A stretch of DNA of 64,000 nucleotides from Halosolutus gelatinilyticus (GTDB lineage Archaea > Halobacteriota > Halobacteria > Halobacteriales > Natrialbaceae): contig NZ_CP095491.1 of assembly GCF_023028105.1 (NCBI RefSeq), positions 3,658,001 through 3,722,000 on the forward strand, in the 5' to 3' direction. Within the stretch, counting starts at the first letter, position 1, and each line of letters starts with the position of its first letter. The position numbers and the translations under genes were made by a program. This document shows positions 1-64,000 of this stretch, one piece after another. The notes below the pieces were generated by a model. It saw nothing but the letters and a program-made list of their open reading frames with translations, searched no databases and was not told where the DNA came from.

Positions 1-1
1 C

Positions 2-115
2 TTCGATTCGCAGGGAACGCCGACGTCTCTGAACGTGATCGACGTCGATCTTCCCGAAACCGAGGAGTTCTTCGACTTTACCCAGGCGGACATCGACGAG
101 GAACTGCGAGGATGA
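2..115 (+). CDS. C-terminal end of an unidentified protein (cut by window edge)
   Basis: One open frame enters from the left edge and ends at the TGA at 113-115. The visible tail is acidic and ends DEELRG. The stop overlaps the ATG of the FAD synthase gene (ATGA), so the two are probably co-transcribed and translationally coupled. Too little is present to identify a family. Coding status rests on the frame, the G/C-rich third positions and the overlap. Confidence 0.55.
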
Positions 116-543
116 CGCGCCGGGTCATCGCACAGGGGACGTTCGACATCCTCCACCCCGGACACGTCCACTACCTCGAAGAAGCCGCCGCGATGGGCGA
201 CGAGCTGATCGTCATCGTCGCCCGCACGTCGAACGTCGACCACAAGGAGGCGCCCATCTGTCCCGCGAGACAGCGCCGGGACGTCGTGGCCGCGCTCGAA
301 GCCGTCGACGACGCGGTTCTCGGCCACGAGGAGGACATTTTCGTCCCGGTCGAGGAACTCGATCCCGACGTGATCGCGATCGGGCACGACCAGCACCACG
401 ACGTCGACGCCATCGAAGCCGAACTCGAGCGCCGGGGCGTCGACTGTCGGGTCGAGCGCGCGAGCGCCCGCGAACCCGAACGCGAGGACGAACTCTTATC
501 CACGCGGCTGATCGTCGATCGGATCCTCGAGCGCCGGGGCTGA
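112..543 (+). CDS. ribL: FAD synthase, archaeal RibL type
   Basis: A 143-residue nucleotidyltransferase of the cytidylyltransferase fold. It begins with the family signature [14 protein letters not shown] (residues 9-22); the HxGH motif HPGH binds nucleotide triphosphate. A second family segment, [12 protein letters not shown], sits near the C terminus and corresponds to the ISSTR-type loop. The length matches archaeal RibL, which adenylates FMN to FAD in the cytosol. The ATG overlaps the stop of the upstream gene by ATGA. A glycerol-phosphate cytidylyltransferase is the main alternative, but short length and sequence favour RibL. Confidence 0.9.
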
Positions 544-577
544 GCAGGCCGATCGAGCGAAACGACGTTCGTTCCGA

Positions 578-1348
578 TCAGGAGCGACGCGCGAGTCCGC
601 CGGCGAACAAGCCGACGAAGAGGGCGACGAGGGCGGCGGTGATACCGAAGCTTGGGATCGAGTCCACCGTTCCCTCGGCGCTCCCGTCGTTTCCCTCGCC
701 ATCTGCGGCGCTAGGATCGCCGTTGCCGTCGCCACCGCTCGTCTCGTTCGCGTCGCCGACCACCGCGGGGCCGTCCGGCGGCGACGCGTCGACGACGTCC
801 GCTCCCTCTGAGACCGAAACGGATCCGTCGTGAGTGAACGTTTGCAGCGGCCAGTTGTTGGTCAGGCCGCTCTCGACATCCGCGATGGCCACCGTCGACT
901 CCGTGCCGTCGGCGTCTTCGGCGACCCTGAACGTGATCGTGACGAGGCGCGCGTTCCCGGTCGCGCCACCGTCCGCGGGGTCGCGGCGCTGATCGATGTG
1001 GACGTAGCCCGCTTCGTCGTCGACGTCCGCGTCGGCGACGACCTCAGTCTCGTTCCCCTGCTCCATCCACGGCCCACGGTGGATCGTTTCGACGGTCAGG
1101 ACGTCGGGGTCGTACTCGATTCCGATCGCGGTGCGCTCGACGCCGGCACCGCCGTAGCCGCCGTCGCTGGCCATCTCCACCGCGACGTGGATCGTCTCGC
1201 CGGGTGGCGCTTCGGCGGCCTCCGGTTCGATCTCCAAGACCGCCGCGCTGTCGCTGGCGCCGGCCGCGCCGACGAACGCGATCGCCACCGCCGCCGCGAT
1301 CACCACTACCGCGATCGCGAATACGGGGCCGGATTTTCGCACGGTCAC
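578..1348 (-). CDS. Secreted cohesin-like protein with C-terminal membrane anchor
   Basis: A 256-residue exported protein. Residues 1-32 form a signal peptide; residues about 38-175 look like a cohesin-type beta sandwich (phrases such as 'IGIEYDPDVLTVETI' and 'LVTITFRVAED' are typical). A Gly/Asp/Asn/Ser-rich linker follows, then a C-terminal hydrophobic segment preceded by PSFG and ended by RRS, resembling the PGF-CTERM anchor. The GTG start overlaps the TGA of the upstream lipoprotein gene (GTGA), and a GGAGG ribosome site lies inside that gene's last codons. The two proteins are probably made together. Ligand unknown. Confidence 0.75.
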   Translation of the reverse strand: MTVRKSGPVFAIAVVVIAAAVAIAFVGAAGASDSAAVLEIEPEAAEAPPGETIHVAVEMASDGGYGGAGVERTAIGIEYDPDVLTVETIHRGPWMEQGNETEVVADADVDDEAGYVHIDQRRDPADGGATGNARLVTITFRVAEDADGTESTVAIADVESGLTNNWPLQTFTHDGSVSVSEGADVVDASPPDGPAVVGDANETSGGDGNGDPSAADGEGNDGSAEGTVDSIPSFGITAALVALFVGLFAGGLARRS

Positions 1349-2550
1349 ACCTCCTCCAGCTCGAACGTCAGTTCACCCGGCGATCGGAAGGCGGTTTCGT
1401 ACCCCTGGTGGCGGGCCGCCTGCGACGGCGTCTCGACCGAGACGACCACCTGGTCACCCGCCCGCAGATCGGCGATCGGCGCCCCGTAGTGGTAGTGCAA
1501 CTCGTGATCGAGCGTCTCTCGGAGCGTCGTTTCGGCGATCGTCTCGTCGCCGCGCGCGACGCGGGCCGACAGCGCCTGCTGTGGCAAGACGCAGCGGTTG
1601 TACGGCGTCCGGGAGGAGACTGCCAGGTAGTACTCGTCGCCGTCGACGAACCGCGACCCCGGCGATAGCAGCGTCGTCGCGTAGACGGCGTCGTCGTGGG
1701 TCGGCTCGCCGAGCAGTCGTCCCGGGAGCGCCTCGACGGGGGGGACCGACGAGTAAGGCATCTCGTGTCCTCCTCCCCGTTCGTGATCGCCGCTCTCGTC
1801 GCGATCGGACGACTCGCCCTCGCCGTGACGATCGCCCATCGGCGGCACCGCGTCCCGCGATCCCCACCGGCCCTCGTCGAAGCGTTCGATCCGATCGACG
1901 AGTTCTCGGCGGGTCTCCTCGTCGAGTTCGAACTCGACGGTCGCCGAGGTGCGCTCGTCGAACCGGCCGGCGAACTCACCGGTCAGGCGAACATCGCTCA
2001 TCGGGTTGACGGTCACGGTGGCGGTGTAGCGGCCGTTCCCGTCGATCTCGTAGTTATCGCCGAAGTGAAATCCCATCCCCTGCGAGAGCATCGGCCACGG
2101 CGACCGGGTGATGATGGGCGTCCCGTCCTTCGCGAGTTCGATCGTCAGCCCCGAGTCGATCGGGATGACGACCTCGGTTTCTGGGTCCCAGATCGCGACC
2201 ATCAGGTGGACGGCATCCGTCGCCGGCGGATCGACCCGCTCCGGCCCCGGCATGAGCCAGAAGAAGTGCGGAATCGACAGCATCGGTGAGATCGCGAGCT
2301 CGCCCGCCGTTCGGGTCTCCAACATTATCGTGCCGTCGCGGTGCGTAGGGAGGTAGACCGCCTCCGGGGGGTCCTCGACGCGGGGCATCGCCTCGAATCC
2401 GGCGTTCTCGTCGCCGTTCGTCGACTCGTTCTCGTCACCTGATTCGTTCTCGTCGTCCGGCTCGTCCTCGCCATCGCCGCCGAAACAGCCAGCGGAAAGG
2501 GATGCGACGCCGATCGCGACGCCTGCGCACAACAATCGCCGACGGTTCAT
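1345..2550 (-). CDS. Tat lipoprotein with P19/Tp34-like metal-binding domain
   Basis: A 401-residue protein. MNRRRLL is a twin-arginine motif and LSAGC (Cys22) a lipobox, so it should fold in the cytoplasm and be lipid-anchored outside. After an acidic Asp/Glu/Asn linker, residues about 55-185 resemble the P19/Tp34 iron-transport-associated domain ('GFHFGDNYEIDGNGRYTATV' recalls 'HYG.N..LPGNGTYTVTV'). A His/Asp-rich stretch near 240-260 could also bind metal. The second half is a further beta-rich region I do not recognise. It is the first gene of a two-gene unit with the cohesin-like gene. The iron or copper role is inferred from the family only. Confidence 0.7.
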   Translation of the reverse strand: MNRRRLLCAGVAIGVASLSAGCFGGDGEDEPDDENESGDENESTNGDENAGFEAMPRVEDPPEAVYLPTHRDGTIMLETRTAGELAISPMLSIPHFFWLMPGPERVDPPATDAVHLMVAIWDPETEVVIPIDSGLTIELAKDGTPIITRSPWPMLSQGMGFHFGDNYEIDGNGRYTATVTVNPMSDVRLTGEFAGRFDERTSATVEFELDEETRRELVDRIERFDEGRWGSRDAVPPMGDRHGEGESSDRDESGDHERGGGHEMPYSSVPPVEALPGRLLGEPTHDDAVYATTLLSPGSRFVDGDEYYLAVSSRTPYNRCVLPQQALSARVARGDETIAETTLRETLDHELHYHYGAPIADLRAGDQVVVSVETPSQAARHQGYETAFRSPGELTFELEEV

Positions 2551-2956
2551 TGGACGTTTCTAGCACGCAACTCCTTTTATAAGCGCGGGTCCCCTCCGAT
2601 ATCGCCGCCGCCGTTCGGGGCGGCGTTGCACGCGTTGGCTCGCGATCGTCGATCCGACGGGCGGCGTCGCGTGTCGACGATCGATCGTCGCCGAACTGGA
2701 CGACCGGACACCGACCGGTGCTCCGCCGACGCCGACCTCGGCGACGAACGGACCATCGTCGACGCGATCGACGCGGAAACGGTCGTGATCGAGGCGGACG
2801 TCGAGAACGAGAGCGGGCGAATCCGTCCTGACCGAACTCGGCCGGTTCTCGGACGGCGAATGAGGCGCCGACTCGACGGCCCGATCGGGCCGGGTTCGGA
2901 GGAAGGGATCGAAGGCGAGCGGACGCGACCGTAACGGCCCGGCGTCGCCGTTCCCG
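2551..2956 (-). other. Gene-free interval of about 400 bases
   Basis: Both strands have open frames here, but their products are Arg/Ser-rich with no acidic bias or recognisable motif, so I treat them as non-coding. The interval should carry the promoter of the leftward lipoprotein gene. I see no clear repeat or RNA. Confidence 0.4.
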
Positions 2957-3112
2957 TCAGTTTTCGCGGATGATCGGAGGTGGCAAGCGTACCGAATCGA
3001 TCGTGTGCCCGGTTTCGACGAAGTGTTCGATCGCCTGCTTCGAGACCTCTTCTCTGGTGTAGCCCTCCTCCGTGCTCCGGTTCCAGTCGCACTGTAGGCA
3101 GTATTTGTACAT
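2957..3112 (-). CDS. 51-residue C2H2-like zinc-finger microprotein
   Basis: Starting at the ATG at 3112, the product begins MYKYCLQCDW and contains AIEHFVETGH. The C-x2-C pair and the H-x5-H pair are spaced like a single C2H2 finger. Haloarchaea encode many such one-finger proteins, thought to bind nucleic acid or protein. An in-frame start further upstream exists, but the residues it would add (Arg/Thr-rich) look unlike coding sequence. No partner gene is obvious. Confidence 0.65.
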   Translation of the reverse strand: MYKYCLQCDWNRSTEEGYTREEVSKQAIEHFVETGHTIDSVRLPPPIIREN

Positions 3113-3239
3113 TACTCGCCCTCCGGTGAGAGTCCGTGTCTTGTCACGGAAAGTGCGGTGCAAGAGAGCGAAAGCCGCCGCGAAAATCGACTGCGGACGG
3201 AGACACTCTGAATCGATCGATCAGCCCCGGACGGCGGCG

Positions 3240-4979
3240 TCAGTCCCGCTTTACGCTGGGGTTCGTCACTGCGCCGTTGGCCGCGGAGTCGAAGTCCCGC
3301 CCGAACTTGGCCAGCACGCCGCCCTCGTAGACCGGGTCGGGTCGCTCCCACTCCTCGCGGCGAGCCTCGAGTTCCGACTCGTCCAGGTCGACCGCGAGCG
3401 TTCGCTCGGGGATGTCGACCGTGATCTCGTCGCCGTCCTCGAGCAGTCCGATTGGCCCGCCGACGGACGCTTCGGGGGCGACGTGGCCGATCATCGGACC
3501 GCGGGTGGCCCCCGAAAACCGACCGTCGGTGATCAGCGCGACGTCGTCCTCGTGGCCAGCGCCGACAACCGCGGCGGTGACGCCGAGCATCTCGCGCATG
3601 CCGGGACCGCCGCGGGGGCCCTCGTTTCGGATGACGATCACGTCGCCGCTCTCGATGCGGCCCTCCTGGACGTAGGTCATGGCGTCCTCCTCGTTCTCGA
3701 AGATGCGAGCGGGGCCCTCGTGGTGGAACTGGTCCCCGCCGGTCGCCTTGAGCACGGCCCCGTCGGGCGCGAGGTTGCCCGAGAGGATCTTGATCGCGCC
3801 CTCCGGCTCCTTGGGATCGTCGACCGGGTAGAGGAAGTCGGCCTCGACCTCGTCGTCGTCGGGCAGGTCGCCCTCGTCCTCGAGGACGGCGAGTTCCTCC
3901 GCGATCGTCCGGCCAGTCACGGTCATCGCATCGCCGTGGAACAGATCCGCCTCGAGCAGGCGGCGGATCACGACCGGCACGCCGCCAAGCTCGTGGAGGT
4001 CGTTCATGACGCTGTCGCCGCCGGGTTGCATGTCGGCGATCTTCGGCGTGCGCCTCGAGATTTCGTCGAAGTCCTCGATCTCGAGATCGATGTCCGCCTC
4101 GCGGGCGAGCGCCAGCAGGTGAAGCACGCCGTTCGTCGAGCCGCCGATCGCCGTCTGGAGCGCGATCGCGTTCTCGAAGGAGTCGCGGGAGACGATGTCC
4201 GAGGGCCGTCGGTCCTCCTCGACGACCTCGACGGCGAGATCGCCGGCGCGGCGGGCGACCTCGTACCGCGCCTCGTCCTCCGCGGGGGCCGAGGCGCTGC
4301 CGAGCGGGGCCAGTCCGAGTGCCTCCGAGATGGAGGCCATCGTGTTCGCGGTGAACATCCCGCCGCAGGAGCCCGCGCCCGGACAGGCGTTGCGCTCGAG
4401 TTCGTCGAGTTCCTCGGCGTCCATCTCGCCGGTGCCGTAGGCGCCGACGCCCTCGAAGACCTGCACGACCGTGACGTCGCGACCGTCGTGCTGTCCGGGC
4501 ATGATCGAGCCGCCGTAGAGGAAGACCGAGGGGAGATCGGTTCGGATGGCGGCCATCATCATCCCGGGGAGGTTCTTGTCGCAGCCCGCGACGGTGACGA
4601 GGCCGTCGATCCGCTCGCCGAAGGCGACGAGTTCGACGCTGTCGGCGATGAGTTCGCGGGAGATCAGCGACGCCTTCATCCCCTCGGTGCCCATCGAGAT
4701 GGCGTCCGAGATGGTGATCGTCCCGAACTCGATCGGCATCCCGCCGGCTTCGTCGGCGCCCTCGATCGCCGCCGCGGCCACGTCGTCCAGGTGGACGTTA
4801 CAGGGCGTGATGTCCGCGGCGGGATTGGGCACGCCGATCATCGGCGAGCCGAGATCCTCGTCGTCGAATCCCATCGCGCGGAACATCGCGCGGTGGGGGG
4901 CTCGATCGGCCCCCTCGGTCACGTCGCGGCTCCGCAACCGCTCGTCCTTTCCGTGGTCGAATTCGCTGTCGCTGCTCAT
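3240..4979 (-). CDS. ilvD: Dihydroxy-acid dehydratase
   Basis: A 579-residue enzyme of the IlvD/Edd family that converts 2,3-dihydroxy-isovalerate and -methylvalerate to the 2-keto acids of valine and isoleucine synthesis. Iron-sulfur and active-site motifs are intact: [24 protein letters not shown], and [12 protein letters not shown] near the C terminus. I chose the ATG at 4979 ([12 protein letters not shown]) because the 15 residues before it lack conservation. It stands alone here; the acetolactate-synthase-like gene is 36 kb away. Confidence in function is high. Confidence 0.96.
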
Positions 4980-5114
4980 GATCGGAACTCGCATCGAGGA
5001 GGCATAAGTCACCCTCTCTCGCACAAACGTTGCTGGGAATCCCGCGGAACCGAACCCGGTCGATCGGCGGCCGTCGGTCGGATCGACGTCGTTCCGGCGC
5101 GCCGCGATCGAACG

Positions 5115-5741
5115 CTACTCCTCGAGTCGCCGCTCGGCCGCCGCCAGCGCCTCCCGCGTGTCGACGCTCTCGAACGTCGCCGCGTCGACGTCCGCGAGTT
5201 TCGATTCCTCGACCGTGACGGCGTCGATCCGATCGATCGCGGCCACGATGCGCCCCTCCTCGGCTTCGAGCGCCGCCTGGCAGGCGGCCGCCATCGCGTC
5301 GGCGCGGTAGATCGCCTGTGTCGGCTGGTACCAGCCGTCTTCGAGGCGCACGACCGCTCCGTCCGCCCCTCGAGCGCGATCGTACAGGAGCGAGAGCAGG
5401 TCGGGGTCGACGAACGGCATGTCGCAGGCGACGACTGCGGCGTACTCGCGTTCGACGGCCTCGAGGCCGACCCGGATGCCGGCGAGCGGCCCCCGATCGG
5501 GGACGGGATCGGTTTCGAACCGGACGTCGGCGTCGCACCCCGCCAGCGCCTCCCGGATTCGAGCGACCTGCTCGTCGCGGCAGTTGACGACGAGATCGTC
5601 CGCGACCGCCGCCAGGCGATCGACGACGCGGCGGACCATCGGCGTCCCGGCGAGTTCGGCGGCGGCCTTGTCCGCCTCGCCGAACCGCGTCGAGAAGCCG
5701 CCCGCGAGGACCACGCCCGCGAGATCGTCCGTCGTGTTCAT
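5115..5741 (-). CDS. mobA: Molybdenum cofactor guanylyltransferase
   Basis: A 208-residue nucleotidyltransferase. The N terminus carries VVLAGGFSTRFG followed by DK, the GTP-binding loop of MobA; DRGPLAGI and ACDMPFVDPDLL supply the middle motifs and metal-binding Asp. It attaches GMP to molybdopterin to form the guanine dinucleotide cofactor. The ATG at 5741 is 35 bases after the stop of yqeC on the same strand, so the two are probably one operon. MocA (cytidylyl) is possible but the GPLAGI motif fits MobA better. Confidence 0.9.
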   Translation of the reverse strand: MNTTDDLAGVVLAGGFSTRFGEADKAAAELAGTPMVRRVVDRLAAVADDLVVNCRDEQVARIREALAGCDADVRFETDPVPDRGPLAGIRVGLEAVEREYAAVVACDMPFVDPDLLSLLYDRARGADGAVVRLEDGWYQPTQAIYRADAMAAACQAALEAEEGRIVAAIDRIDAVTVEESKLADVDAATFESVDTREALAAAERRLEE

Positions 5742-5776
5742 GTGCGTCGGTTGGCGGGGAACGCCCATAAGAACCG

Positions 5777-6541
5777 TCACCCGACGACGTCGACCAGCGG
5801 TTCGTCCGCGATCATGCTCGTCAGGGCGACCCGCGAGACGCGGTCGTGCGCCCCCGCGTTCCGATCGAGGACGCTGCGCGCGATCTCGCGGGCGATCGCC
5901 AGATCCTCGTCGTCGTCGACCATGTTGAGTACCGGGACGTACGTTGCACCGTCGGGAACGCCCTTCAGCCCGGCCTCGGGGCTCGTCAGCAGGGTCGCGA
6001 CGTCCGCCGGCTCGATCGACTCCCCTGGCGATCGGCCCGTCACCGCCGCGACCCGCTCGGGTCGGTGGACGGCGCGCTCGTCGAGCGGTTCGCCGACCGC
6101 GTGAACGCTGGCGATCGCGAGGACGGCGTCGGCGGTCGCGGGCAGTTGGGGTTCGTGGTCGCCCGGCGCTTTCAACAGCCGCGTGCGGGCGCCGTCGGCC
6201 TTGACGAGGACGTGGTCCGCCGCGCCCGCGGCCGCGATCTCATCGACGACGGCGGGATCGTAGCCGACGTACCGATCGTCGCCGTCCCGGTCCGCGACCA
6301 GTCCCAGCGGCCACTCCCGGTCCCGTTCGGCGTCGGTCCGATCCGCCGATAGCACCCCCACCGGATCGTCCGTCACGCGCACCGTCGCGACCCGTCGATC
6401 GAAGATCGGGATGCGGACGGTCGCCGTCAGGACGGCGCGATCGAGCCGATCGGCGAGTTCGTACAGCGCGGATTTCTTCCCGCCCGCGCCGACGACGCAC
6501 GTCAGCCCGGCGTCGGCGCCGAGCGCTCGCGTGAGGTCCAT
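5777..6541 (-). CDS. yqeC: YqeC-family protein (molybdenum hydroxylase accessory)
   Basis: A 254-residue protein with an N-terminal phosphate-binding loop VVGAGGKKSALYELA and a middle segment DHVLVKADGARTRLLKAPG typical of YqeC. In bacteria yqeC accompanies selenium-dependent molybdenum hydroxylase genes and is thought to handle the cofactor; the activity is not established. The start is the ATG at 6541 (MDLTRALG); upstream residues are not conserved in character. Position just before mobA supports a molybdenum-cofactor role. No hydroxylase gene lies in the window. Confidence 0.85.
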   Translation of the reverse strand: MDLTRALGADAGLTCVVGAGGKKSALYELADRLDRAVLTATVRIPIFDRRVATVRVTDDPVGVLSADRTDAERDREWPLGLVADRDGDDRYVGYDPAVVDEIAAAGAADHVLVKADGARTRLLKAPGDHEPQLPATADAVLAIASVHAVGEPLDERAVHRPERVAAVTGRSPGESIEPADVATLLTSPEAGLKGVPDGATYVPVLNMVDDDEDLAIAREIARSVLDRNAGAHDRVSRVALTSMIADEPLVDVVG

Positions 6542-6953
6542 CGTCTGCGTCGTACGTAATCGAACGGAAAATAGTATAGGTCGGTCTCCCGGCCGTTCGC
6601 GGGGGATCGGAACCGACCCCGTTCGCATCAGGTTACCCTGCCGGGCGTCGGGTCGATTTCGTTTTCAACGGCGCTTCGAGCGGCGCGTCGAATATCGACG
6701 GTTCCGGGAACGCGATCGCCACCGACGGGCTGGACTACTCCCCGTCCGTGGTGAACGAGGACGACGAAGTTCCGTCCACGACCCACAATCGCCGGGCCGC
6801 CGAACGCGGTCTGTCGGGACCCGACGACGAGACCGTGACACATCGAAGCACTGTTGCGAAATTTGTTAGCAATCATACACAATCGTGCGACGCGCGTTCA
6901 CAGCAACGTTTAACGTCCGAATCGTGGTCGGCCACTGTGGAGGTTGTCACCTA
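6542..6953. promoter_or_regulatory. Divergent intergenic region, yqeC / zinc dehydrogenase
   Basis: About 410 bases between divergent genes. A leftward frame (6628-6882) lacks the acidic bias of haloarchaeal proteins and is probably not coding. The part next to the dehydrogenase (about 6860-6920) is AT-richer and is the likely promoter. A GGAGG ribosome site at about 6940 lies 10 bases before the dehydrogenase ATG. Confidence 0.45.
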
Positions 6954-8120
6954 ATGTCAATGGACGCTGTCGTATACCAGGGCCCGCACGATGTAGCGAT
7001 CGAGGAAGTGGACGAACCCGAACTCCAGCACCCGAACGACGTCATCGTCGACATCACGACGACGTGTATTTGCGGCTCGGACCTCCACATGTACGAGGGC
7101 CGGACGGCCGCGGATCCGGGGATCGTCTTCGGGCACGAGAACATGGGACTCGTCAGCGAGGTCGGCGATGCCGTCACGACGCTCGAAGAGGGCGATCGCG
7201 TCGTCATGCCGTTCAACGTCGCCTGCGGTTTCTGCCGGAACTGCGAGAACGGGTATACCGGGTTCTGCACCAACGTCAACCCCGGATTCGCCGGCGGGGC
7301 GTACGGCTACGTCGCGATGGGGCCGTACAAGGGCGGCCAGGCCGAGAAGCTCCGGGTTCCGTACGCGGATTTTAACGCGCTGAAACTCCCCGAAGGGGAC
7401 GAACACGAGGACGCGTTCGCGCTGCTCGCGGACATCTTCCCGACCGGCTGGCACGGAACGCGACTGGCGAACCTGGAACCCGGCGAGTCGATCGCGATCT
7501 ACGGCGCCGGACCCGTCGGGTTGATGGCGGCCTACAGCGCGAAGATCCAGGGCGCCTCGGAGATCTACGTCGTCGATCGGGTCGAGAGCCGACTCGAACT
7601 CGCCGAGGACCACTGCGACGCCCGAACGATCAACTTCGAGGAGGGCGATCCGGTCGACCAGATCGTCGCGGAACACGGCGACGAAGTCGACAAGGGCGTC
7701 GACGCGGTGGGCTATCAGGCGATCGATCCCGAGACGGATCCCGGAGACGACGCCTACGATCCCGCCCGCGAGAACCCGGCCGTCGTGCTCAACCAGCTGA
7801 TCCAGACGGTCCGTCCGACCGGCGCGCTCGGCATCCCCGGACTCTACGTTCCGTCCGATCCGGGCGGCCCCTCGGAAATGGCCCAGCAGGGACGGCTCGG
7901 GATCGACTTCGGCAAGATCTTCGAGAAGGGCCACAAGTTCGGTACCGGGCAGTGTAACGTCAAGCAGTACAACCGCGAACTCCGCGACATGATCATCGAG
8001 GGCCGCGCCGATCCCAGCTGGGTCGTCTCCCACCGCGTCGGTCTGGAGCAGGCGCCCGAGATGTACGAGCGGTTCGACAACCGCGAGGAGGGCGTCATCA
8101 AAGTGCTGCTCGAGCCTTGA
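6954..8120 (+). CDS. Zinc-dependent alcohol dehydrogenase, glutathione-independent formaldehyde dehydrogenase type
   Basis: A 388-residue medium-chain dehydrogenase. CICGSDLHMYEG holds the catalytic-zinc Cys, GHENMG the catalytic His/Glu, and CGFCRNCENGYTGFC the four structural-zinc cysteines. IYGAGPVGLMAA is the NAD(P)-binding Rossmann motif. The insert after the structural zinc (GFAGGAYGYVAMGPYKGGQAEKL) and the long segment before the C terminus are typical of the FdhA branch from Pseudomonas putida. The substrate cannot be set from sequence; formaldehyde or a related alcohol/aldehyde is likely. The start at 6954 is supported by a GGAGG site. Confidence 0.9.
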   Translation: MSMDAVVYQGPHDVAIEEVDEPELQHPNDVIVDITTTCICGSDLHMYEGRTAADPGIVFGHENMGLVSEVGDAVTTLEEGDRVVMPFNVACGFCRNCENGYTGFCTNVNPGFAGGAYGYVAMGPYKGGQAEKLRVPYADFNALKLPEGDEHEDAFALLADIFPTGWHGTRLANLEPGESIAIYGAGPVGLMAAYSAKIQGASEIYVVDRVESRLELAEDHCDARTINFEEGDPVDQIVAEHGDEVDKGVDAVGYQAIDPETDPGDDAYDPARENPAVVLNQLIQTVRPTGALGIPGLYVPSDPGGPSEMAQQGRLGIDFGKIFEKGHKFGTGQCNVKQYNRELRDMIIEGRADPSWVVSHRVGLEQAPEMYERFDNREEGVIKVLLEP

Positions 8121-8143
8121 CCCGACGGTCGACGGCCGATCCG

Positions 8144-8154
8144 TTTTTCTTTTC
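8144..8154 (+). terminator. Pyrimidine-rich T tract after the dehydrogenase gene
   Basis: A run of five T, one C and four T lies 24 bases after the stop, between convergent genes. Archaeal RNA polymerase terminates at such T runs. Confidence 0.45.
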
Positions 8155-8163
8155 GATCCCGCG

Positions 8164-8325
8164 CTAGCGCCGCAGCCAGGTCGCGGGGTGCTCGTCGCGC
8201 AGGTGGTCCTGGTACCGCTTGATCAGCGCCGGGTACGAGCCTTCGACCGCGTGCCACGCGCAGTGATCGCAACCGCGCTCGACCGTATCGCCGGGCCCGC
8301 GAACGTATCCGCCGGTTCGATCCAT
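8164..8325 (-). CDS. 53-residue zinc-finger microprotein
   Basis: From the ATG at 8325 the product contains GCDHCAWHAVEG and, near the end, YQDHLRDEHPATWLRR. One C-x2-C pair and a downstream H-x4-H pair suggest a single C2H2-like finger. It is convergent with the dehydrogenase gene. Upstream in-frame codons give an Arg-rich stretch and were left out. Function unknown. Confidence 0.65.
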   Translation of the reverse strand: MDRTGGYVRGPGDTVERGCDHCAWHAVEGSYPALIKRYQDHLRDEHPATWLRR

Positions 8326-8492
8326 ATGGCGACGGGTTCCGACCGAGCCGATATCGCTCTTCCGGTCCATCGATCGTCCGCACTCGCGGTCGACCGGGGA
8401 TTCGCCCGTTGCTTGCAACGGCGCCCGCGCTCGCGGTCGATCGCAGCGCGACCGGCGAAACGGGTAAGCGACCGGCCGACGTAGCCGCGGGC

Positions 8493-8648
8493 GTGTGCCA
8501 GTACTGTAATTACTCGTTTCACGACGACTGGGTCCGGCTCCTCGAGTACGACGAGGTGTACCAGTCGACGCTCCCCGAGTCGACGACGCAGTCGACGCAC
8601 GGCTTCCACGAGTCGTGGGACGATCTCCGGGAAGAACTGGAGCTGTGA
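8493..8648 (+). CDS. Small acidic protein with a CxxC pair
   Basis: Starting at the GTG at 8493 the product is 51 residues: it begins VCQYCNYSF, is rich in Asp and Glu, and ends DDLREELEL. The GTG start and acidic composition fit a haloarchaeal microprotein; upstream in-frame codons give non-acidic sequence. A single CxxC could bind metal in a dimer. No function is assigned and coding status is moderately supported. Confidence 0.5.
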   Translation: MCQYCNYSFHDDWVRLLEYDEVYQSTLPESTTQSTHGFHESWDDLREELEL

Positions 8649-8736
8649 TCCGCCTTCGCGCCGGTCGTGACGACCCGGCCGCGTCCGGAGGACGTCGCCG
8701 GCGGGCGATCCGGGGCGATCGTCGACGAACCGGTAG

Positions 8737-9915
8737 TCAGGGACGCCGGGAGATCGGGAACGGATCGTCGTCGCCGGAGTCCGTCGCCGGCATTTCGTCC
8801 GTCGCCAGACAGGCCCGGAGTTCGTCCCGGATCCGGGATTCGTCCATCTCCCGCCCGATGAACACCAGCCGGGTCCGCCTGTCGTCGTCCGGTCCCCACT
8901 CGCCGATCGGGCCGGCCTGTACCGACGGGCCGGCCTGACTGAGGCCGATCACCTCGTCGTAGCCGGCGACGTGACAGACGCCCTTGGCCCGAACGATCGC
9001 GCCGTCCCACGTTTCGAGCCAGTGGGCGAACCGGTGCGGGTCAAGCGGGCGCGCCTCGCGGAAGACGAACGACGAGACGCCGTGCAAGTCGGCGGCACTC
9101 GGCAATCCACGTCGACCGCGTTCGGTCTCGCCGGCGCCTTCGTGGGCATGATCCTCCGCCTCGCCGTCGCGATCGTGGTCGTGCGCCTCGCCTCGAAGGT
9201 GCCGTTTCCACCCCTGCGATCGCTGCACCGCCTCGAAGTCGAAGCGGCCGGTATCGAGGATCAACTCGGGGTCGACCTCGCTGTACGCGGTGTGAACGCG
9301 CATCGCGCGCGGCTGGAGCTGATCGACGACGGCTTCGATCTCGTCGAGGACGTCGTCCGGAACCATGTCGGTCTTGTTCAACAGGAGGATATCGCAGAAC
9401 TCGATCCCTTCGACGAGAACCTCGCTCAGTGGGCGCCGATCGTCGGGTCGGGCGCCTTCGGGGAGGGTTTCGCCGGCGTCGAACTCCTTCCAGAAGCCGT
9501 ACGTATCGAGCACGGTCACCATCGTATCGAGATTGAACAGGTCCGTCGGATCGATTTCGCTCGCGTCGGTCCCCTCGGTGAACACCTGCGCGACGGGGAT
9601 CGGCTCGCTGATTCCGGAGGATTCGACGAGCAGATAGTCGAACTCGCGTTCCTCGGCGAGTCGGCGAGCCTCCGAGAGCAGATCCCCCTGCAGTCGACAG
9701 CAGATGCAGCCGTTCGAGAGGTCGACGATCCCCTCCTCGTCGTTTTCCCGGGCGATCAGCTCCGCGTCGACGTTCACCTCGCCCATGTCGTTGACGATGA
9801 CGGCGATCTCGTGGCCCGCGGGGTTCGACAGCACGTGATTGACGAGCGTCGTCTTCCCCGCACCGAGGTAGCCGCTGACCACTGTGACCGGAATCCGATC
9901 GTCGTGTTCTGTCAT
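8737..9915 (-). CDS. CobW/COG0523 family GTP-binding metal chaperone
   Basis: A 392-residue G3E GTPase. VVSGYLGAGKTTLVNHVL is the P loop, IVNDMGEVNVD the switch region, SNGCICCRLQGDL the GCxCC metal-binding motif, and LLNKTDMV the guanine-specificity motif. A His/Asp-rich stretch (HDHDRDGEAEDHAHE, about residue 245) may hold zinc or another metal. The C-terminal CobW domain ends the protein. Family members deliver zinc, cobalt or nickel to target proteins; the metal here is unknown. Its 3' end faces the small CxxC gene. Confidence 0.88.
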   Translation of the reverse strand: MTEHDDRIPVTVVSGYLGAGKTTLVNHVLSNPAGHEIAVIVNDMGEVNVDAELIARENDEEGIVDLSNGCICCRLQGDLLSEARRLAEEREFDYLLVESSGISEPIPVAQVFTEGTDASEIDPTDLFNLDTMVTVLDTYGFWKEFDAGETLPEGARPDDRRPLSEVLVEGIEFCDILLLNKTDMVPDDVLDEIEAVVDQLQPRAMRVHTAYSEVDPELILDTGRFDFEAVQRSQGWKRHLRGEAHDHDRDGEAEDHAHEGAGETERGRRGLPSAADLHGVSSFVFREARPLDPHRFAHWLETWDGAIVRAKGVCHVAGYDEVIGLSQAGPSVQAGPIGEWGPDDDRRTRLVFIGREMDESRIRDELRACLATDEMPATDSGDDDPFPISRRP

Positions 9916-10177
9916 GTGCTGTTCCAGCACACCACGAGCGAGCTACTAAATCGCAGGGGCGGTCGTCTCAATCCGCCGCCGAACCGACGCCGTTGCGAGG
10001 CGGGAGTAGCGTAGCGAGCCTCGACGGTTCCTGAACCGCGTTTACCACCGGAGTCGCGTCATCGCTCGCGACGACGAGCACCCCGTACTCCTCGTCGCAC
10101 CGCGGCCGATCGATTCCGTCAGCGGTTGCCACCGTCGAAACCCCCTTCCGGGGAGCCCGCGTACCGCTGGATACGAC

Positions 10178-11164
10178 ATGACGACGGTCACAGTGAGCGC
10201 CGGGGCGCGGCTCCACGTCGGGTTTCAGAACCTCTCGCTGGCCCGCGAACGCCTCTACGGCGGGATCGGGATCGGCCTCGACGAGCCGCGGCTGACCGTC
10301 ACCGCCGAACCCGCCGCGACCGTCGACGCAGACGACCCGCTCGCACAGGAGTACGCGCGGCGGGCCGCGGACGTCCTCGACGTTTCCGGCGTTTCGATCG
10401 CGATGGAGGAGCGGCTGTCGCGCCATGTCGGCCTCGGCAGCGGAACCCAGATCGCCCTGTCGGTCCTGGCGGCGACGGCGCGGGCCCACGACCTCGATCC
10501 CCGAACCCGCGACCGCGCGCCGGCGATGGGCCGGGGCGGGCGCAGCGGCGTCGGCGTCGCGACGTTCGAGGACGGCGGCTTCGTCGTCGACGCCGGCCAC
10601 CCGACGAACCGGTTCACCACCGAACCGCCCGCCGAAGGCGACTGGACGGTCCCCCCAGTCGTCGCCCGCCACGACCTGCCCACGGAGTGGCGGTTCCTCG
10701 TCGTCGCCCCCGACGCGGACCCCGGCCGCAGCGGCGAGGACGAGGACGCGAGCATGCGATCGGTCGTCGAGCGCGCGGACCCCGCCGTCGCCGACGAGAT
10801 CGCCGGCGTCGTCACGCGGAAACTGCTACCTGCGGCCGCCGAGGGCCGGCTCGAGGCGTTCGGCGAGGCGATCGCGGAGATCGGCCGCAAGAACGGCGCC
10901 TGGTACGCGGACGCTCAGGGCGGCGTCTTCCGCCCGCCAGCGGGCGCTTTGGTCGAGTCGCTCTCGGACTGCCCGGTGCTCTCGGGCGTCGGGCAATCCT
11001 CGTGGGGGCCCGTCGTCTACGGCGTCACCGACGCGGCTCACGCGGACGAGGCCGAGCGCGCGGCGCGGACCGCGCTCGACGAACTGGATCTGGGAGGCGG
11101 GGTGTTGCTCGCACGAGCCGCGACGGACGGCGCTCGCATCCGTGAAGCACCCTCCGATCGGTGA
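10178..11164 (+). CDS. Beta-ribofuranosylaminobenzene 5'-phosphate synthase-like GHMP protein
   Basis: A 328-residue protein of the GHMP kinase superfamily. SRHVGLGSGTQIALSV (about residues 87-102) is the phosphate-binding glycine loop, and VSAGARLHVGFQNLS near the start matches the beta-RFAP synthase branch. In methanogens this enzyme makes the first committed intermediate of methanopterin from phosphoribosyl pyrophosphate and 4-aminobenzoate. Haloarchaea are generally held to use folate, so the real substrate here may differ. No other pterin gene is adjacent. Confidence 0.85.
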   Translation: MTTVTVSAGARLHVGFQNLSLARERLYGGIGIGLDEPRLTVTAEPAATVDADDPLAQEYARRAADVLDVSGVSIAMEERLSRHVGLGSGTQIALSVLAATARAHDLDPRTRDRAPAMGRGGRSGVGVATFEDGGFVVDAGHPTNRFTTEPPAEGDWTVPPVVARHDLPTEWRFLVVAPDADPGRSGEDEDASMRSVVERADPAVADEIAGVVTRKLLPAAAEGRLEAFGEAIAEIGRKNGAWYADAQGGVFRPPAGALVESLSDCPVLSGVGQSSWGPVVYGVTDAAHADEAERAARTALDELDLGGGVLLARAATDGARIREAPSDR

Positions 11165-11232
11165 TTTCGGGGGCCGCGCCGGAACACGGTCGCCGCCACA
11201 ACAGGTAAGCGGATCCGCACGAACGGAGGCGT

Positions 11233-12069
11233 ATGGAGCGGATGCCGCTGGGCGTGTCGCGGCTCGATCGGATGATCGGCGGCGGAGCACCGGCGGGCAG
11301 CGTCGTCCTGCTCGCGGGCGAGTCGGGCGCCGGTGCGCGGGAGTTTTGTTACACGAGCGCGGCGATGAACGGCCTGGCGACGGCCGATCCGGCGCAGTTC
11401 GAACTCTACTACGGGGGTCTCGAACCGGGGACGTCGCTCCCCGAGGAGATCCACTACGTCTCGTTCACGGACGAACCGAGCGCGATCCGCGACGAGATGG
11501 CGTTCGTCATGGACGGCGAGCTGATCGACGCGGGGCTGGCGGACGTCGAGTTCTTCGAACTCGCCGAGGAGTACTTCCAGCTGACGCCGGTGCCGACGGA
11601 GTGGTACGCCGATCGAGCCACGGACATCACGGCGCTCGGCGACCGCGACGATTGCGGCGGGGTTCTCGAAGCGCTCGGGACGTACCTCACCGAGAACGCC
11701 GCGAACAGCCTGGTCGTGATCGACTCCGTGACCGACCTCGTCGCGGCCGACGACGCCGAGTTCGGCTGGCCGGACCTGACCGTCCTCCTGAAGGGACTCG
11801 CGCGGGCGTCACACCGCTGGGGCGGCGTCATCCTGTTGCTCGTCAACTCCGAGTTGCTCGGGCCGACGGAACTCGGCCGGCTCAAGGAGGCGACGGACGG
11901 AACCCTGCTGTTCGAGTGGGAGAGCGGCGGCTCGGAGCGCGCCAGAACGCTCGTCGTCGAGCAGTTCCGGGGCGTGCTTTCACGGCTTGAGGACGAGAAC
12001 ATCGTCCGATTCGAAACCGAGATCCACGACGGCGGGTTCGACATCAGTAACGTTCGGAAGATCCGATAG
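11233..12069 (+). CDS. RadA/KaiC-like ATPase domain protein (HTR-like)
   Basis: A 278-residue RecA-fold protein. It opens with LGVSRLDRMIGGGAPAGSVV, the usual KaiC/RadA lead-in. The P-loop position reads GESGAGARE, so the Walker A lysine and Thr/Ser are missing. Walker B is present as LVVIDSVTDLV. Haloarchaeal relatives are annotated as HTR-like or Rad55-type ATPases and are thought to be signalling or regulatory proteins. Loss of the lysine suggests weak or absent ATP hydrolysis. It stands alone between the GHMP gene and the coiled-coil gene. Confidence 0.8.
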   Translation: MERMPLGVSRLDRMIGGGAPAGSVVLLAGESGAGAREFCYTSAAMNGLATADPAQFELYYGGLEPGTSLPEEIHYVSFTDEPSAIRDEMAFVMDGELIDAGLADVEFFELAEEYFQLTPVPTEWYADRATDITALGDRDDCGGVLEALGTYLTENAANSLVVIDSVTDLVAADDAEFGWPDLTVLLKGLARASHRWGGVILLLVNSELLGPTELGRLKEATDGTLLFEWESGGSERARTLVVEQFRGVLSRLEDENIVRFETEIHDGGFDISNVRKIR

Positions 12070-12150
12070 CGACGAGACGCCGTCCGAATCGCAGCCCGAT
12101 CCGCCGGTCTCCGAATGCGGGTCACCGGCCCCCGACGCGATCTGCAATAA

Positions 12151-12158
12151 TCCTTAAG
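12151..12158 (+). promoter_or_regulatory. TATA-like element of the 12184 gene
   Basis: The sequence TCCTTAAG lies 26-33 bases before the ATG at 12184, the spacing expected for a leaderless transcript. Confidence 0.5.
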
Positions 12159-12183
12159 AGAGCGTCGTCCGAACTGGGGGTAG

Positions 12184-13038
12184 ATGGCGAGCGAGGAACA
12201 CGACGATGGGGGGATCTCGTTCGCGCTCCCGGCCGAGGTGGACGACTGGGTGACCGATGCGGCCGATCGACGCGACGAGACGCGCGACGACGTCTGTCGA
12301 CGCCTGGTGACGGCCGCCCACGCGATCGCTACGGACGAGGAACCAGCGCCTGTCGGCCGCGACGACGTCGACGATCTACGAGCCCAACTCGACACCCAGC
12401 GCGACGAGTTCGTGGAGCTGCTCGCTGACGTCCGGTCGCGGGTGATCCAGGTCAAACGCGAGACCGACGCGAAAGCGGCGGTCGACCACGATCACGAGGA
12501 GTACGTCGCGGCGGACCGGTTCGCCGCGGTCGAGGCGGACCTCGACGAACTCGAGGAGGTCGTCGCGGCCGGGTTCGACAACTTCGAGGACGTGCTCGAA
12601 CACCTCCTCGAGACGACAGACGACCTCGAAACCCGATCGGGGATGCTCGCCAGGGCCGTCCTCGACCTCCGGGATCGGCGGGACGCGATCGCCGACCGAG
12701 AACGGCGACGGGCCGAAACCGAGCGGCTCAAACTGCTCGCGAACCGGCTCGGAATCCGTGAGGCGACCTGCGACGGGTGCGAGTCGGCGGTCGACCTCGC
12801 GCTGTTGACCGAACCCGCGTGTCCGCACTGCGGCGAGTCGGTCGCGGACGTCGCCGAAAAGCGCTCCGTGTTCGGCTCGCACGCGCTGGTCACCGGGGAT
12901 CCGCCGGCGCTGGAGGGCCGCGTCGAGACCGCCGTCGAATCGACCGACGACGACGTGTTCGACGCGGTCGAGGCCGACGCCGACGGAGCGTCGAGCCCAG
13001 CCCTCGATCTCGATCGGGACGGGAGGCCGGACCGATGA
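12184..13038 (+). CDS. Coiled-coil protein with RHH-like N terminus and zinc ribbon
   Basis: A 284-residue protein. Residues about 10-50 (FALPAEVDDWVTDAA and following) resemble a ribbon-helix-helix DNA-binding unit. Residues about 60-195 are Asp/Glu/Arg-rich helix, likely coiled coil. CDGCESAVDL and CPHCGESVADV (about residues 198-225) form a two-pair zinc ribbon, followed by an acidic tail. The last codons overlap the next gene (ATGA). I do not know a named family; a DNA-associated structural or regulatory role is a guess from the architecture. Confidence 0.75.
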   Translation: MASEEHDDGGISFALPAEVDDWVTDAADRRDETRDDVCRRLVTAAHAIATDEEPAPVGRDDVDDLRAQLDTQRDEFVELLADVRSRVIQVKRETDAKAAVDHDHEEYVAADRFAAVEADLDELEEVVAAGFDNFEDVLEHLLETTDDLETRSGMLARAVLDLRDRRDAIADRERRRAETERLKLLANRLGIREATCDGCESAVDLALLTEPACPHCGESVADVAEKRSVFGSHALVTGDPPALEGRVETAVESTDDDVFDAVEADADGASSPALDLDRDGRPDR

Positions 13039-13490
13039 CCGACCCGATCGATCCCGCGGAAGACGGAGCCGAGGCGGACGACGAACTTCGCTTTTCGGGG
13101 ACCGCAGGGTCCGAAGGGTCGGACGCGAGCGATCGAAACGGACCGTTGAGCGATCTCGCGTCGAGCATCGAGCGGGGGCCGGACTCGGTTCCGGACGGGT
13201 TCGATCGGCTGTTCGAGCGCGAGGCCGTCGCGGAGATCGACAGCGATCAGCTCTGGGAACGCCTCGAGTCCGATCGACCGGCGGCCGAGGACCTCCTCGG
13301 CGCCGATCGCGAGATCCGGGAGGTCGCGAAGGCGAGCTACTGCCACCGGTGCGAACACTTCGCCGAGCCGCCCGACGTCGGCTGTACGCGCGACGGAACC
13401 GAGATCCTCGAGATGCCGACCCTCGAGACGTTCCGGGTGGCGGACTGTCCGGTCGTCCTCGAGGACGAAGAACTCGAACGGCGGTACTAG
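13035..13490 (+). CDS. Cysteine-rich conserved haloarchaeal protein
   Basis: A 151-residue protein that starts inside the stop of the coiled-coil gene (ATGA), so translation is probably coupled. The N-terminal half is acidic and likely disordered. The C-terminal part has SYCHRCEHFAEPPDVGCT and, about 20 residues on, ADCPVVLEDEEL; the four cysteines could make one zinc or iron site. Its overlap with a zinc-ribbon coiled-coil gene suggests a joint function. I do not recognise the family. Confidence 0.75.
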   Translation: MTDPIDPAEDGAEADDELRFSGTAGSEGSDASDRNGPLSDLASSIERGPDSVPDGFDRLFEREAVAEIDSDQLWERLESDRPAAEDLLGADREIREVAKASYCHRCEHFAEPPDVGCTRDGTEILEMPTLETFRVADCPVVLEDEELERRY

Positions 13491-13526
13491 CGTGGATTTT
13501 TGCGGTCCGAGCCCGTAGCCGCGCCC

Positions 13527-13850
13527 ATGCAGTTTTGCGACGACTGCGGTTCGATGATGAAAGCCGAGGGCGACCGCATGGTCTGTACGAGCTGCGGCGC
13601 GACGAGCGATCGGGACCGCGATCGCGAACGCGAGTTCGTCTCGACCGAGTCCCAAACCGACGACGACGTCATCGAATCCTCCGAGGAGGCGAACTTCGAG
13701 GGGAAACCGAAGGCGACGGACGTCATCTGCGACGAGTGCGGCAACCGGGAGGCGTGGTACACCCTCAAGCAGACGGCCTCAGCCGACGAGCCGCCGACCC
13801 GCTTTTTCAAGTGTACCGAGTGCGGCCACCGCTGGCGCGGATACAACTGA
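13527..13850 (+). CDS. tfs: Transcription factor S (TFS/RPB9-TFIIS like)
   Basis: A 107-residue zinc-ribbon protein. The N-terminal ribbon is MQFCDDCGSMMK with CTSCG; the C-terminal ribbon is VICDECGNREAWYTLKQT, ending FFKCTECGHRWRGY. This is the archaeal TFS layout: the C-terminal ribbon enters the RNA polymerase funnel and stimulates transcript cleavage. The catalytic acidic pair (Asp-Glu in 'SADEPPTRFF') is present. The start at 13527 is the first that gives the conserved Met-Gln-Phe-Cys opening. Confidence 0.93.
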   Translation: MQFCDDCGSMMKAEGDRMVCTSCGATSDRDRDREREFVSTESQTDDDVIESSEEANFEGKPKATDVICDECGNREAWYTLKQTASADEPPTRFFKCTECGHRWRGYN

Positions 13851-13877
13851 CGACCGCTCGATCACTCGGACGGCCGA

Positions 13878-15224
13878 TTACTCGAACGGGTCCGCCTCCG
13901 CACGGATCGTCCGTTCTTCGAGGGCGTCGATCCGGTTGTTCGTCTGGCCGACCTCGGCGTAGGTGACCGGCCCTTCGACCTGCTCGGCGTTCGGGCCCGG
14001 TTCGTTCCCGATGTAGACGACGTTCGGATTCGTCCCGATATCCTCCTGGAGTTTGAACGTCGATTCGGTCTCGCCGGCCTCGGCCTGAATGAGCTCCCGT
14101 GCCTCCTGTTCGGTCATTCCGTCGCCTCCGCTCTGTGCGGGTTCCGCCTCGCCCGTGAGGATGTCGATCGCCTGCTGGAGTTCCTCGCCCTGCGGGTTCC
14201 GGGCCTGGACGCGGGCCAGCGCCGGATCCTCGAGGTACCGCTGAGGGTCGCTCTCCGGATCGTTCATGTCGCCGAACTGGATTGCCTCGGGCGGACAGGC
14301 GTCCTCGCAGGCGGTCCGACCGACGAACTCCTCGCCTTTACTTCCGTCCTGGCGGGTCGCACAGAACGTACACTTCTCCATGACGCCGCGCGGGCCGCGG
14401 GCGCCGACCCAGCGACCGCGCGCGTCGTACATGTGATCCTCCTCGAGCTCTTCGACGGGGACCGACGGCTCCTCCCACTGGAAGTAGTTGACGCCGTACG
14501 GACAGGCGACCTGGCAGTACCGACAGCCGATGCAGATGTCGTAGTCGGTCAACACGAGCCCGTCGCTCTCTCGGGTGTGTCGCGCCGTCGTCGGGCACAC
14601 CTTCTCGCAGGGCGCATCGGTGCAGTGTTGGCAGGGGCGGACGAGCCGCTTCTTTCCGCCGGGCGTCGTGTCCTCGTAGTCGAGGACGTACATCCAGTTG
14701 GCCCCCTGTTCCCAGTTGTGTTCCTCGGCGCAGGCGACGACGCAGGAGAGGCAGGCGTCGCACTGTTCGAGGTCGATGGCCATCCCGTACTGGGTTCCCT
14801 CGACGTTCCCATCGCCCTCCTCTTCGACCGCGGCGACGGACGGCTGGCCGTCGTCGGCCGTGGTTCCCCACGCCCCCAGCCCGACGGCCCCCGCCCCGGC
14901 GCCGAGTTTCTTCATCACGTCGCGTCGCGACTCCTCGTCGACGCCGAGCCGGGAGAGGGTCCCTTCCAACCGGTTGCCGTCGTCGGGCCGTTCGATCGGG
15001 CGATCGTCCTCGCCGAACTCCTCGACGACGTCGTCGTGGTAGCGGTCGTAGAACTCCGCCTCCGAGAGCTCTCCCTTCGTCACTTTCATCGCATCCTCGG
15101 CCATCTCGAGGCCGAGTTCCGCGTCGTACTCTGTCTCTTCGAGGGCCCCTTCCAGTTCGTTCTGCCACCCTTCCCCGAGCGGATGGAACGCCTCGTCCAC
15201 GGTTTCGTCCTCCTTGTCACCCAT
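13878..15224 (-). CDS. Four-cluster [4Fe-4S] ferredoxin, DmsB/PsrB/ActB type, with internal Tat motif
   Basis: A 448-residue electron-transfer subunit of molybdo-oxidoreductase type. Four cysteine clusters are intact: CDACLSCVVAC, CQHCTDAPCEKVC, CIGCRYCQVAC, and CTFC paired with CEDAC. A twin-arginine motif SRRDVMKKLGAGAG is preceded by about 98 acidic residues, an unusual position also seen in ActB-like proteins, so the protein may face the outside. It has no catalytic or NrfD-type membrane partner nearby. The divergent neighbour is a HiPIP lipoprotein, suggesting a shared electron pathway. Confidence 0.85.
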   Translation of the reverse strand: MGDKEDETVDEAFHPLGEGWQNELEGALEETEYDAELGLEMAEDAMKVTKGELSEAEFYDRYHDDVVEEFGEDDRPIERPDDGNRLEGTLSRLGVDEESRRDVMKKLGAGAGAVGLGAWGTTADDGQPSVAAVEEEGDGNVEGTQYGMAIDLEQCDACLSCVVACAEEHNWEQGANWMYVLDYEDTTPGGKKRLVRPCQHCTDAPCEKVCPTTARHTRESDGLVLTDYDICIGCRYCQVACPYGVNYFQWEEPSVPVEELEEDHMYDARGRWVGARGPRGVMEKCTFCATRQDGSKGEEFVGRTACEDACPPEAIQFGDMNDPESDPQRYLEDPALARVQARNPQGEELQQAIDILTGEAEPAQSGGDGMTEQEARELIQAEAGETESTFKLQEDIGTNPNVVYIGNEPGPNAEQVEGPVTYAEVGQTNNRIDALEERTIRAEADPFE

Positions 15225-15513
15225 TGTATTCGTTCACCATCATTTTTCTGGCATCGAAGAACGCGATCGTTGAGAGCCGATGACGTGGATAGTGTCGGAC
15301 CGTGACAAGATAAAAAACGGCCTTGCGAGTCACGGGTAACGACACCGCCCCCAGCGATAGTCGAGCGGCCTCGCGGCGAACCAGCGATTCGGTCGAACGA
15401 CGGCCGCTCGTGACCGATCGCTGAACGTATCGAGTTACGTGAAATCTAGCGCCGACAGACAGTCGACATAACCACGCACGGGATTTTTGGAACGGTACTG
15501 CGTATCGCGTGGT
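15225..15513. promoter_or_regulatory. Divergent promoter region, ferredoxin / HiPIP
   Basis: About 290 bases. A T-rich tract reading leftward (TTTTTTATCTTG, 15303-15316) is a possible TATA/BRE area for the ferredoxin gene. No obvious shared operator was found by eye. Confidence 0.4.
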
Positions 15514-16125
15514 ATGGAAGACGGCAAGCCGCACGAGTCGCGGCGCCGATTTCTTCGCCTCACGGGTTGTGGATCGCTGATCGGACTCGCCGGATGCATG
15601 AACTTAAACGAGAACGCCGCGGGTCCCGCCAGTCAGCCGCGGGAGGGCCTTCCTGCCGACTGGTGTCTCGACGATCTGAGCGACTCCGTGCCGGAGAGCG
15701 AGGCGAACGCGGTGAGCATCGACGGGGTTGAACGAAAGCCCGAAGGCGAACTCCTGTCAAAGCAGGACGCCGCGTACCAGTGCGGCCCCTCCGACGGCCA
15801 GCAGTGTGGCAACTGTACCTTCTTCATCGACGATCGCTCGGGCAATGGATGGGGTGCGTGCACCGAAGTCGCCGGCGAGATCCGATCGGTCGACTGGTGC
15901 GGACTCTGGGCACCGAGAATGGAGATCCAGGAAGGGCAGTCCGAGGGTGGAACCGCGGGAGACGAGAGCGCCGACGAGGAGGAAGGTGGCGGCGGTAACG
16001 AAAGCGACGGTGGAAACGAAAGTGAGGGCGGAAACGAAAGCGGCGGCGAGGACAACCAGAGCGATGGCGGTGGGGGTGACGGCGGCGGGAGCGACGGCGG
16101 AAACGAAAGCGATGGAGGGAACTAA
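15514..16125 (+). CDS. High-potential iron-sulfur protein (HiPIP) lipoprotein
   Basis: A 203-residue exported protein. SRRRFLRLTG is a Tat motif and LAGC (Cys28) a lipobox. The fold signature is C-x2-C (CGNC), 14 residues, C, 12 residues, C, ending VDWCGLWAPR: the four-cysteine pattern of HiPIP, a soluble one-electron carrier. After the domain comes an unusually long Asp/Glu, then Gly-Gly-Asn-Glu-Ser repeat tail rich in N-x-S sites. The ATG at 15514 directly precedes the Tat region. It is divergent from the four-cluster ferredoxin gene. Confidence 0.85.
   Translation: MEDGKPHESRRRFLRLTGCGSLIGLAGCMNLNENAAGPASQPREGLPADWCLDDLSDSVPESEANAVSIDGVERKPEGELLSKQDAAYQCGPSDGQQCGNCTFFIDDRSGNGWGACTEVAGEIRSVDWCGLWAPRMEIQEGQSEGGTAGDESADEEEGGGGNESDGGNESEGGNESGGEDNQSDGGGGDGGGSDGGNESDGGN
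15988..16122 (+). repeat. Tandem GGNES-coding low-complexity repeat
   Basis: The 3' end of the HiPIP gene repeats GGTGGAAACGAAAGC-like units with variations, giving GGNESDGGNESEGGNES in the protein. The repeat is in frame, so it is coding rather than a CRISPR or insertion. Confidence 0.8.
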
Positions 16126-16250
16126 CCGGGGCCGCGTCGATCGATCGACCCGACGGGTCGGTGCGGTCCGCGAGCCGATCGGTCGACCGCCGTGACCGAC
16201 GGTCGCGTGGGCGCAACGTTCACAACGATGCGCCCGAACCCATCGGACGA

Positions 16251-17648
16251 ATGACCGACGGGCCGCGGCTTCCCGGCGTCGACCGCGACGAGGACCAGGA
16301 GCGGATCGTCTGTCACGTCGACGCCGACTGTTTTTACGCCGCCTGCGAGCGGCTTCGCGAGCCCGACCTCCGCGGCGAGCCGGTCGTCGTGGGGATGGGA
16401 TACGAGCCGGGCGAGACGATCGGCGCCGTCGCGACGGCCAGCTACGAGGCCCGCGAGTTCGGCGTCGAGAGCGCGCAGGCGATCTCGACCGCGCTCGAAC
16501 GACTGCCGAGGCGCGCCGCGCTCGATCCCGACGCGGCGGACCACGATCCGGCGTTCGAACGGTCGGAGACGGGGTACTACCGACCCGTCGACATGGACTA
16601 CTACGAGTCGATCGCGGCCGAGGTCCACGAGATCCTCTACGACTGCGCCGACGTCGTCCGGAAGGTGAGCATCGACGAGGCCTACCTGGACGTCACCGAG
16701 CGAACCGCGTGGGAGGTCGCCGACGGCTTCGCCCGCCACGTCAAGGATCGCATCCGCCGGGAGGTCGGCGTCGTCGTCAGCGTCGGCATCGCGCCGACGA
16801 TGAGCGCGGCCAAGATCGCCAGCGACTTCGAGAAGCCGGACGGACTCACCGTCGTCCGACCCGAGGAGCTCCGATCGTTTCTCGCCCCGCTCGACGTAGC
16901 GCTGCTCCACGGCGTCGGACCGGTGACGGCCCGGGAGCTTCGCGAGATGGGACTGGAGACGGCGGGCGACATCGCGGCCGCGGCCCCCGATCCGCTCGTC
17001 GATCGATTCGGCGAGCGGGGCCGGGAACTCTACGATCGCGCCCGCGGCGAGGACGATCGGCGGGTCGAACCGAAGGGCGATCCGAAGAGCTTCTCCCGGG
17101 AGTCGGCCTTCGCGGAGCCGGTCACCGACCCCGAGCCGAAGTACGAGCAGATCGAGACGCTCGCGGCGGCGGTCGCCGACCGCGCACAACGGGAGGGCGC
17201 ACTGTACCGGACGATCGGCGTCAAAGCCGTCACGCCGCCGTACGACGTCAATACGCGCGAGAAGTCGCTCTCCGGCCCGATCGACGATCCGGCTCTGGTC
17301 GAGCGGATCGCCCGCGACCTCTTCGTCGAGTTCGAGGCGGACCCGGTCCGGAAACTCGGCGTCCGCGTCGCAAACCTCGAGTTCTCGAGCGCCGATCAGG
17401 CGCGCCTCGACGGGTGGGAACGCGCCGACGATCGACGGGAAGTGGACGCGACTGGCGACCGCGGGCCCGAAACGGTCGATCTGACCGACTACGCCGACGC
17501 CGAAGCCGCCGATGGGACCGGCGACGAGGACTCGGTCACCGACGACACCGACGACGGTGACTCGACCGGTGCCGCATTCGACCCCCCGGCGGCCGGGCAG
17601 TCCACGCTGGCGGATTTTTCCGGACTCGATCGGGACGATCGGACCTGA
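16251..17648 (+). CDS. dinB: DNA polymerase IV (Y family) with PCNA-binding tail
   Basis: A 465-residue translesion polymerase. The metal-binding motifs VDADCFYAACE and SIDEAYLDVTE are intact; the helix-hairpin-helix region LHGVGPVTARELREMG and the little-finger domain follow. The C terminus is an acidic, probably unstructured linker ending QSTLADFSGL, a PCNA-interacting peptide (Q-x-x-L-x-x-F). It replicates past damaged bases. The ATG at 16251 is chosen because upstream in-frame residues are Arg-rich and unlike the family. Confidence 0.95.
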   Translation: MTDGPRLPGVDRDEDQERIVCHVDADCFYAACERLREPDLRGEPVVVGMGYEPGETIGAVATASYEAREFGVESAQAISTALERLPRRAALDPDAADHDPAFERSETGYYRPVDMDYYESIAAEVHEILYDCADVVRKVSIDEAYLDVTERTAWEVADGFARHVKDRIRREVGVVVSVGIAPTMSAAKIASDFEKPDGLTVVRPEELRSFLAPLDVALLHGVGPVTARELREMGLETAGDIAAAAPDPLVDRFGERGRELYDRARGEDDRRVEPKGDPKSFSRESAFAEPVTDPEPKYEQIETLAAAVADRAQREGALYRTIGVKAVTPPYDVNTREKSLSGPIDDPALVERIARDLFVEFEADPVRKLGVRVANLEFSSADQARLDGWERADDRREVDATGDRGPETVDLTDYADAEAADGTGDEDSVTDDTDDGDSTGAAFDPPAAGQSTLADFSGLDRDDRT

Positions 17649-17740
17649 ACCGGTTCCGACGTCGCTCGTCGAAGCGAGAGGACGGCCGAAATACCCAACT
17701 TCCTCGGGGACCCACTCCAATCGACTTCCGATCCAGCGAA

Positions 17741-17750
17741 CATATAAACC
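17741..17750 (+). promoter_or_regulatory. TATA box of the J-domain gene
   Basis: CATATAAACC is a near-consensus haloarchaeal TATA box. A start site about 26 bases on would fall at 17768, exactly at an ATG that opens an 11-codon frame overlapping the J-domain start. Confidence 0.7.
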
Positions 17751-17767
17751 TGCGTGAGAACGTTCAA

Positions 17768-17803
17768 ATGAATATCACTGGCCCCGACGTTTCACATGAC
17801 TGA
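17768..17803 (+). CDS. Possible 11-residue upstream ORF
   Basis: ATG at 17768 opens a frame MNITGPDVSHD that stops at 17801-17803, six bases inside the J-domain coding sequence and in another frame. Its position at the predicted transcription start would make it a leaderless mini-ORF. It could be chance; the alternative is a 28-base leader. Confidence 0.3.
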   Translation: MNITGPDVSHD

Positions 17804-19127
17804 GGATTTTTACGACCTTCTCGAGATTCCGTCCGACGCCCCCCAAGACGACGTCAAGGAAGCCTACCGGGAGAAAGTCCGGATCTACCACCCCGACCTG
17901 AACGACGACGATCGGGCCCAAGCGCAGTTCACCGCCGTGAAAAAGGCCTACGACATCCTCGGCGATCCCGTCGAGCGACAGGCGTACGATCGGCTGGGCC
18001 ACGAAGACTACGTCGCGAAGCGAACGAGCGGATTACCCTCGCCGGAGGTCTGGAAAACGGACGACGAGTCGCGGTCGTCGGCCGACGATTCCGAGGCGTC
18101 GACGGAGTCGCGGTCGAGAACCGGTTCGGCGGGATCGGCGACCGCGTCGTCGACCGCCTCGGCGGCGTCGAGTACGGCCGGCGCGGCCGGAACTGTCGGC
18201 TCGACTGCGGCGGGTGCGACCGCCTCGTCGACCGGAACCAGTAGCGGCGCCGCGACGGCGACGAACGGCACCACCGCATCAGGGACGAACGCTAGCAGCG
18301 CATCCGGGACGAACGCCAGCACCGCGACCGCGAACGGTCGCAACGGGAGTTCCGATCCCGACGGAACGACCCGCGAGACCGCACACGCCGGCGGGACGGC
18401 GGCCGATCGCCGACCCGGAACCGGATCGGAGACCGGCCCCGATCGATTCGGCGACACCGCCGTCGTCCGGTGGTGGCGCCGGCAGAACTTCGCCTGGCCG
18501 CTGATCTGGCTCTCGGTGCTTACGTACCTCGCGGGGCTCGTCCACTACGGCGTCCGGAACGACGACGCCCTCGCGACGCTATGGACCGAACTCGTTGCGA
18601 TCGGCGCCGCGCCCGAGGGGCTGTGGACGGCCGTGTCGACCGATCGGTACGGTCTGCAACCGCTGACCGACTTCGTGATGACCGCCGAACCCGTGGCGCC
18701 GCCCGCCGAACCCGTGCAGTGGTACGGCGCGCTCGCGGGCGTCGTCGCGGCCGCCCTCGCGGTACTCCTCCTCGTGCGGGTCGTCTACCGCCGGGAGACG
18801 TGGGGCCCCGTCACGATCGACGAGACGATCGTCGCCGCGGTCGCGATCGGCGCGACGACGACCGTCCTCGGCGGGCCGCTGCTCGCCGGCGCGATCCTCA
18901 TGCCGATGCTGTTCGGCGTCATCGTCACCCGGACGCGCCAGTTGCCCGGCTGGTCGCCGTCGTACCTCTACGTGGCGCTGGTGTCGGTGCCGGCGATTGC
19001 GTTGGTCGGCGGCACCGTCGGCGTCGCGATCCTTCCGATCGAGTTCCTCGCGTTCGTCGTCCTCCCGATCGTCGGTGGCCTGGGGCTGCCGCTGCGAGCG
19101 AGCATTCGGAAACGATTCGGCCGCTAG
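17796..19127 (+). CDS. Membrane protein with N-terminal J domain
   Basis: A 443-residue protein. Residues 4-66 are a J domain with the invariant HPD (32-34) that stimulates Hsp70 ATPase. Residues about 85-215 are a Ser/Thr/Ala/Gly linker with little else. The C-terminal half has about six hydrophobic segments (from 'WPLIWLSVLTYLAGLV' onward). It lacks the Gly/Phe and zinc-finger regions of true DnaJ, so it is a J-domain membrane protein that may recruit DnaK to the membrane. The promoter is the TATA at 17741. Confidence 0.82.
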   Translation: MTEDFYDLLEIPSDAPQDDVKEAYREKVRIYHPDLNDDDRAQAQFTAVKKAYDILGDPVERQAYDRLGHEDYVAKRTSGLPSPEVWKTDDESRSSADDSEASTESRSRTGSAGSATASSTASAASSTAGAAGTVGSTAAGATASSTGTSSGAATATNGTTASGTNASSASGTNASTATANGRNGSSDPDGTTRETAHAGGTAADRRPGTGSETGPDRFGDTAVVRWWRRQNFAWPLIWLSVLTYLAGLVHYGVRNDDALATLWTELVAIGAAPEGLWTAVSTDRYGLQPLTDFVMTAEPVAPPAEPVQWYGALAGVVAAALAVLLLVRVVYRRETWGPVTIDETIVAAVAIGATTTVLGGPLLAGAILMPMLFGVIVTRTRQLPGWSPSYLYVALVSVPAIALVGGTVGVAILPIEFLAFVVLPIVGGLGLPLRASIRKRFGR

Positions 19128-19172
19128 TAACGCCTGTTTTCGAGTCGTACGCTGCTTGAGTAGATACGGTCG

Positions 19173-19245
19173 ATACCACTACGAAAGTCCCACCCACGGT
19201 GGCATCCTGGCTAACCGGCACGAGTGGGACTTTTGTAGTGTTTCC
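19173..19245. repeat. Structured intergenic element, copy 1
   Basis: Arms at 19178-19193 (ACTACGAAAGTCCCAC) and 19224-19239 (GTGGGACTTTTGTAGT) pair over 16 bases with one G-T wobble. The 30-base interior holds a CCACC-CAC-GGTGG mini-hairpin overlapping the arm and then CCTGGCTAACCGG. The interior matches copy 2 at 24.2 kb in about 27 of 33 positions, while the outer arms differ in sequence but keep pairing. It sits between convergent genes. It may be a structured RNA, a bidirectional terminator or a small mobile repeat. Confidence 0.7.
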
Positions 19246-19300
19246 AATCAATTCGGAGTATTTCGAGCGGTATCGGAATACAACCCTGACCGCGATCGAA

Positions 19301-19960
19301 TTATCCGACCATCGTCGCGACACCTTTCGTCTGGCGGTAATCGCTCGCCAGGATCGCCTCCAGCCGCGAGACCAGGCGATCGCGATCGGTGTCGACCCAG
19401 CCTGCGGGGGTTTTGATGGGGACGACCATGAATCCGCGGCCGCGGATCTCGGTGGCGTGGAGGCGGTCCATGTCGAGGTCGAGTCGGCCGCGCTGGGTCG
19501 TGTACTCCCGGAGGACGTGGTCGGTCGCTCGCTCGCCGATGGGCAGCAGGATGTGGGCGTTGATCGCCCGCAACTCGGCGTCGAAGTAGCGTTCGCACTC
19601 CGCGTACTCCTCCTCGGTCGGCGATCGGCCGCCAGGCAGGCTGCACATGTGGATGTAGCTCCAGTAACAGTTGTCGAGTTCGGGCCGGTCCAGCGGTCCG
19701 CTCGCGAACCCGACCTCGCGACAGACCTCGTCGATCGCGCGCCCCGAGTCGCTTCCCGTGAAGGGAATGCCGGTCGCGGCGCCCCCGTGGACGCCCGGGT
19801 GGTCGCCGATGACGTGGAAGTCCGCGTTGGCGTCACCGTAGCCGAAGGCGGCGACGTGATCGTCGGGATCGCTCCGATCGTACGGCGGTCGCATACCGAA
19901 CGGATTGCTCGTCCTGTCGGTGACGTTCTTCACGGGAGTTGGAAGGGGATCGGATCCCAT
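19301..19960 (-). CDS. Uracil-DNA glycosylase family protein
   Basis: A 219-residue protein of the UDG superfamily. VIGDHPGVHGGAATGIPFTGS corresponds to the water-activating loop (GDxPG) and uracil pocket; ILLPIGERATDHVL and VVPIKTPAGWV occupy the positions of the later motifs. It probably removes uracil or deaminated bases from DNA. The ATG at 19960 precedes the conserved-looking TDRTSNPFGMRPP start. It is transcribed after nikR on the same strand, with 30 bases between them. Confidence 0.82.
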   Translation of the reverse strand: MGSDPLPTPVKNVTDRTSNPFGMRPPYDRSDPDDHVAAFGYGDANADFHVIGDHPGVHGGAATGIPFTGSDSGRAIDEVCREVGFASGPLDRPELDNCYWSYIHMCSLPGGRSPTEEEYAECERYFDAELRAINAHILLPIGERATDHVLREYTTQRGRLDLDMDRLHATEIRGRGFMVVPIKTPAGWVDTDRDRLVSRLEAILASDYRQTKGVATMVG

Positions 19961-19990
19961 AACCCGTACGGTCGCCGGCGGAGGCGGATT

Positions 19991-20389
19991 TCAGGGCGAC
20001 TGGCCGTCGCGAAGCAACGTCACCGACACGCGGCCGACGGCGTCGAAGTCCTTCAGCCGGTAGACGAGCGACCGGACTTCGGCCGCTGGTCCGTGACAGA
20101 AGATCGCTTCGAGACACCACTCGCCGTGGTGGACGTGACAAGTGGTATCGATCGCGGACTGGAACTCGTGTTGGATCTCGTGGAGATCCTCGATGATCTC
20201 CTCGTGGACGTAGTCGAAGACGACGGTCGCGGCGACCGTCCCGTGCGCCCGCTCCAGCCGGTGGTGGGATTCGACGTACTCCTGAATGGCTTCGCGGAGG
20301 GCTCGCGAACGCGAGTTCAGGCCCTCCGCCTGCCAGGTTCGGTCGAATTCGGCGAGCATCTCGTCGGGAATCGCGAGGCTGGTTCGCAT
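19991..20389 (-). CDS. nikR: Nickel-responsive regulator, NikR family
   Basis: A 132-residue protein. Residues 1-45 (MRTSLAIPDEMLAEFD and following) form a ribbon-helix-helix DNA-binding domain. The C-terminal ACT-like domain has EIQHEF and CHVHHGEWCLEAIF, where the His, His-x-His and Cys positions correspond to the square-planar nickel ligands of NikR. It would repress nickel uptake genes; none lie in the window. The next gene downstream is the UDG gene. Confidence 0.85.
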   Translation of the reverse strand: MRTSLAIPDEMLAEFDRTWQAEGLNSRSRALREAIQEYVESHHRLERAHGTVAATVVFDYVHEEIIEDLHEIQHEFQSAIDTTCHVHHGEWCLEAIFCHGPAAEVRSLVYRLKDFDAVGRVSVTLLRDGQSP

Positions 20390-20498
20390 ACCCGCCCGTT
20401 CGGACGGACCCGTGAAAAGTGACGACGATCGCGGCGGCCTGACAATGCCGACGGCGATCGAGAGCGTCTCGAGCGTCGGTTCGCCCGTGTGGCCGATA

Positions 20499-20510
20499 CC
20501 TATATGTAAA
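20499..20510 (+). promoter_or_regulatory. TATA box of the 20531 gene
   Basis: CCTATATGTAAA lies 21-32 bases before the ATG at 20531, implying a leaderless transcript. Confidence 0.65.
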
Positions 20511-20530
20511 TCTCCGGTCTTCTGTCGACT

Positions 20531-21022
20531 ATGTATCAGTTGGGGCACTACGGTGCTGCGCTGCTCACCTACGCCCCGCTCGGTGCCGTCGTCGCCATCT
20601 CCGGACACGAAGCGGTGGCGATCGTCGGCGCGCTGCTCTGCGTCGGCCTGTCGACGCTCCCGGACTGCGATCACCGGCTCCCGGTAATCGAGCACCGCGG
20701 GCCGACGCACACGGTCCTGTTCGCGCTGCTGGTCGGTGTCGCGCTCGCGGCGGGAGCCGCCGCGCTGGTCGAGGCATCGTCGCCGTTCGCCGACGTCGGC
20801 TTCGTGGCGTTCGCGTTCGTCGTCGGCGCGCTCTCGATCGGCTCGCACCTGCTCGCGGACGCGCTGACGCCGATGGGAATCCGCCCGTTCTGGCCGTTCT
20901 CGCGCCGCCGGTACACGCTCGATCTGACGCCGGCCGCGAACCCGATCGCGAACTACGTCCTGCTCGTGCTCGGCATCGCCGCCGCGGCGACGGCGGCGAT
21001 GATCGTCGCGATGCTCGGCTGA
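20531..21022 (+). CDS. YdjM/DUF457-type membrane metal-dependent hydrolase
   Basis: A 163-residue integral membrane protein with about four hydrophobic segments. The family motifs are visible: LSTLPDCDHRLP, EHRGPTHTVLFALL and IGSHLLADALTPMGI, with the His/Asp pattern that led to the metal-dependent hydrolase label. The biological role is not established. A strong TATA box gives a leaderless start at 20531. Confidence 0.88.
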   Translation: MYQLGHYGAALLTYAPLGAVVAISGHEAVAIVGALLCVGLSTLPDCDHRLPVIEHRGPTHTVLFALLVGVALAAGAAALVEASSPFADVGFVAFAFVVGALSIGSHLLADALTPMGIRPFWPFSRRRYTLDLTPAANPIANYVLLVLGIAAAATAAMIVAMLG

Positions 21023-21109
21023 CCGATCTCGGTGGCCGCGTCCGATTCGACCGCCCGCGGACGGTCCGAAGAAGCAACGAGTGGGCGTGAACGGGCCGGA
21101 ACGCGCCGG

Positions 21110-21991
21110 CTACCGCGACAGCGGGCCGGCCGACCCGCGCGAGCCGGAGGCGGCCCGGACGAACCAGCCGCCGGCGAGGAAGACCGCGAGAAGGGCGACC
21201 GTGGCGGCCAGGTACGGTACTTCGAGCGTCGGGTTGGTGGCTTGTCGCCCGAAGTAGAGGACGGCGACCGCGAGCGGCGGCGCGGCGAGGAGGGTCGTCG
21301 CGGCCGGCCGGCCCGCAAACCGGTTCCGACCGACGATCGTGGCGACGATCGCCGATCCGAACAGCGCGAGCGTGATGGCGTACTGGATGAGCTGTTCCGT
21401 CGACGGGTCGTTCGTAATTTCGATCCCGACGACCGGGCTGAGCGCGACGTGTATCGGCAGCGCGACGATCCCGATTCCGATCGCGGCGACGACGTGGGTC
21501 GTACTCAGCCGCGGTTCCCAGACCAGCACCGTGGCGACGACGAACAGCGTGAAGATGAGCACGGCCGTCCAGAAGTGCAGCGACAGGATGTCCATCTGGT
21601 ACTGGAGGACGGTCTCGCGGCCCAGGACGACCTGAACCGGCGTCAGCACCATCCCGAGGACGACGAGCGACGCGACGCGCCGATCGACCTCGGGCGATCG
21701 CCACGCCGCGATCGCCGACCCGATGATGGCGAAGCCGGCGAACATGGCGACGAAGCGGTGGATCCACTCGTAGAAACTCGGAACCGACGCCGGGAGCAGG
21801 TTGTACGGCCCGGCGTCGCACTGGGGCCAATTGGCCTCGCAGGCCAGCCCCGAGCCGGTGGCCTTCGTGGCCACTCCGAGGAGGATCGTCGCCGCAACCA
21901 GCGCGAGCGTCGTCGCGAGCAGGTGGGGAAAGCCGAACCGATCGATGAGCGATCGAGCGTCCAGACGAGCGGTGGTGTTCTGGGTCGACAC
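21110..21991 (-). CDS. ctaA: Heme A synthase (CtaA/COX15)
   Basis: A 293-residue protein with eight hydrophobic helices. ATGSGLACEANWPQC supplies the extracellular cysteine pair, and IHRFVAMFAG and LHFWTAVL the heme-ligand histidines. It oxidises the methyl group of heme O to the formyl of heme A for aa3-type terminal oxidases. No oxidase subunit or ctaB gene is adjacent. The assignment is confident; the ATG at 21991 is the natural start. Confidence 0.92.
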   Translation of the reverse strand: MSTQNTTARLDARSLIDRFGFPHLLATTLALVAATILLGVATKATGSGLACEANWPQCDAGPYNLLPASVPSFYEWIHRFVAMFAGFAIIGSAIAAWRSPEVDRRVASLVVLGMVLTPVQVVLGRETVLQYQMDILSLHFWTAVLIFTLFVVATVLVWEPRLSTTHVVAAIGIGIVALPIHVALSPVVGIEITNDPSTEQLIQYAITLALFGSAIVATIVGRNRFAGRPAATTLLAAPPLAVAVLYFGRQATNPTLEVPYLAATVALLAVFLAGGWFVRAASGSRGSAGPLSR

Positions 21992-22243
21992 GGGCGTTCG
22001 CGCGGGGATTGGGACCAGCCGTACTTAGATTACCCGAGTCGTTCCTCTTCGCCGGGAATCGGCCGACTGACGACGCCGCGCGAGCGCCGTTGATGCCGTC
22101 CGAGCTGACGATCGACGCTCGACCGGCCCCTTCGTCGATCGCCCGTCGTCGGTGCTCGATCGTCCGAGGTGGGGATCGGCCGGTGCTCGCAGCGAGCGGT
22201 CGACCTTCGTCGGATTCAAGAGTCACCCACGCCAGCACCCGGC

Positions 22244-23359
22244 ATGGACAAACGAGCGCGACTCGCAGCGTATCTCGACGCGCAGGATCTCGATTCGATC
22301 TGGTTCGCGCGACCGAACTCGTTCGCGTGGCTCACCGGCGGCAGCAACGTCATCGATCGCGAGACGGACGCCGGCGTCGCGGCCGTCGGGTACGACGGGA
22401 ACGGCGTTACCCTCGTGACGAACAACATCGAAGCCGATCGGATCGTCGCCGAAGAACTGCCGGACCTCGACGACCCGACGGTCGAGCGGTTCCCGTGGCA
22501 CGCCGCGTCGCTCGGCGAGGCGATCGCAACCGCGGTCGGCGCGGACGAGCGAGCCGCTGCGGACATCGAGATTCCGGGCTTCGATCGGGTCGATCCGACC
22601 GCGCTTCGCCAGCCGCTGACCGAGCGCGATCGAGCGCGGTATCGCGAGCTCGGCCGCGATACCGCCGCGGCCGTCGAGTCGGTCTGCCGGGAGCTCCAGC
22701 CCGGCGACACGGAACACGAGGTCGCGTCGGCCCTGCGGGTCGCCCTCTCGGCTCGCGGCATCGAGGCGCCCGTCGTGCTCGTCGGTGGCGAAAAGCGCGC
22801 CCAGCAGTACCGCCACTATACGCCGACCGACGCCGAACTCGGCGGCTACTGTCTCGTCTCGACCACCGCCCAACGACACGGCCTCCACGCGAGTTGCACG
22901 CGGGCCGTCGCCTTCGATCCGCCGTCGTGGCTCGAGGAGCGTCACGCGATCGCCGCCCGCGTCGAGACGACGGCGATCGCCGCAACCCGACACGTCTCCG
23001 CGGCCGACGGGGTCGCGGGCGACGTCTTCGGCGCCGTTCAGGACGCCTACGACGCACTCGGCTACGACGGCGAGTGGGAGCACCACCACCAGGGCGGCGC
23101 CGCCGGCTTCTCGGGCCGGGAGTGGATCGCGAAGCCGGACACCGAGGCGCCGGTCGAGACGCCGATGGCTTACGCGTGGAATCCGACGGTTCAGGGGGCG
23201 AAAAGCGAAGATACGGTGCTCGTGACCGATGACGAGGTGGAAGCGGTGACGACGACGGGACGCTGGCCGACGATCGCCGCCGAGAGCGTCGCGGGTATCG
23301 AGGCCGTCGGTCGATCGCTGGAACTCGAGCGGCCGGCGGTGCTCGGCCTGGAGAACTGA
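22244..23359 (+). CDS. M24 (Xaa-Pro peptidase-like) protein lacking metal ligands
   Basis: A 371-residue pita-bread fold protein: N-terminal creatinase-like domain, then M24 domain with HHHQGGAAGFSGREW near the third ligand. At the first two metal Asp positions the sequence reads STTA and SCTR instead of DAGA and SDITR, and the first Glu of the C-terminal pair is Asn (AWNP); only SEDTVLVT keeps its Glu. Three of five ligands are missing, so peptidase activity is unlikely. Such proteins may bind peptides or nucleosides. The start at 22244 is the first Met before conserved sequence. Confidence 0.8.
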   Translation: MDKRARLAAYLDAQDLDSIWFARPNSFAWLTGGSNVIDRETDAGVAAVGYDGNGVTLVTNNIEADRIVAEELPDLDDPTVERFPWHAASLGEAIATAVGADERAAADIEIPGFDRVDPTALRQPLTERDRARYRELGRDTAAAVESVCRELQPGDTEHEVASALRVALSARGIEAPVVLVGGEKRAQQYRHYTPTDAELGGYCLVSTTAQRHGLHASCTRAVAFDPPSWLEERHAIAARVETTAIAATRHVSAADGVAGDVFGAVQDAYDALGYDGEWEHHHQGGAAGFSGREWIAKPDTEAPVETPMAYAWNPTVQGAKSEDTVLVTDDEVEAVTTTGRWPTIAAESVAGIEAVGRSLELERPAVLGLEN

Positions 23360-23382
23360 CGGACCGGCCGGATCGGACCGCG

Positions 23383-24066
23383 TTACTCGTCGGGCTCAGG
23401 ATCGCTTCCGTCGCGGGCGTCGGAATCGTCCGCGTCGATCGTCTCGACGTCGACTTCGTCGTCGAACTCGACTGTCTCGGTGGATGGCCCAGTTCCGTCG
23501 GATTCGTCCGTGCCGCCGTCGATCGTCGGGGCGGTATCGTCGACGGTGATCGTCACTGGCTCGACGTCCTCTTCGAGGTCCGGTTCGGCCTCGTCCTCGC
23601 GGTCGAGGACTCGATCGAGCGTGAAGATCGTGTTCAGTTCCTGCTGGACCTGATCGACGACGCCGCCGACGAGTTCGCTGGGCTGGATCGCCCGGTACTC
23701 GTAGGGGTTGTTCCCGGCGCCCTCGTTGGCCCGCTTCTCCCGGGTGACGCGCTCCTCCTCGTGGAGTTCGGCCAGCGCTTCGCGGACGGTGCTCGGGTAG
23801 AGCCCCGTCCCTTGCGCGACCTCCTCGGAGGTGCTCCCCGGGTTCGCCAGCAGGTAGACGTAGATCTTCGCCCGCGTCTCCGTGTCGAGGATCCACGAGA
23901 GCAGATCGACGATCCGCTGGTCGACCTCCTCGACCGCCTGCGTTCGAACCCCGTCGCCGTCGCCGGCAGCGTCGTCGGTCGACCCGTCGACGATCGTCGG
24001 GTCGTCGCCGTCGTCCTCCCCGATCCCGTCGCCGAGTCGCTCCTCGTCACTATCGTCGGGAGTCAT
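23383..24066 (-). CDS. Winged-helix transcriptional regulator with acidic tails
   Basis: A 227-residue protein. Acidic termini flank a winged helix at about residues 50-120 (LLSWILDTETRAKIYVYLL, then GSTSEEVAQGTGLYPSTVRE as recognition helix). Sequence order resembles TrmB/ArsR-type haloarchaeal regulators without an effector domain. An AGGAGAGG ribosome site sits just before the ATG at 24066. Target genes are unknown; gshA lies upstream on the same strand with a stem-loop element in between. Confidence 0.82.
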   Translation of the reverse strand: MTPDDSDEERLGDGIGEDDGDDPTIVDGSTDDAAGDGDGVRTQAVEEVDQRIVDLLSWILDTETRAKIYVYLLANPGSTSEEVAQGTGLYPSTVREALAELHEEERVTREKRANEGAGNNPYEYRAIQPSELVGGVVDQVQQELNTIFTLDRVLDREDEAEPDLEEDVEPVTITVDDTAPTIDGGTDESDGTGPSTETVEFDDEVDVETIDADDSDARDGSDPEPDE

Positions 24067-24192
24067 GTGTCCTCTCCTGTAGGACGAAGTCTCGTGCGAT
24101 GTTAAACCTTTGCGGGGCTCTCGATCGGTACGTTCCGGTTGCGAACGTCTACGGAACTCCCTCCGTCCGCGCGATGCGTAGAGAAGCGGACG

Positions 24193-24288
24193 GGAACACC
24201 GCGAACGCCAGCCCCGTTCAGTTCCACCCGCGGTGGTAGCCGGGCCAACCGGTACGGACGAGGATGAAAGGCGATTTCGTGGTGTTCC
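24193..24288. repeat. Structured intergenic element, copy 2
   Basis: Arms at 24193-24205 (GGAACACCGCGAA) and 24276-24288 (TTCGTGGTGTTCC) pair over 13 bases with one wobble, and CGCC/GGCG extends the stem past a two-base bulge. The interior (24223-24256) carries the CCACC-CGC-GGTGG and CCGG-GCCAA-CCGG hairpins shared with copy 1 at 19.2 kb. Arms differ between the copies yet stay complementary, which is covariation. It lies between the gshA stop and the winged-helix gene. Confidence 0.7.
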
Positions 24289-24334
24289 TACTCGCGTCAG
24301 TACTGAAACCGTAGAACGCGACTCGAACTGTGCG

Positions 24335-25417
24335 CTATTCCGTCTGCAAAACCAGCGACTCGCAGAGCGCGTCCGGTCCCCGTTCCTCGAGCAGCCGTCG
24401 CTGCCTGCTCGCGCCGCTCTCCCGATCGTAGACGCGCCGAATCCCGTCGATTTCCAGGCGTTCGCACTCGCGATCGACGAGTTCGCCGAGGCCGACGGTG
24501 CCGTCGAGGTCGCGATCGATGAACGACGCCTCGTGGCCGTGGCGGATCGCCCGCCACTTGTTCTCGTCGAGCAGTTCCCGGCGGTGGCAGTGACCGCTCG
24601 TGCCGTCCTCGTACTCCTCGGCCAGCGCCTCGACCAGCGCGCGGGCGTACTCGACGAACGCGAGCACGACGTCCGGGTCGGCCTGCCCGTCGGGGGTTCG
24701 CAGTTCGACGGTCCCGTGGGCCGTGTGCGGGCGAACGTCGTACCAGAGTTCGCCGCGGTCGTTGATCGAGTCGGTTTCGAGCATCCGCCGTTCGAACCGA
24801 TCGAACGCCTCGAAGTCCTCGAAGTAGGTCGGCATCCCGGTGTTCGGCAGCGCCTCGAAGATCTTCGCGCGGGCGGATTCCAGGCCGGTGTCGAACCCGT
24901 TCCAGTACGGCGAGTTGGTGGAGAGCGCGAGCACGATCGGGACGTACCACCGAAGCTCGTTGGCGATCCAGACCGCCTTGTCGGCGTCGTCGACGCCGAC
25001 GTGGACGTGGACCCCCGCGGTGGTGTTGCGGTGTTGCGGGTACTGGATTCGATCGAGTTGCGATCGGTAGCGGGGTTTTTCGGCGTGTTCAAGTTCGCGC
25101 CACGTCGCCAGCGGGTGCAGCCCCGCTGCCGCGATCCGGAACCCGTAGCGCTCGGCGTGGCCGACGAGCGCCTCGCGGACCGAGAGCAGCGCCTCGCGGG
25201 CGTCGGTGGGGTCCTCGATCAGGGGCGTCTGGGTTTCGATGACGAACTTGAACAACTCGTGATCGAGCCGTCCCTCGAGAATCTCGGGCGGGTCGTGTTC
25301 GTAGACGAGTTCGTCGGTGCCGCTCGTGGGTCGACCGCGCTCGTCGACGACGAAACACTCCTCTTCGATGCCCAGCGTGCCCATACGCGTAAACGAGTCC
25401 CGCGAGCCCCGTTCCAT
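24335..25417 (-). CDS. gshA: Glutamate-cysteine ligase
   Basis: A 360-residue enzyme of the carboxylate-amine ligase (YbdK/GCS2) family. It begins [20 protein letters not shown], matching my memory of the haloarchaeal GshA start, and continues with THR/HVHVGV-type motifs ([18 protein letters not shown]) and [19 protein letters not shown]. Haloarchaea use gamma-glutamylcysteine, not glutathione, as main thiol; this enzyme makes it from glutamate and cysteine. I prefer the ATG at 25417 over the internal Met at 25384. Confidence 0.92.
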
Positions 25418-25555
25418 CGTGGGGTGCTTTCGGCCCCGATAGTAAATACGGTTTGGAGTCGGCGGCGCGGCCATACGAACCCGATCCCGCGGATCGCTCT
25501 TGGCTAATACGATGATAAACGCGCTCCATCCGGTTCGTAGCGATCGCGCCGGGTA

Positions 25556-26605
25556 TCACTCCTCGCTCTCGTAGGGGTCGCCGACCGACGCCGGCATCTT
25601 CGTCCTGCCCCACGCGGTGAGCACGACGATCACGGCGGCGTAGGGCAACAGGTTGACTAGTTTCCCGGGGACGCCGATCCCAGCCGTCTGAAACTGGACG
25701 TTCAGCTGGTCGAGCGCCGCGAACAGCAGCGCCGCGGCGGCGGCGCCGATCGGGTTGTAGTTGCCGAAGAGATAGGCGACGATGGCGATCCAGCCGCGGC
25801 CGTCGGTCAGCGTATCGCCGCCGCCGTTGAAGGTGCCGAGGTGCGCGAGGAGGACTGCCCCGCCGAGCGCCGCCATCGCGCCGGAGAAGAGCACCGCGGC
25901 GTAGCGAACGCGGATGACGTCGACGCCGGCGGTGTCCAGCGCCTCCGGGTTTTCCCCGGCCGCCTGGATCCAGTAGCCGTAGCGGGTCCGGTAGAGGACC
26001 ACCCAGGCGACGACCGCGAACACCGCGGTGAGCAACACCAGCGGCGACTGATCGAAGAGGATCGGACCGACCCCGGGGAGGTCGGCGAGGTACGGAATCG
26101 TGAGCGTGTCGACGCTCGCGAGGCCGCTGTAGTTTCTGTCGTCCCAGACGAGGATCGCGACGAAGGGGGCAAATCCCAGGGCGACGAACCAGACAGCGAG
26201 TCCCGCCACGATCTGATCCGCCTCGTACCGGATCAGCAAGACGGCAAAGAGCATGGTCAGAACGAGGCCGACGACGACCGCGACGAGTATCGCGATCCAG
26301 ACGTGGCGCTGGGCGGGCGACGATCCGCCGACGGCGTACATCGCGGCGGCAGTCGTCAGCGCCCCGATTATCATGAACCCCTCGAGGCCGATGTTGAACA
26401 CGCCGCTCTTCTCGGCGTACAGGCCGCCGATCGCCGCGAGCGCGATCGGGGCCGCCATCTCGAGCGATCGGTTCACGAAGCCGATCGTGACGAGCCGACC
26501 CAGGTCGACGTCGGATTGCAGCACCAGCGCTGACGCGAGACCGACGACGATCGCGATCGCTCCGAGTCGGACGGGGATCCCATTCGCGTAGTCGCGGGCG
26601 CTCAC
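25556..26605 (-). CDS. Nucleoside-type ABC importer, permease 2
   Basis: A 349-residue membrane permease of the BPD_transp_2 family, related to NupQ/YufQ. About nine hydrophobic segments; GGLYAEKSGVFNIGLEGFMIIGA is the family signature region. The GTG start overlaps the TGA of permease 1 (GTGA). It is the last gene of the four-gene operon encoding lipoprotein, ATPase and two permeases. Confidence 0.9.
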   Translation of the reverse strand: MSARDYANGIPVRLGAIAIVVGLASALVLQSDVDLGRLVTIGFVNRSLEMAAPIALAAIGGLYAEKSGVFNIGLEGFMIIGALTTAAAMYAVGGSSPAQRHVWIAILVAVVVGLVLTMLFAVLLIRYEADQIVAGLAVWFVALGFAPFVAILVWDDRNYSGLASVDTLTIPYLADLPGVGPILFDQSPLVLLTAVFAVVAWVVLYRTRYGYWIQAAGENPEALDTAGVDVIRVRYAAVLFSGAMAALGGAVLLAHLGTFNGGGDTLTDGRGWIAIVAYLFGNYNPIGAAAAALLFAALDQLNVQFQTAGIGVPGKLVNLLPYAAVIVVLTAWGRTKMPASVGDPYESEE

Positions 26606-27735
26606 CGATCCTCACCCCCGATGCCGGCCCGTTTGGCCGCCATCCGGAACAGTTCCGGCGCCGCCACGAAGAGCACGACGAGCCCGATGATCCCGTCGAT
26701 CAACTGCACCGGAACGTCGCTGTTGAACTGGACGTGCGATCCCGCCGACTCGAGGCCGCCGAACAGCAGTCCCGCCGGGACGACCCCTACGGGGTTGTTC
26801 GCGGCGAGAAGACTGACGGCGATCGCGTCGAAGCCGTAGTTGCCGACGCCGCCCGGGTCGGTGTAGTGGCCCTGGATCATGACGGCGAACACGGCGCCGG
26901 CGAGTCCGGCGACCATCCCGGAGAACGTCATGGTCGCGACGACCGTTCGCCGCGCGTCGACGCCGGAGTACGTCGCCGCGGACCGTTGGTAGCCGCTCGT
27001 CACCATGTCGTAGCCGAACCGGGTTCGCGCGATGATCACGGCGACGACCGCCACGGTCGCCAACGTGACGACGAGGCCGACGATCGAGAAGTTCGGCTCG
27101 TCGAAGACGAGCCGCGGCAGGCTCACGTTCTCCGGGAGCCGTTCGGTCCGCGTCGAGGTCGCGTCTTCGGCGCCGAACCAGCCCTGGACGAGCCAGCCGA
27201 CGATGCCGATCGCGATGAAGTTCAGCATGATCGTGGTGATGATCTCGTTCGCCCCGCCGTACGCTTTGAGGACGCCGGGGAAGGCGGCGTAGAGGCCGCC
27301 CGCGGCGACGGCTGCGATGGTGCCGATCGTCAGTAGCGCGAGCCCGCCGATCGGCCCGTCGGGCAGGTGCGGCGCGAGCCAAACGATAGACATGACGCAG
27401 GCGATCCCGCCGACGATGAACTGCCCCTGGACGCCGATGTTGAAGACGCCGGCCCGGAACGCGACCGCCACCGCGACGCCGGTCAGGATGAACAGCGTCG
27501 AGAACCGCAGCGTCCGCGAGACGGCGGATTCGCTCCCGAACGCGCCGACGACCAGGTGGGTCGCGAACTGCGCCGGATCGTACCCCGCCGCGGCCACGAT
27601 CGCGAGTCCCAACAGCAGGGCCAGCGCCGTCGAGGCGATCGCGATCGCGATCCGTTCGAGGACCGTGGCCGCGAGCAGCCGATCGGCGGTCCGGTCGAGC
27701 ACCGCCCGAAGGCGTCCCGTCTCGACCCCGCTCAC
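26602..27735 (-). CDS. Nucleoside-type ABC importer, permease 1
   Basis: A 377-residue permease of the same family, NupP/YufP-like, with about nine hydrophobic segments and the signature FRAGVFNIGVQGQFIVGG. The start is the GTG at 27735, which overlaps the TGA of the ATPase gene (GTGA). In-frame sequence upstream of this GTG is Arg-rich and belongs to the shadow of the ATPase gene. It forms the membrane channel with permease 2. Confidence 0.9.
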   Translation of the reverse strand: MSGVETGRLRAVLDRTADRLLAATVLERIAIAIASTALALLLGLAIVAAAGYDPAQFATHLVVGAFGSESAVSRTLRFSTLFILTGVAVAVAFRAGVFNIGVQGQFIVGGIACVMSIVWLAPHLPDGPIGGLALLTIGTIAAVAAGGLYAAFPGVLKAYGGANEIITTIMLNFIAIGIVGWLVQGWFGAEDATSTRTERLPENVSLPRLVFDEPNFSIVGLVVTLATVAVVAVIIARTRFGYDMVTSGYQRSAATYSGVDARRTVVATMTFSGMVAGLAGAVFAVMIQGHYTDPGGVGNYGFDAIAVSLLAANNPVGVVPAGLLFGGLESAGSHVQFNSDVPVQLIDGIIGLVVLFVAAPELFRMAAKRAGIGGEDR

Positions 27736-29306
27736 GGCTGGACACCTCGGTTCGGATCGGCCGCGTCCGATTCGCCGTCGGGACGCTGGCCGGCCATCAG
27801 GAGGCCCAGTTCCTCGTCGGTCGCCGCCTCCGGGTCGACCGTGTCGACGAACTGGCCCTCGTACATGACCGCGATCCGATCGGCGAGCTTCCTGATCTCC
27901 TCCAGCTTGGACGAGACGACGACGATCGCCAGGCCGGCCTCGCGGAGTTCGAGCAGCCTGTTGTGGATGAACTCGATCGAGCCGATGTCGACCCCGCGGG
28001 TCGGGTGCGAGGCGATCATCGCCGCCGGGTCGTGCCCGATCTCCCGGCCGACGATGAACTTCTGTTGGTTGCCCCCGGACAGCGAGGACGCCGTCGCGTC
28101 GGGGTTCGGCGGCTGAACGTCGAACTCCGCGACGATCTCCTCGGCGTGATCGCGAACGGCTGCCCAATCGAGGAATCGTCCGTTCGCGTACGGGTCGATC
28201 GTCTGGTTGCCGAGCAGCGCGTTTCGGACCAGATCGTACTCCTGTACCAGCCCCTCGGTCTGGCGGTCCTCGGGAATGTAGGCGATGTCCGCCTCGAGCA
28301 GGTCGCGGCGGCTCGCATCGGTGACGTCCTCCCCGCGGAACGCGATCGTCCCCGACTCGACCGACCGGAGCCCGGTGAGCGCCTCGACCAGTTCCGACTG
28401 GCCGTTCCCCTGTACCCCGGCGATGCCCAGGATCTCGCTCGTTCGAACCGTCAGGTCGACGTCGCGCACCCGATCGAGCCCGCGATCGCCCTCGATACGG
28501 AGCCCCTCCGCCTCGAGAACCGGATCGCCGGGCGTCGCCTCCCGCGAGAGCCGATCGAACAGCACCTCGCGGCCGACCATCTGCCGCGCCAGTTCCTGCT
28601 CGGAGGTCGCGTCGGCGTCGACGGTCCCGACGGCCGCGCCGTCCCGGAGGACGGTGATCTCGTCCGCGGCCGCCAGCGCCTCGTCGAGTTTGTGCGTGAT
28701 GAAGACGAGCGATCGGCCGGCGTCCGCGAGGTCGCACATTACATCCAGCAGCCGATCGACCTCCTGGGGCGTGAGCACCGCCGTCGGCTCGTCGAGGATC
28801 AGCACCTCCGCGCCGCGGTAGAGGCTCTTGACGATCTCGACGCGCTGCTGGGCGCCGAGGTCGAGATCCTCGACCGGGGTCTCGAGATACCGATCGACGT
28901 CGAATCCGTACCGGGAGCAGATCGCTTCGATCTCGTCTCTTGCCGCCGCTTCGTCGACTAACCCGTTCTCCGTCGGCTCGTGACCGAGAACGACGTTCTG
29001 CAGGACGGTCATGGGCTTTACGAGCTGGAAGTGCTGGTGGATCATCCCGACGCCCGCGTCCATCGCGTCCCGCGGCGAGTCGAACGCCCGCGGTTCCCCG
29101 TCGACGTAGATCGTGCCCTCGTCCTGCTCGTACAGGCCGTAGAGGACGCTCATGAGGGTGGTCTTTCCCGATCCGTTCTCGCCGAGCAGCGCGTGGATCG
29201 TCCCCGTCTCCAGCGCGAAGTCGACGCTGTCGTTCGCGACGACATCGCCGAACCGCTTGGTGATCCCGTCGAGTCGGACGGCCGTCGGCGGATCAGTTGC
29301 AGTCAT
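27732..29306 (-). CDS. Nucleoside-type ABC importer, double ATPase subunit
   Basis: A 524-residue protein with two ABC domains, NupO/RbsA-like. The first has Walker A GENGSGKTT, a degenerate signature (LDLGAQQRVEIVKSL) and Walker B EVLILDEPTAVLT. The second has the atypical loop GVQGNGQSEL, as usual for this family, signature LSGGNQQK, and 'SHPTRGVD'. One site is therefore the main hydrolytic one. It follows the lipoprotein gene by 43 bases and overlaps permease 1. Confidence 0.92.
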   Translation of the reverse strand: MTATDPPTAVRLDGITKRFGDVVANDSVDFALETGTIHALLGENGSGKTTLMSVLYGLYEQDEGTIYVDGEPRAFDSPRDAMDAGVGMIHQHFQLVKPMTVLQNVVLGHEPTENGLVDEAAARDEIEAICSRYGFDVDRYLETPVEDLDLGAQQRVEIVKSLYRGAEVLILDEPTAVLTPQEVDRLLDVMCDLADAGRSLVFITHKLDEALAAADEITVLRDGAAVGTVDADATSEQELARQMVGREVLFDRLSREATPGDPVLEAEGLRIEGDRGLDRVRDVDLTVRTSEILGIAGVQGNGQSELVEALTGLRSVESGTIAFRGEDVTDASRRDLLEADIAYIPEDRQTEGLVQEYDLVRNALLGNQTIDPYANGRFLDWAAVRDHAEEIVAEFDVQPPNPDATASSLSGGNQQKFIVGREIGHDPAAMIASHPTRGVDIGSIEFIHNRLLELREAGLAIVVVSSKLEEIRKLADRIAVMYEGQFVDTVDPEAATDEELGLLMAGQRPDGESDAADPNRGVQP

Positions 29307-29349
29307 AACACCTCGTCGAGAATGTACTCATAGCTGTGAGGCGTGGGCG

Positions 29350-30480
29350 TTAGCAGCTCGTCGGGCCGCACGAGAGTTCGATCTCGTCGTTGGCGAACCC
29401 GTCTTTCGCCTCCTGGAGGTTCTCGTCGACGGCGTCCGGAAGGGCGCTCTCGAACGCCTGCCCGACGACAAAGTCGATCGCCCCCTGCTCGACGCTGAGG
29501 TTGTTCTCGCCGACGTAGTCGTCGAAGTTCCCCTCGGCGGCCGCCCCGGCGACCTCGTAGGTCGCTTCGTCGAGCGCCTTGACGGCTGAACCGATGATGA
29601 CGTCTTGGTATTGCTCCTCGGTCACCGACTGATCGGTGTCGACGCCGATCGCGAAGCGGCCGTTCTCCTCGGCGGCCGAGAAGACGCCCGTGCCGGCGGC
29701 CGACGCCGCGTGGTAGATGATGTCCGCACCGTCGTCGTACTGCGACGCGGCGACGTTCTCCGCCGCGCTCGAATCCTCGAAGCTCCCGCCGTAGCCGGTC
29801 AGCACCTCGACGTCGTCTGCGATCCACTCGGCGCCTTCGACGTAGGACTGTTCGAACGCGTTGATCAGCGGCATGTCCTCCCCGCCGACGAACCCGATCG
29901 TGCGCTCGCCGGGTTCCGTCTCGCTGCCCTCGTGTTCCAACTCTTCCTGGGTCATCGTTCCGGCCACGACGCCGGCCAGGAACGACATCTCGTTGTTCAT
30001 CTCGATCCACCCGGATACGTTGTCCGCACCCTCGATGCGGTCGTTGATGATCATCCAGTTCTGGTCCGGGTACTCCTCGGCGTTGACCTCCAGCGCGTCG
30101 ACGTGGTTGAACCCGACCACGACGATGAGGTCGTAGTCGCCGGAGTCGGCGAGACTCGCCTGCGTCGACTCGTACTCGGCCTCTTCCGTCTCCTGGACGT
30201 CGTTGACCGAAACGTCCCACTTCTCGGCCGCCCGCTGCAGGCCGGCGAGCGCGTTGTCGTTGAACGCGTTGTCGCCGAACCCGGCGGGGCTGGAGACGAT
30301 CGCGACGTTCGTCTCGGCGCCCCCCTCGTCGCCGTTTTCGCCCCCCAGACACCCGGCGATCGCCGTTCCGCCGGCGACGGTCGCACCCGCCGCCAGCACG
30401 GCCCGGCGACCGATCGAAGACGCGTCGCCAGCACCGTCCGATTCCCCAGCACCGTTCTCCGCATCCACTCTACGAGACAT
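29350..30480 (-). CDS. BMP-family substrate-binding lipoprotein
   Basis: A 376-residue PnrA/BmpA-like binding protein. IGRRAVLAAGATVAGG is a Tat signal and IAGC (Cys44) the lipid site. The body has the typical VAIVSSPAGFGDNAFND opening, and GFVGGEDMPLINAFEQSYVEGA and AASAAGTGVFSAAEENGRFAIGVDTD binding-site segments. Family members bind purine nucleosides or related compounds; the exact ligand is unknown. It is the first gene of the importer operon, with a TATA box at 30508-30513. Confidence 0.92.
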   Translation of the reverse strand: MSRRVDAENGAGESDGAGDASSIGRRAVLAAGATVAGGTAIAGCLGGENGDEGGAETNVAIVSSPAGFGDNAFNDNALAGLQRAAEKWDVSVNDVQETEEAEYESTQASLADSGDYDLIVVVGFNHVDALEVNAEEYPDQNWMIINDRIEGADNVSGWIEMNNEMSFLAGVVAGTMTQEELEHEGSETEPGERTIGFVGGEDMPLINAFEQSYVEGAEWIADDVEVLTGYGGSFEDSSAAENVAASQYDDGADIIYHAASAAGTGVFSAAEENGRFAIGVDTDQSVTEEQYQDVIIGSAVKALDEATYEVAGAAAEGNFDDYVGENNLSVEQGAIDFVVGQAFESALPDAVDENLQEAKDGFANDEIELSCGPTSC

Positions 30481-30507
30481 TCGGTATGCTACACGATTGT
30501 CAGCCAC

Positions 30508-30513
30508 TATAAA
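30508..30513 (-). promoter_or_regulatory. TATA box of the ABC importer operon
   Basis: TTTATA (leftward) lies 28-33 bases before the ATG at 30480, fitting a leaderless transcript. It also marks the intergenic space divergent from the 30631 gene. Confidence 0.65.
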
Positions 30514-30630
30514 TGTACGTATTACCTGAACGTTCCGAACGGAGCGGTCGACGATCGGATACCGGGATCGCGGCCGAAGGCGCGGTCGACGACGTTCGCG
30601 TTTATCACGGTCCTCGCCGTAGCGAATCGC

Positions 30631-31155
30631 GTGCCCGGGGATCGAGAGAAGCCGAGTCGGCAGGTCGAACTCGCGAACAGCCCCGTCCGCCGGACGTGGT
30701 ACGGCTACGGCAGCCTCGCCCGCGTCGAGAAGAGTGGAGCCGGTCGATTTCTCCACGACTGCAGCCACGTGTTCGGCGACGTCTCGATCCCCTCGCTGCC
30801 CGTCCTGTTCGCGATCATGGCGGCGCCCGGAACCGGCCCGTACGACGCGACCGCCGCCGGCCTCCTCGCGTGGGCGACGATGGTTGTCGTCGGGACGGCG
30901 ATTCGCGGCGGCTGGATCGAGCCCCTCGCAACCGACACCCTCGGGTGGGTCTCGCTCTCGCCGTCGCTGATCGCCCTGCGACTCGTTTACTACAACTTCG
31001 TGCTCGCCGTCGGCGTCTTCGGCGGCGTCGCCCTCGCGCGGATCGTCGACGTCGCCTCGCTCTCGCTCGTCGCCGCGTTCGTCGTCGCACTCGGCTCGAC
31101 GCTGGCTTTCCCGCGACTCGCCGAGTCGACCTACGCCGCGCTCCACGATCGGTAA
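30631..31155 (+). CDS. Conserved membrane protein, family not recognised
   Basis: A 174-residue protein from the GTG at 30631. The N terminus is soluble (SPVRRTWYGYGSLARVEKSG), followed by about four hydrophobic segments (PSLPVLFAIMAAP, LLAWATMVVVG, VYYNFVLAVGVFGGVAL, LSLVAAFVVALG). A TTTATC element about 30 bases upstream fits a leaderless GTG start. It is divergent from the importer operon and convergent with flpA. No function is assigned. Confidence 0.7.
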   Translation: MPGDREKPSRQVELANSPVRRTWYGYGSLARVEKSGAGRFLHDCSHVFGDVSIPSLPVLFAIMAAPGTGPYDATAAGLLAWATMVVVGTAIRGGWIEPLATDTLGWVSLSPSLIALRLVYYNFVLAVGVFGGVALARIVDVASLSLVAAFVVALGSTLAFPRLAESTYAALHDR

Positions 31156-31180
31156 CGGCCCAGCGGGGTCCCCGAGACGG

Positions 31181-31819
31181 TTACCGGGGCCGCGCGACGA
31201 GACCCAGGTGATCGGCGTGGTAGTCGTCGAGTCTCCGATCCTCGAGCGGTTCGTACGCGTCGGCGAGTTCCTCGCGCACGTCGTCGAAGACGTCCGCCGG
31301 GTCGCGAGTCACGTCCTCGCTGCGGGCTTTCACGGCGAGGAGCAGTCGCCCGTCGTCTGCGAGGAACCGCGCGTTCTCGATCGCCACGCGGGCCTGCCCG
31401 CGCGTGGCGACGTCCTGGACGACGACGTCCACGTCCGATTCGACGACGTGCGCGTAGGTCTCGGGCTTGCGAGCGTCCTTGAGCAGCGGGAACAGCCGCG
31501 GCCGCGACTCGGCGGCCGAGAGCAGGTCGCGGGCCGGTCGCGGGGCGAACTCGATCGCGTAGGTCGGCCCGGCGAAGTCGGCGACGTGGCTCACCGTCGT
31601 CCCGCTGGCGGCGCCGAGGTAGAGTACCGTCTCGCCGCCCTCGAGTCCGGTATCCATGCCGAGGGCGAGCATCGCGCCGAGTTTCGATCGGTTCGGGTTC
31701 CAGGCGCGCCACTCGCCGTCCGTGGGTTCGCCGTAGACCGGCTCGCCCCGCGTTGCGAGTCGCGTCGTCCCGTCGAACTCGCGGCGACCGACGCCGTCGG
31801 GAAGCGCGTCCTCACGCAT
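31181..31819 (-). CDS. flpA: Fibrillarin-like rRNA/tRNA 2'-O-methyltransferase
   Basis: A 212-residue SAM-dependent methyltransferase. TVLYLGAASGTTVSHVAD is the SAM-binding motif and VDVVVQDVATRGQ and LLLAVKARSED follow in order. With Nop5 and L7Ae it methylates ribose at sites chosen by C/D box RNAs. The ATG at 31819 overlaps the nop5 stop by eight bases, and GGAGGTG lies seven bases before it; the alternative GTG nine bases earlier lacks such a site. The nop5-flpA order is standard in archaea. Confidence 0.95.
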   Translation of the reverse strand: MREDALPDGVGRREFDGTTRLATRGEPVYGEPTDGEWRAWNPNRSKLGAMLALGMDTGLEGGETVLYLGAASGTTVSHVADFAGPTYAIEFAPRPARDLLSAAESRPRLFPLLKDARKPETYAHVVESDVDVVVQDVATRGQARVAIENARFLADDGRLLLAVKARSEDVTRDPADVFDDVREELADAYEPLEDRRLDDYHADHLGLVARPR

Positions 31820-32681
31820 CGCCGTCACCTCCCTCGTCGACCGTCCGGGCCTGGATCGTCTCGATGCGATCGGCCAGATCGGCCTCGAGTTCCGGATTCA
31901 GGTCGCCCGAGTAGTGGTCGATCCGGGCGGCGATCGCGAGTTTTCCGGCGACCGCGCGTGCGGCCGAACCCCGGTTCTCGGGGTGAGTGCCACGGACCGC
32001 GTCGTGCGTGTAGATGATCCCGTGTTTCGGCGACGGTGCGTGCCCCCGAAGGTGGGCGAACAGCGCGTCTTCCGCGCCGAGGACCTGAATCGTCCCGCTG
32101 GGCTTCTTCGCGAGGGGCTCCAGTCCGCCGGCGAGCGAGAGCAGCCGGGCGGCCAGGATCGGCCCCGCGAGCGCCGAGAGGTTGGGGGCGACCGCCGGCG
32201 TTCGTCGCTCGACGAACTCGCGCAGCTCGTCGGCCTCGTCCGCGAGCGCGACGACGCGATCGGCCAGCGATCGGACGGTCGCCGCGTCCCGGAGCTCTCG
32301 CTCCCCGGCGGCGATCTCGCGCGCGTACTCGATCCCCGTTCCGGCCTCGGGATCGATCGTCCCCGCCCACTCGGTCAGTCGCTCGGCGAGTTCGTTCGCC
32401 GTTCGCGTGCAGTCGTCCATCGCCCGGATCGCGTGGACCAGCTGGCGATCGTCCGCGCGTTCGCGCTCCTCGACGACCGATCGGGTCGCGGCCAGCGCGG
32501 CCTCGTGGAGTCGATCGTAGTAGTCGTCCTCGTCCGCCGCGAACCCGGTGTCGACGGCCGCGTCGGGCCACGATCGCGGTTCGGCGGTGCGTCCGTCGCG
32601 AATCCGGGCCGTCACCGTCTCGAGGTCGTCGGGATCGACGCCGTCGAACCAGCCCGCGGACGCGGGACGGTCTTCGTTCAT
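31812..32681 (-). CDS. nop5: Nop5/Nop56-Nop58 C/D box RNP core protein
   Basis: A 289-residue scaffold protein, short in its N-terminal domain as in other haloarchaea. A coiled coil spans about residues 85-165. The Nop domain signature is present: AGPILAARLLSLAGGLEPLAKKPSG in outline, then GAEDALFAHLRGHAPSPKHG. It bridges fibrillarin to the L7Ae-bound guide RNA. It overlaps flpA. A TATA box at about 32705-32713 precedes it by about 28 bases. Confidence 0.95.
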   Translation of the reverse strand: MNEDRPASAGWFDGVDPDDLETVTARIRDGRTAEPRSWPDAAVDTGFAADEDDYYDRLHEAALAATRSVVEERERADDRQLVHAIRAMDDCTRTANELAERLTEWAGTIDPEAGTGIEYAREIAAGERELRDAATVRSLADRVVALADEADELREFVERRTPAVAPNLSALAGPILAARLLSLAGGLEPLAKKPSGTIQVLGAEDALFAHLRGHAPSPKHGIIYTHDAVRGTHPENRGSAARAVAGKLAIAARIDHYSGDLNPELEADLADRIETIQARTVDEGGDGDA

Positions 32682-32704
32682 GTGTGGTCCCTAGCGACCG
32701 CCCT

Positions 32705-32713
32705 CGTATATGC
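32705..32713 (-). promoter_or_regulatory. TATA box of nop5-flpA
   Basis: GCATATACG (leftward) is centred about 28 bases before the nop5 ATG. Confidence 0.6.
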
Positions 32714-32800
32714 GTTCTCGATACGGGGCCGCGGAGCGACGGAAAAATGATGTCCGATCGTCGGGACGATGAGCGTCCACCGATCGGGTCTGTGGCGCGC

Positions 32801-34015
32801 TTACTGCGCTTCGGCGGCCGACTCGTTGGCCGCGCTCTCGTTCTCTTGGGCCGCGCCGTTCGCGTTCACCTGCTCGTCCTCTTGGACGGCGGTCTCGACC
32901 GACTCGTTCTCCGCGACGGATTCGTTTTCGTCGCTACCGACGGACGCGGAGTCGTTCTCGGAGGCGTTCGATTCGTCGTCGGCCTGCGCTTCGTCAGATT
33001 CGTTGTCTGCCGCGGTATCGGCGGCGTCGTCCGTCGGCGTTTCGTTGGACTCGTCGTCCGCCGGCGCCTCGATCGGTTCGACGTCCTCATCGGCGGCCTG
33101 GGTCTGGTCGGCGATCGCTTCGGCCGCCCCCGTCCCGGGTGCGAGCACGTAGATCGTCGCCCGTTCGATCGAGATCGTCAGGTCGGCGTCGCTCGTGTTC
33201 GCGTCGCTCTCGTTCGTCGCGTCATCCGCGGCAACGCCGGTTTCGGCCGCGTCAGAGACTGCTCCGGTGGGGTTGCCGGGGAGGACGAAAATCGTCGCCC
33301 GTTCGATCGTCACGTGGAACGAGTGGTCGTCGGACGCCTCGTCCTCGCTGGCGGACTCGTTTTCGTCGGCCGCGGATTCGTTCTCGTCGACCGCGGTCTC
33401 GTTGTCGTCGGCGACGGATCCGGTCTCCGCCGCGACGGACTCGCTTCCCATTGCGACGGCCTCGCCGGCGAGCGCCGAGAGGCTACCCTGGTCTTCCAGC
33501 GTGACGACGATCGTCGCCTCCTCGATCGTCACCTCGGTCGGTCCGTCCCCTTCCGCGGGGAGGTCGCCGGCGTCTTCGAGGAGCACGGCGATCGCCGCGT
33601 CCTCGACGGAGAGTTCGGGGACGCCGCCCTCGGTCGCGGGATCGAACTGGGCGTTCGCGATCGCGGACTCGTCGACGGTCACGAAGACGGTCGCCTGGTC
33701 GATCGTCGCGTTGTCGGCGTCGGTTTCGTTTTCGTTGGCCGACGAGTCGGTCGCGTTGTCGGCGCTCTCGTTGTCCGCCGCGTCGGACTCGTCGGTCGCG
33801 CCGGCGTCGTCATCGGAGACCGGCTCGACGGAGACGATTTCGGCCTCCTCGATCGTAACGGAGACCGAGACGTTTTCGTGGACCGCGAGGGCGTCCTGAG
33901 ATAGTTCCGCGTCTGTACCCGCACCTGCCGTCGGCGGTGCTGCTGCCATCGCGCCCGTCGATACGACGAGCATCAGAACGGCGATAATAGTAGCGAAATG
34001 TTTTACTTCGATCAT
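32801..34015 (-). CDS. Secreted Asn/Glu/Ser-rich protein with six short beta repeats
   Basis: A 404-residue protein with an N-terminal signal (hydrophobic 8-26, ending AMAAAPP). The mature part alternates long low-complexity acidic linkers, full of NES and NAT sequons, with six copies of a short motif of the form V-T-I-E-x-A-x-I-x-V: VTIEEAEIV, ATIDQATVFV, LSVEDAAIAV, VTIEEATIVV, VTIERATIFV, ISIERATIYV. There is no C-terminal anchor, so it may be released or glycosylated and surface-bound. It stands alone. I know of no family; coding status is secure from composition and signal. Confidence 0.8.
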   Translation of the reverse strand: MIEVKHFATIIAVLMLVVSTGAMAAAPPTAGAGTDAELSQDALAVHENVSVSVTIEEAEIVSVEPVSDDDAGATDESDAADNESADNATDSSANENETDADNATIDQATVFVTVDESAIANAQFDPATEGGVPELSVEDAAIAVLLEDAGDLPAEGDGPTEVTIEEATIVVTLEDQGSLSALAGEAVAMGSESVAAETGSVADDNETAVDENESAADENESASEDEASDDHSFHVTIERATIFVLPGNPTGAVSDAAETGVAADDATNESDANTSDADLTISIERATIYVLAPGTGAAEAIADQTQAADEDVEPIEAPADDESNETPTDDAADTAADNESDEAQADDESNASENDSASVGSDENESVAENESVETAVQEDEQVNANGAAQENESAANESAAEAQ

Positions 34016-34020
34016 ATCGT

Positions 34021-34507
34021 GCCTAGTGGCAGACTACCATTCACCGTTTGTCACGTTAACCTCGTCGACGGTCTCGGTCGGAAAGGGTGCAATACCACAG
34101 TTTAGAAGATTGTTCAGTTCCTACGAACTATCGGGAAAGTAGACGTGGTACTACAGAAACGAGGATGCGAGCGTCTCCCGCGCGAATCCGGCGCATCCTC
34201 AACCGGCTTTCTACCCGAATTCGGTCGTTTACGGGCCCCAGAGTCCGAAATTTCGATGCCCTTGAATCGTGGTAGGATCAGCCTGACGGTCCGAACGATC
34301 GATCGCGGAAACGGACAGTACCGGGCGGGTCCGATCGGTCGCCGTTCGTGTTGCTCGAGCGCTTGAGAGTCAGCCGGTTCGGCACGAGGTCACGGGACCG
34401 ATCGACACTCGACGCGATCGGGCTCGGATCGCGCCGCGAGTTCGAGCGCGGTCGAGCTCGGAGCGCCGCGGATCGGCCCCGCATCCGATCGCAACGCGCG
34501 ACGATCG
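34021..34507. other. Gene-free interval of about 490 bases with one hairpin
   Basis: No convincing frame. It contains GAGGATGCG (34161-34169) and CGCATCCTC (34192-34200), a perfect 9-base inverted repeat with a 22-base loop. The left end should carry the promoter of the secreted repeat protein. Confidence 0.45.
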
Positions 34508-35191
34508 TCACTTGTTCGGGGAGACGATCTCGTCTAAGTTCTCGATCGTGACGTCGTGACCTGCGCTCTCGCCGGGGAGGATGTCGCCCAGCGCGGCGCC
34601 GATCGCGCCCGCCGTCCAGACGACCGTGATCCGGGCGAACGCCTCCAGGGGCGACGGGTCGTCGACGGCGAGTCGACCCCACGTCGCCAGCAGGACCGCC
34701 GCCGTCAGAAACGAAATCGCCAGCACGCCGATCAGCCGACGGGGAACAACGCCGAAGAGCGGGTTCGTCACGTTCACCTCGCGGATGTCGGTCCAGTAGA
34801 GGAGCCCAGTCGTCAACACGACGACGAAGGCGACGTTCCCGACGAGGTAGATCGGAATCCCCGCTCGGGTCGTCCCGACGAAGTGGTCCGCGATCACGAA
34901 GACGCCGTCCTCGACGAGCAGCGGGAGCGCGAGCAGGATGGTTCCGACGAACGCTTCGGCCATGTCTCGGGCCGTGTACTTCCTGATCCCGCGCCCGACC
35001 GCGTCCAACCCCGGAATCCGGCGAGCGACCGCCATCGTCTCCCGAACCTGCTCGCGCTCGTCCGGGTGGTCGACGAGCTCCTCGAGCTGTTCGAGCCGAT
35101 CGAGCAGCTGGTCGACGTCCGGCTCCGACGGGATCTCCGCGGGCGCCGGTCCGCCAGAGTCGGGCGGGGAATCGAGATCGGGATTCGACAT
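34508..35191 (-). CDS. DUF2391/TIGR02587-like membrane protein
   Basis: A 227-residue protein. Residues 1-75 are acidic and partly helical (DVDQLLDRLEQLEELVDHPDE); then RKYTARDMAEAFVGTILLALPLLVEDG starts the membrane domain with about four or five hydrophobic segments. This order matches the DUF2391 group of predicted membrane proteins. The role is unknown. It follows the DUF63 gene on the same strand by 93 bases. Confidence 0.75.
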   Translation of the reverse strand: MSNPDLDSPPDSGGPAPAEIPSEPDVDQLLDRLEQLEELVDHPDEREQVRETMAVARRIPGLDAVGRGIRKYTARDMAEAFVGTILLALPLLVEDGVFVIADHFVGTTRAGIPIYLVGNVAFVVVLTTGLLYWTDIREVNVTNPLFGVVPRRLIGVLAISFLTAAVLLATWGRLAVDDPSPLEAFARITVVWTAGAIGAALGDILPGESAGHDVTIENLDEIVSPNK

Positions 35192-35284
35192 TCACACGCA
35201 TATCCGAGACGAACACGAAAAGCGCGTCGACCCGAGGCGGGGCCGTCCGCAACGAGACTGGATCGAGGGCGTTCGTGCCGTGTC

Positions 35285-36412
35285 TCAGACCCCGAACGTC
35301 GCCCGAAGCATGTCGCGGGTGCCCGGGCCGAGGCCGACCGCGACGACGACGATCATGAACAGGTAGGCGTACTGTGGGCTCTCATCGAAGAATTCCCTGT
35401 CGAAGAGGCCGATCACGAGCACTGCCGCGGCGATCTTCACGAGCAGGAACGGCCACGCCGCCCCGGTCACGGCGACGACTTCGGGGGGAAGGATCGCGCC
35501 CGTGTACTCAACGATCGCCGCGTTGACGGGGTGTTTTGGGACCAGGTTGTTCGGGAGGCCGAAGGCGGTCGCCCAGTCGAGGCCGATCACGTTCGCGACG
35601 CCGTCGATCGCGTGCGCCCAGATGACGACGATCCCCATGTACCGCGTGCCGCGGTTGATATCGGGAGCGATCCGCTCGATCGCGATCCACGTGATCGCCG
35701 TCACGACCGTCGCGCCGACGAGCGTCGTGACGAGGAGGAGCGGATACGTCGTCGCGTACTCCTCAGTTGCGGCGGTGTAGCCGAGGTAGCCGACCGTAAC
35801 CGCGAGACAGGTGCCGCCGATCGCCGCGAGCGGGTACTCGTAACCCGGGACGTAGTCGTTCCGGTCGAGCCAGACCGAGACCACCACCGCCACCAGCGCG
35901 ATCAGGAAGACGGTGAAGTAGATCAGCGGGCTGATTAGAAACCCGACCCACGGGAGGCCGATCGCGAGTTCGCCGGTCTCGCGGTAGGCGGCGACGTTCG
36001 CGTCCTCGACAACCCGTAGGGCGCCTCCGAACAGGAAGAACGGGAACAGCCCGTAAAAGCCCGCACGGTAGCGCTCGATCTCCAGGCGCTGGATGAGGAA
36101 GATGACGCCGATCGCCATGAGGATCAGCGTCGGAATGTAGCCCGCGTAGGAGACGAACGTGTAGCCGGGCGCGGCGGTCGGCCCGGCGCCGGCCGGCGCG
36201 TCGTTACAGTGTACCTGCTGGCCGTCGGCCCACGCGATGCAACTCCAGCCGTGGGCGTCGGCGACGACCGGCCCCCAGTAGTACTGCCAGATGAGGTCGA
36301 CGTAGATCCGCTGCGGGAAGGCCAGCGCGGCGAGCGCCACGCCGGCGGCGAGGACCGCGACGGTCGCGGCCCAGAGCCGTTCGGCCCCGTACCGCTCGAT
36401 GTACTCGTCCAT
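35285..36412 (-). CDS. DUF63 family membrane protein
   Basis: A 375-residue polytopic membrane protein with about nine hydrophobic segments. Typical family stretches include [20 protein letters not shown] near the start, [14 protein letters not shown] and [22 protein letters not shown]63 is an archaeal family without a proven function. An insertion with two Cys ([13 protein letters not shown]) lies in an external loop. It is between the IMPase gene and the DUF2391 gene, all leftward. Confidence 0.88.
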
Positions 36413-36437
36413 GATCGGTATCCTTCTCGGCGGGCGC

Positions 36438-37274
36438 CTAATGGTTCCGGTTTCCCGACCGGTTAGTCGAGTTATTCGAGTCGATCTCGTGGACGGCCGC
36501 CAGCAATTCGTCGTGAATTCCCCCGTTCGACGCGACCAGCCCCCGACTGTCGTGGCGCCACCGATCGCCGTCGAGGTCCGTGACGGTCCCGCCCGCCTCG
36601 CGGACCGCGCGGACGCCGGCGACGCTGTCCCACGGGTTCATCCGCACGTCCGTGACGACGCCGTCGAACGCCCCCGAGGCGAGCAGCATCAGTTCGAGTT
36701 GCGCGCAGCCGAACCGGCGCATGTCGTCGAACCGCGTGACGATCGATCGGACGAGTGCGGCGTACCGATCGCGCTCGTTCAGGTCCCACCACGCGGTCGG
36801 ACAGACGGTGCAGGTCTCGGGATCGGTCGCCTCGCTGACCGACACCGACTCGTCGTTGCGAAAGATCCCTTCGGGACCGACGCGATACGTATCGCCGAGC
36901 GCCGGAAAGACCGCGCCCCCGGCGATCGGTTCGCCGTCCTCGACGGCGGCCACGGCCGTCCCGAACGCGCGGATGCCGTCGACGAAGTTGTTCGTCCCGT
37001 CGATCGGGTCGACGATCCAGGCCGGCCCCGTCTCCGGAACCTCCTTCAGCGCATCCTCCTCCTCGCCGACGATCGGCTCCTCCGGGAACGCCGATCGGAT
37101 CCGCTCGATGACCGCGGTCTGGGCGTCCCGATCGGCCTGCGTCACCACGTCCGTCTTGCTGCCCTTGAGTTCGACGTCGATCCCGGTTCGAAAGCTGTCG
37201 GCGGCGACGTCCGCTCCCGCGGCGGCCGCCCGAACCGCGACGTCCGCTCGTCGCTGCGCATCGGAGTCGCTCAT
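36438..37274 (-). CDS. Inositol monophosphatase-family phosphatase
   Basis: A 278-residue Mg-dependent, Li-sensitive type phosphatase. The three metal motifs are intact: [23 protein letters not shown], and [17 protein letters not shown]. Archaeal members act on inositol phosphate and/or fructose 1,6-bisphosphate, and which applies here cannot be told. The C-terminal tail ([12 protein letters not shown]) is Asn-rich. It ends 25 bases before the DUF63 gene, so they may be co-transcribed. Confidence 0.88.
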
Positions 37275-37370
37275 TGGTTGCGGTCCACCGACCGGCGAAA
37301 AGGATCTACCGGTTCGGGTCGACCGCGCGCTACTCGGTCCGTCCGCCGCGATCGGTTCGTCGGACCCGAC

Positions 37371-37793
37371 TCATCTGACGACGGTCACCGGAACCGGCGA
37401 CCGCCGAACCACGTGTTCTGCGACGCTCCCGAGCAAGAACCGGGCGGCACCCTCCCGCCCGTGGCTACCAATCACGACGCCGTCCGCGTCGGTTTCGTCC
37501 GCGAAGGAGACGATGGTTCGAGCGGTATCGCCGAGTTCGCGGACCGTTTCCATCTCGCGATCGTGTTCGGCGGCGATCCGCTGTGCGTCTTCGAACAGCG
37601 CGTCGGTCTCCCGGTTCGCGTCCTCGTACCACCCCTCGAAGGTCTCGCCGGCGACGATTCGGTTTATCCCCGCCTGTGGGTCGATCACGTGGAGCGCGAC
37701 GACCGACGCGTCGGGGAACGTCCTGAAGGCGTACGCGAGCGCCTCGGCCGCCAACGACCCGCCGTCGATCGGAACGAGGATTCGATCGCCCAT
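37371..37793 (-). CDS. Universal stress protein (UspA) family
   Basis: A 140-residue single Usp domain. MGDRILVPIDGGSLAAEALAYA is the usual opening and VVIGSHGREGAARFLLGSVAEHVV the ATP-binding G-x2-G-x9-G-S region (GSHGREG...GS). It probably binds ATP. A leftward TATA-like ATTTATT at 37817-37823 gives a leaderless start at 37793. Confidence 0.9.
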   Translation of the reverse strand: MGDRILVPIDGGSLAAEALAYAFRTFPDASVVALHVIDPQAGINRIVAGETFEGWYEDANRETDALFEDAQRIAAEHDREMETVRELGDTARTIVSFADETDADGVVIGSHGREGAARFLLGSVAEHVVRRSPVPVTVVR

Positions 37794-37816
37794 ACTCTGC
37801 CGTCACTCCTCGAAAC

Positions 37817-37823
37817 AATAAAT
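37817..37823 (-). promoter_or_regulatory. TATA box of the Usp gene
   Basis: ATTTATT (leftward) is 24-30 bases before the ATG at 37793. Confidence 0.55.
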
Positions 37824-38064
37824 CGGTGGCAGAACGTGGGAGATGCGTCTGGAACGGTCCGTGCGCGAAACAAATATTCTCGATCATTCTCGGCGGTGAG
37901 ACGCAACAGATTACATCTCGACTGGGTATTCGGCCAATAGTGAGTTTGAATTGATTCATCCCCGCGCCATTTCACCCGCGTTAATGGGCGGCGTACAGTC
38001 CGAATGCCCCTTGTGTTATTATTCGAATTACAGCACTATCTACTCCACCTATCACCCGCACTAT

Positions 38065-38184
38065 TCAACGATCAGGGAACCACTTCTGATTACAATTTGT
38101 ACATTTAAGTTCAACATTCGTTTCTGGTTCAAGTAGTAAACTGGAATTTTCCGGACCACAGTTAGGGCAAATATCACTCTCCAT
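38065..38184 (-). CDS. 39-residue zinc-ribbon microprotein
   Basis: The ATG at 38184 opens a frame beginning MESDICPNCGPENSS, and later KCTNCNQKWFPDR before TGA. Two CPxCG-like pairs, C-x2-C (CPNC) and C-x2-C (CTNC), 18 residues apart, make a complete zinc ribbon. Codons are AT-rich (TTA, CTA, AAT, GAA), unlike neighbouring genes, suggesting a foreign source or low expression. Haloarchaea are known to have many functional CPxCG micro-proteins. No ribosome site is seen. Confidence 0.7.
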   Translation of the reverse strand: MESDICPNCGPENSSLLLEPETNVELKCTNCNQKWFPDR

Positions 38185-38688
38185 AGCCGTTTGTTGACTC
38201 TCGATGATGAAAAGTCGCCACTCATCACACGCGAGGTGTGAGAAAACGGGTTACAAAACAGCCTTCAGATCTACCTGCATACTTACCGTTCCCGCAATGT
38301 GGATTGTTCCACGCTACCTGTGTTAGCAGAGATATTCGAACGACGGAGTCGATTAGGAACGGCCGGACACCAGTTCATTGACTCCGTCTGGGCGAAACGA
38401 GAGGAATGATCACAGGTCGGATTTCCCACGAATCGAACGCAGCCTTCATTTCTCCCGCCCTAATCGCGCCTGACTCGACTGTACAATAGATTCCTGTACT
38501 GAACGCGAGTTTCATAGCTCAATCTGGAGAAAGGAGCCGTATTATCAACTACTGCCATTCAATTCATCGAGGTGCTTATAGAGGTGCATATCACGTAAGT
38601 CACCACTTCTGCCTACCCATGTACTGTTCCGGACGCGGAACCGAATAACAGCCCTAACCAATATTAATTTCAGGAGAGTTATTGCGAG

Positions 38689-38714
38689 GGAAGATCGCTG
38701 CGTGTTGATCTTCC
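38689..38714 (-). terminator. Hairpin just downstream of tRNA-Leu
   Basis: GGAAGATC (38689-38696) and GATCTTCC (38707-38714) form a perfect 8-base stem with a 10-base loop, starting 12 bases after the tRNA 3' end. It may terminate or guide 3' processing of the tRNA transcript. Confidence 0.5.
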
Positions 38715-38725
38715 GCATCTTACGA

Positions 38726-38808
38726 TGCGAGGGGAGGGAATTGAACCCACGAACGTCTACACGAGCGGATCTTGAGTCCGCCGCCGTTGGCCGCTTGGCT
38801 ACCCTCGC
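38726..38808 (-). tRNA. tRNA-Leu (anticodon CAA)
   Basis: An 83-base type II tRNA read leftward. Acceptor arms GCGAGGG and CCCTCGC pair; the D arm holds AGCC...GGC; anticodon stem GCGGA/TCCGC encloses CTCAAGA, giving anticodon CAA for UUG. A long variable arm follows, then T loop TTCAATT. One T-T mismatch lies in the T stem. CCA is not encoded. No intron is visible. Confidence 0.93.
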
Positions 38809-39032
38809 ACGCATGTCGTGATTGTGTCGTGCCGTATGAATACCCTGCGATTTTCGCTCCGGGTGTCGATCGATTCTCGCTTCGGTCGCCTCGGCGGGCC
38901 ACATATGTCGTCGGGATCGCGTCCGCTCCCCGGAACAGGAAACGGCCACGAGCGAGCTAGTGATCGCGTTCTCCCAGGAGACTGAATGGGCCGCACCGAC
39001 GGAGTTACCCGTCGTCCGAGCGAATCGCCGCC

Positions 39033-39518
39033 ATGGACGACCACACCCGCGACCCGACGGTCCCGGCGCCGGCGGGGGATCCGACCGGCTGGCTCCCGAC
39101 CGAGGACCGGTGGGAGCACGGGACGCTCCGGCGGGCGGTGATCCACGGCGTTCGGCTCTTCAACTCGGGCGAGTACCACGAGTCCCACGACTGCTTCGAA
39201 GACGAGTGGTACAACTACGGCCGCGGCTCCCTCGAGAGCATGTTCTGCCACGGGATGGTGCAGGTCGCCGCGGGCGCGTACAAGCACGTCGACTTCGAGG
39301 ACGACGGCGGGATGCGATCGCTCTTCCGAACCGCGTTGCAGTACTTCCGCGGCGTTCCCCGCGACTACTACGGCGTCGACCTCCTCGACGTCCGGACGAC
39401 GATCTCGAACGCGATCGACGAGCCGACGCGGATCGAGGGCTGGCTGATTCCGCTCGACGGGGATCGGCCGACCGCCCGGCCGATCGACTACGAGTACGCC
39501 GAGTCGCTCGACGCGTGA
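39033..39518 (+). CDS. DUF309 domain protein
   Basis: A 161-residue helical protein. The DUF309 signature is clear: [22 protein letters not shown], then a second helix region [16 protein letters not shown]. The conserved His/Glu/Trp pattern defines the family but no reaction is known. The ATG at 39033 is the natural start. It is separate from the deacylase gene downstream by 127 bases. Confidence 0.88.
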
Positions 39519-39645
39519 GTTTGACGCCGGGACGCACCACACATTCGTCTGGCACTGTTCATTGTCACCACGCATCGAGGATATCGGGTTCTGGGGGCCG
39601 GAACGGACCGAATCGCATTTCAGGCCGGGGACCAACTATCATCCG

Positions 39646-40443
39646 ATGAGAGTGGCACAGCTCGGGTCGGGGACGCCGGAGATCGCGGTCGTCGCCGGAA
39701 TCCACGGCGACGAACCCTGCGGCGTGAGAGCCGTCAAGCGGCTGCTCGACGATCGCCCGACCGTCGAGCGTCCGGTCAAATTGATCGTCGCCAACGAGGA
39801 GGCGCTCGAACGGCGGGTCCGATTCGTCGACGAGGACCTCAATCGGGCGTTCCCGGGCGATCCGGACGCGAAGACGCACGAGGGGCGGCTCGCACACCGG
39901 CTTGTCGAGGAACTCGAGGGCTGTCTCGCCTTCTCGATGCACTCGACGCAGAGCCACGCCGACCCGTTCGCGATCGTCAACGGGCTGAGCGACACCGCGG
40001 CCGAGATCTGTCCACAACTCCCCGTGGTCGCGATGGTCGAGACGAGCAACTTCTCGGAGGGGCGGCTCTTCTCCGCGGTCGAGACGATCGAGGTCGAGTG
40101 CGGCCTCCAGGGTTCCGAGACGGCCGCGGAGAACGCCGATCGGCTGACGCGCGCGTTCCTGACCGCCGTCGGCGCGTTGCCCGGCGACACGGTCCGCCGC
40201 GACCTCCCGGTCTATCGACTGACCGACGTCATCCGCAAACACCGGGCGGACACGTACGAGGTGTTCGTCGAGAACTTCGAGGAGGTCGAGGCCGGCGACC
40301 CCTTCGCCGCCGCCGACGGCGAGAAACAGGTCGCGGACGAGTCGTTCTACCCGGTGCTCATGTCCCCGTACGGCTACCGGAACGTCCTCGGCTACACGGC
40401 GGAGAAAATCGGCGTCCTCCGGTCGGCGACGACGGCCGAGTGA
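39646..40443 (+). CDS. Succinylglutamate desuccinylase/aspartoacylase-like zinc hydrolase
   Basis: A 265-residue M14-type zinc hydrolase. VVAGIHGDEPCG supplies zinc His and Glu (HxxE), FSMHSTQS the third ligand His, and VECGLQGSE the catalytic Glu region; DEDLNRAFPGD is the substrate Arg loop. It probably removes an acyl group from an amino-acid-like substrate. I chose the ATG at 39646; a TTG 84 bases earlier would add a poorly conserved leader. Confidence 0.85.
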   Translation: MRVAQLGSGTPEIAVVAGIHGDEPCGVRAVKRLLDDRPTVERPVKLIVANEEALERRVRFVDEDLNRAFPGDPDAKTHEGRLAHRLVEELEGCLAFSMHSTQSHADPFAIVNGLSDTAAEICPQLPVVAMVETSNFSEGRLFSAVETIEVECGLQGSETAAENADRLTRAFLTAVGALPGDTVRRDLPVYRLTDVIRKHRADTYEVFVENFEEVEAGDPFAAADGEKQVADESFYPVLMSPYGYRNVLGYTAEKIGVLRSATTAE

Positions 40444-40600
40444 GCGCCCGATCCCGGTTTCGGTTCCTTCGCTCGCGCTCGCCGATTATGGTTGTCGATC
40501 GGTACCGTCGATCGGTGCCGATCTTGTCGTTGGCCGAATGGTCCGCCTGCTTTACATCGCAACCCCAACCCCGAGAACGGAGACCGTCGAACGCCCGGTG

Positions 40601-41305
40601 ATGTCCCGTTCGACGTCGGCGCTCAAACGGTGGCTCGGAAACGGAGTCGCGATTACGATACCGCTCGCGGTGACGCTGCTCCTCCTCAGCGTCGTGGTGA
40701 ACTTCGTTCTCAGCGCCCTCTCGCCGGTGGTGCTCGCCGCGATCTACCTGTGGCCGAACGAACCATCCACTGTCGTCGTCCAGGCGACGACGCTGCTCTC
40801 GCTGCTCGGATTGGTCCTGCTGGTCGGGTTCGTCGCCGATCACACCTCCGGAACGCGCGTCTCGCGAACGGTCCACGAGACGGCGGAGTCGATTCCCGGC
40901 GTGAGCACCATCTATGCGAGCGTCCGCCAGGCCAGCGACGTCCTCGTCGACGACGACACCGACCAGTTTAAGGACGTCAAACTGGTCGAGTTCCCCCACG
41001 AGAACGCGCACATGCTCGGCTTTCTCACCTCGGAGACGCCGCCGGTGATCGAGGACTGCGTGGGGGAGCGCGACATGCGGACGATCATGATCCCGCTGGG
41101 ACCGAATCCGACGACGAACGGCTTCGTCGTCCACGTCTCGGACGAACACGTCCGCGACGTCGACATGTCGATCGAGGCCGCGGCCAGATCGATCGCCACG
41201 CTCGGCGTCGTCACCGAGACCAACGGGGACTCCGCCGCGACGGAGGGCACCGACGGATCCGATCGATCGACGGTCGTCGATCGGCCGTCCGTCGACGCCG
41301 ATTGA
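40601..41305 (+). CDS. DUF502 family membrane protein
   Basis: A 234-residue protein with two N-terminal membrane helices (ITIPLAVTLLLLSVVVNFVL and a second around LLSLLGLVLLVGFVAD) followed by a soluble domain: ESIPGVSTIYASVRQASDVL and FPHENAHMLGFLTSE are typical DUF502 segments. The acidic tail is Asp/Ser/Thr-rich. Role unknown. The start could also be the upstream ATG at 40538, but the added residues are not membrane-like or conserved. Confidence 0.85.
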   Translation: MSRSTSALKRWLGNGVAITIPLAVTLLLLSVVVNFVLSALSPVVLAAIYLWPNEPSTVVVQATTLLSLLGLVLLVGFVADHTSGTRVSRTVHETAESIPGVSTIYASVRQASDVLVDDDTDQFKDVKLVEFPHENAHMLGFLTSETPPVIEDCVGERDMRTIMIPLGPNPTTNGFVVHVSDEHVRDVDMSIEAAARSIATLGVVTETNGDSAATEGTDGSDRSTVVDRPSVDAD

Positions 41306-41407
41306 CGGCCCGCGAGGGGCGATCGCTCGTCGTCGTCGCGATCGGGGATGGACGTATCAGAACTCGTGTATGGAGGTATCTTCTGGCAGGGGATGGTAGG
41401 GGCGTGC

Positions 41408-42988
41408 ATGCCGAACGCATCCGACCTGCTCGTCACCTGCCTCGAAGCCGAAGGCGTCGAGTACGTCTTCGGCGTGCCCGGGGAAGAGATCGAGGAGTTG
41501 CTGTTCTCGCTTCGGGACTCGACGATCGAATTCGTGCCGACCCGCCACGAACAGGGCGCGGCGTTCATGGCCGACGTCTGGGGTCGGCTAACCGGCGAGG
41601 CGGGCGTCTGTTGTGCGACGCTCGGGCCCGGCGCGACGAACCTCATCACCGGCGTCGCGGACGCCCACCTCGACAAGAGCCCGGTCGTCGCGATCACGGG
41701 CCAGGGCGATCGGGATCGACTGCACAAGGAGAGCCACCAAGCGCTCGATATCGTCGACGTCTTCGAGCCGATCGTCGAGTGGAACGCCCAGATCGCCGAA
41801 CCCGAGATCGTCCCCGAATCGATCCGCAAGGCGTTCAAACTCGCCGAGTACGAGAAACCCGGCGCAACCCACCTCGAATTCCCCGAGGACGTCGCGGTGG
41901 AACCGATCGACGCCGGCCCGATCCCGATTCGCGACCCCGTCCGGCGGCCGGATCCGGACGACGCCTCGGTCGACCGGGCCGCGCGACTGATCGAGTCCGC
42001 CGAGTACCCCATCATCCTCGCGGGCAACGGGGCCGTTCGCACGCGCGCCGCCGACACCATCCGCAGCCTCGTCGATCGTCTCGGTATCCCCGTCGTCGCG
42101 ACGTACATGGGGAAGGGCGCCATCTCCGATCGGGAACCGGCCTCGCTGATGACCCTCGATTCCGGGCCGAACGACGAGGCCGCGCGGGCGATCGATCGCG
42201 CCGACTGCGTCGTCGCGGTCGGCTACGACATCGCCGAACACGATCCGGCGGGCTGGAACCCCGACCTCAAGAAGACGATCGTCCACGTCGACCACGAACC
42301 CGCGGAGGTGTACCGCCACTACAATCCCGACGTGGAGATCGTCGCGGACGTCGGTGCGGCGGTCGCGGCGATCGACGACGAACTCTCGGCGGAGGCGTGT
42401 TCGCTCTGGTGTCCCGAACTGCACGACAGCCTCCTCGAGACGGTGACGGCACCTCCGGACGCGGACGACCCGGTCACCGTCGAGAACGCCCTCCCGTTGC
42501 TGCGCGAAGCCATGGCCGACCAGGACGTGTTGCTCTCGGACGTCGGCAGCCACAAGATGGCGATCGCGCGATCGTTCCCGGTGTACGAGCCCAACACCTG
42601 CGTCATCTCGAACGGACTGGCGAGCATGGGTATCGCGGTTCCGGGCGCGATCGCGGCCGACCTCGCGGTCGACGCGAACGTCGTCGCCGCGACCGGCGAC
42701 GGCGGTTTCCTGATGAACGCCGCGGAACTGGAGACGGCGTCGCGACTCGACTGTGGCTTCACGGTGATCGTCTTCAACGACGAGGACTACGGCCTCATCT
42801 CCGAGAAACAGCTCCAGCACCGCGACGAGTACTTCGGGACGCGACTCACGAACCCCGACTTCGTGACCTTCGCCGAGAGCTTCGGGATCGAAGCCCGCCG
42901 TCCGGAAACCTGGACCGAGATCGATCGCGCGTTCTCGGCGGCGATTCCCTCCGACGACCTGACGCTGATCGAACTGCCGCTGGACTGA
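41408..42988 (+). CDS. Acetolactate synthase-type ThDP enzyme
   Basis: A 526-residue thiamine-diphosphate enzyme. RHEQGAAFMADVWGRLTG holds the catalytic Glu that activates ThDP. The cofactor motif starts GDGGFLMNAAELETA and ends IVFNDEDYGLI (GDG then N-D about 25 on). Sequence pattern is that of acetolactate synthase large subunit, closer to the catabolic AlsS form; no small regulatory subunit is nearby, in line with that. Substrate specificity is not proven. The ATG at 41408 (MPNASDLL) is preferred; in-frame ATGs at 41348 and 41393 are possible. Confidence 0.85.
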   Translation: MPNASDLLVTCLEAEGVEYVFGVPGEEIEELLFSLRDSTIEFVPTRHEQGAAFMADVWGRLTGEAGVCCATLGPGATNLITGVADAHLDKSPVVAITGQGDRDRLHKESHQALDIVDVFEPIVEWNAQIAEPEIVPESIRKAFKLAEYEKPGATHLEFPEDVAVEPIDAGPIPIRDPVRRPDPDDASVDRAARLIESAEYPIILAGNGAVRTRAADTIRSLVDRLGIPVVATYMGKGAISDREPASLMTLDSGPNDEAARAIDRADCVVAVGYDIAEHDPAGWNPDLKKTIVHVDHEPAEVYRHYNPDVEIVADVGAAVAAIDDELSAEACSLWCPELHDSLLETVTAPPDADDPVTVENALPLLREAMADQDVLLSDVGSHKMAIARSFPVYEPNTCVISNGLASMGIAVPGAIAADLAVDANVVAATGDGGFLMNAAELETASRLDCGFTVIVFNDEDYGLISEKQLQHRDEYFGTRLTNPDFVTFAESFGIEARRPETWTEIDRAFSAAIPSDDLTLIELPLD

Positions 42989-43126
42989 CGGGGCGATCGA
43001 CGGGCGACCTCCGGTCCGATCGCTGACGCAGGTTCGAACGATCGAGATCCGACCGGCGATAGAGATGACAGTATGATTACGCGACACGACGCAACTTCTA
43101 TCCCGTTGACGACCATACCTCCGCCC

Positions 43127-43471
43127 ATGGACTTCCCACCGAACCAGGGGCTCGATCAGGAAGAGGTCGACGAACGCGTCGCAGCGGCGATCGAAGAGAA
43201 CGAGGTCGTCCTCTTCATGAAGGGAACGGAACTCATGCCGCAGTGTGGATACTCTCGACGGGCGCTCGGCCTGATCGATCAGTACCGGGACGACTACGAG
43301 ACGGTCGACGTCCTCGAATCGCTCGACGAGTACCGCGCGGCGCTCGACGAGCGCAGCGGCTGGGAGACCATCCCCCAGACGTTCGTCGACGGGGAGTTCG
43401 TCGGCGGCTCGGACGTCCTCGCGGAACTCGAGGAGCGGGGTGAACTCGCCGAAACGCTCGGGAAGAAGTAA
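43127..43471 (+). CDS. Monothiol glutaredoxin
   Basis: A 114-residue thioredoxin-fold protein. VVLFMKGTELMPQCGYSRRAL has the CGYS monothiol active site (CGFS-like), TIPQTFVDGEFVGGSD the cis-Pro and thiol-binding region. CGFS glutaredoxins carry or transfer [2Fe-2S] clusters; the natural thiol partner in haloarchaea would be gamma-glutamylcysteine, made by GshA. The ATG at 43127 gives a normal N terminus. Confidence 0.9.
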   Translation: MDFPPNQGLDQEEVDERVAAAIEENEVVLFMKGTELMPQCGYSRRALGLIDQYRDDYETVDVLESLDEYRAALDERSGWETIPQTFVDGEFVGGSDVLAELEERGELAETLGKK

Positions 43472-43533
43472 TCGCACCGTCACGATCGATGGTACATTTA
43501 TGTTGACAGACAGTTGACGCAGTTAATAGCAGA

Positions 43534-43541
43534 TCATATAA
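43534..43541 (+). promoter_or_regulatory. TATA box of the 43594 gene
   Basis: TCATATAA is a near-consensus TATA element. With a start site about 26 bases on, the leader would be about 30 bases. Confidence 0.6.
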
Positions 43542-43593
43542 GTCACGCGCTCGTACTAGGAACCCAGCGACCGTCGTCGTACACCTTCCCACT

Positions 43594-44175
43594 ATGTCAA
43601 CAGAGGAATCCAGACACGTATATCGGCTGCACTCCACCCTCGAACTACCGCTCGAAGACCTCCGCGAGCACGTCGCGGAGGCCGAGTTTCCGGACGGGGT
43701 AACGGACGTCGAGATCACGCGCCGAAACAACACGCTCATTCTCAAAGCCGTCGCGGAGGACGAATCCGTCAGCAAGTACACGCCGACGGCCCAGCTCAAG
43801 GCGAGCGTCACCGAAAACCGCGTCTACGAGGAGGACCCGGACGAACGACGCAACTCCTTCCGCTGGGACGAGGACGAGGAAGAGGAGATCGAGTCCGAAC
43901 TCGTCGAGTTCGCCGCGTTCAAGGGCGATCGCGAGACCGTATTGCAGAACTCGCTGCTGCAGTACGAGATGTTCCTCGTTCTCTGTGACATCGCGAAGGC
44001 AGCCGAGAAGGGGACGCTAACCGCGATTTCGGAACGCGGCGGGGAGCTGGAGGCGACGCGGATCGTCGAAGGCGACGTTCGGCCGGCCAACATCGAAGTC
44101 GTGGAGGGGCCGCGAGACACCGGCTCCGGACAGGGCGGCGTCAACTGGCGGGACAACAAGTTCATCAGCGACTGA
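43594..44175 (+). CDS. Conserved acidic haloarchaeal protein, unknown function
   Basis: A 193-residue soluble acidic protein. It begins MSTEESRHVYRLHSTLELP and has a beta-rich first half (VTDVEITRRNNTLILKAV), an Asp/Glu-rich hinge (about residues 88-100), and a helical second half (DRETVLQNSLLQYEMFLVLCDIAKAAE in outline). It ends RDNKFISD. I do not recognise a named family. It has its own TATA box and no tight neighbours. Confidence 0.8.
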   Translation: MSTEESRHVYRLHSTLELPLEDLREHVAEAEFPDGVTDVEITRRNNTLILKAVAEDESVSKYTPTAQLKASVTENRVYEEDPDERRNSFRWDEDEEEEIESELVEFAAFKGDRETVLQNSLLQYEMFLVLCDIAKAAEKGTLTAISERGGELEATRIVEGDVRPANIEVVEGPRDTGSGQGGVNWRDNKFISD

Positions 44176-44336
44176 CGCCGGCGACGAACGCCGTCCCGAT
44201 CCTCGACGGACGGTAGTGACGAATATACCGAGCGCCGACGCGCGATCGCGTCACCCGGATCACGTCCCGATCGCCCGACGCATCAACGAATAGGACTACG
44301 AGAAAGCCTATCTCAGTCGGAGCGATACGGAAACCC

Positions 44337-44654
44337 ATGAACGATCCGGGAACGTATTCGATCGTCGGTCGGCTGGCGGTGGCCGGCTTCGTGATGATCG
44401 CACCGACGCTGCTCTTTTTGGGGCTGGTTCGTGGACTGGAACACCTGCGCAACGACGCGTTCATCGACGAGTGGCTCCGAAAGGAGGGGCGCGATCCGGC
44501 GGCGCTGGAAAACGACGACGTCCTCGCCGTCCTGGCCGACGGCGTCGGTCTCGACCCTGACGGATCGACGGACAGCGACTGCCTGCTCTGTGGCGCGCCG
44601 AACCGATCTGACGGGATCTACTGTCAGGATTGTCTCGGACAGTTCTCGTCGTAA
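44337..44654 (+). CDS. Membrane-anchored zinc-ribbon protein
   Basis: A 105-residue protein. One hydrophobic helix lies at residues about 10-31 (LAVAGFVMIAPTLLFLGLV); the rest is acidic and faces the cytosol. The C terminus has CLLCGAPNRSDGIYCQDCLGQF, two C-x2-C pairs that make a zinc ribbon. The layout suggests a membrane-tethered metal-binding or protein-binding module. No partner gene is obvious. Confidence 0.75.
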   Translation: MNDPGTYSIVGRLAVAGFVMIAPTLLFLGLVRGLEHLRNDAFIDEWLRKEGRDPAALENDDVLAVLADGVGLDPDGSTDSDCLLCGAPNRSDGIYCQDCLGQFSS

Positions 44655-44807
44655 CGTCCCGCGTCCTCGTCGAACACACCGCGAAAATCCCCGGCGCTGA
44701 GCGAGAGCGGTGCCGTCGATCGAGGGAGACCGGAACGTCGGCGCAGTCGGCAGTAGCCGGATCGAGTCGACCGGAATCGAACGGAGCCGATCGGTGACCG
44801 GATCCGA

Positions 44808-45455
44808 TCAGGGATCGAGAACCAACTGGAAGCGCCGCTGGTGGGCCAGGAAGGAACAGAGCACGAAGACAAACACGCCCAAGTGGAGGGCGTCGACCCA
44901 GGGGGTAACCGTGGTGACGCCGACGGAGAGCGGCGGCAAGACGAGCGACCAGTCGGTAAACCACGCCGCAGAGAGGAGGGCCGCGGCCCCGGTGGCGAGC
45001 AACAGCGACGGAAGCACCGGCGTGACCGAGACCGCGATCGATCGGCTCGATCGGCGGAAAGCCCGTTGTTCGATGGAAAATTGGACGATCAGAATCCCGG
45101 CGAGGACGCCGGTCGCGACGATGACGCCGGCCGCCGCGCCGATCAGTTCCGCGAGGAGCAGCCAGACGACCCAACCGGTGGTGAGTACGAGCGCGGCGCC
45201 GAGTCGTCTAGGCTGGAGGAGGTCGCCGACGCCGCTTACGGTGGCGCCGAAGACCCCGGTTCTGAGCAGCGCGCCGCAGAAGAGAATGCCGAGCCCCGCG
45301 AGCGCCGTCGTCACGGTCCGGCTCCCGATCACGAGGCCGAACCAGAGACCGACCGCGAGCGCTTCGACCGCTGTAGCCGACAGCGCCGCGGTCACGCCGA
45401 CCACTCGGCGTCGAGTCGTCCGGCCCAGCACCTCCGGCTGTCGGATGACGCTCAT
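44808..45455 (-). CDS. Polytopic membrane protein, unknown function
   Basis: A 215-residue protein with about six hydrophobic segments and short loops: starts MSVIRQPEVLGRTTRRRVVG, and includes LVLTTGWVVWLLLAELIGAA and PWVDALHLGVFVFVLCSFLA. No family motif is recognised. The ATG at 45455 precedes the first membrane helix; an upstream in-frame ATG would add 16 unlikely residues. It is convergent with the zinc-ribbon membrane protein. Confidence 0.7.
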   Translation of the reverse strand: MSVIRQPEVLGRTTRRRVVGVTAALSATAVEALAVGLWFGLVIGSRTVTTALAGLGILFCGALLRTGVFGATVSGVGDLLQPRRLGAALVLTTGWVVWLLLAELIGAAAGVIVATGVLAGILIVQFSIEQRAFRRSSRSIAVSVTPVLPSLLLATGAAALLSAAWFTDWSLVLPPLSVGVTTVTPWVDALHLGVFVFVLCSFLAHQRRFQLVLDP

Positions 45456-45866
45456 GCTCGGTCGCTCGGCGGCTACCGGCTTCGTTATGCGAGGGTTTCG
45501 CACAAATTGGCCCGCAGTCCGCCGAACCGGTTGCCCGCTGTGACTTTATCGATCCCCAATACGTGATTTACTCGGCGCCACGGCGAGTTGAATCGGCGTG
45601 GCGGCGGCGACTCGTCGCCGCGCGAACCTGATCGATCGCGCGGCGTTCGTCCGAGAAGGATCGCCCGAGCCGTTCGCGGCGAAGCGAGGGGTGGCAAGTC
45701 GGAGGCGGACGGGTTCGCCGAGCGAATCGCCCGACGGAATCCGGAGTAGCTGACAGTTATCGGCGTCGAGAGCGGCGGTAGCCGACGTGTAACTCGCGAG
45801 GATCGACGGAGCAATTCGAAACGGTGAACAGAACTATGTACGGGGATGTGGTCGGCTCGGATTATG
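45456..45866. other. Divergent gene-free interval of about 410 bases
   Basis: Promoters for the leftward membrane protein and the rightward acidic membrane protein should be here. I see no repeat, RNA or small gene. Confidence 0.4.
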
Positions 45867-46415
45867 CCCGAAACGGAAGGACAGGACAGGTCGCTATCCG
45901 AGCTCGTCGTCAAGGAAGCCGTACAAAAAGGGATGGACACTCCGCTGCGCGACTCGATCCTCGAGGGCGTCGAAGAGGCGGGCGAAACGCAATCCTCGGC
46001 CCGCCGACTCCCGCTCACGGGGGCACTGGTCGGCCTGGGGGCGGCCGTGGGCTACCTCGCAGGCAGGGAGTCGCTCGACCTGGAGGAGACGCCGCTCGAG
46101 GACGTCCAGGAGCCGGAGATCATCGAGGACGTCGTCGAAAGCGACGAAACGGGCGCGGTGGAATCGATGATGGAGGACGAGGAAGAAACCGAGACGTCCT
46201 CCTCGCGTCGACTGCCGCGACTGCTCGCCATCGTCGGCATTATCGCCGGCGCCGCGCTCCTCCGGCGGCGACTCTCCGGGGGCGAGGAAGAGGAGTGGGA
46301 GCCGATCGAGGAGTTCGAACCCGCGACCACCGCCGGGATGGACGAGGACGAGGAAGAAACCGAAGAGGAAGCGGGCGACGAAGTCGAAGCGGGCGCGGAA
46401 GACGAAGAGGAGTAG
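45867..46415 (+). CDS. Acidic protein with two membrane segments
   Basis: A 182-residue protein starting MPETEGQDRSLSELVVKEAV. Hydrophobic segments at about residues 48-62 (TGALVGLGAAVGYLAG) and 118-134 (LLAIVGIIAGAALL) are separated by a strongly acidic loop; the C terminus is almost all Glu and Asp. Such proteins are common in haloarchaea without known function. An in-frame ATG 21 bases upstream is possible. Confidence 0.7.
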   Translation, partial: PETEGQDRSLSELVVKEAVQKGMDTPLRDSILEGVEEAGETQSSARRLPLTGALVGLGAAVGYLAGRESLDLEETPLEDVQEPEIIEDVVESDETGAVESMMEDEEETETSSSRRLPRLLAIVGIIAGAALLRRRLSGGEEEEWEPIEEFEPATTAGMDEDEEETEEEAGDEVEAGAEDEEE

Positions 46416-46591
46416 GGTAGTCCTACACGCGACTCCAGGCTCGTTCTGCCGGCGGGGACGCGATCGCCCTTTTAAACCCATCCGATCGCCGAACGGCGGC
46501 GCGACCGCGAACCACGGAACGGAGTCCGTCTCGGAACCCACCGAACCGACATCGCGAACACTAAGGGGGCGACGACGACAGTGTGACAGCA

Positions 46592-47683
46592 ATGGAGACG
46601 ACCCATCGCGCGTTCGTCGGCGATGCCCGCGAGCTGTCGGCGATCGCCGACGAGGCGGTCGAACTCGTCGTCACCTCGCCGCCGTACCCGATGATCGAGA
46701 TGTGGGACGACCTGTTCGCGGAGCTCGATCCGGCCGTCGGCAAGGCGCTGGACGCCGGCGACGGCGCCGCGGCGTTCGCGGCGATGCACGACCAGCTCGA
46801 TCGCGTCTGGGACGAACTGGCGCGGGTGCTCGTCGACGGCGGCATCGCGTGCGTCAACGTCGGCGACGCGACCCGATCGGTCGACGGAAGCTTTCGCGTC
46901 TACCCGAACCACGCGCGCATCCTCCGGGCGTTCGAGTCGCGAGAGTTCGATCCGCTGCCGGACGTGCTCTGGCGCAAGCCCGCGAACAGCGCGGCGAAGT
47001 TCATGGGCAGCGGGATGATCCCGCCGAACGCCTACGTCACCCTCGAACACGAGTACGTGCTGGTCTTCCGGAAGGGATCGGAGAGCCGCTCGTTCGAGCC
47101 CCGGGCCGATCGCCGGTACGAGGCGGCCTACTTCTGGGAGGAACGAAATCGCTGGTTCTCCGACGTCTGGACCGACGTGCGGGGCGAACTGCAGGCGCTC
47201 GACGGCGACGCCGTCGACGACGACCTCCGGGACCGGTCGGCGGCGTTCCCGCTCGAACTCCCCTACCGGCTGATCTGCATGTACTCGGCCTACGGAGACA
47301 CCGTCCTCGATCCGTTCTGGGGGACCGGCACGACCTCGCTGGCCGCGATGTGTGCCGGCCGGCACTCGATCGGGTACGAACTCGAACCGGCGTTTCGAGA
47401 GGTCTTCGACGATCGGGTCAACGAGGCACCCGCGCTGTCGCGATCGATCGGCCGAACGCGCCTCGAGCGCCACCGGGAGTTCGTCGACCGGCGCCGCGCC
47501 GACGGAACGAAGCCAGGTTACGAGGCCGAGCACTACGACACGGCCGTCGTCACGAAGATGGAACGCGGGATTCGGCTCCGCGAGGTGACCGGCGTCGATC
47601 GAACCGACGAGGGTTACCGGGTCGAACACGCGCCCCTTTCGACCGCGCCCGACGCGGCCGCGTCGGAGTCGGCCGACCACTAG
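46592..47683 (+). CDS. zim: DNA methyltransferase, CTAG-type m4C (Zim)
   Basis: A 363-residue beta-class amino-methyltransferase. TSPPYPMIEMWDDLF is the catalytic SPPY motif, typical of N4-cytosine methylases, and LDPFWGTGTTSLAAM the SAM-binding motif; GMIPPNAYVTLEHEYVLVFRKG is the middle family segment. From memory of haloarchaeal Zim proteins it should methylate CTAG; the specificity is inferred. No restriction gene is adjacent, as for Zim in other species. CTAG is strikingly rare in this window. Confidence 0.82.
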   Translation: METTHRAFVGDARELSAIADEAVELVVTSPPYPMIEMWDDLFAELDPAVGKALDAGDGAAAFAAMHDQLDRVWDELARVLVDGGIACVNVGDATRSVDGSFRVYPNHARILRAFESREFDPLPDVLWRKPANSAAKFMGSGMIPPNAYVTLEHEYVLVFRKGSESRSFEPRADRRYEAAYFWEERNRWFSDVWTDVRGELQALDGDAVDDDLRDRSAAFPLELPYRLICMYSAYGDTVLDPFWGTGTTSLAAMCAGRHSIGYELEPAFREVFDDRVNEAPALSRSIGRTRLERHREFVDRRRADGTKPGYEAEHYDTAVVTKMERGIRLREVTGVDRTDEGYRVEHAPLSTAPDAAASESADH

Positions 47684-47714
47684 AACTTAGCCGATCGCCG
47701 CCCGTGTTCGGACC

Positions 47715-49382
47715 GTGCAATCCGAACCGGATCTCGACCGATTCGACTCGCGCCGGTCGACGGTCTACGCGAACCGCGGGATGGTCGCGACGAGCCAGCC
47801 GCTCGCCGCGCAGGCGGGCGTCTCGATCCTCCGGGACGGCGGGAACGCCTTCGACGCCGCGGTGGCGACGGCGGCGGCGCTCAACGTCGTCGAACCGACC
47901 TCGACGGGCCTCGGCGGGGACGTCTTCGCCCTCTACCGGACGGCGGACGGCGACGTCGGGGCGATGCGTTCCTGCGGCCCCGCGCCCGCCGAGGCGACGA
48001 TCGAGGCCGTCAGCACCGCCCTCGAGAACGACGCCGAGTTCGATCGGTACTACCCGTCTTCGCGCGGGTACGCCGTCGACGGAACGGAGTCCGGGGACGA
48101 CCTGGAGATGCCCTTCCTGGGGCCGCACGCGGTCACGGTTCCGGGGACGGCCCGCGGCTGGGAGGCGACGGTCCGCGAGCTCGGTCGCAAGACGCTCGGC
48201 GAGGTGCTCGAACCCGCGATCCGGTACGCGATCGACGGGTTCCCCGTCTCGCCGGTGATCGCCCACCACTGGCGAGCCGCTGATACCCTCTTCACCGACG
48301 AGCACGCCCGCGAAGCGTACCTCTTCGACGGCCGGTGTCCGGACCCGGGCCAGACGGTCGCGTTACCCCAACTGGGCGACTCGCTGCGAACGATCGCCGA
48401 AGACGGCGCCGACGTCGTCTACGAGGGCGACATCGCGGACGCGATCGTCGATGAGGTCCGATCCGCCGGCGGGTTCATGAGCCGCGACGACCTCGCCGAC
48501 TTCGAACCCGAGTTCGTCGATCCGATCAGCACCACGTACAACGGCGCCGAGGTGTACGAACTGCCGCCGAACAACCAGGGGCTGATCGCGCTGGAAGCGC
48601 TGAACATCGCCGAGGAGATCGGCGCCGGGGACCGCGCGTACGACTCGCCCGATCGCGTCCACGCCTTCGCCGAGGCGACGAAACTCGCGTTCGTCGACGG
48701 ACACCGCTACGTCACCGACCCCGCGTTCGAGGGCATTCCGCCGCTGGCGTCGAAGTCCTACGCGCGCGAGCGAGCGCGGGCGATCGGCGACGAGCCGATT
48801 CGAGATCCGGCGATCGGCGTGCCGAACGCGAACGCCGAGGATGCGGACACCGTCTTGCTTACCGTCGGCGACGAGGACGGCAATCTCGTCTCGTACATCA
48901 ACTCCCGATTCGCCGGCTTCGGGAGCGGTCTCGTCGCCGGCGAGACGGGGATCGCGCTCCAGAACCGCGGCGCGTCGTTCTCGCTCGACCCGGACCACCC
49001 GAACCGTCTCGAACCGGGGAAACGACCGTTCCACACGCTGGTCCCGGCCGTCGCGAAGCTGGCGGACGACGACTGGCTGGCGTTCGGCGTCATGGGCGGC
49101 TACATGCAGCCCCAGGGCCACGTCCAGGTACTCTCGAATCTCGTCGACTACGGGATGGACCCGCAGGCGGCGCTCGACGCGCCGCGCTGGCGGTACCGGG
49201 AGGACGGAACGCTGGGCGTCGAGAAACGGCTTCCGAACGCGGCGAAACTGGCTCGCCGAGGCCACGACGTCCGCGTCCTCCCGCCGGTCACGTTCGGCGG
49301 CGCCCAGCTCGTCCGTCGGCGCGGCGGAACGCTCGCGGGCGCGACCGAACCCCGGAAGGACGGACTCCCGATCGGGTACTGA
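47715..49382 (+). CDS. ggt: Gamma-glutamyltransferase
   Basis: A 555-residue Ntn hydrolase. The substrate Arg lies in the N-terminal part; the catalytic Thr is in ADTVLLTVGDEDGNLVS, followed by the GSGLVAGETGIALQNRG oxyanion region and GKRPFHTLVPAV. It lacks an obvious signal peptide, so it may act inside the cell on gamma-glutamylcysteine or other gamma-glutamyl compounds. It starts at the GTG at 47715, 31 bases after zim. Autocleavage before the Thr is expected from the family. Confidence 0.9.
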   Translation: MQSEPDLDRFDSRRSTVYANRGMVATSQPLAAQAGVSILRDGGNAFDAAVATAAALNVVEPTSTGLGGDVFALYRTADGDVGAMRSCGPAPAEATIEAVSTALENDAEFDRYYPSSRGYAVDGTESGDDLEMPFLGPHAVTVPGTARGWEATVRELGRKTLGEVLEPAIRYAIDGFPVSPVIAHHWRAADTLFTDEHAREAYLFDGRCPDPGQTVALPQLGDSLRTIAEDGADVVYEGDIADAIVDEVRSAGGFMSRDDLADFEPEFVDPISTTYNGAEVYELPPNNQGLIALEALNIAEEIGAGDRAYDSPDRVHAFAEATKLAFVDGHRYVTDPAFEGIPPLASKSYARERARAIGDEPIRDPAIGVPNANAEDADTVLLTVGDEDGNLVSYINSRFAGFGSGLVAGETGIALQNRGASFSLDPDHPNRLEPGKRPFHTLVPAVAKLADDDWLAFGVMGGYMQPQGHVQVLSNLVDYGMDPQAALDAPRWRYREDGTLGVEKRLPNAAKLARRGHDVRVLPPVTFGGAQLVRRRGGTLAGATEPRKDGLPIGY

Positions 49383-49416
49383 CGATCACCGATCGCGAAT
49401 CGGTCCCCGATTTCCG

Positions 49417-49422
49417 TTTTTT
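49417..49422 (+). terminator. T6 tract after ggt
   Basis: Six consecutive T residues lie 35 bases after the ggt stop, fitting an archaeal terminator. Confidence 0.45.
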
Positions 49423-49484
49423 CACCGGTCGGATCCGATGACGATCGACGCGAGATTTTTACGTCCACCGCCCCCAGCGAGGAT

Positions 49485-52400
49485 ATGAACCGCGGTGTCG
49501 CGAGTGCGGAGACGCTCCCGATCCGGGTGCTCGTCGTCGGCTCGTCGGCGTGGACGCGCGACGTTTCGACCACGCTTGAGAGCGACGTCACGGTCCACGG
49601 ACCGATCGCGGAACTCGACGGCGAGGAGCTCGCATCGACCGACTGCGTCCTCACGGACGATCGGACCGCGCTCTCGGATCTCGAGGATCATCCGGCACTC
49701 TTCGTCGTCGACGGCGAGCGCGACGTCGACGGGATCCTGGCGGACGGTGCCGACGACGTTTTCCCGGTCGGCTCGGTCGACGACCCGTCGCTGCTCGCCC
49801 ACCGGCTTCGAGAGACGATCCGATACTCGTCCGCGACGGTCGCGCTCGAACGGCGGGAGGAGTGGTACCGAGCGCTCATCGAACGCTCGTCGGACCTGCT
49901 CGCAGTCCTCTCCGAGTCGGGGCGCGTGACATACGTCAGTCCGTCGGTCGAGCGCGAGATTGGGACCGATCCGGCGGACCTCCTCGGGAGTTCCGTTCTC
50001 GAGAACGTCCACCCCGACGATCGAGACGCCGTCGTCGAGACGTTCGACGCCGTTCGCGCGGACGAACCCGGTACCAGTCGAACCGTCGAGTATCGGTATC
50101 GAACCGAGGACGCCGGCTGGGGCGTCTACGAGGCGGCCCTGACCAACCGGCTCGAAGATTCGATCGTCGGCGGCGTGGTCGTCTCGGTGCGCGACGTGAC
50201 GCAGTTCCACCGCGTCGAAGAGGAACTCGCCAAGTCGTTCGAACGCGTAACCGACGCCTTCTACGCGCTCGATACCGACTGGCGGTTCACGTACGTCAAC
50301 ACGCGAGCCGAGGAACTCCTGGGCTACTCGCGCGAGGAACTCCTGGGCAACGACATCCGAGAGCTGTTTCCCCACGGCCACCGATCGGAGCTGTACGATC
50401 GGTTCGAACACGCGATCGCGGAGCAGGAATCAGTTTCGTGGGAACGGTACTCCGAGTCGCTCGACATCTGGATGGAGATCAGCGCGTACCCGTCCGAAAC
50501 CGGCCTCTCGGTCTACTTCCGCGACATCTCCGAGCGGGTCGAGCGCGAACAGGAACTGACCGAAGGAACGGAACGGCTCCAGGCGCTGGTCGAAAACGCC
50601 CCGATCGTCCTCTACGTTCTCGACAGCGACGGCGCGTTCACCCTCTCGGAGGGACGAGGACTCGAGAACATCGGCGTCGAATCCGCCGAGATCGTCGGCG
50701 AATCGGCGTTCGACGTCTTCAAGCGGTATCCGGCGGTCCGGCGCGACGTAACCGCCGCGCTCGACGGCGAGTCGGTCCACTCGCAGCGGCGGATCCGGGA
50801 TCGCGTTTTCGAGGCGTGGCACCAGCCGGTCGCCCGGAACGGCGACGTCGACCGGGTGATCGGCGTCGCCGTCGACGTCACGGAACGAGTGCAGTATCAG
50901 GAGACGCTGAACGCCCTCCACGAAGCCACCAGCCACCTGCTGACCGTCGAGTCGAAACAGGCCGCCTGCGAGTACATCGTCGACGTCGCCACCGACGTGC
51001 TCGACATCGACAGCGTGGTGTACCGATTCGACGATCAGCACAACGAACTCCTGCCGGCGGCCTACGCGACGGGACTCGAGGCGACGATCGGTCGGCCGCC
51101 GCGGCTCGAACCCGACGCGGGGCCGGCGTGGGACGCGTTCGTTTCCGGAACGCCGTCCGTCGTCGACGACCTCGATCCAGATGAACGCGGGTTCGCGGAA
51201 GAAGCCGACGTTCGGAGCGGACTCTACGTCCCGCTCGGCGAACACGGTGTGCTCGTCGCGCTCTCGACCGAGCGCGCCGGCTACGACGACGACACCGCCG
51301 AACTGGCGGACCTGTTCGCGACGACGGCCGAAGTCGCGCTCGATCGGATCGGTCGAGCCAGACGGTTACACGATCGCGAACGGGAACTCAAGCGCCAGAA
51401 CATCCACCTCGAACGGCTGAATCACGCCAACCAGGTTCGACAGGACATCGAACAACTCCTGTTGCTGGCCGACTCGCGGGACGAGATCGAGGAGGGCATC
51501 TGCGACCGGCTGGTCGAACTCGAATCCTGTTCGCTGGCCTGGATCGGCGACCCCGACCCGGGCGGCAGTCAGATCCGACCTCGGGTGCAGTCGGGACTCG
51601 ATCGCGGCTACCTCGACTCGATGACGGCGACGACGGTCGACGACACGGCCGCCGAACCGACCGGCAGATCCGCCCGTTCCCGGTCGCCGACTTACGTCGA
51701 GAACGTCGCCGATTCGGTTCGCGACGGCGCCTGGCGGGCCGAAGCCCTCTCGCGAAATTTCCAGTCGGTGTACGCCGTGCCGCTCGTCTACGACGGGTTC
51801 CTCTACGGCGTCCTCTCGATCTACGGCGACGATCGGGACGTCTTCGACGAGACGCTTCGATCGACCGTCGCGGAACTCGGCGAAACGATCGCTTACTCGA
51901 TCGACGCCGTCAAACGGAAGAACGCGCTCGGCGACGACGATCGGACCGAAGTCGAACTCGAACTCGAAGCCGAATCGACGCTCTGCCGACTGGCCTCGCG
52001 TCTCGACGCCCGACTCGAGTTCGAGGGGGCGACGTCGCGCGCCGACGGATCGACCATCGTGTTCGTCGCTGCCGACTCGGGGCTCGACGCGGACGACGTA
52101 GAGGATGCAGCCGCCGTCGATGGCCTGGCCGACGTCTCGGTCATCGCCAGCGGCGACGAGGAAATCCTGTTTCAGTGCCGGCTTACCGGCCCGTTTCTCG
52201 ACTCGATCGTCGACGCCCACGGCGCGACGCTGCGGGGATTCTCGACCGACGGCTCAAGGGCGCGGGCGATCGTCGACGTGCCCGACGCGATCGAAATCCG
52301 CGAACTCCTGTCCGAGATCGGGCAACAGGGCTTCGCAGCGTCGATGGTCGCGCGACGCGAACAGTCCGCGACCGCGCGGGCGCCCCTCGACGCGCACGGA

Positions 52401-52625
52401 CGAAACGCGTTACTCGAGACCCTGACCGACAGACAGCGGGAAGTCGTTCAGACGGCCTATCACGGCGGGTTCTTCGCCTGGCCGCGGAATACGACGGGCG
52501 AGGCGATCGCGGACTCCCTCGGGATTTCGCCGCCGGCGTTTCACAAACACGTCCGCTCCGTCGAGCAGAAACTCTTCAGGGCGTTGTTCGACAACGCGGT
52601 GGTTGAGGGGGGGTTAAACAGATAA
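49485..52625 (+). CDS. Multi-sensor Bat-type regulator: receiver-like, three PAS, two GAF, HTH-10
   Basis: A 1046-residue regulator. In order: a receiver-like domain (about 12-105; no clear phospho-acceptor Asp), PAS domains at about 125-245 (YRALIERSSDLLAVLSESG), 245-355 (ERVTDAFYALDTDWRFTYVN) and 360-470, GAF domains at about 480-630 and 650-815 (CSLAWIGDPDPGGSQIRP), a bacterio-opsin-activator GAF/HTH-linked domain (about 830-970), and C-terminal HTH-10 (LTDRQREVVQTAYHGGFFAW, then SLGISPPAFHKHV). It has no kinase domain, so it should be a one-component or partner-driven transcription factor responding to small ligands, light or redox. Confidence 0.9.
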   Translation: MNRGVASAETLPIRVLVVGSSAWTRDVSTTLESDVTVHGPIAELDGEELASTDCVLTDDRTALSDLEDHPALFVVDGERDVDGILADGADDVFPVGSVDDPSLLAHRLRETIRYSSATVALERREEWYRALIERSSDLLAVLSESGRVTYVSPSVEREIGTDPADLLGSSVLENVHPDDRDAVVETFDAVRADEPGTSRTVEYRYRTEDAGWGVYEAALTNRLEDSIVGGVVVSVRDVTQFHRVEEELAKSFERVTDAFYALDTDWRFTYVNTRAEELLGYSREELLGNDIRELFPHGHRSELYDRFEHAIAEQESVSWERYSESLDIWMEISAYPSETGLSVYFRDISERVEREQELTEGTERLQALVENAPIVLYVLDSDGAFTLSEGRGLENIGVESAEIVGESAFDVFKRYPAVRRDVTAALDGESVHSQRRIRDRVFEAWHQPVARNGDVDRVIGVAVDVTERVQYQETLNALHEATSHLLTVESKQAACEYIVDVATDVLDIDSVVYRFDDQHNELLPAAYATGLEATIGRPPRLEPDAGPAWDAFVSGTPSVVDDLDPDERGFAEEADVRSGLYVPLGEHGVLVALSTERAGYDDDTAELADLFATTAEVALDRIGRARRLHDRERELKRQNIHLERLNHANQVRQDIEQLLLLADSRDEIEEGICDRLVELESCSLAWIGDPDPGGSQIRPRVQSGLDRGYLDSMTATTVDDTAAEPTGRSARSRSPTYVENVADSVRDGAWRAEALSRNFQSVYAVPLVYDGFLYGVLSIYGDDRDVFDETLRSTVAELGETIAYSIDAVKRKNALGDDDRTEVELELEAESTLCRLASRLDARLEFEGATSRADGSTIVFVAADSGLDADDVEDAAAVDGLADVSVIASGDEEILFQCRLTGPFLDSIVDAHGATLRGFSTDGSRARAIVDVPDAIEIRELLSEIGQQGFAASMVARREQSATARAPLDAHGRNALLETLTDRQREVVQTAYHGGFFAWPRNTTGEAIADSLGISPPAFHKHVRSVEQKLFRALFDNAVVEGGLNR

Positions 52626-52692
52626 CCGCGTCTCAGAAACTACGTTACACAGTTAACGGCCATTCTCTTTACACCCGACCCCAAACAGGGCG

Positions 52693-52728
52693 ATGTCTTC
52701 CCACTGCGTATTGGGGGTGCGTAACTGA
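52693..52728 (+). CDS. Possible 11-residue upstream ORF before HalOD1
   Basis: ATG at 52693 opens MSSHCVLGVRN and stops at TGA 52726-52728, overlapping the HalOD1 ATG as TGATG. A TATA-like CTCTTTAC lies about 25 bases before it. This geometry would couple translation of the two, or it is chance. Confidence 0.35.
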   Translation: MSSHCVLGVRN

Positions 52729-53027
52729 TGACTGAGATAACGCCACAATCGCCATCCGCTTCGACGGATGATCACTACGCTGTACAGTACGACCGACTTG
52801 GCGACGAACCGCTTAGCGTCGCCATTGCAGACGCCGTCGCGACCTTCTGCGGCGACGACGTCATCGAACTCGAGCCACTACACTATGCGATCAACGCCGA
52901 CGCGCTCGAGCGGCTCTTCGAGCCGCGCGCGGACGGGCTCCGATCGGGGGGGACGGTAACCTTCGAGTACCACGATTGCATAGTGACGGTCGAATCGACC
53001 GGCGAAATTCGCGTCTCTTCCGCGTAA
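52728..53027 (+). CDS. HalOD1 output-domain protein
   Basis: A 99-residue protein that is a single haloarchaeal output domain 1: DEPLSVAIADAVATFCGDDVIELEPLHYAINADALERLF in outline, then FEYHDCIVTVESTGEIRV. HalOD1 is found fused to receivers or alone and is thought to be a signalling output module of unknown mechanism. It follows the large multi-sensor regulator by about 100 bases on the same strand, so the two may act together. Confidence 0.88.
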   Translation: MTEITPQSPSASTDDHYAVQYDRLGDEPLSVAIADAVATFCGDDVIELEPLHYAINADALERLFEPRADGLRSGGTVTFEYHDCIVTVESTGEIRVSSA

Positions 53028-53044
53028 CGACCCGCTTCTTCTCG

Positions 53045-53050
53045 TTTTTT
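53045..53050 (+). terminator. T6 tract after HalOD1
   Basis: Six T residues, preceded by CTTCTTCTCG, lie 18 bases after the HalOD1 stop. Confidence 0.45.
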
Positions 53051-53095
53051 CCGCCGGATAGTGTCGGATCGTCGGTCGCACCCGTGATGTATAAA

Positions 53096-53106
53096 CACAT
53101 TATATT
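53096..53106 (+). promoter_or_regulatory. AT-rich TATA element
   Basis: ACATTATATTG is a plausible TATA box. A start site about 26 bases downstream would give a leader of about 30 bases for the 35-codon frame at 53161. Confidence 0.45.
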
Positions 53107-53160
53107 GTAATTACACACCGTACGCAATGCCTAAGTGGACCTTTCGTGTCCCACCCCGTA

Positions 53161-53268
53161 ATGGCAGAGCAACCCACCCAGACGATGAAAGACGTGAGCC
53201 ACACGCCGCCGAACGGCGATTCCGTCACCAACGTGTGGCACCGCGGCCACGCGACGGACGCGACGTAA
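53161..53268 (+). CDS. Possible 35-residue microprotein
   Basis: The frame begins MAEQPTQTMKDVSHTPPNGD and ends GHATDAT. It has an ATG, G/C-rich third positions and an upstream TATA box. The phrase 'DVSHTPPNG...VWHRG' feels familiar from haloarchaeal short proteins, but I cannot name a family. In the next 250 bases another frame reads like haloarchaeal protein (RFRVPFSEELPGRVPLPF), so this could be the start of a decayed longer gene. Confidence 0.4.
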   Translation: MAEQPTQTMKDVSHTPPNGDSVTNVWHRGHATDAT

Positions 53269-53672
53269 CCGACACGCCCTCTCGCCGTCGGCGACGAGGC
53301 GGGAATCGGCGATGCCCGGTTTCGAGTCCCCTTCTCCGAGGAGCTGCCGGGACGGGTGCCTCTTCCGTTCGTTCCGCGATCCGACTTCAACTACGGACGC
53401 GGTCGCCGATTTCCGGCGCGGTACCTAGGTGCGTCCCTTGGCTCAGCGATCGATCCCCACGCCCCATCTCGGCCGGCGGTCGTTCGCGCCCGATCGGGCG
53501 TCACCGACCACCGTGGAACCGCGGTTCGATCGGGTCGACGCCGCGAAAACGATCGCGTTACGGGCCGGTGCGAGACGCCGGTACGGGCGCCTGTCCCGCG
53601 GTATTAGTATGCGGATGATTCACCCGCGAAACAGACGCCACGCTCAAATAGCTCGTATCAGTACTGCATACT
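53269..53672 (+). other. Interval of about 400 bases, possibly decayed coding DNA
   Basis: Open frames are Arg-rich. A short stretch near 53310-53410 translates to plausible protein (GDARFRVPFSEELPGRV and PFVPRSDFNYGRG), but without a start or continuous frame from the 53161 ORF. The right end carries the promoter of the SPW-type gene. Confidence 0.3.
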
Positions 53673-54068
53673 ATGACGGAGCGACACTCCGCCACCGAGG
53701 CACCGACGCTGGTCGTGCGAACGGCAGGGGTGACGGCGGTGATCGGCGTTTTCATCCTCTTTTCGTCGGTCGTGTTCACCATGTCCGGCCTGATCGGAAT
53801 CCACAACGTCCTCGTCGGCGCCGCGATCGCGACGATCGCGTCGTACCACGCCTTCCGGTCCGACGAGCAGCGGTCGCCGAGCGTCGTCATCGCGGCGGTC
53901 CTCGCCGTGCTCGGACTGTGGATGATCGCCTCGCCGTTCGTGTTCGGCGTCTCGAGAGACCTCATCATCTGGCTCAACGTGGCGACCGGCGTGCTCGTCA
54001 CGGCGCTGTCGATCGCGGGCGTCTACGGTACGTTACAAACCTCGACGGCGGCGCGAGCGAACGCGTGA
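53673..54068 (+). CDS. SPW-repeat-like small membrane protein
   Basis: A 131-residue protein with four hydrophobic segments. The second half has LGLWMIASPFVFGVSRDLIIWLNVATG, which matches the SPW motif pattern (S-P-W/F ... W-N-x-x-x-G) of this membrane family; an earlier half-repeat may be MSGLIGIHNVLVGA. Function unknown. It converges with the broken histidine kinase gene, ending seven bases before that gene's stop. Confidence 0.75.
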   Translation: MTERHSATEAPTLVVRTAGVTAVIGVFILFSSVVFTMSGLIGIHNVLVGAAIATIASYHAFRSDEQRSPSVVIAAVLAVLGLWMIASPFVFGVSRDLIIWLNVATGVLVTALSIAGVYGTLQTSTAARANA

Positions 54069-54074
54069 GGAGAG

Positions 54075-55115
54075 TCATGGGGCGTTTTCGCCGACGATCA
54101 GGTCCTCGGTGCCGTCAACGTCGATGCGCCGATCGAGTTCGACGACGAACACCGTCCCACGGGGGTCGTTCGCTTCGGCCCGAACGTCGCCGCCGTAGCG
54201 ATCCACGAGCGTTTCGACCAGATAGAGCCCGAGGCCGGACCCCGACGATTCGGTACCTTTCACACCGGGCTCTCCGATCCCGGATCGCTTCGGATCGGGC
54301 AGACCCGGCCCGTTGTCGGACACTCGCACCACCACCGTCTCGGGATTCGTCTCGATCGCCACCGCCACTCGCGGCGTCCGCTGGTCGTTGTGCTGGACGG
54401 CGTTTCGAAGGAGGTTCTCGAACACGGAACGGAGCGCTTCGTCCGCGACGACGACCGGTCGATCCGCGTCCGATTCGAGCGTCAACTCCGCGTCCGGATA
54501 CTCGGCTCCGACCCGATCGACCGTCTCTTCGAGCAGTTCGTCCACCCGAACCGCTCGCGGTGCTCCTCGTTGCTGCTGAGGCGACTCGCGATGGCGGCGA
54601 GTTCGGCGATGTGATCGGCACGGTTCGCGATCTCTCGGAGAGGATCGGCGTCGAACCCCCGTTCTCAGTCGACTGTTCGCCCCAGTCCTGATCGGCGTGC
54701 TGCTCGAGTTGGTCCCGGATGAGAAAATTGTTGCCGCTGTAGTGACCGATCAACAGTTCGACGACAGCGCTGCGAAGCGCAGCCCTATTCAGAATGTCCA
54801 GCATGTCCGTGAACCCGCCCACGCGACCCACGAGCGAAAACCAGACCAGGACCGGCGTCAGTATCGCTCCCAGAAGGCACCACGCTGCGATTCGCGGCAT
54901 GACGGCCCCGTCGTCGGCCCACGTGAGACGCCGCCAGACGTAGCCGATCAACGTCCCGGCGTAACAGAACGGGAGCACGAGCGTGTCACCCGAAGGTCGA
55001 AGATCGGAGCGGCGATCGCGATACAGCCTCTGAGCAGCGGGATCAGAAGCGCTACGCCGATCGCGACGATCACCGCGGCGCCCAGATAGTGATCCGAACC
55101 GTCCGCTCGAGACAC
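54075..55115 (-). pseudogene. Membrane histidine kinase broken by three frameshifts
   Basis: Read leftward from a GTG at 55115, four consecutive frames each give part of one kinase. Frame one: VSRADGSDHYLGAAVIVA and further membrane helix sequence to about 55000. Frame two: SGDTLVLPFCYAGTLIGYVW, more membrane helices, and an H-box-like GHYSGNNFLIRDQLEQ, to about 54660. Frame three: DPLREIANRADHIAELAAIA. Frame four, from about 54555: VDELLEETVDRVGAEYPDAE and a good HATPase domain (NLLRNAVQHND, VSDNGPGLPD, GSGLGLYLVETLV). The second break is at a run of five C (54656-54660). Either a pseudogene or sequence errors; three breaks favour decay. Confidence 0.8.
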
Positions 55116-55222
55116 GTCCCCCTACGCCGCGAGAGCACAAAACCATCCGAGATACCGCCGATGAACGTCCCACTCCCTGATACGTTCGCCGGATGGCCCA
55201 GCGCGACGTAGTTGACTTGTTG

Positions 55223-55408
55223 TTAGTCAATCGACCGCTTTGCGCGCGAGAACGGTCTTCCCATCCCGCTCGGGCCGGAGGTGGGTACATCCGGCGCAGC
55301 GGGATATGGAGTCGTGAACCGACGGAGAAGCTGTTCGGTTTCGTTCCCTCGATGAAGCAGACCTGGTGGAACGAATTTGGCATCAAAGATCCGTGGATCT
55401 CCGATCAT
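55223..55408 (-). pseudogene. N-terminal fragment of an Orc1/Cdc6 initiator
   Basis: From the ATG at 55408 the frame reads MIGDPRIFDAKFVPPGLLHR, then NETEQLLRRF and SGPSGMGRPFSRAKRSID before a stop. The FVP..LLHR..E.E.L pattern followed by a P-loop position matches the start of haloarchaeal Orc1/Cdc6. The Walker A is wrecked (GPSGMGRPF in place of GPxGxGKT) and the rest of the AAA+ and winged-helix domains is absent. Identification rests on pattern and position. Confidence 0.65.
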
Positions 55409-55665
55409 ATTACCAATCACAATCCTGTCTCGTAGAAAGACTTCGTGTACTTCCGAATTATGAGGCAAGGGAAATATCGGCAGTATCAGTAGCGTGTAGC
55501 ACGGACTCTTTATCGCGAGGGGCGTGAAACACGTATTCAGCGTAGGTGGCAACGTTATCGGACTGGCAACCGACCTTTCCGGATGCTGTCAAACGTAGCG
55601 TGCTGAATACAGCGGATAAATTCAGCAGATCGTTATGAATTGTGAGCGTGATACCAAGAGCGAGT
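55409..55665. other. AT-rich spacer
   Basis: About 260 bases between the Orc1 fragment and the stop of the large histidine kinase gene. No gene or clear repeat is seen. Confidence 0.4.
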
Positions 55666-58092
55666 TCACGAGCCGCTTACTGCTGGAAGCGTAAACGAGA
55701 AGGTCGCGCCCTCGCCGGGTTCGGACTCGACCCAGATGTCACCGCCGTGGCGCTCGACGATCCGCTCGCACAGTGCGAGGCCGATGCCAGTTCCGTTGTA
55801 ATCGTCTTGGCTGTGAAGGCTCTGAAACACTTTGAACACCCGGTCGGCCTGCTCCGGGTCGATACCGATCCCCTCGTCGCTGACCGAGATCGACCACTCG
55901 TCGCCGCCGTTGGTCTGCTCGGCGGAAACGTGCACTCGCGGAGGGTCGTCGCCGCTATACTCGATCGCGTTGTCCAGCAGATTCTGGAAGAGCTGGCGGA
56001 GTTGCCCGGCGTCCCCCATGATGCGGGGAAGCCCTTCGGCAGTGATCTCGGCATCGTGCTCCTCGATTTTCACCTGGAGATCCTGGTGGACGTCCGCGAA
56101 CACGGCGTCGAGGTCGGTCGCCTTGAGGGAATCTCCGCTCGTGTCGACACGGGAGTACTGGAGGAGACCGTCGATCATTGCGCGCATGCGGTCGGCTCCG
56201 TTCGCGGCGAACTCGATGAACTCCGCTCCATCCTCGTCGAGGGCATCAGCGTACCGGTCTTCAATGAGCTGGAGGTAGGACGAGACCATCCGCAGCGGTT
56301 CCTGAAGATCGTGGGAGGCAGCATAGGCGAACTGTTCGAGGCGTTCGTTGGACTCTTCGAGTTGGTCGACCACCTCCTCTAACCGTCGCTCGCGTTCCCT
56401 GCGTTCGGTGACGTCTTGGGCGGCCCCGCGGAATGAAATAACCTCATCGTCGACGGTCTCCGGAATTCCTTGCAGTCGAAGCCAGCGCACATCGTCACTG
56501 TCCGTCCGGATCCGCACCTCCACGTCAAAGGGATCACCAGAGTCGAGTGCGTTCTCAATGGCTTCTTGGACGATCGGCTGATCGTCCTCGTGGTACATGG
56601 CGAGGGCCTCCTCCAGCGGCGGCTCCTCGTCGGCATCCACCTCCAGAAGCTCGAAGATCTGGTCGGTCCAGAACACGTCCTGTGTCTCCACGTCGATCTC
56701 CCAGCCGCCAACGTCTGCAATGTGCTCGGTCTTCTCAAGCAAGTCCAGTGCTCGTTCGAGTTCTCGTTCGCGATCCTTCTGCTCGGTGATGTCGCTCGCC
56801 ATACCGATCCACTCAACGATGTCTCCGTCCTCATCCAGCATCGGTACCGCACGCGAGAACGTCCAGCCCAGGCTGCCATCGACCTGCTCTACCCGGTGTT
56901 CTTGCTCGAAGGTGCTCTTGGTCCGGATCGCTTCGTTGATGGCCTCCATAACGCGTTCCTGGTCGCCCGGGTGAATGTATTTGTCAAGCCAATCGCTGGT
57001 CGATTCGTATGTATCGGCGATGAAGCCCTGGCCTTCGAGATGTTGCATTTCGCTCCAATCTTGATTCATGCGATACACTACATCCGAGCTGGCGTTGACC
57101 AACGCTCGGAATCGCTCCTTGCTCTCTTGAAGCGCCTCCTCGGCCTCCTTGCGCTCAGTGATATCGCGTGTTGTCCCGGCGATGGCTTCGACTTCCCCAT
57201 CGTCGTTGAGTACCGGTGCAAAGATGTAGTCGTAGATTCGACGACCGAGTTCGGCGTGTTGGAACGCCACCTCGCCGCGGATGGGTTCTTTCGTCTCCAC
57301 GACCTGGTCGATCTCGCGTTCGTGCATCTCCGCGTGCCACTGCTCGTAGCCGTTTTCCAGCAGGGTCTTTCCTACGGATTCCTCAAAGGTTTGGCCCCAC
57401 ATCTCCAGCAGCGCATCGTTGGCGAATATGAAGCGGTAGTCGAGGTCGAACGCGTAGACAAGGTCGGGAGTACTGGAGATGATTGTCTCGTAGAGCCGCC
57501 GCTCCTGCTCCAACTCAGCGGGCACTCTCATCATCTCTGTCTCCGTTTCCTTGCGCTCGGCGCTACCAGTATCCGCGGGCGATTCCGCAGTCTCGATGGC
57601 GTATGCGATCGTTATCCCTAGCTCCGTTAGCGATTCTCGCTCGACCGCGCCAAATCCTTTTGCCCGGTTGGTAGCCAGATACAAGACACCGTATTGCGTC
57701 TCTTCGTAAACGAGGGGGACGAGCGCGCATGTTTGGTAGTCGTGTTTGAGGGCGTGGTCGCGCCACTCCTCGCGAGGTGGGTCGTCAACGAGATTCTGTC
57801 TGACCGTGACTTCCCGTGTGCGCGCTGCCTCGTTCGCCAGTTCTTGTGGAGGTAACTCCTCTGTGTTGGTGATCCCATCGAGCGTATTTTCTGCAATCCC
57901 GGCGGAGGCTGCCGGAATCACCTCTGCTTTCTCTGGATTATAGCGCCCAATCCACGCAAAGGAGTACGACTCCGATGCTACAAACTGCTCGCAAACGCGT
58001 TGTTGAATCTCGTTTTCGGTGATGGCCGGGACCAACGCTCGGGTGACTTCTCCTATCACCTCGTTTATAGAATGTTGTCCACCAAGACTCAT
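55666..58092 (-). CDS. GAF/PAS sensor histidine kinase
   Basis: An 808-residue soluble kinase. Domains in order: GAF-like (about 1-170; ESYSFAWIGRYNPEKAEVIP), PAS at about 195-320 (IISSTPDLVYAFDLDYRFIFAN), 320-445 and 450-570, HisKA with phospho-acceptor His in YAASHDLQEPLRMVSSYLQL (about 605-625), and HATPase with QNLLDNAIEYSGD, VSDEGIGIDPEQ and GTGIGLALCERIVERHGG. It is phytochrome-kinase-like and intact. No response regulator follows. GC content and codon use are lower in GC than the left part of the window. It lies between two broken Orc1 genes. Confidence 0.92.
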   Translation of the reverse strand: MSLGGQHSINEVIGEVTRALVPAITENEIQQRVCEQFVASESYSFAWIGRYNPEKAEVIPAASAGIAENTLDGITNTEELPPQELANEAARTREVTVRQNLVDDPPREEWRDHALKHDYQTCALVPLVYEETQYGVLYLATNRAKGFGAVERESLTELGITIAYAIETAESPADTGSAERKETETEMMRVPAELEQERRLYETIISSTPDLVYAFDLDYRFIFANDALLEMWGQTFEESVGKTLLENGYEQWHAEMHEREIDQVVETKEPIRGEVAFQHAELGRRIYDYIFAPVLNDDGEVEAIAGTTRDITERKEAEEALQESKERFRALVNASSDVVYRMNQDWSEMQHLEGQGFIADTYESTSDWLDKYIHPGDQERVMEAINEAIRTKSTFEQEHRVEQVDGSLGWTFSRAVPMLDEDGDIVEWIGMASDITEQKDRERELERALDLLEKTEHIADVGGWEIDVETQDVFWTDQIFELLEVDADEEPPLEEALAMYHEDDQPIVQEAIENALDSGDPFDVEVRIRTDSDDVRWLRLQGIPETVDDEVISFRGAAQDVTERRERERRLEEVVDQLEESNERLEQFAYAASHDLQEPLRMVSSYLQLIEDRYADALDEDGAEFIEFAANGADRMRAMIDGLLQYSRVDTSGDSLKATDLDAVFADVHQDLQVKIEEHDAEITAEGLPRIMGDAGQLRQLFQNLLDNAIEYSGDDPPRVHVSAEQTNGGDEWSISVSDEGIGIDPEQADRVFKVFQSLHSQDDYNGTGIGLALCERIVERHGGDIWVESEPGEGATFSFTLPAVSGS

Positions 58093-58432
58093 TGATGACT
58101 CTATATCACCAGAATTGGTTTACTCCTAACGATTCCGGGAATCGAGATGGTATACCCCTCGTTCCACGCTAGAGCATGCGGAGGATCCCGCAATCGACGG
58201 TATCCGGTTCCGAGACATACGCGCGATTCAAGTAGCGAGCGTATGCTGGGACACCACGCGGCAAAACACCCTATTCGCTTCGTTACAAACGCATCCTGCC
58301 ATACCGCCGATTTCGTTTGCTGAATTCCGCAAGATACGCGCTTTCTATTCAACACAACTCTACCTAACTTTATCGAGAATCGGTGGAAGTGGCCGCAGTA
58401 GGTCCACACACGTCGTTACCGAACCGACTGAT
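58093..58432. other. AT-rich interval of about 340 bases
   Basis: Contains the promoter of the leftward histidine kinase gene and, by position, the lost 3' half of the adjacent Orc1 pseudogene. I could not align any frame to Orc1 here. Confidence 0.35.
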
Positions 58433-58913
58433 TCAATTCTGGAATAATTGGATTGTATTCGCAACTACTGTTACTTCTGAGCCAGAAACCGATCGCGCCA
58501 GTAGTCGGTCTTCGCCCAGCTGCTCGTCGACGTCGTCGCGATCGATGATCGCCGAAATCTCCCGCTGGCCGGTAGCGTACGAGCCCCGCTTCAGCTGCTT
58601 GCACTCCGGCCACGAAACCGATAACCCAGACACTCACAGGCACCAAGTCGCGCGTCGACAAGGCACCGGCAAGTGCGGAGTTGACGTCGGCGTGCTGGCA
58701 GAGATCGCGAAGCATCCACCGCGTCGATGCCGTCTTCTCGACGCCGTTGGGCCCGTGAATAAGGGCGCTCTTCGCGGGACGATCTCCCTGTGCGGGCTCG
58801 AGAAGCCGGGAGAGCGAATCCAACTCGGCATTTCGATGATGGATTGGTGTGCGGTATTCGTCATCGAACACCCCTCGATTTTCACCATCACCGATAGTTT
58901 GGACGTCTGACAT
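58433..58913 (-). pseudogene. Orc1/Cdc6 initiator, truncated and frameshifted
   Basis: From the ATG at 58913 one frame gives VFDDEYRTPIHHRNAELDSL, then LIHGPNGVEKTASTRWMLRD and LCQHADVNSA. This is the Orc1 N terminus and Walker A, but the loop reads GPNGVEKT where GPxGxGKT is expected. About 25 codons later the frame is lost; a second frame gives EISAIIDRDDVDEQLGEDRL and VTVVANTIQLF, resembling Walker B (VVAVLDEVD) and sensor 1 of the same family. Intervening AAA+ sequence is deleted and lid and winged helix are missing. Identification as Orc1 is good; it cannot be functional. Confidence 0.82.
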
Positions 58914-59005
58914 AAAAGGTGTAGTGAGCGTCATTTCGGAATTAATCTAACTGTTAAACAATCACTCGGAACACTAATTATATATTACTAATATATCTGG
59001 AATGT

Positions 59006-59851
59006 ATGAAACGACGCAGAGTGTTAGTGGGAGCTGGTGTGGCGCTGTCTGGTCTCTTCGCTGGCTGTAGCTCTGACACAGAGGATATCGATGATGGGAC
59101 ACGCGACGCTGACGACACCATTGACACTACGGTCGATAGCGACGATAACAACAGTAGCGACGGGGACGACGGGAGTAACGGGAACGATAAAAATAACGGG
59201 GATGAGGGTGAAGATGTGGAATCCGAGAACGACGAGCCAACAGGATCAGCCGATCTCGAGATTCTCGATAGCGAGCTCATAGTCGAGCCGGGCCAGTCGT
59301 CGACCGACGTCTACGTCGCTACGACCGTCGAGAACGGCGGAGACCTTCCGAGCAGCAATGTAGTACTCCAAGTGGATTGGTACGATGAAGACGGAAACTA
59401 TCTCGACAGCGACATTGGCCGACTGACTACGCTTGGAGATGGTGAAACGTGGGCTGCCCGGGTGTACTATCTCGGTACTGACACGGGTAACGTCGCCGAC
59501 TACGAACTCGAAGGCGAGTTCTCGGAGGATGCGTTCGAACCGGCCGAAGGCCTTACTCTGGTGGATAGCAGTATCCAGGCATATCGCACTATGGAGCGGA
59601 AGTACGTCTATCTCGATGTCGAAGGCCGAGTGAGAAACGACACCGGAGAGGACCAGGACTACGTTGAAGTCGTCGCGAAGATCTACGACGGCGACGGCAA
59701 CGTCCTCCGCGATGCATGGACTAACGTCACCGATCTCCGGGATGGCGAGACCTGGACGTTCGCGATCGAAGTTGAAGACTTCTCTGCGGATGTGCGGAAT
59801 CGGGCCCTAGAGGCTGCTGATCACGAGATCCTGATCAAGGACTCGGCGTGA
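59006..59851 (+). CDS. Tat lipoprotein with two FxLYD-type domains
   Basis: A 281-residue protein. MKRRRVLVGAGVALSG is a Tat signal and LFAGC (Cys21) a lipobox. A long Asp/Asn/Gly/Ser linker (about 23-82) follows. Two similar beta domains come next, at about 84-170 (DVYVATTVENGGDLPSSNVV... ) and 185-278 (YVYLDVEGRVRNDTGEDQDY, DGDGNVLRDAWTNVTDL), each with the pattern of FxLYD domains. It is a surface protein of unknown ligand. An AT-rich promoter region lies just upstream. Confidence 0.82.
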   Translation: MKRRRVLVGAGVALSGLFAGCSSDTEDIDDGTRDADDTIDTTVDSDDNNSSDGDDGSNGNDKNNGDEGEDVESENDEPTGSADLEILDSELIVEPGQSSTDVYVATTVENGGDLPSSNVVLQVDWYDEDGNYLDSDIGRLTTLGDGETWAARVYYLGTDTGNVADYELEGEFSEDAFEPAEGLTLVDSSIQAYRTMERKYVYLDVEGRVRNDTGEDQDYVEVVAKIYDGDGNVLRDAWTNVTDLRDGETWTFAIEVEDFSADVRNRALEAADHEILIKDSA

Positions 59852-59878
59852 TAGTGTCCTGAAAACGGGACCCCTTTC

Positions 59879-60193
59879 TCACACCGCCAGCACGACGTAG
59901 TGGTCGCGCGGCCGTCGCGTCACGTTCGGAATCCCGAGATCAGCGTCGCCGAGCATGCGCACCACCGCGGGTGGCACGCCCTTGACGTCGGGCCCGATGG
60001 TCACCTCGATCGCGGGACGGTTCACCCGCGGGTCGCGCTCCTGGATGTCTGCCGCGCGGACGATCTGAACACCCCGCATAAGTCCGATGATCCGAGAGAT
60101 GCCGGCATCGTGGCGTACTACCGCGATCTGGAGGCACGGGCCGACGAGTAGTCGGCCATCTTGCTTAGATAGTCCCACGCTCGCCGTAGGATA
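59879..60193 (-). pseudogene. Composite gene remnant including an Orc1 winged-helix scrap
   Basis: Read leftward, 60144-60193 encodes RRAWDYLSKMADYSS, matching the Orc1 winged-helix phrase 'QAWNYLSKIADYDL' at 63.5 kb; over 37 bases the DNA is about 90% identical. The frame is then lost. A second leftward stretch (GPDVKGVPPAVVRMLGDADL to the stop at 59879) has strong G/C third positions and looks like the C terminus of an unknown protein. No start codon suits it. I interpret this as rearranged relic DNA. Confidence 0.55.
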
Positions 60194-60324
60194 ATCTTAG
60201 TTCTATACGTGAAACGGCTGTTACGTATAGAGTGTAGATGTACCACTGACAGTTTCTATCCCCGAATTCTCCGTGTTCTGATTCAGGCAAGCGATTCAAC
60301 TGGCCCGACGGTAAATTGGACACC

Positions 60325-60840
60325 ATGGCCGATGATCCACTCAACAACCTCGACCGCCGGATTCTGCACTTGCTCCAGATAGACGCCCGTGATGCCAGCG
60401 ACACGGCCATTGCCGAGGAAACCGACGTTACCGGGACGACTATCCACAATCGGATCGAGAAACTTGAGGAAGAAGGAATTATTCTCGGATACAACCCGGA
60501 AATCGACTACGAGCAGGCGGGCTATCCGATGCGCGTCCTGTTCATTTGTTCGATCGACCTTTCCCAACGATCCGAAATGGCCGAGAAAGCCCTCGACGTA
60601 CGAGGCGTCGTCAACGTCCGGGAGATGCTGGCCGGCGAGGAGAACCTCCACGTCGAAGTCGTGGCCGAAGCAACGTCCGACGTTAAACAAAGCACCGAAC
60701 AGTTAGACGAACTGGGCCTACAAATCATCAGTAGCAACATTCTGGCGGAGGAACACATTCAACCGTGGAATCACTTCCATCAGGATATGGCCAGCGAAGA
60801 CGCCGAGACTCCCTCGGAAACCGGCTCTGACGAGGAATAG
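60325..60840 (+). CDS. Lrp/AsnC family transcriptional regulator
   Basis: A 171-residue protein. LNNLDRRILHLLQIDARDAS begins the helix-turn-helix, with TAIAEETDVTGTTIHNRIEKL as recognition region; the second half (VLFICSIDLSQRSEMAEKAL, VREMLAGEENLHVEVVAE) is an AsnC-type ligand-binding fold in altered form. The tail is acidic. The effector is unknown. The ATG at 60325 (MADDPLNN) is preferred. Confidence 0.9.
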   Translation: MADDPLNNLDRRILHLLQIDARDASDTAIAEETDVTGTTIHNRIEKLEEEGIILGYNPEIDYEQAGYPMRVLFICSIDLSQRSEMAEKALDVRGVVNVREMLAGEENLHVEVVAEATSDVKQSTEQLDELGLQIISSNILAEEHIQPWNHFHQDMASEDAETPSETGSDEE

Positions 60841-61057
60841 TTGCCCGCTGAAAACGCAACGACGATTGGAGTCTTACCGTCGACGCCTTGATCGACGCAC
60901 ACTGTTCATTGGATTATTGAATGTTTATCGGAGGTGCCCCGACTGACCGCCTCATTTCGCTTGGAAAAGTCAACCAATCGTCGGCCTTCATACAGGATTG
61001 TAAAATACGTCGAGTTATCGCAAAAAAGACGTTAAGCGGGTTGAGACCAATTGATGC

Positions 61058-61417
61058 GTGATGGAAGGACCGAATACGTCACGGCTGACTGAAACACTCG
61101 ATCTCTTAACTCACCCATACCGACGCTACACATTATATTCTCTGACGAACGAATCCAAGGTGATCGGCGTCGATACCCTTGCGATCGCGATCGCCGAATG
61201 GACTGGAGATCAGACGGAGGCGGGCCGGAGTGCGGACAGAAAAGCCGTCGAGACCGCCCTTCGTCACACGCACCTCCCAAAACTTGTCGATGAGGGTATC
61301 ATTTCGTTTGGCGCGAACATGGGCTTCATTGAACTGAGAGACATGGACAGGTTTGACCGGTTCCTCGCCGATATGGCACGTATCGACGGTTACATACAAA
61401 CCGCCGCTGGCGATTGA
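61058..61417 (+). CDS. DUF7344-type winged-helix protein (1)
   Basis: A 119-residue protein with the haloarchaeal DUF7344 outline: LTETLDLLTHPYRRYTLYSL, then a segment with DTLAIAIAEWTG, LRHTHLPKLVDEGIISF, and a C-terminal helix. The H-x-HLPKL-x-x-x-x-I phrase defines the group. These are probably small DNA-binding regulators. A second member lies 330 bases downstream. Confidence 0.8.
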   Translation: MMEGPNTSRLTETLDLLTHPYRRYTLYSLTNESKVIGVDTLAIAIAEWTGDQTEAGRSADRKAVETALRHTHLPKLVDEGIISFGANMGFIELRDMDRFDRFLADMARIDGYIQTAAGD

Positions 61418-61751
61418 ACGGGAGAACACGCACATTCGCCCCACGACCTCGCCGTCTCGTATTGACGACTCTTGGTGTCACTACAACTTTATTAATCTAT
61501 CGTCTACCTTTATTTACAGGTGGTTCCGAACTGGATACCACGGTCAATAAGCATATCCACTGAACAGTTGATTCGGATTCCCTCTTGTAAAAAGAAGGCA
61601 TTCACCGGAATCGAACGTTCAGTATAGGAGAAGCGTATATCACCCGCTTGTTCCGACATCATCACTTCGATTCCGTTTGTCCGAGTGTGATCTTTCGAGT
61701 AAACAAGGGGGTTAATCCGCGAACCCCTTGTTTTTGCTATGAGGTCCATCA
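61418..61751. promoter_or_regulatory. Interval with a strong palindrome upstream of DUF7344 (2)
   Basis: AAACAAGGGG (61701-61710) and CCCCTTGTTT (61724-61733) form a perfect 10-base inverted repeat with a 13-base spacer, followed by three more T. It ends 18 bases before the ATG at 61752. It could be an operator for the next gene or a terminator for read-through transcription. A leftward frame (61510-61824) has no recognisable features and overlaps the gene, so I reject it. Confidence 0.6.
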
Positions 61752-62084
61752 ATGATTCAGGAAATCCAAACTGTCTCGACCGAAACAGCATTACGGGTAG
61801 TGGCAGATCCGTGTCGGCGATCAATCCTCTCCCAGTTGATCGACAGCGAGGAGACCGTGGTTACGATAGATACCCTTGTCGATCGCATCTCTCCCGAGAA
61901 TCCCCCTCCGAAGACCACTGGAACTCACGCTGACCCCCTTCTTATCGACGTACACCACATCCATCTCCCGAAACTGGAGGATGCCAATTTGATCGAGTAC
62001 GACCCGCGTACGAAAATGATCCGGTATACCCCGAACGAGCGCGTCGAGAGAGTGCTCCGGTTCGTCACCGAAGACTTGGAATAG
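61752..62084 (+). CDS. DUF7344-type winged-helix protein (2)
   Basis: A 110-residue relative of the previous regulator: ALRVVADPCRRSILSQLIDS, VVTIDTLVDRISPE, then VHHIHLPKLEDANLIEYDPR and a C-terminal helix. It shares the HLPKLxD phrase with copy 1. It is 48 bases before the TrmB gene on the same strand, so the two may be co-transcribed. The start follows a strong palindrome. Confidence 0.82.
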   Translation: MIQEIQTVSTETALRVVADPCRRSILSQLIDSEETVVTIDTLVDRISPENPPPKTTGTHADPLLIDVHHIHLPKLEDANLIEYDPRTKMIRYTPNERVERVLRFVTEDLE

Positions 62085-62132
62085 AAACTCGAAACGGCGG
62101 GGCTTTTTGCCCTCTCCAAGTCAATTGTTACC

Positions 62133-62924
62133 ATGGTGGATTTCGAGGAGGAGCAGGCCGAAGCCGAAGCGCTCGACCGATTGCAAGACCTTGGGCTGTC
62201 CACATACGAAGCTCAAACGTTGATCAATCTCTTACGACTCGGAACGGGAACCGCACGGGACATCACGCGAATCAATGGTGTTCCCCGAACTCGCGTGTAC
62301 GAATCGGCAGAGCGACTCTACGAGTTGGGATTCATCGACATCCAGCACACGACGCCGCGAAAGTTCACCGTGATCTCTGAGGAAACGATCATCCGACTGC
62401 TGAACGTCAAACGCGAGAACACGATTACCAAACTCGCGGAGTGTCTGGAGGAGATCGGCCCCGTTCAACCACAACGCGAACAGTTCGGCGTCTGGACAGT
62501 CACCGGACGGGAAGCGGTGTCATCCCGCGTTAACGGGTTCATCGCTGACGCTGACAAACAGATCGTTTACATGACCGTCGATGAGTTGCTCACCGACGAC
62601 CACCTTGACGCGCTGGAGGTCGCCGCCGACCGCGGGGTCGATATTTATCTGGCGGGTATCTCGGAGAAGGTGAAAGACCGCATTCGGGAAAAGGTGCCGT
62701 CGATCGAACTGTTCGACACCCTCTGGAAATGGGAGGAGACGCCCGCTGGAAGCCTGCTGATCACGGACGAAGAGACGGCTCTCGTGAGCGCCCTCGCGGG
62801 GGATTCCTCCACTACCGACGAGATCGAGGAGACGGCGATCTGGGGTGCCGGCGAGCGAAACAGCCTCGTCGTCGTCATGCGGGCGATTTTCACCTGGCGA
62901 CTCAACAGGAACCAGCCATCGTAA
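62133..62924 (+). CDS. TrmB-family transcriptional regulator
   Basis: A 263-residue protein. The N-terminal winged helix is typical: LQDLGLSTYEAQTLINLLRL, TARDITRINGVPRTRVYESA, ERLYELGFIDIQ. A coiled coil follows (about 95-120), then a phospholipase-D-like regulatory fold (VTGREAVSSRVNGFIADADK, DGSLLITDEETALVSAL in outline) as in the sugar-free TrmB branch. Ligand unknown. It probably forms a unit with DUF7344 (2) and perhaps HalOD1. Confidence 0.9.
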   Translation: MVDFEEEQAEAEALDRLQDLGLSTYEAQTLINLLRLGTGTARDITRINGVPRTRVYESAERLYELGFIDIQHTTPRKFTVISEETIIRLLNVKRENTITKLAECLEEIGPVQPQREQFGVWTVTGREAVSSRVNGFIADADKQIVYMTVDELLTDDHLDALEVAADRGVDIYLAGISEKVKDRIREKVPSIELFDTLWKWEETPAGSLLITDEETALVSALAGDSSTTDEIEETAIWGAGERNSLVVVMRAIFTWRLNRNQPS

Positions 62925-62973
62925 GGCCACCCAGTTATTTACCCAGAAAATCACACCAAACTTTTCTTCGCAG

Positions 62974-63294
62974 ATGCTGTGCGAAGAGTATGGGTGGAGA
63001 ACGAGAGCGAGAAGGGGCCGGGCGATCGCTAACTCGCGAGGGGCACTATTCCGGCGAACGTACGATTGGTCAGCCACAGTAGCGAGTACGGCTACAATCA
63101 CTGCCCTTGCAACCCTTGAAGAGGTCGATCCGGTGGAACTCTCCGACGTTTTCGGCGCCACGTTGTACGATCACATCGATCCAGAAGCGCTAGACGCGCT
63201 TGTCGCTGGCGAAGGACATGTTATCCTGTCGTTCCCGATCGACGATTATCGGGTGCGGATCGACGGTGAGGAGTTGACGATTACTCGCAAGTGA
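62974..63294 (+). CDS. HalOD1 output-domain protein
   Basis: From the ATG at 62974 the product has 106 residues. After an Arg-rich N terminus the HalOD1 domain begins at about residue 30: ITALATLEEVDPVELSDVFG, then YDHIDPEALDALVAGEGHVI and DDYRVRIDGEELTI. It is the second stand-alone HalOD1 in the window. The true start is uncertain; in-frame codons upstream overlap the TrmB gene. Confidence 0.75.
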   Translation: MLCEEYGWRTRARRGRAIANSRGALFRRTYDWSATVASTATITALATLEEVDPVELSDVFGATLYDHIDPEALDALVAGEGHVILSFPIDDYRVRIDGEELTITRK

Positions 63295-63387
63295 GGCCCT
63301 GACGATCTCACCGCGATCAGTTCGCATGGTTATGTAACGAATTGGTCAACTCAGAATTATCCTGGTATTAGGCACAGAGATATAATA

Positions 63388-64000
63388 TCAATTACTGTAC
63401 ACAGTATCTCCGATCTCGAATTCGACAGGTGCTTCTAACTCTGGATCGACGACTTCGTATACTTTTGAATTGGTCTTGCCGGGCATCCTCACCAAATCGT
63501 AGTCGGCAATCTTGCTCAGATAGTTCCATGCTTGTCGCCATGCGACTGGCTCGCGTTGCTCCCCCTCGAAGATCGCCTCTTTGTGCTCATGGTAGACGTC
63601 TTTCAGTTCGGTTCCGATCGGGCCGACCGCGCGCAGGAGCTCGTACAGTCGGAGATGCGTCACCGGTAGCGACCGCAGGTTGGCCTTTCGGATCATGCGC
63701 TTTGCACGATCGAACGAGTCCCGGACATCGCTTTCGCGGATCGTCCCGTGGTCGCGGTCCATCGCGATCTCGGCGGCGGCGAGCACAGACTTGATCGCGT
63801 ACCGTGCAACCCCACCGGTTTCGTCAGCGATTCACTCCAGCTGGCCGATCGAAATCGGGTTTCCGATCAGCCCGTGCTCGACTCGGGGCTCGAGGATGCC
63901 GACGAGCTCCGGAACGCGATATTTTCGATACTCGATCTGGCGATCGCCGTGGAACTGCGGTCGGAGGTTCCGATCGACACGATTGAGCCACTCGGTGTCC
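63388..64000 (-). pseudogene. C-terminal half of an Orc1/Cdc6 initiator with in-frame TGA (cut by window edge)
   Basis: Read leftward from the window edge the frame gives DTEWLNRVDRNLRPQFHGDR, IEYRKYRVPELVGIL, NPISIGQLE, then TGA at 63834-63832, then directly IADETGGVARYAIKSVLAAA and a full winged helix (LPVTHLRLYELLRAVGPIG, AWNYLSKIADYDLVRMPGK). The stop falls where a conserved-looking Arg codon (CGA to TGA) would be, inside the AAA+ lid. Everything else in this half looks intact, so the break is recent, or a sequence error. The part after the TGA is 132 residues from its first Met. Confidence 0.85.

Follow-up and report, generated by a model that had tools for sequence, protein, structure and literature searches.

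The window analysed in this work is a stretch of 64,000 nucleotides of the genome of Halosolutus gelatinilyticus (contig NZ_CP095491.1, positions 3,658,001 to 3,722,000). The feature under study lies between the stop codons of two convergent genes, a DnaJ-domain gene on its left (17796-19127, + strand) and a uracil-DNA-glycosylase-like gene on its right (19301-19960, - strand), both named by reading of their translations. The stem-loop reported in a preliminary description at 19173-19245 is real; its arms CACTACGAAAGTCCCAC and GTGGGACTTTTGTAGTG pair, with an RNA minimum free energy (MFE) of -38.4 kcal/mol and a z-score of -4.0. A second copy (MFE -50.6, z -3.0) is present in the same window (Table 1), where the core CCACCCNCGGTGGNNNCCNGGCYAACCGG occurs twice against an expectation of zero from shuffled sequence. 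The outer arms are not the same in the two copies but, as had been claimed, still pair: within the shared end CAC(T/C)(A/G)CGAA one pair has changed in a compensatory way (T-A to C-G) and two others by wobble, with pairing retained, and a stretch of copy 2 is missing from both arms of copy 1. The two mini-hairpins described inside the stem appear in the MFE structure of copy 2 but not in that of copy 1; among 71 copies the first (CCACC/GGTGG) is well preserved, whereas the second is frequently unpaired, its outer pair being C.A in 33 and C-G in 18 of them. Elsewhere in the window, positions 15487-16125 encode a small protein that is predicted to be secreted and on inspection looks iron-sulfur-like; its Gly/Asn/Glu-rich tail is encoded by 18-bp repeats.

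Table 1. Coordinates of the two copies and their parts within the window.
Feature	Position	Strand	Remarks
Copy 1, inferred whole element, ~155 bp	19131..19285	+	short derivative without both side hairpins
Copy 1, inner inverted repeats and middle hairpin	19175..19242	+	covariance model score 68.8 bits, E 3e-13
Copy 1, asymmetric conserved core CCACCCACGGTGGCATCCTGGCTAACCGG	19190..19218	+	gives orientation
Copy 2, inferred whole element, ~208 bp	24127..24334	+	ends inferred
Copy 2, inner inverted repeats and middle hairpin	24195..24286	+	covariance model score 77.4 bits, E 2e-15
Copy 2, conserved core CCACCCGCGGTGGTAGCCGGGCCAACCGG	24224..24252	+	

The two copies of the window belong to a much larger repeat family. 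A pattern search for the core in the same genome gave six copies (none for the reversed pattern), and the covariance model built from these six located about 35 distinct places in the chromosome. Paired inner repeats (AACACCACGAAAGCCCCT) delimit about 48 candidate end-paired copies of 68-573 bp, the longest few of which are doubtful, with most copies measuring 68-292 bp between the inner repeats. In full-length copies the inner inverted repeats are ~265-285 bp apart and enclose three hairpins in the order left, middle (the stem-loop described above) and right; the right hairpin is related to the left in inverted form, and neighbouring hairpins join at AGCCCCT/AGGGGCT. The window copies consist of the middle hairpin alone, both side hairpins being absent. 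No pairing from flank to flank was found within single elements, and the motif CGATCG seen in the flanks was rejected as a feature of the element, since it proved to occur generally in this genome. A search of the genome for an autonomous copy, which would have a gene between its inner repeats, found none, nor was there any candidate gene call for an internal transposase in its copies or beside the unpaired ends examined. All inner-repeat matches are on the 3.9-Mb chromosome (C1), with none on C2-C4 (~0.85 Mb together).

The distribution across haloarchaea is wide and very uneven: of 292 Halobacteria sampled, 63 had matches (30 of 78 genera), as did 20 of 61 relatives, and two genomes of the same genus, G001 and G002, had zero and seven matches, respectively. 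Further copies exist in many haloarchaeal genomes, and the preliminary description was right to suspect similar haloarchaeal intergenic sequences. The exact end sequence occurs in the genera Natronococcus, Halopiger, Natribaculum, Natronolimnohabitans, Natronorubrum, Haloterrigena and Natrinema, among others. In two genomes of other families (L043 in G054 and L048 in G043) GAAAGCCCC and the middle-hairpin arms are kept, and the outer parts of the inner repeats differ (AGAGCCAG, ACACGCAG) but still pair, which by sequence suggests subfamilies. No match was found in phages, viral contigs gave four exact 17-mer matches, which is about the chance number, and plasmid matches were partial (module C only of the long query), so that viral or plasmid carriage was rejected. 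Half-elements composed of one middle-hairpin arm and the right hairpin are carried by plasmids of halophilic archaeon DL31, Halobacterium sp. DL1 and Natrinema thermotolerans (L235, L236 and L238, ~560-830), apparently at the same place near a gene for a DNA-binding or OB-fold protein; in DL31 a hypothetical protein is annotated across the half-element.

Neither of the window insertions is present in G001, in G002 or in other genomes of the family. The convergent genes flanking copy 1 are ~0-10 bp apart in relatives versus 173 bp here, and the site of copy 2 measures ~10-17 bp in relatives versus ~224 bp here. At both sites the inserted stretch exceeds the inner-repeat unit by ~100-120 bp, and extra flank (~70-95 bp) is also seen at sites L071 and L079, because the true ends of the element are further out. 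Of 37 scored copies in this genome 36 avoid predicted genes; the one exception seems to come from the start codon chosen by the simple gene caller, with no clear interruption of a gene. Insertions between divergent genes (14 of the 37), in convergent pairs (7) and between tandem genes are all present. For most copies the distance to a stop codon is 40-70 bp and that to a start codon 80-190 bp, and the element's own outer part explains most of this spacing.

The outer ends were revealed by young copies in other genomes. Genome G259 carries near-identical copies, two of them 99.7% identical over 377 bp and 97% identical to a third, which have 375-377 bp in common and no flank in common, and which end in GGTACTGTTTAGAT and AGTAGTGTTTAGAT, ~42 bp outside the inner repeat. 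By its sequence, GGTACTGTTTAGAT is an IS6-family terminus. Among 20 loci in three f5 genomes, exact 8-bp direct repeats (for instance TCGAACCG and TCAGCGAC) flank 10 of the 18 scorable copies (L197, L198, L199, L204, L205, L207, L209, L210, L212 and L213), a count made somewhat generous by the shift of +/-2 bp allowed at the ends, where an exact 8-bp match is expected by chance at ~25 in 65,536 per pair of ends. In 154 Natrialbaceae flanks GTGTTCGGAT (with up to two mismatches) peaks 35-39 bp beyond the inner repeat, at 17 versus ~1 per 5-bp bin elsewhere; thus the flanks are the outer part of the element, which is poorly conserved apart from its tip. Both ends can be seen in the Halopiger copy L129, which is flanked by an exact target site duplication (TSD), TTCGACCT. 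Exact TSDs among Natrialbaceae copies numbered 3 versus 0.7 by chance, which is weak taken alone. In the H. gelatinilyticus genome the copies showed no significant excess of target duplications (8 of 37 versus 7.3 by chance), none at the inner repeat, nor any enrichment 25-90 bp outwards, the best single case being L071 with seven of eight bases.

Comparison with the young copies moves the limits of copy 1 outwards from 19173 and 19245 to those of Table 1, to within a few bases. Its right end GGTTGTATTCCGAT (reverse complement) begins exactly 43 bp beyond the inner repeat, where the Natrialbaceae copies have IS6-like ends, and its left end CGCCTGTTTTCGAG is a weaker match to such a terminus; the left GGTACGTTCCGG and right GCACAGTTCGAG (reverse complement) of copy 2 also resemble IS6-type ends. 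The terminal repeats of both window copies are degenerate, and no target duplication was readable at the inferred ends of copy 1. Directly after copy 1, at 19286-19293, the sequence CTGACCGC is like what relatives have around the stop codon of their DnaJ-like gene (CTGATCGC, CTGACC), and to judge by this likeness it is perhaps the remaining half of a target duplication.

The feature is very probably a copy of a non-autonomous, protein-free haloarchaeal transposable element, a MITE with IS6-family termini. Its copies are dispersed and intergenic, have sharp boundaries and arms that covary, lack a transposase gene and are too short to code for one; IS6-type terminal repeats occur in the young copies and in the Natrialbaceae flank peak, 8-bp duplications flank young copies in the f5 genomes and in Natrialbaceae examples, and both window sites carry lineage-specific insertions. 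The design is that of a nested quasi-palindrome, in which the IS6 termini are outermost and a conserved pair of inner inverted repeats encloses one to three hairpins. Presumably an IS6-family DDE transposase recognises the termini in trans and copies the element, which would generate the 8-bp target duplication, and copies would survive where the insertion falls between genes. The window copies would be short, older derivatives after loss of the two side hairpins, plausibly because the AGCCCCT repeats at the bases of the hairpins recombined.

IS6 elements are known to produce 8-bp repeats, and the family has recorded archaeal members as well as MITEs (PMC7986276, PMC6807381); one of these accounts argues that archaeal members should be kept out of the IS6/IS26 family proper (PMC6807381). 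In the genomes studied here autonomous IS6 elements of 697-698 bp have ends such as GGTCGTGTTTAGTT and GGTAGTGTTCAGAT, three of them with 8-bp TSDs. H. gelatinilyticus (G000) has one intact IS6 element (L225, 697 bp; transposase match G000:C2:98529-99098, 211 aa), which is assigned to IS6 by a match to NF033587 at 175.8 bits and whose termini are matched partially by those of the hairpin copies in the genome. This element is on C2, and an even spread would put about 8-9 hairpin copies on C2-C4. The number of IS6 transposases does not track the copy number of the element: G001 has 17 IS6 transposase matches and no hairpin-model match, and G023 has 20 hairpin-model matches and a weak transposase remnant only. 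In Haloquadratum, MITEs have moved though no functional transposase was found in the genome (PMC3119063).

The small structured RNA implied by the preliminary description, that is a non-coding RNA, or a regulatory element at the RNA level, whose fold is maintained by selection, has the strong fold and the covariation in its favour. In the outer stem of 71 distinct middle hairpins 93.1% of the cells of 14 pairs are paired (shuffle maximum 87.2%), and double changes occur at 12 of the 14 pairs, in 65 cells against a shuffle maximum of 31, which places the covariation above chance as had been anticipated. Side-hairpin arms pair at 6.29 of 10 positions within an element versus 4.06 between elements, a contrast weakened and not inflated by some spurious extracted stretches. 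The arms of the element thus change together. Signs of a strand-specific RNA were not found. A hand count of core orientation relative to tandem genes gave 4 sense and 8 antisense, that is no bias. Outer-stem mismatches were G.T in 40 cases, 15 of them from one pair, versus A.C in 18, numbers that fail to tell RNA from DNA. Searches of Rfam gave nothing over the gathering score for the element (the sole above-threshold match of the window is a tRNA) and sub-threshold chance miRNA matches only for a full-length copy. Convergent, divergent and tandem contexts are all in use, and mobility is evident from the near-identical copies with target duplications. Since the arms are inverted repeats and hairpin modules of mobile DNA with IS6-type ends, much compensation is expected anyway; matched ends are kept in inverted-repeat elements because one enzyme must read both, and quasi-palindrome correction, by copying between arms, would also give matched changes. 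That the arms change together is thus no demonstration of selection on RNA, and the covariation follows at least partly from the palindromic build. An RNA reading of the hairpin is unlikely, and we put the chance of a selected RNA fold as very low. It is rather doubtful, if somewhat less so, that the nested hairpins and asymmetric core act as a functional RNA, cruciform or single-stranded DNA that brings in the transposase or a host factor, or else directs insertion to sites between genes; if so, an IS6-type MITE would employ folded DNA for transposition.

A small mobile repeat (SMR) in the Haloquadratum sense, with ends unrelated to transposons, no TSD and an unknown mobiliser, was first suggested by the copies of the H. 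gelatinilyticus genome, which alone show inner repeats unrelated to a transposon and no detectable duplication. This was dropped once the young copies elsewhere revealed outer ends of IS6 type with 8-bp duplications, and it is now a highly improbable reading. An element resembling REPINs or PATEs, mobilised in single-stranded form by a hairpin-recognising IS200/IS605 TnpA or RAYT, would likewise be short, palindromic, intergenic and present in many copies. PF01797 (Y1 transposase) is, however, absent from H. gelatinilyticus, the genome richest in copies, and from G023, and the terminal inverted repeats and 8-bp duplications of the young copies contradict such a mechanism, as IS605-type elements and PATEs have neither (PMC3119063). 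We regard it as extremely improbable. Local intergenic hairpins serving as transcription terminators or barriers can practically be dismissed, for although copies are often 40-60 bp past stop codons and 7 are in convergent pairs, 14 of 37 are between divergent genes, homology breaks off sharply at the element ends, and archaeal terminators are chiefly U-rich tracts.

A recurrent haloarchaeal intergenic hairpin is in this way explained as mobile DNA, and the search model and boundaries help to avoid annotating copies as small RNAs or hypothetical genes. The many natural copies of differing age provide material on the spread and decay of MITEs in archaea. The element is ordinary in kind and notable for its spread and nested-hairpin design; the maintained nested hairpins are its most interesting part.

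Beyond one mention of MITEHarch3, no literature naming the present family was found. MITEHarch3 and MITEBth2 are IS6-family MITEs in ISfinder (PMC6807381), and the lengths given for two IS6 MITEs are 227 and 336 bp (PMC7986276). Both are, like the present element, IS6-type MITEs of similar length with no transposase, and MITEHarch3, going by its name, has a haloarchaeal host; the passages concerned mention neither a nested-hairpin build nor a multi-genus distribution (PMC6807381, PMC7986276). The present element would be a new IS6-type MITE by a comparison of description and not of interior sequence, and may be identical to the catalogued MITEHarch3. The ISH14/ISH15/ISH29-type IS6 elements of haloarchaea (696-697 bp, coding for 211 aa, mostly with an 8-bp TSD; PMC6807381, Table 5), matched by 697-bp copies with ~211-aa transposases in element-bearing genomes, share with it terminal repeats of the type GG(T/C)NNTGTT(T/C)AGAT and 8-bp duplications, but code for a transposase, whereas its interior is unrelated and non-coding. 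The SMRs and PATEs of Haloquadratum walsbyi are also short, non-coding, repeated and haloarchaeal, but SMRs are not flanked by target duplications and their ends are not related to transposons, and PATEs lack terminal inverted repeats (PMC3119063). Bacterial REPIN/RAYT systems are similarly palindromic, intergenic and dispersed; unlike them, the present element is found in its richest genomes without a Y1 transposase, and its young copies are flanked by target duplications.

Follow-up and report, generated by a model that had tools for sequence, protein, structure and literature searches.

A family of predicted secreted haloarchaeal proteins with short conserved repeats and variable linkers

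Among the described systems that lie closest to the proteins reported here, FapC, a functional amyloid of Pseudomonas, carries three imperfect repeats, each forming one cross-beta layer, with linkers of about 30-260 residues (PMC12392863). CsgA is presented in that article as having essentially its whole sequence in the solenoid, without long linkers (PMC12392863). For the haloarchaea, the account in PMC4378361 describes halomucin of Haloquadratum as a protein of 9,159 aa that is predicted to be exported and has been proposed to hold water around the cells, and putative amyloid staining has been reported in Haloferax volcanii biofilms (PMC4180959).

Here we describe a gene in the window, by which we mean the whole 64-kb stretch of Halosolutus gelatinilyticus DNA that was analyzed, together with the protein family to which its product belongs. 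The repeats of this family are conserved, usually number five or six per chain, and are almost free of indels between close relatives, and the linkers between them vary. We think that the family probably helps to build or coat the outer surface of the cell. The features of the gene and its immediate neighbors are collected in Table 1.

Table 1. Coordinates of the repeat-protein gene, the parts of its product, and the adjacent genes in the window.
Feature	Position	Strand	Basis
Repeat-protein gene	32801..34015	-	ORF, 404 aa from ATG; family members in 64/125 genomes by repeat profile
Signal-peptide-like N terminus, residues 1-25	33941..34015	-	Inspection; similar M[NS]xRNxLLVVxxALMxxSSGA starts in relatives
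Repeat 1, VSVSVTIEEAEIVSVEPVSD	33812..33871	-	Matrix 11.5; AF2 strands 50-55 and 58-62
Repeat 2, DADNATIDQATVFVTVDESA	33662..33721	-	Matrix 22.4; AF2 strand 103-115
Repeat 3, GVPELSVEDAAIAVLLEDAG	33566..33625	-	Matrix 12.3; AF2 strands 134-137 and 140-145
Repeat 4, GPTEVTIEEATIVVTLEDQG	33485..33544	-	Matrix 27.7; AF2 strand 160-174
Repeat 5, HSFHVTIERATIFVLPGNPT	33266..33325	-	Matrix 37.9; AF2 strands 232-237 and 240-245
Repeat 6, ADLTISIERATIYVLAPGTG	33128..33187	-	Matrix 32.8; AF2 strand 279-291
C-terminal low-complexity tail, NES/NET-rich, no repeat	32804..33127	-	Sequence; AF2 shows no strand beyond residue 291
nop5 (Pfam Nop), downstream neighbor outside the system; fibrillarin next	31812..32681	-	Pfam
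Predicted membrane-protein gene, upstream neighbor	34508..35191	-	Pfam scan, no hit

A preliminary description had proposed six repeats in a secreted protein, and the open reading frame and its repeats proved to be real. A matrix built from 281 repeats in 55 other proteins, to which the window protein did not contribute, recovers all six, which start at residues 49, 99, 131, 158, 231, and 277 in a 20-residue frame; those training proteins had been picked by the motif itself. Among 2,000 shuffles of the window protein minus its first 30 residues, none gave six hits, the 99th percentile of the best score was 5.9, and the single highest score was 18.0. Repeats 1 and 3 are weak when taken singly. 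Across all six frames of the 64-kb window, only two further single sites reach a matrix score of 10. The 10-residue unit V-T-I-E-x-A-x-I-x-V that had been put forward does recur, but the conserved unit is longer, at about 14-16 residues.

The N terminus of the window protein, a hydrophobic stretch FATIIAVLMLVVSTGAMA followed by AAAPP, reads by inspection as a Sec signal peptide, so that secretion and location are predicted, and no anchor was seen on inspection of the protein. Its inter-repeat linkers are 9-55 residues long, its tail comprises about 110 residues, and the linkers are rich in Ala, Asp, Glu, and Ser (A 23%, D 15%, E 15%, S 11%). There are 18 N-x-S/T sites, compared with 3.9 expected from composition; half of them (9/18) are NES and a single one lies inside a repeat, in agreement with the acidic, sequon-rich linkers described earlier. 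The window copy lacks cysteine. It shares with its relatives several repeats that match the matrix (here six) and, judged by inspection and composition, a signal-peptide-like start and acidic low-complexity linkers.

A profile search with the repeat, suggested in the preliminary description, defined the distribution of the family. The profile of 24 columns, built from 50 repeats, matches 64 of the 125 genomes of the host's taxonomic family at E<=0.01; these represent 22 of the 29 genera. In a class-wide draw, 49 of 391 genomes match at E<=1e-4, and all 49 fall within one family, which we take to be the Natrialbaceae. Named matches include Natrialba, Natronococcus, Natronorubrum, Natrarchaeobius, and Natronolimnohabitans, all of them genera of the Natrialbaceae. 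A DNA pattern for T-I-E-x-A-T-I-x-V matched 34/125 genomes of the host's family and the reversed control pattern 0/125; a repeat protein or a remnant of one is present in 29 of the 34 pattern-positive genomes. The matches in G098, G099, G100, G113, and G124 are chance matches whose site lies in other proteins, and in further pattern searches three bacterial matches (L096, L099, and L103) contained no repeat protein according to the matrix and one of 23 matches (G100) was also due to chance. Searching 61 genomes with the whole protein returned, besides itself, only G016 and a weak match in an unrelated protein (G024), presumably because the linkers drift, and whole-protein search is a poor tool for this repeat family. 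Plasmid records held nothing matching one relative (L065).

For comparative analysis, we assembled a set of 56 proteins from 53 genomes. This set omits ten profile-positive genomes (G002, G009, G015, G024, G029, G075, G103, G123, G135, and G139) as well as G082, and it includes two proteins cut by a locus or contig end and one split at an unread base (L046/L098). In G082, a single repeat is found in an open frame of 91 aa (L041:7808-8080), and this copy looks broken.

The family had been described as matching no known one, with a known-domain match named as a finding that would speak against this, and the searches bear the claim out. The window protein has no Pfam match at E<=1 and no NCBIfam match, Pfam gave no match over the repeats in 12 scanned relatives, and NCBIfam gave none in 5 relatives. 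A search for solved relatives by sequence yielded only one 9-residue chance match (E 0.26). In the literature searched, no paper named DUF7282 or printed VTIEQATI, and no title or abstract opening described such a repeat family. The family is thus new to Pfam, NCBIfam, and the literature searched. Of the 12 scanned relatives, 8 carry DUF7282 (PF23951), located either N-terminal or C-terminal to the repeats, and three of these eight also have a CARDB match, one of them just under the cut-off; PF23951 does not match the window protein. A common origin of the repeat and the DUF7282 hairpin (VVVDEVTLxxGGFVxIHD), which look alike by eye, was not supported (hhalign probability 0.4%).

The consensus of the 281 repeats is xLxVTIEQATIFVVxED. 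Conservation of the polar columns roughly equals that of the hydrophobic ones (T6 76%, E8 71%, Q9 59%, A10 89%, and T11 81%). Six repeats were detected in 28 of the 56 proteins, five in 18, four in 1, three in 7, and two in 2. These counts rule out a strict rule of always six; in some five-repeat proteins a sixth repeat escapes the matrix, such as VTIEVTLEMAEFVSLDAVDE of L049, found by eye. Repeats within one protein are no more alike (identity 0.489, n=600 pairs) than repeats from different proteins (0.487, n=1035 random pairs), which suggests that they are kept alike by constraint and not by recent copying. Near-identical repeats do occur inside single proteins (repeats 4-6 of L065, 4-5 of L062, and 2, 4, and 6 of L059) and indicate recent duplications there, with totals that are still five or six.

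In alignments of 17 pairs of relatives, gaps lie mainly in the linkers. The repeat cores contain 0-4 gaps in 14 pairs and 14, 35, and 46 in the others, the last two being distant pairs, versus 53-336 gaps in the linkers, where "linker" takes in the DUF7282 and CARDB domains if present. Repeat dN/dS, estimated from 45-90 codons per pair, lies at 0.00-0.23 for eight of the 11 pairs; the remaining three give 0.31, 0.62, and 0.86. Among 20 non-redundant six-repeat proteins, repeats that share an ordinal position resemble one another slightly more than others do (+0.036 identity), a value reached in 0/200 shuffles. Of the 46 proteins that have five or six repeats, 39 contain exactly one variant repeat with a polar residue at column 14, under a criterion (no V, A, I, or L at column 14) that was picked after viewing the data and that mislabels some repeats, for example in L196, L197, L050, L054, and L189. 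The variant is usually the second repeat; the window protein has it as its first repeat, and six Natronococcus-type copies have it as their fourth. One variant per protein hints at a defined place in a fold.

Linkers across the family are 3-206 residues long, with a median of 58, and in the first 29 proteins they consist of 27% D and 20% E. They are either polyacidic or, as in the window copy, rich in N-x-S/T. Sequons are unevenly distributed: 23 of the 56 proteins, including the window protein, lie far above composition (z>3), with z-scores inflated where linkers are tandem copies, since shuffling breaks the tandem structure, and 21 have no sequon at all. Glycosylation is therefore not the shared trait and is ruled out as the defining function of the family. 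The host genome contains an oligosaccharyltransferase gene of the STT3 family (PF02516 match over the cut-off). With this gene in the genome and an excess of sequons, the window protein is a putative N-glycoprotein, and the glycosylated polymer suggested in the preliminary description is possible for this copy but does not extend to the sequon-free relatives. A final cysteine occurs in 12 of the 56 proteins (L039, L049, L051, L052, L055-L059, L062, L173, and L188).

Structure prediction of the repeats, also suggested earlier, was carried out with AlphaFold (AF2) using ten sequences, on a short-linker relative and on the window protein. Both models place a strand at each of six repeats, but confidence is low (mean pLDDT 41.3 and 47.3; pTM 0.31 and 0.34). 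Some repeats are drawn as two strands split near E-x and others as one continuous strand. The L3-V5-I7 / A10-I12-V14 pattern would fit a beta-arch, a bulged strand, and a hairpin alike. Foldseek comparison of both low-confidence models with the PDB returned no match at E<=0.001.

The genomic setting of the window gene differs from that of its relatives. By Pfam, its neighbors encode Nop5, fibrillarin, a Bmp-type ABC binding protein, and DUF63, and no assembly or export partner was found beside it among the neighbors checked in Pfam. An ordinary ABC transporter operon with a Bmp/PnrA-type binding protein occupies 26602-30480 (binding protein by Pfam, the rest by reading). Within about 1.5 kb on either side of nop5, the repeat gene is absent from 29 other genomes and from G001, which is of the same genus (0/30 in total). 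In L116 and L120, which lack the repeat gene, the membrane gene lies directly beside nop5 with about 70 bases between them, so the repeat gene was most simply gained in the window. The window gene is most simply a lineage-specific second copy beside nop5. The host genome encodes another family member of 454 aa (L173:4988-6352; G000:C1:3329687-3331051) between the PEPCK and CutA/L11 genes. This is a conserved site, and G001 and eight loci of genus g3 (Natronococcus-type) have the same order PEPCK-repeat gene-CutA-L11. A different arrangement is seen in 13 of 29 loci, where the gene immediately upstream of the repeat gene, in the same orientation, belongs to a single cluster, with genes called by a purpose-made composition score and neighbor names partly based on Pfam. 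The representative of this cluster (L065:9287-9754) carries a DUF7343 domain, and its product reads as membrane-anchored. Loci of this type have DUF7344, PadR, HTH, and DUF1616 genes on the other side of the repeat gene.

Our leading explanation, held tentatively and at somewhat less than even probability, is a surface or matrix protein whose repeats stack as rungs at the cell surface and whose linkers form a brush that is charged or glycosylated. Each repeat would be a strand-forming rung (xLxVTI / EQ / ATIFVV), and rungs would stack within a chain and possibly between chains, keeping like residues in register (columns 6 and 8-11: T, E, Q, A, and T). Looped out between the rungs, the linkers would form a hydrated brush, either polyanionic or N-glycosylated; multimolar salt would screen their charge so that the rungs can meet, and the outcome would be a matrix fiber or a coat on the cell surface. 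Stacking strands had already been proposed in the preliminary description, and the conserved units, indel-tolerant linkers, and AF2 strands are compatible with them. Several observations count against stacking rungs: three pairs have repeat dN/dS values that are not low, the ordinal signal is small, the number of repeats is not fixed, and in the pair formed by the window protein and L065 there are 46 gaps in repeats versus 53 in linkers. The low AF2 confidence, the lack of a PDB match, and the lack of an assembly or export partner among the neighbors checked in Pfam also count against them, as does the lack in these repeats of the Asn/Gln/Gly wealth of CsgA and FapC. A more specific proposal, which we regard as doubtful, is a halophile-specific archaeal fiber whose VTIEQATI rungs, without relation to curli or Fap repeats, would form a cross-beta or beta-arch ladder only in multimolar salt, with linkers that change between polyanionic and N-glycan forms by lineage.

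In a less likely alternative, the repeats of a single chain fold together as a closed or sandwich beta domain with very long disordered loops, yielding a monomeric surface protein. In its favor are six being the commonest repeat count (28/56), the ordinal signal, and the single column-14 variant, which looks like a fold position. Against it, some proteins have 5, 3, or 2 detected repeats, linkers as long as 206 residues would be unusual between strands, and AF2 finds no confident fold. It is improbable that the repeats are instead short binding motifs, each docking as an extra strand onto a partner, such as an S-layer or other surface protein, and so form a multivalent tether. Short, spaced, residue-specific motifs in a disordered context and the fusion of DUF7282 and CARDB domains in some members are consistent with this, but there is no constant partner gene and neighbors differ between locus types. 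We assign a similarly low probability to a halomucin-like hydration polymer in which acidic or glycosylated linkers do the work and the repeats merely space them. The family-wide acidity of the linkers, the sequon-rich members, the window protein among them, and the STT3 gene point in this direction, but the conserved part is the repeats and not the linkers, 21 of 56 members are free of sequons, and the sequon scores are inflated in tandem linkers. Finally, the window copy could be a decaying duplicate without function: none of 30 other genomes has this additional copy beside nop5, two of its repeats score among the lowest, and a relative (G082) has a broken copy. The open 404-aa frame, intact signal-like start, and retention of all six repeats make this very improbable.

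If the repeats stack, the family provides a defined candidate structural protein of the haloarchaeal surface or matrix, and if the fiber proposal is true, it would be an archaeal coat or matrix protein that is defined by sequence and follows an assembly rule of its own. The family also offers a natural experiment across genera including Natrialba, Natronococcus, and Natronorubrum, in which the same strand motif is held and the linkers differ in length, in charge, and in their glycosylation sites. From it one could learn how dependence on salt is built into a repeat protein.

Compared with known systems, the window protein resembles halomucin by description only, both being predicted exported haloarchaeal proteins. 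Parallel beta-helix (pectate-lyase-like) proteins, a fold assigned by eye, gave a chance pattern match (FTIEDATIAV in L016, L017, and L019); unlike them, the window protein has no tandem coils, its repeats are separated by linkers, and it has no Pfam match. Like CsgA, the window protein has short repeats whose corresponding columns hold similar residues, an arrangement compatible with like-residue ladders; no curlin repeat match was found in the window protein in Pfam at E<=1. The likeness to FapC is one of layout, with few imperfect strand-forming repeats of fixed length and very variable linkers in a protein that is secreted, by prediction for the window protein; in FapC the repeats stack as layers. 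The FapC repeat has 35-40 residues and is Asn/Gln/Gly-based, whereas that of the window family has about 14-16 and is V/T/I/E/A-based, and FapC has three repeats where the window family usually has five or six and strongly acidic linkers. The consensus xLxVTIEQATIFVV is not the Fap repeat motif, the window protein has no Pfam match at E<=1, and no fap operon partners occur among the neighbors checked in Pfam. Motif, composition, and gene neighbors all differ, and a FapC-like layout is not membership in Fap. Repeats with variable disordered linkers are, as a kind, a variant of something known, and by analogy FapC shows that such a layout can work.
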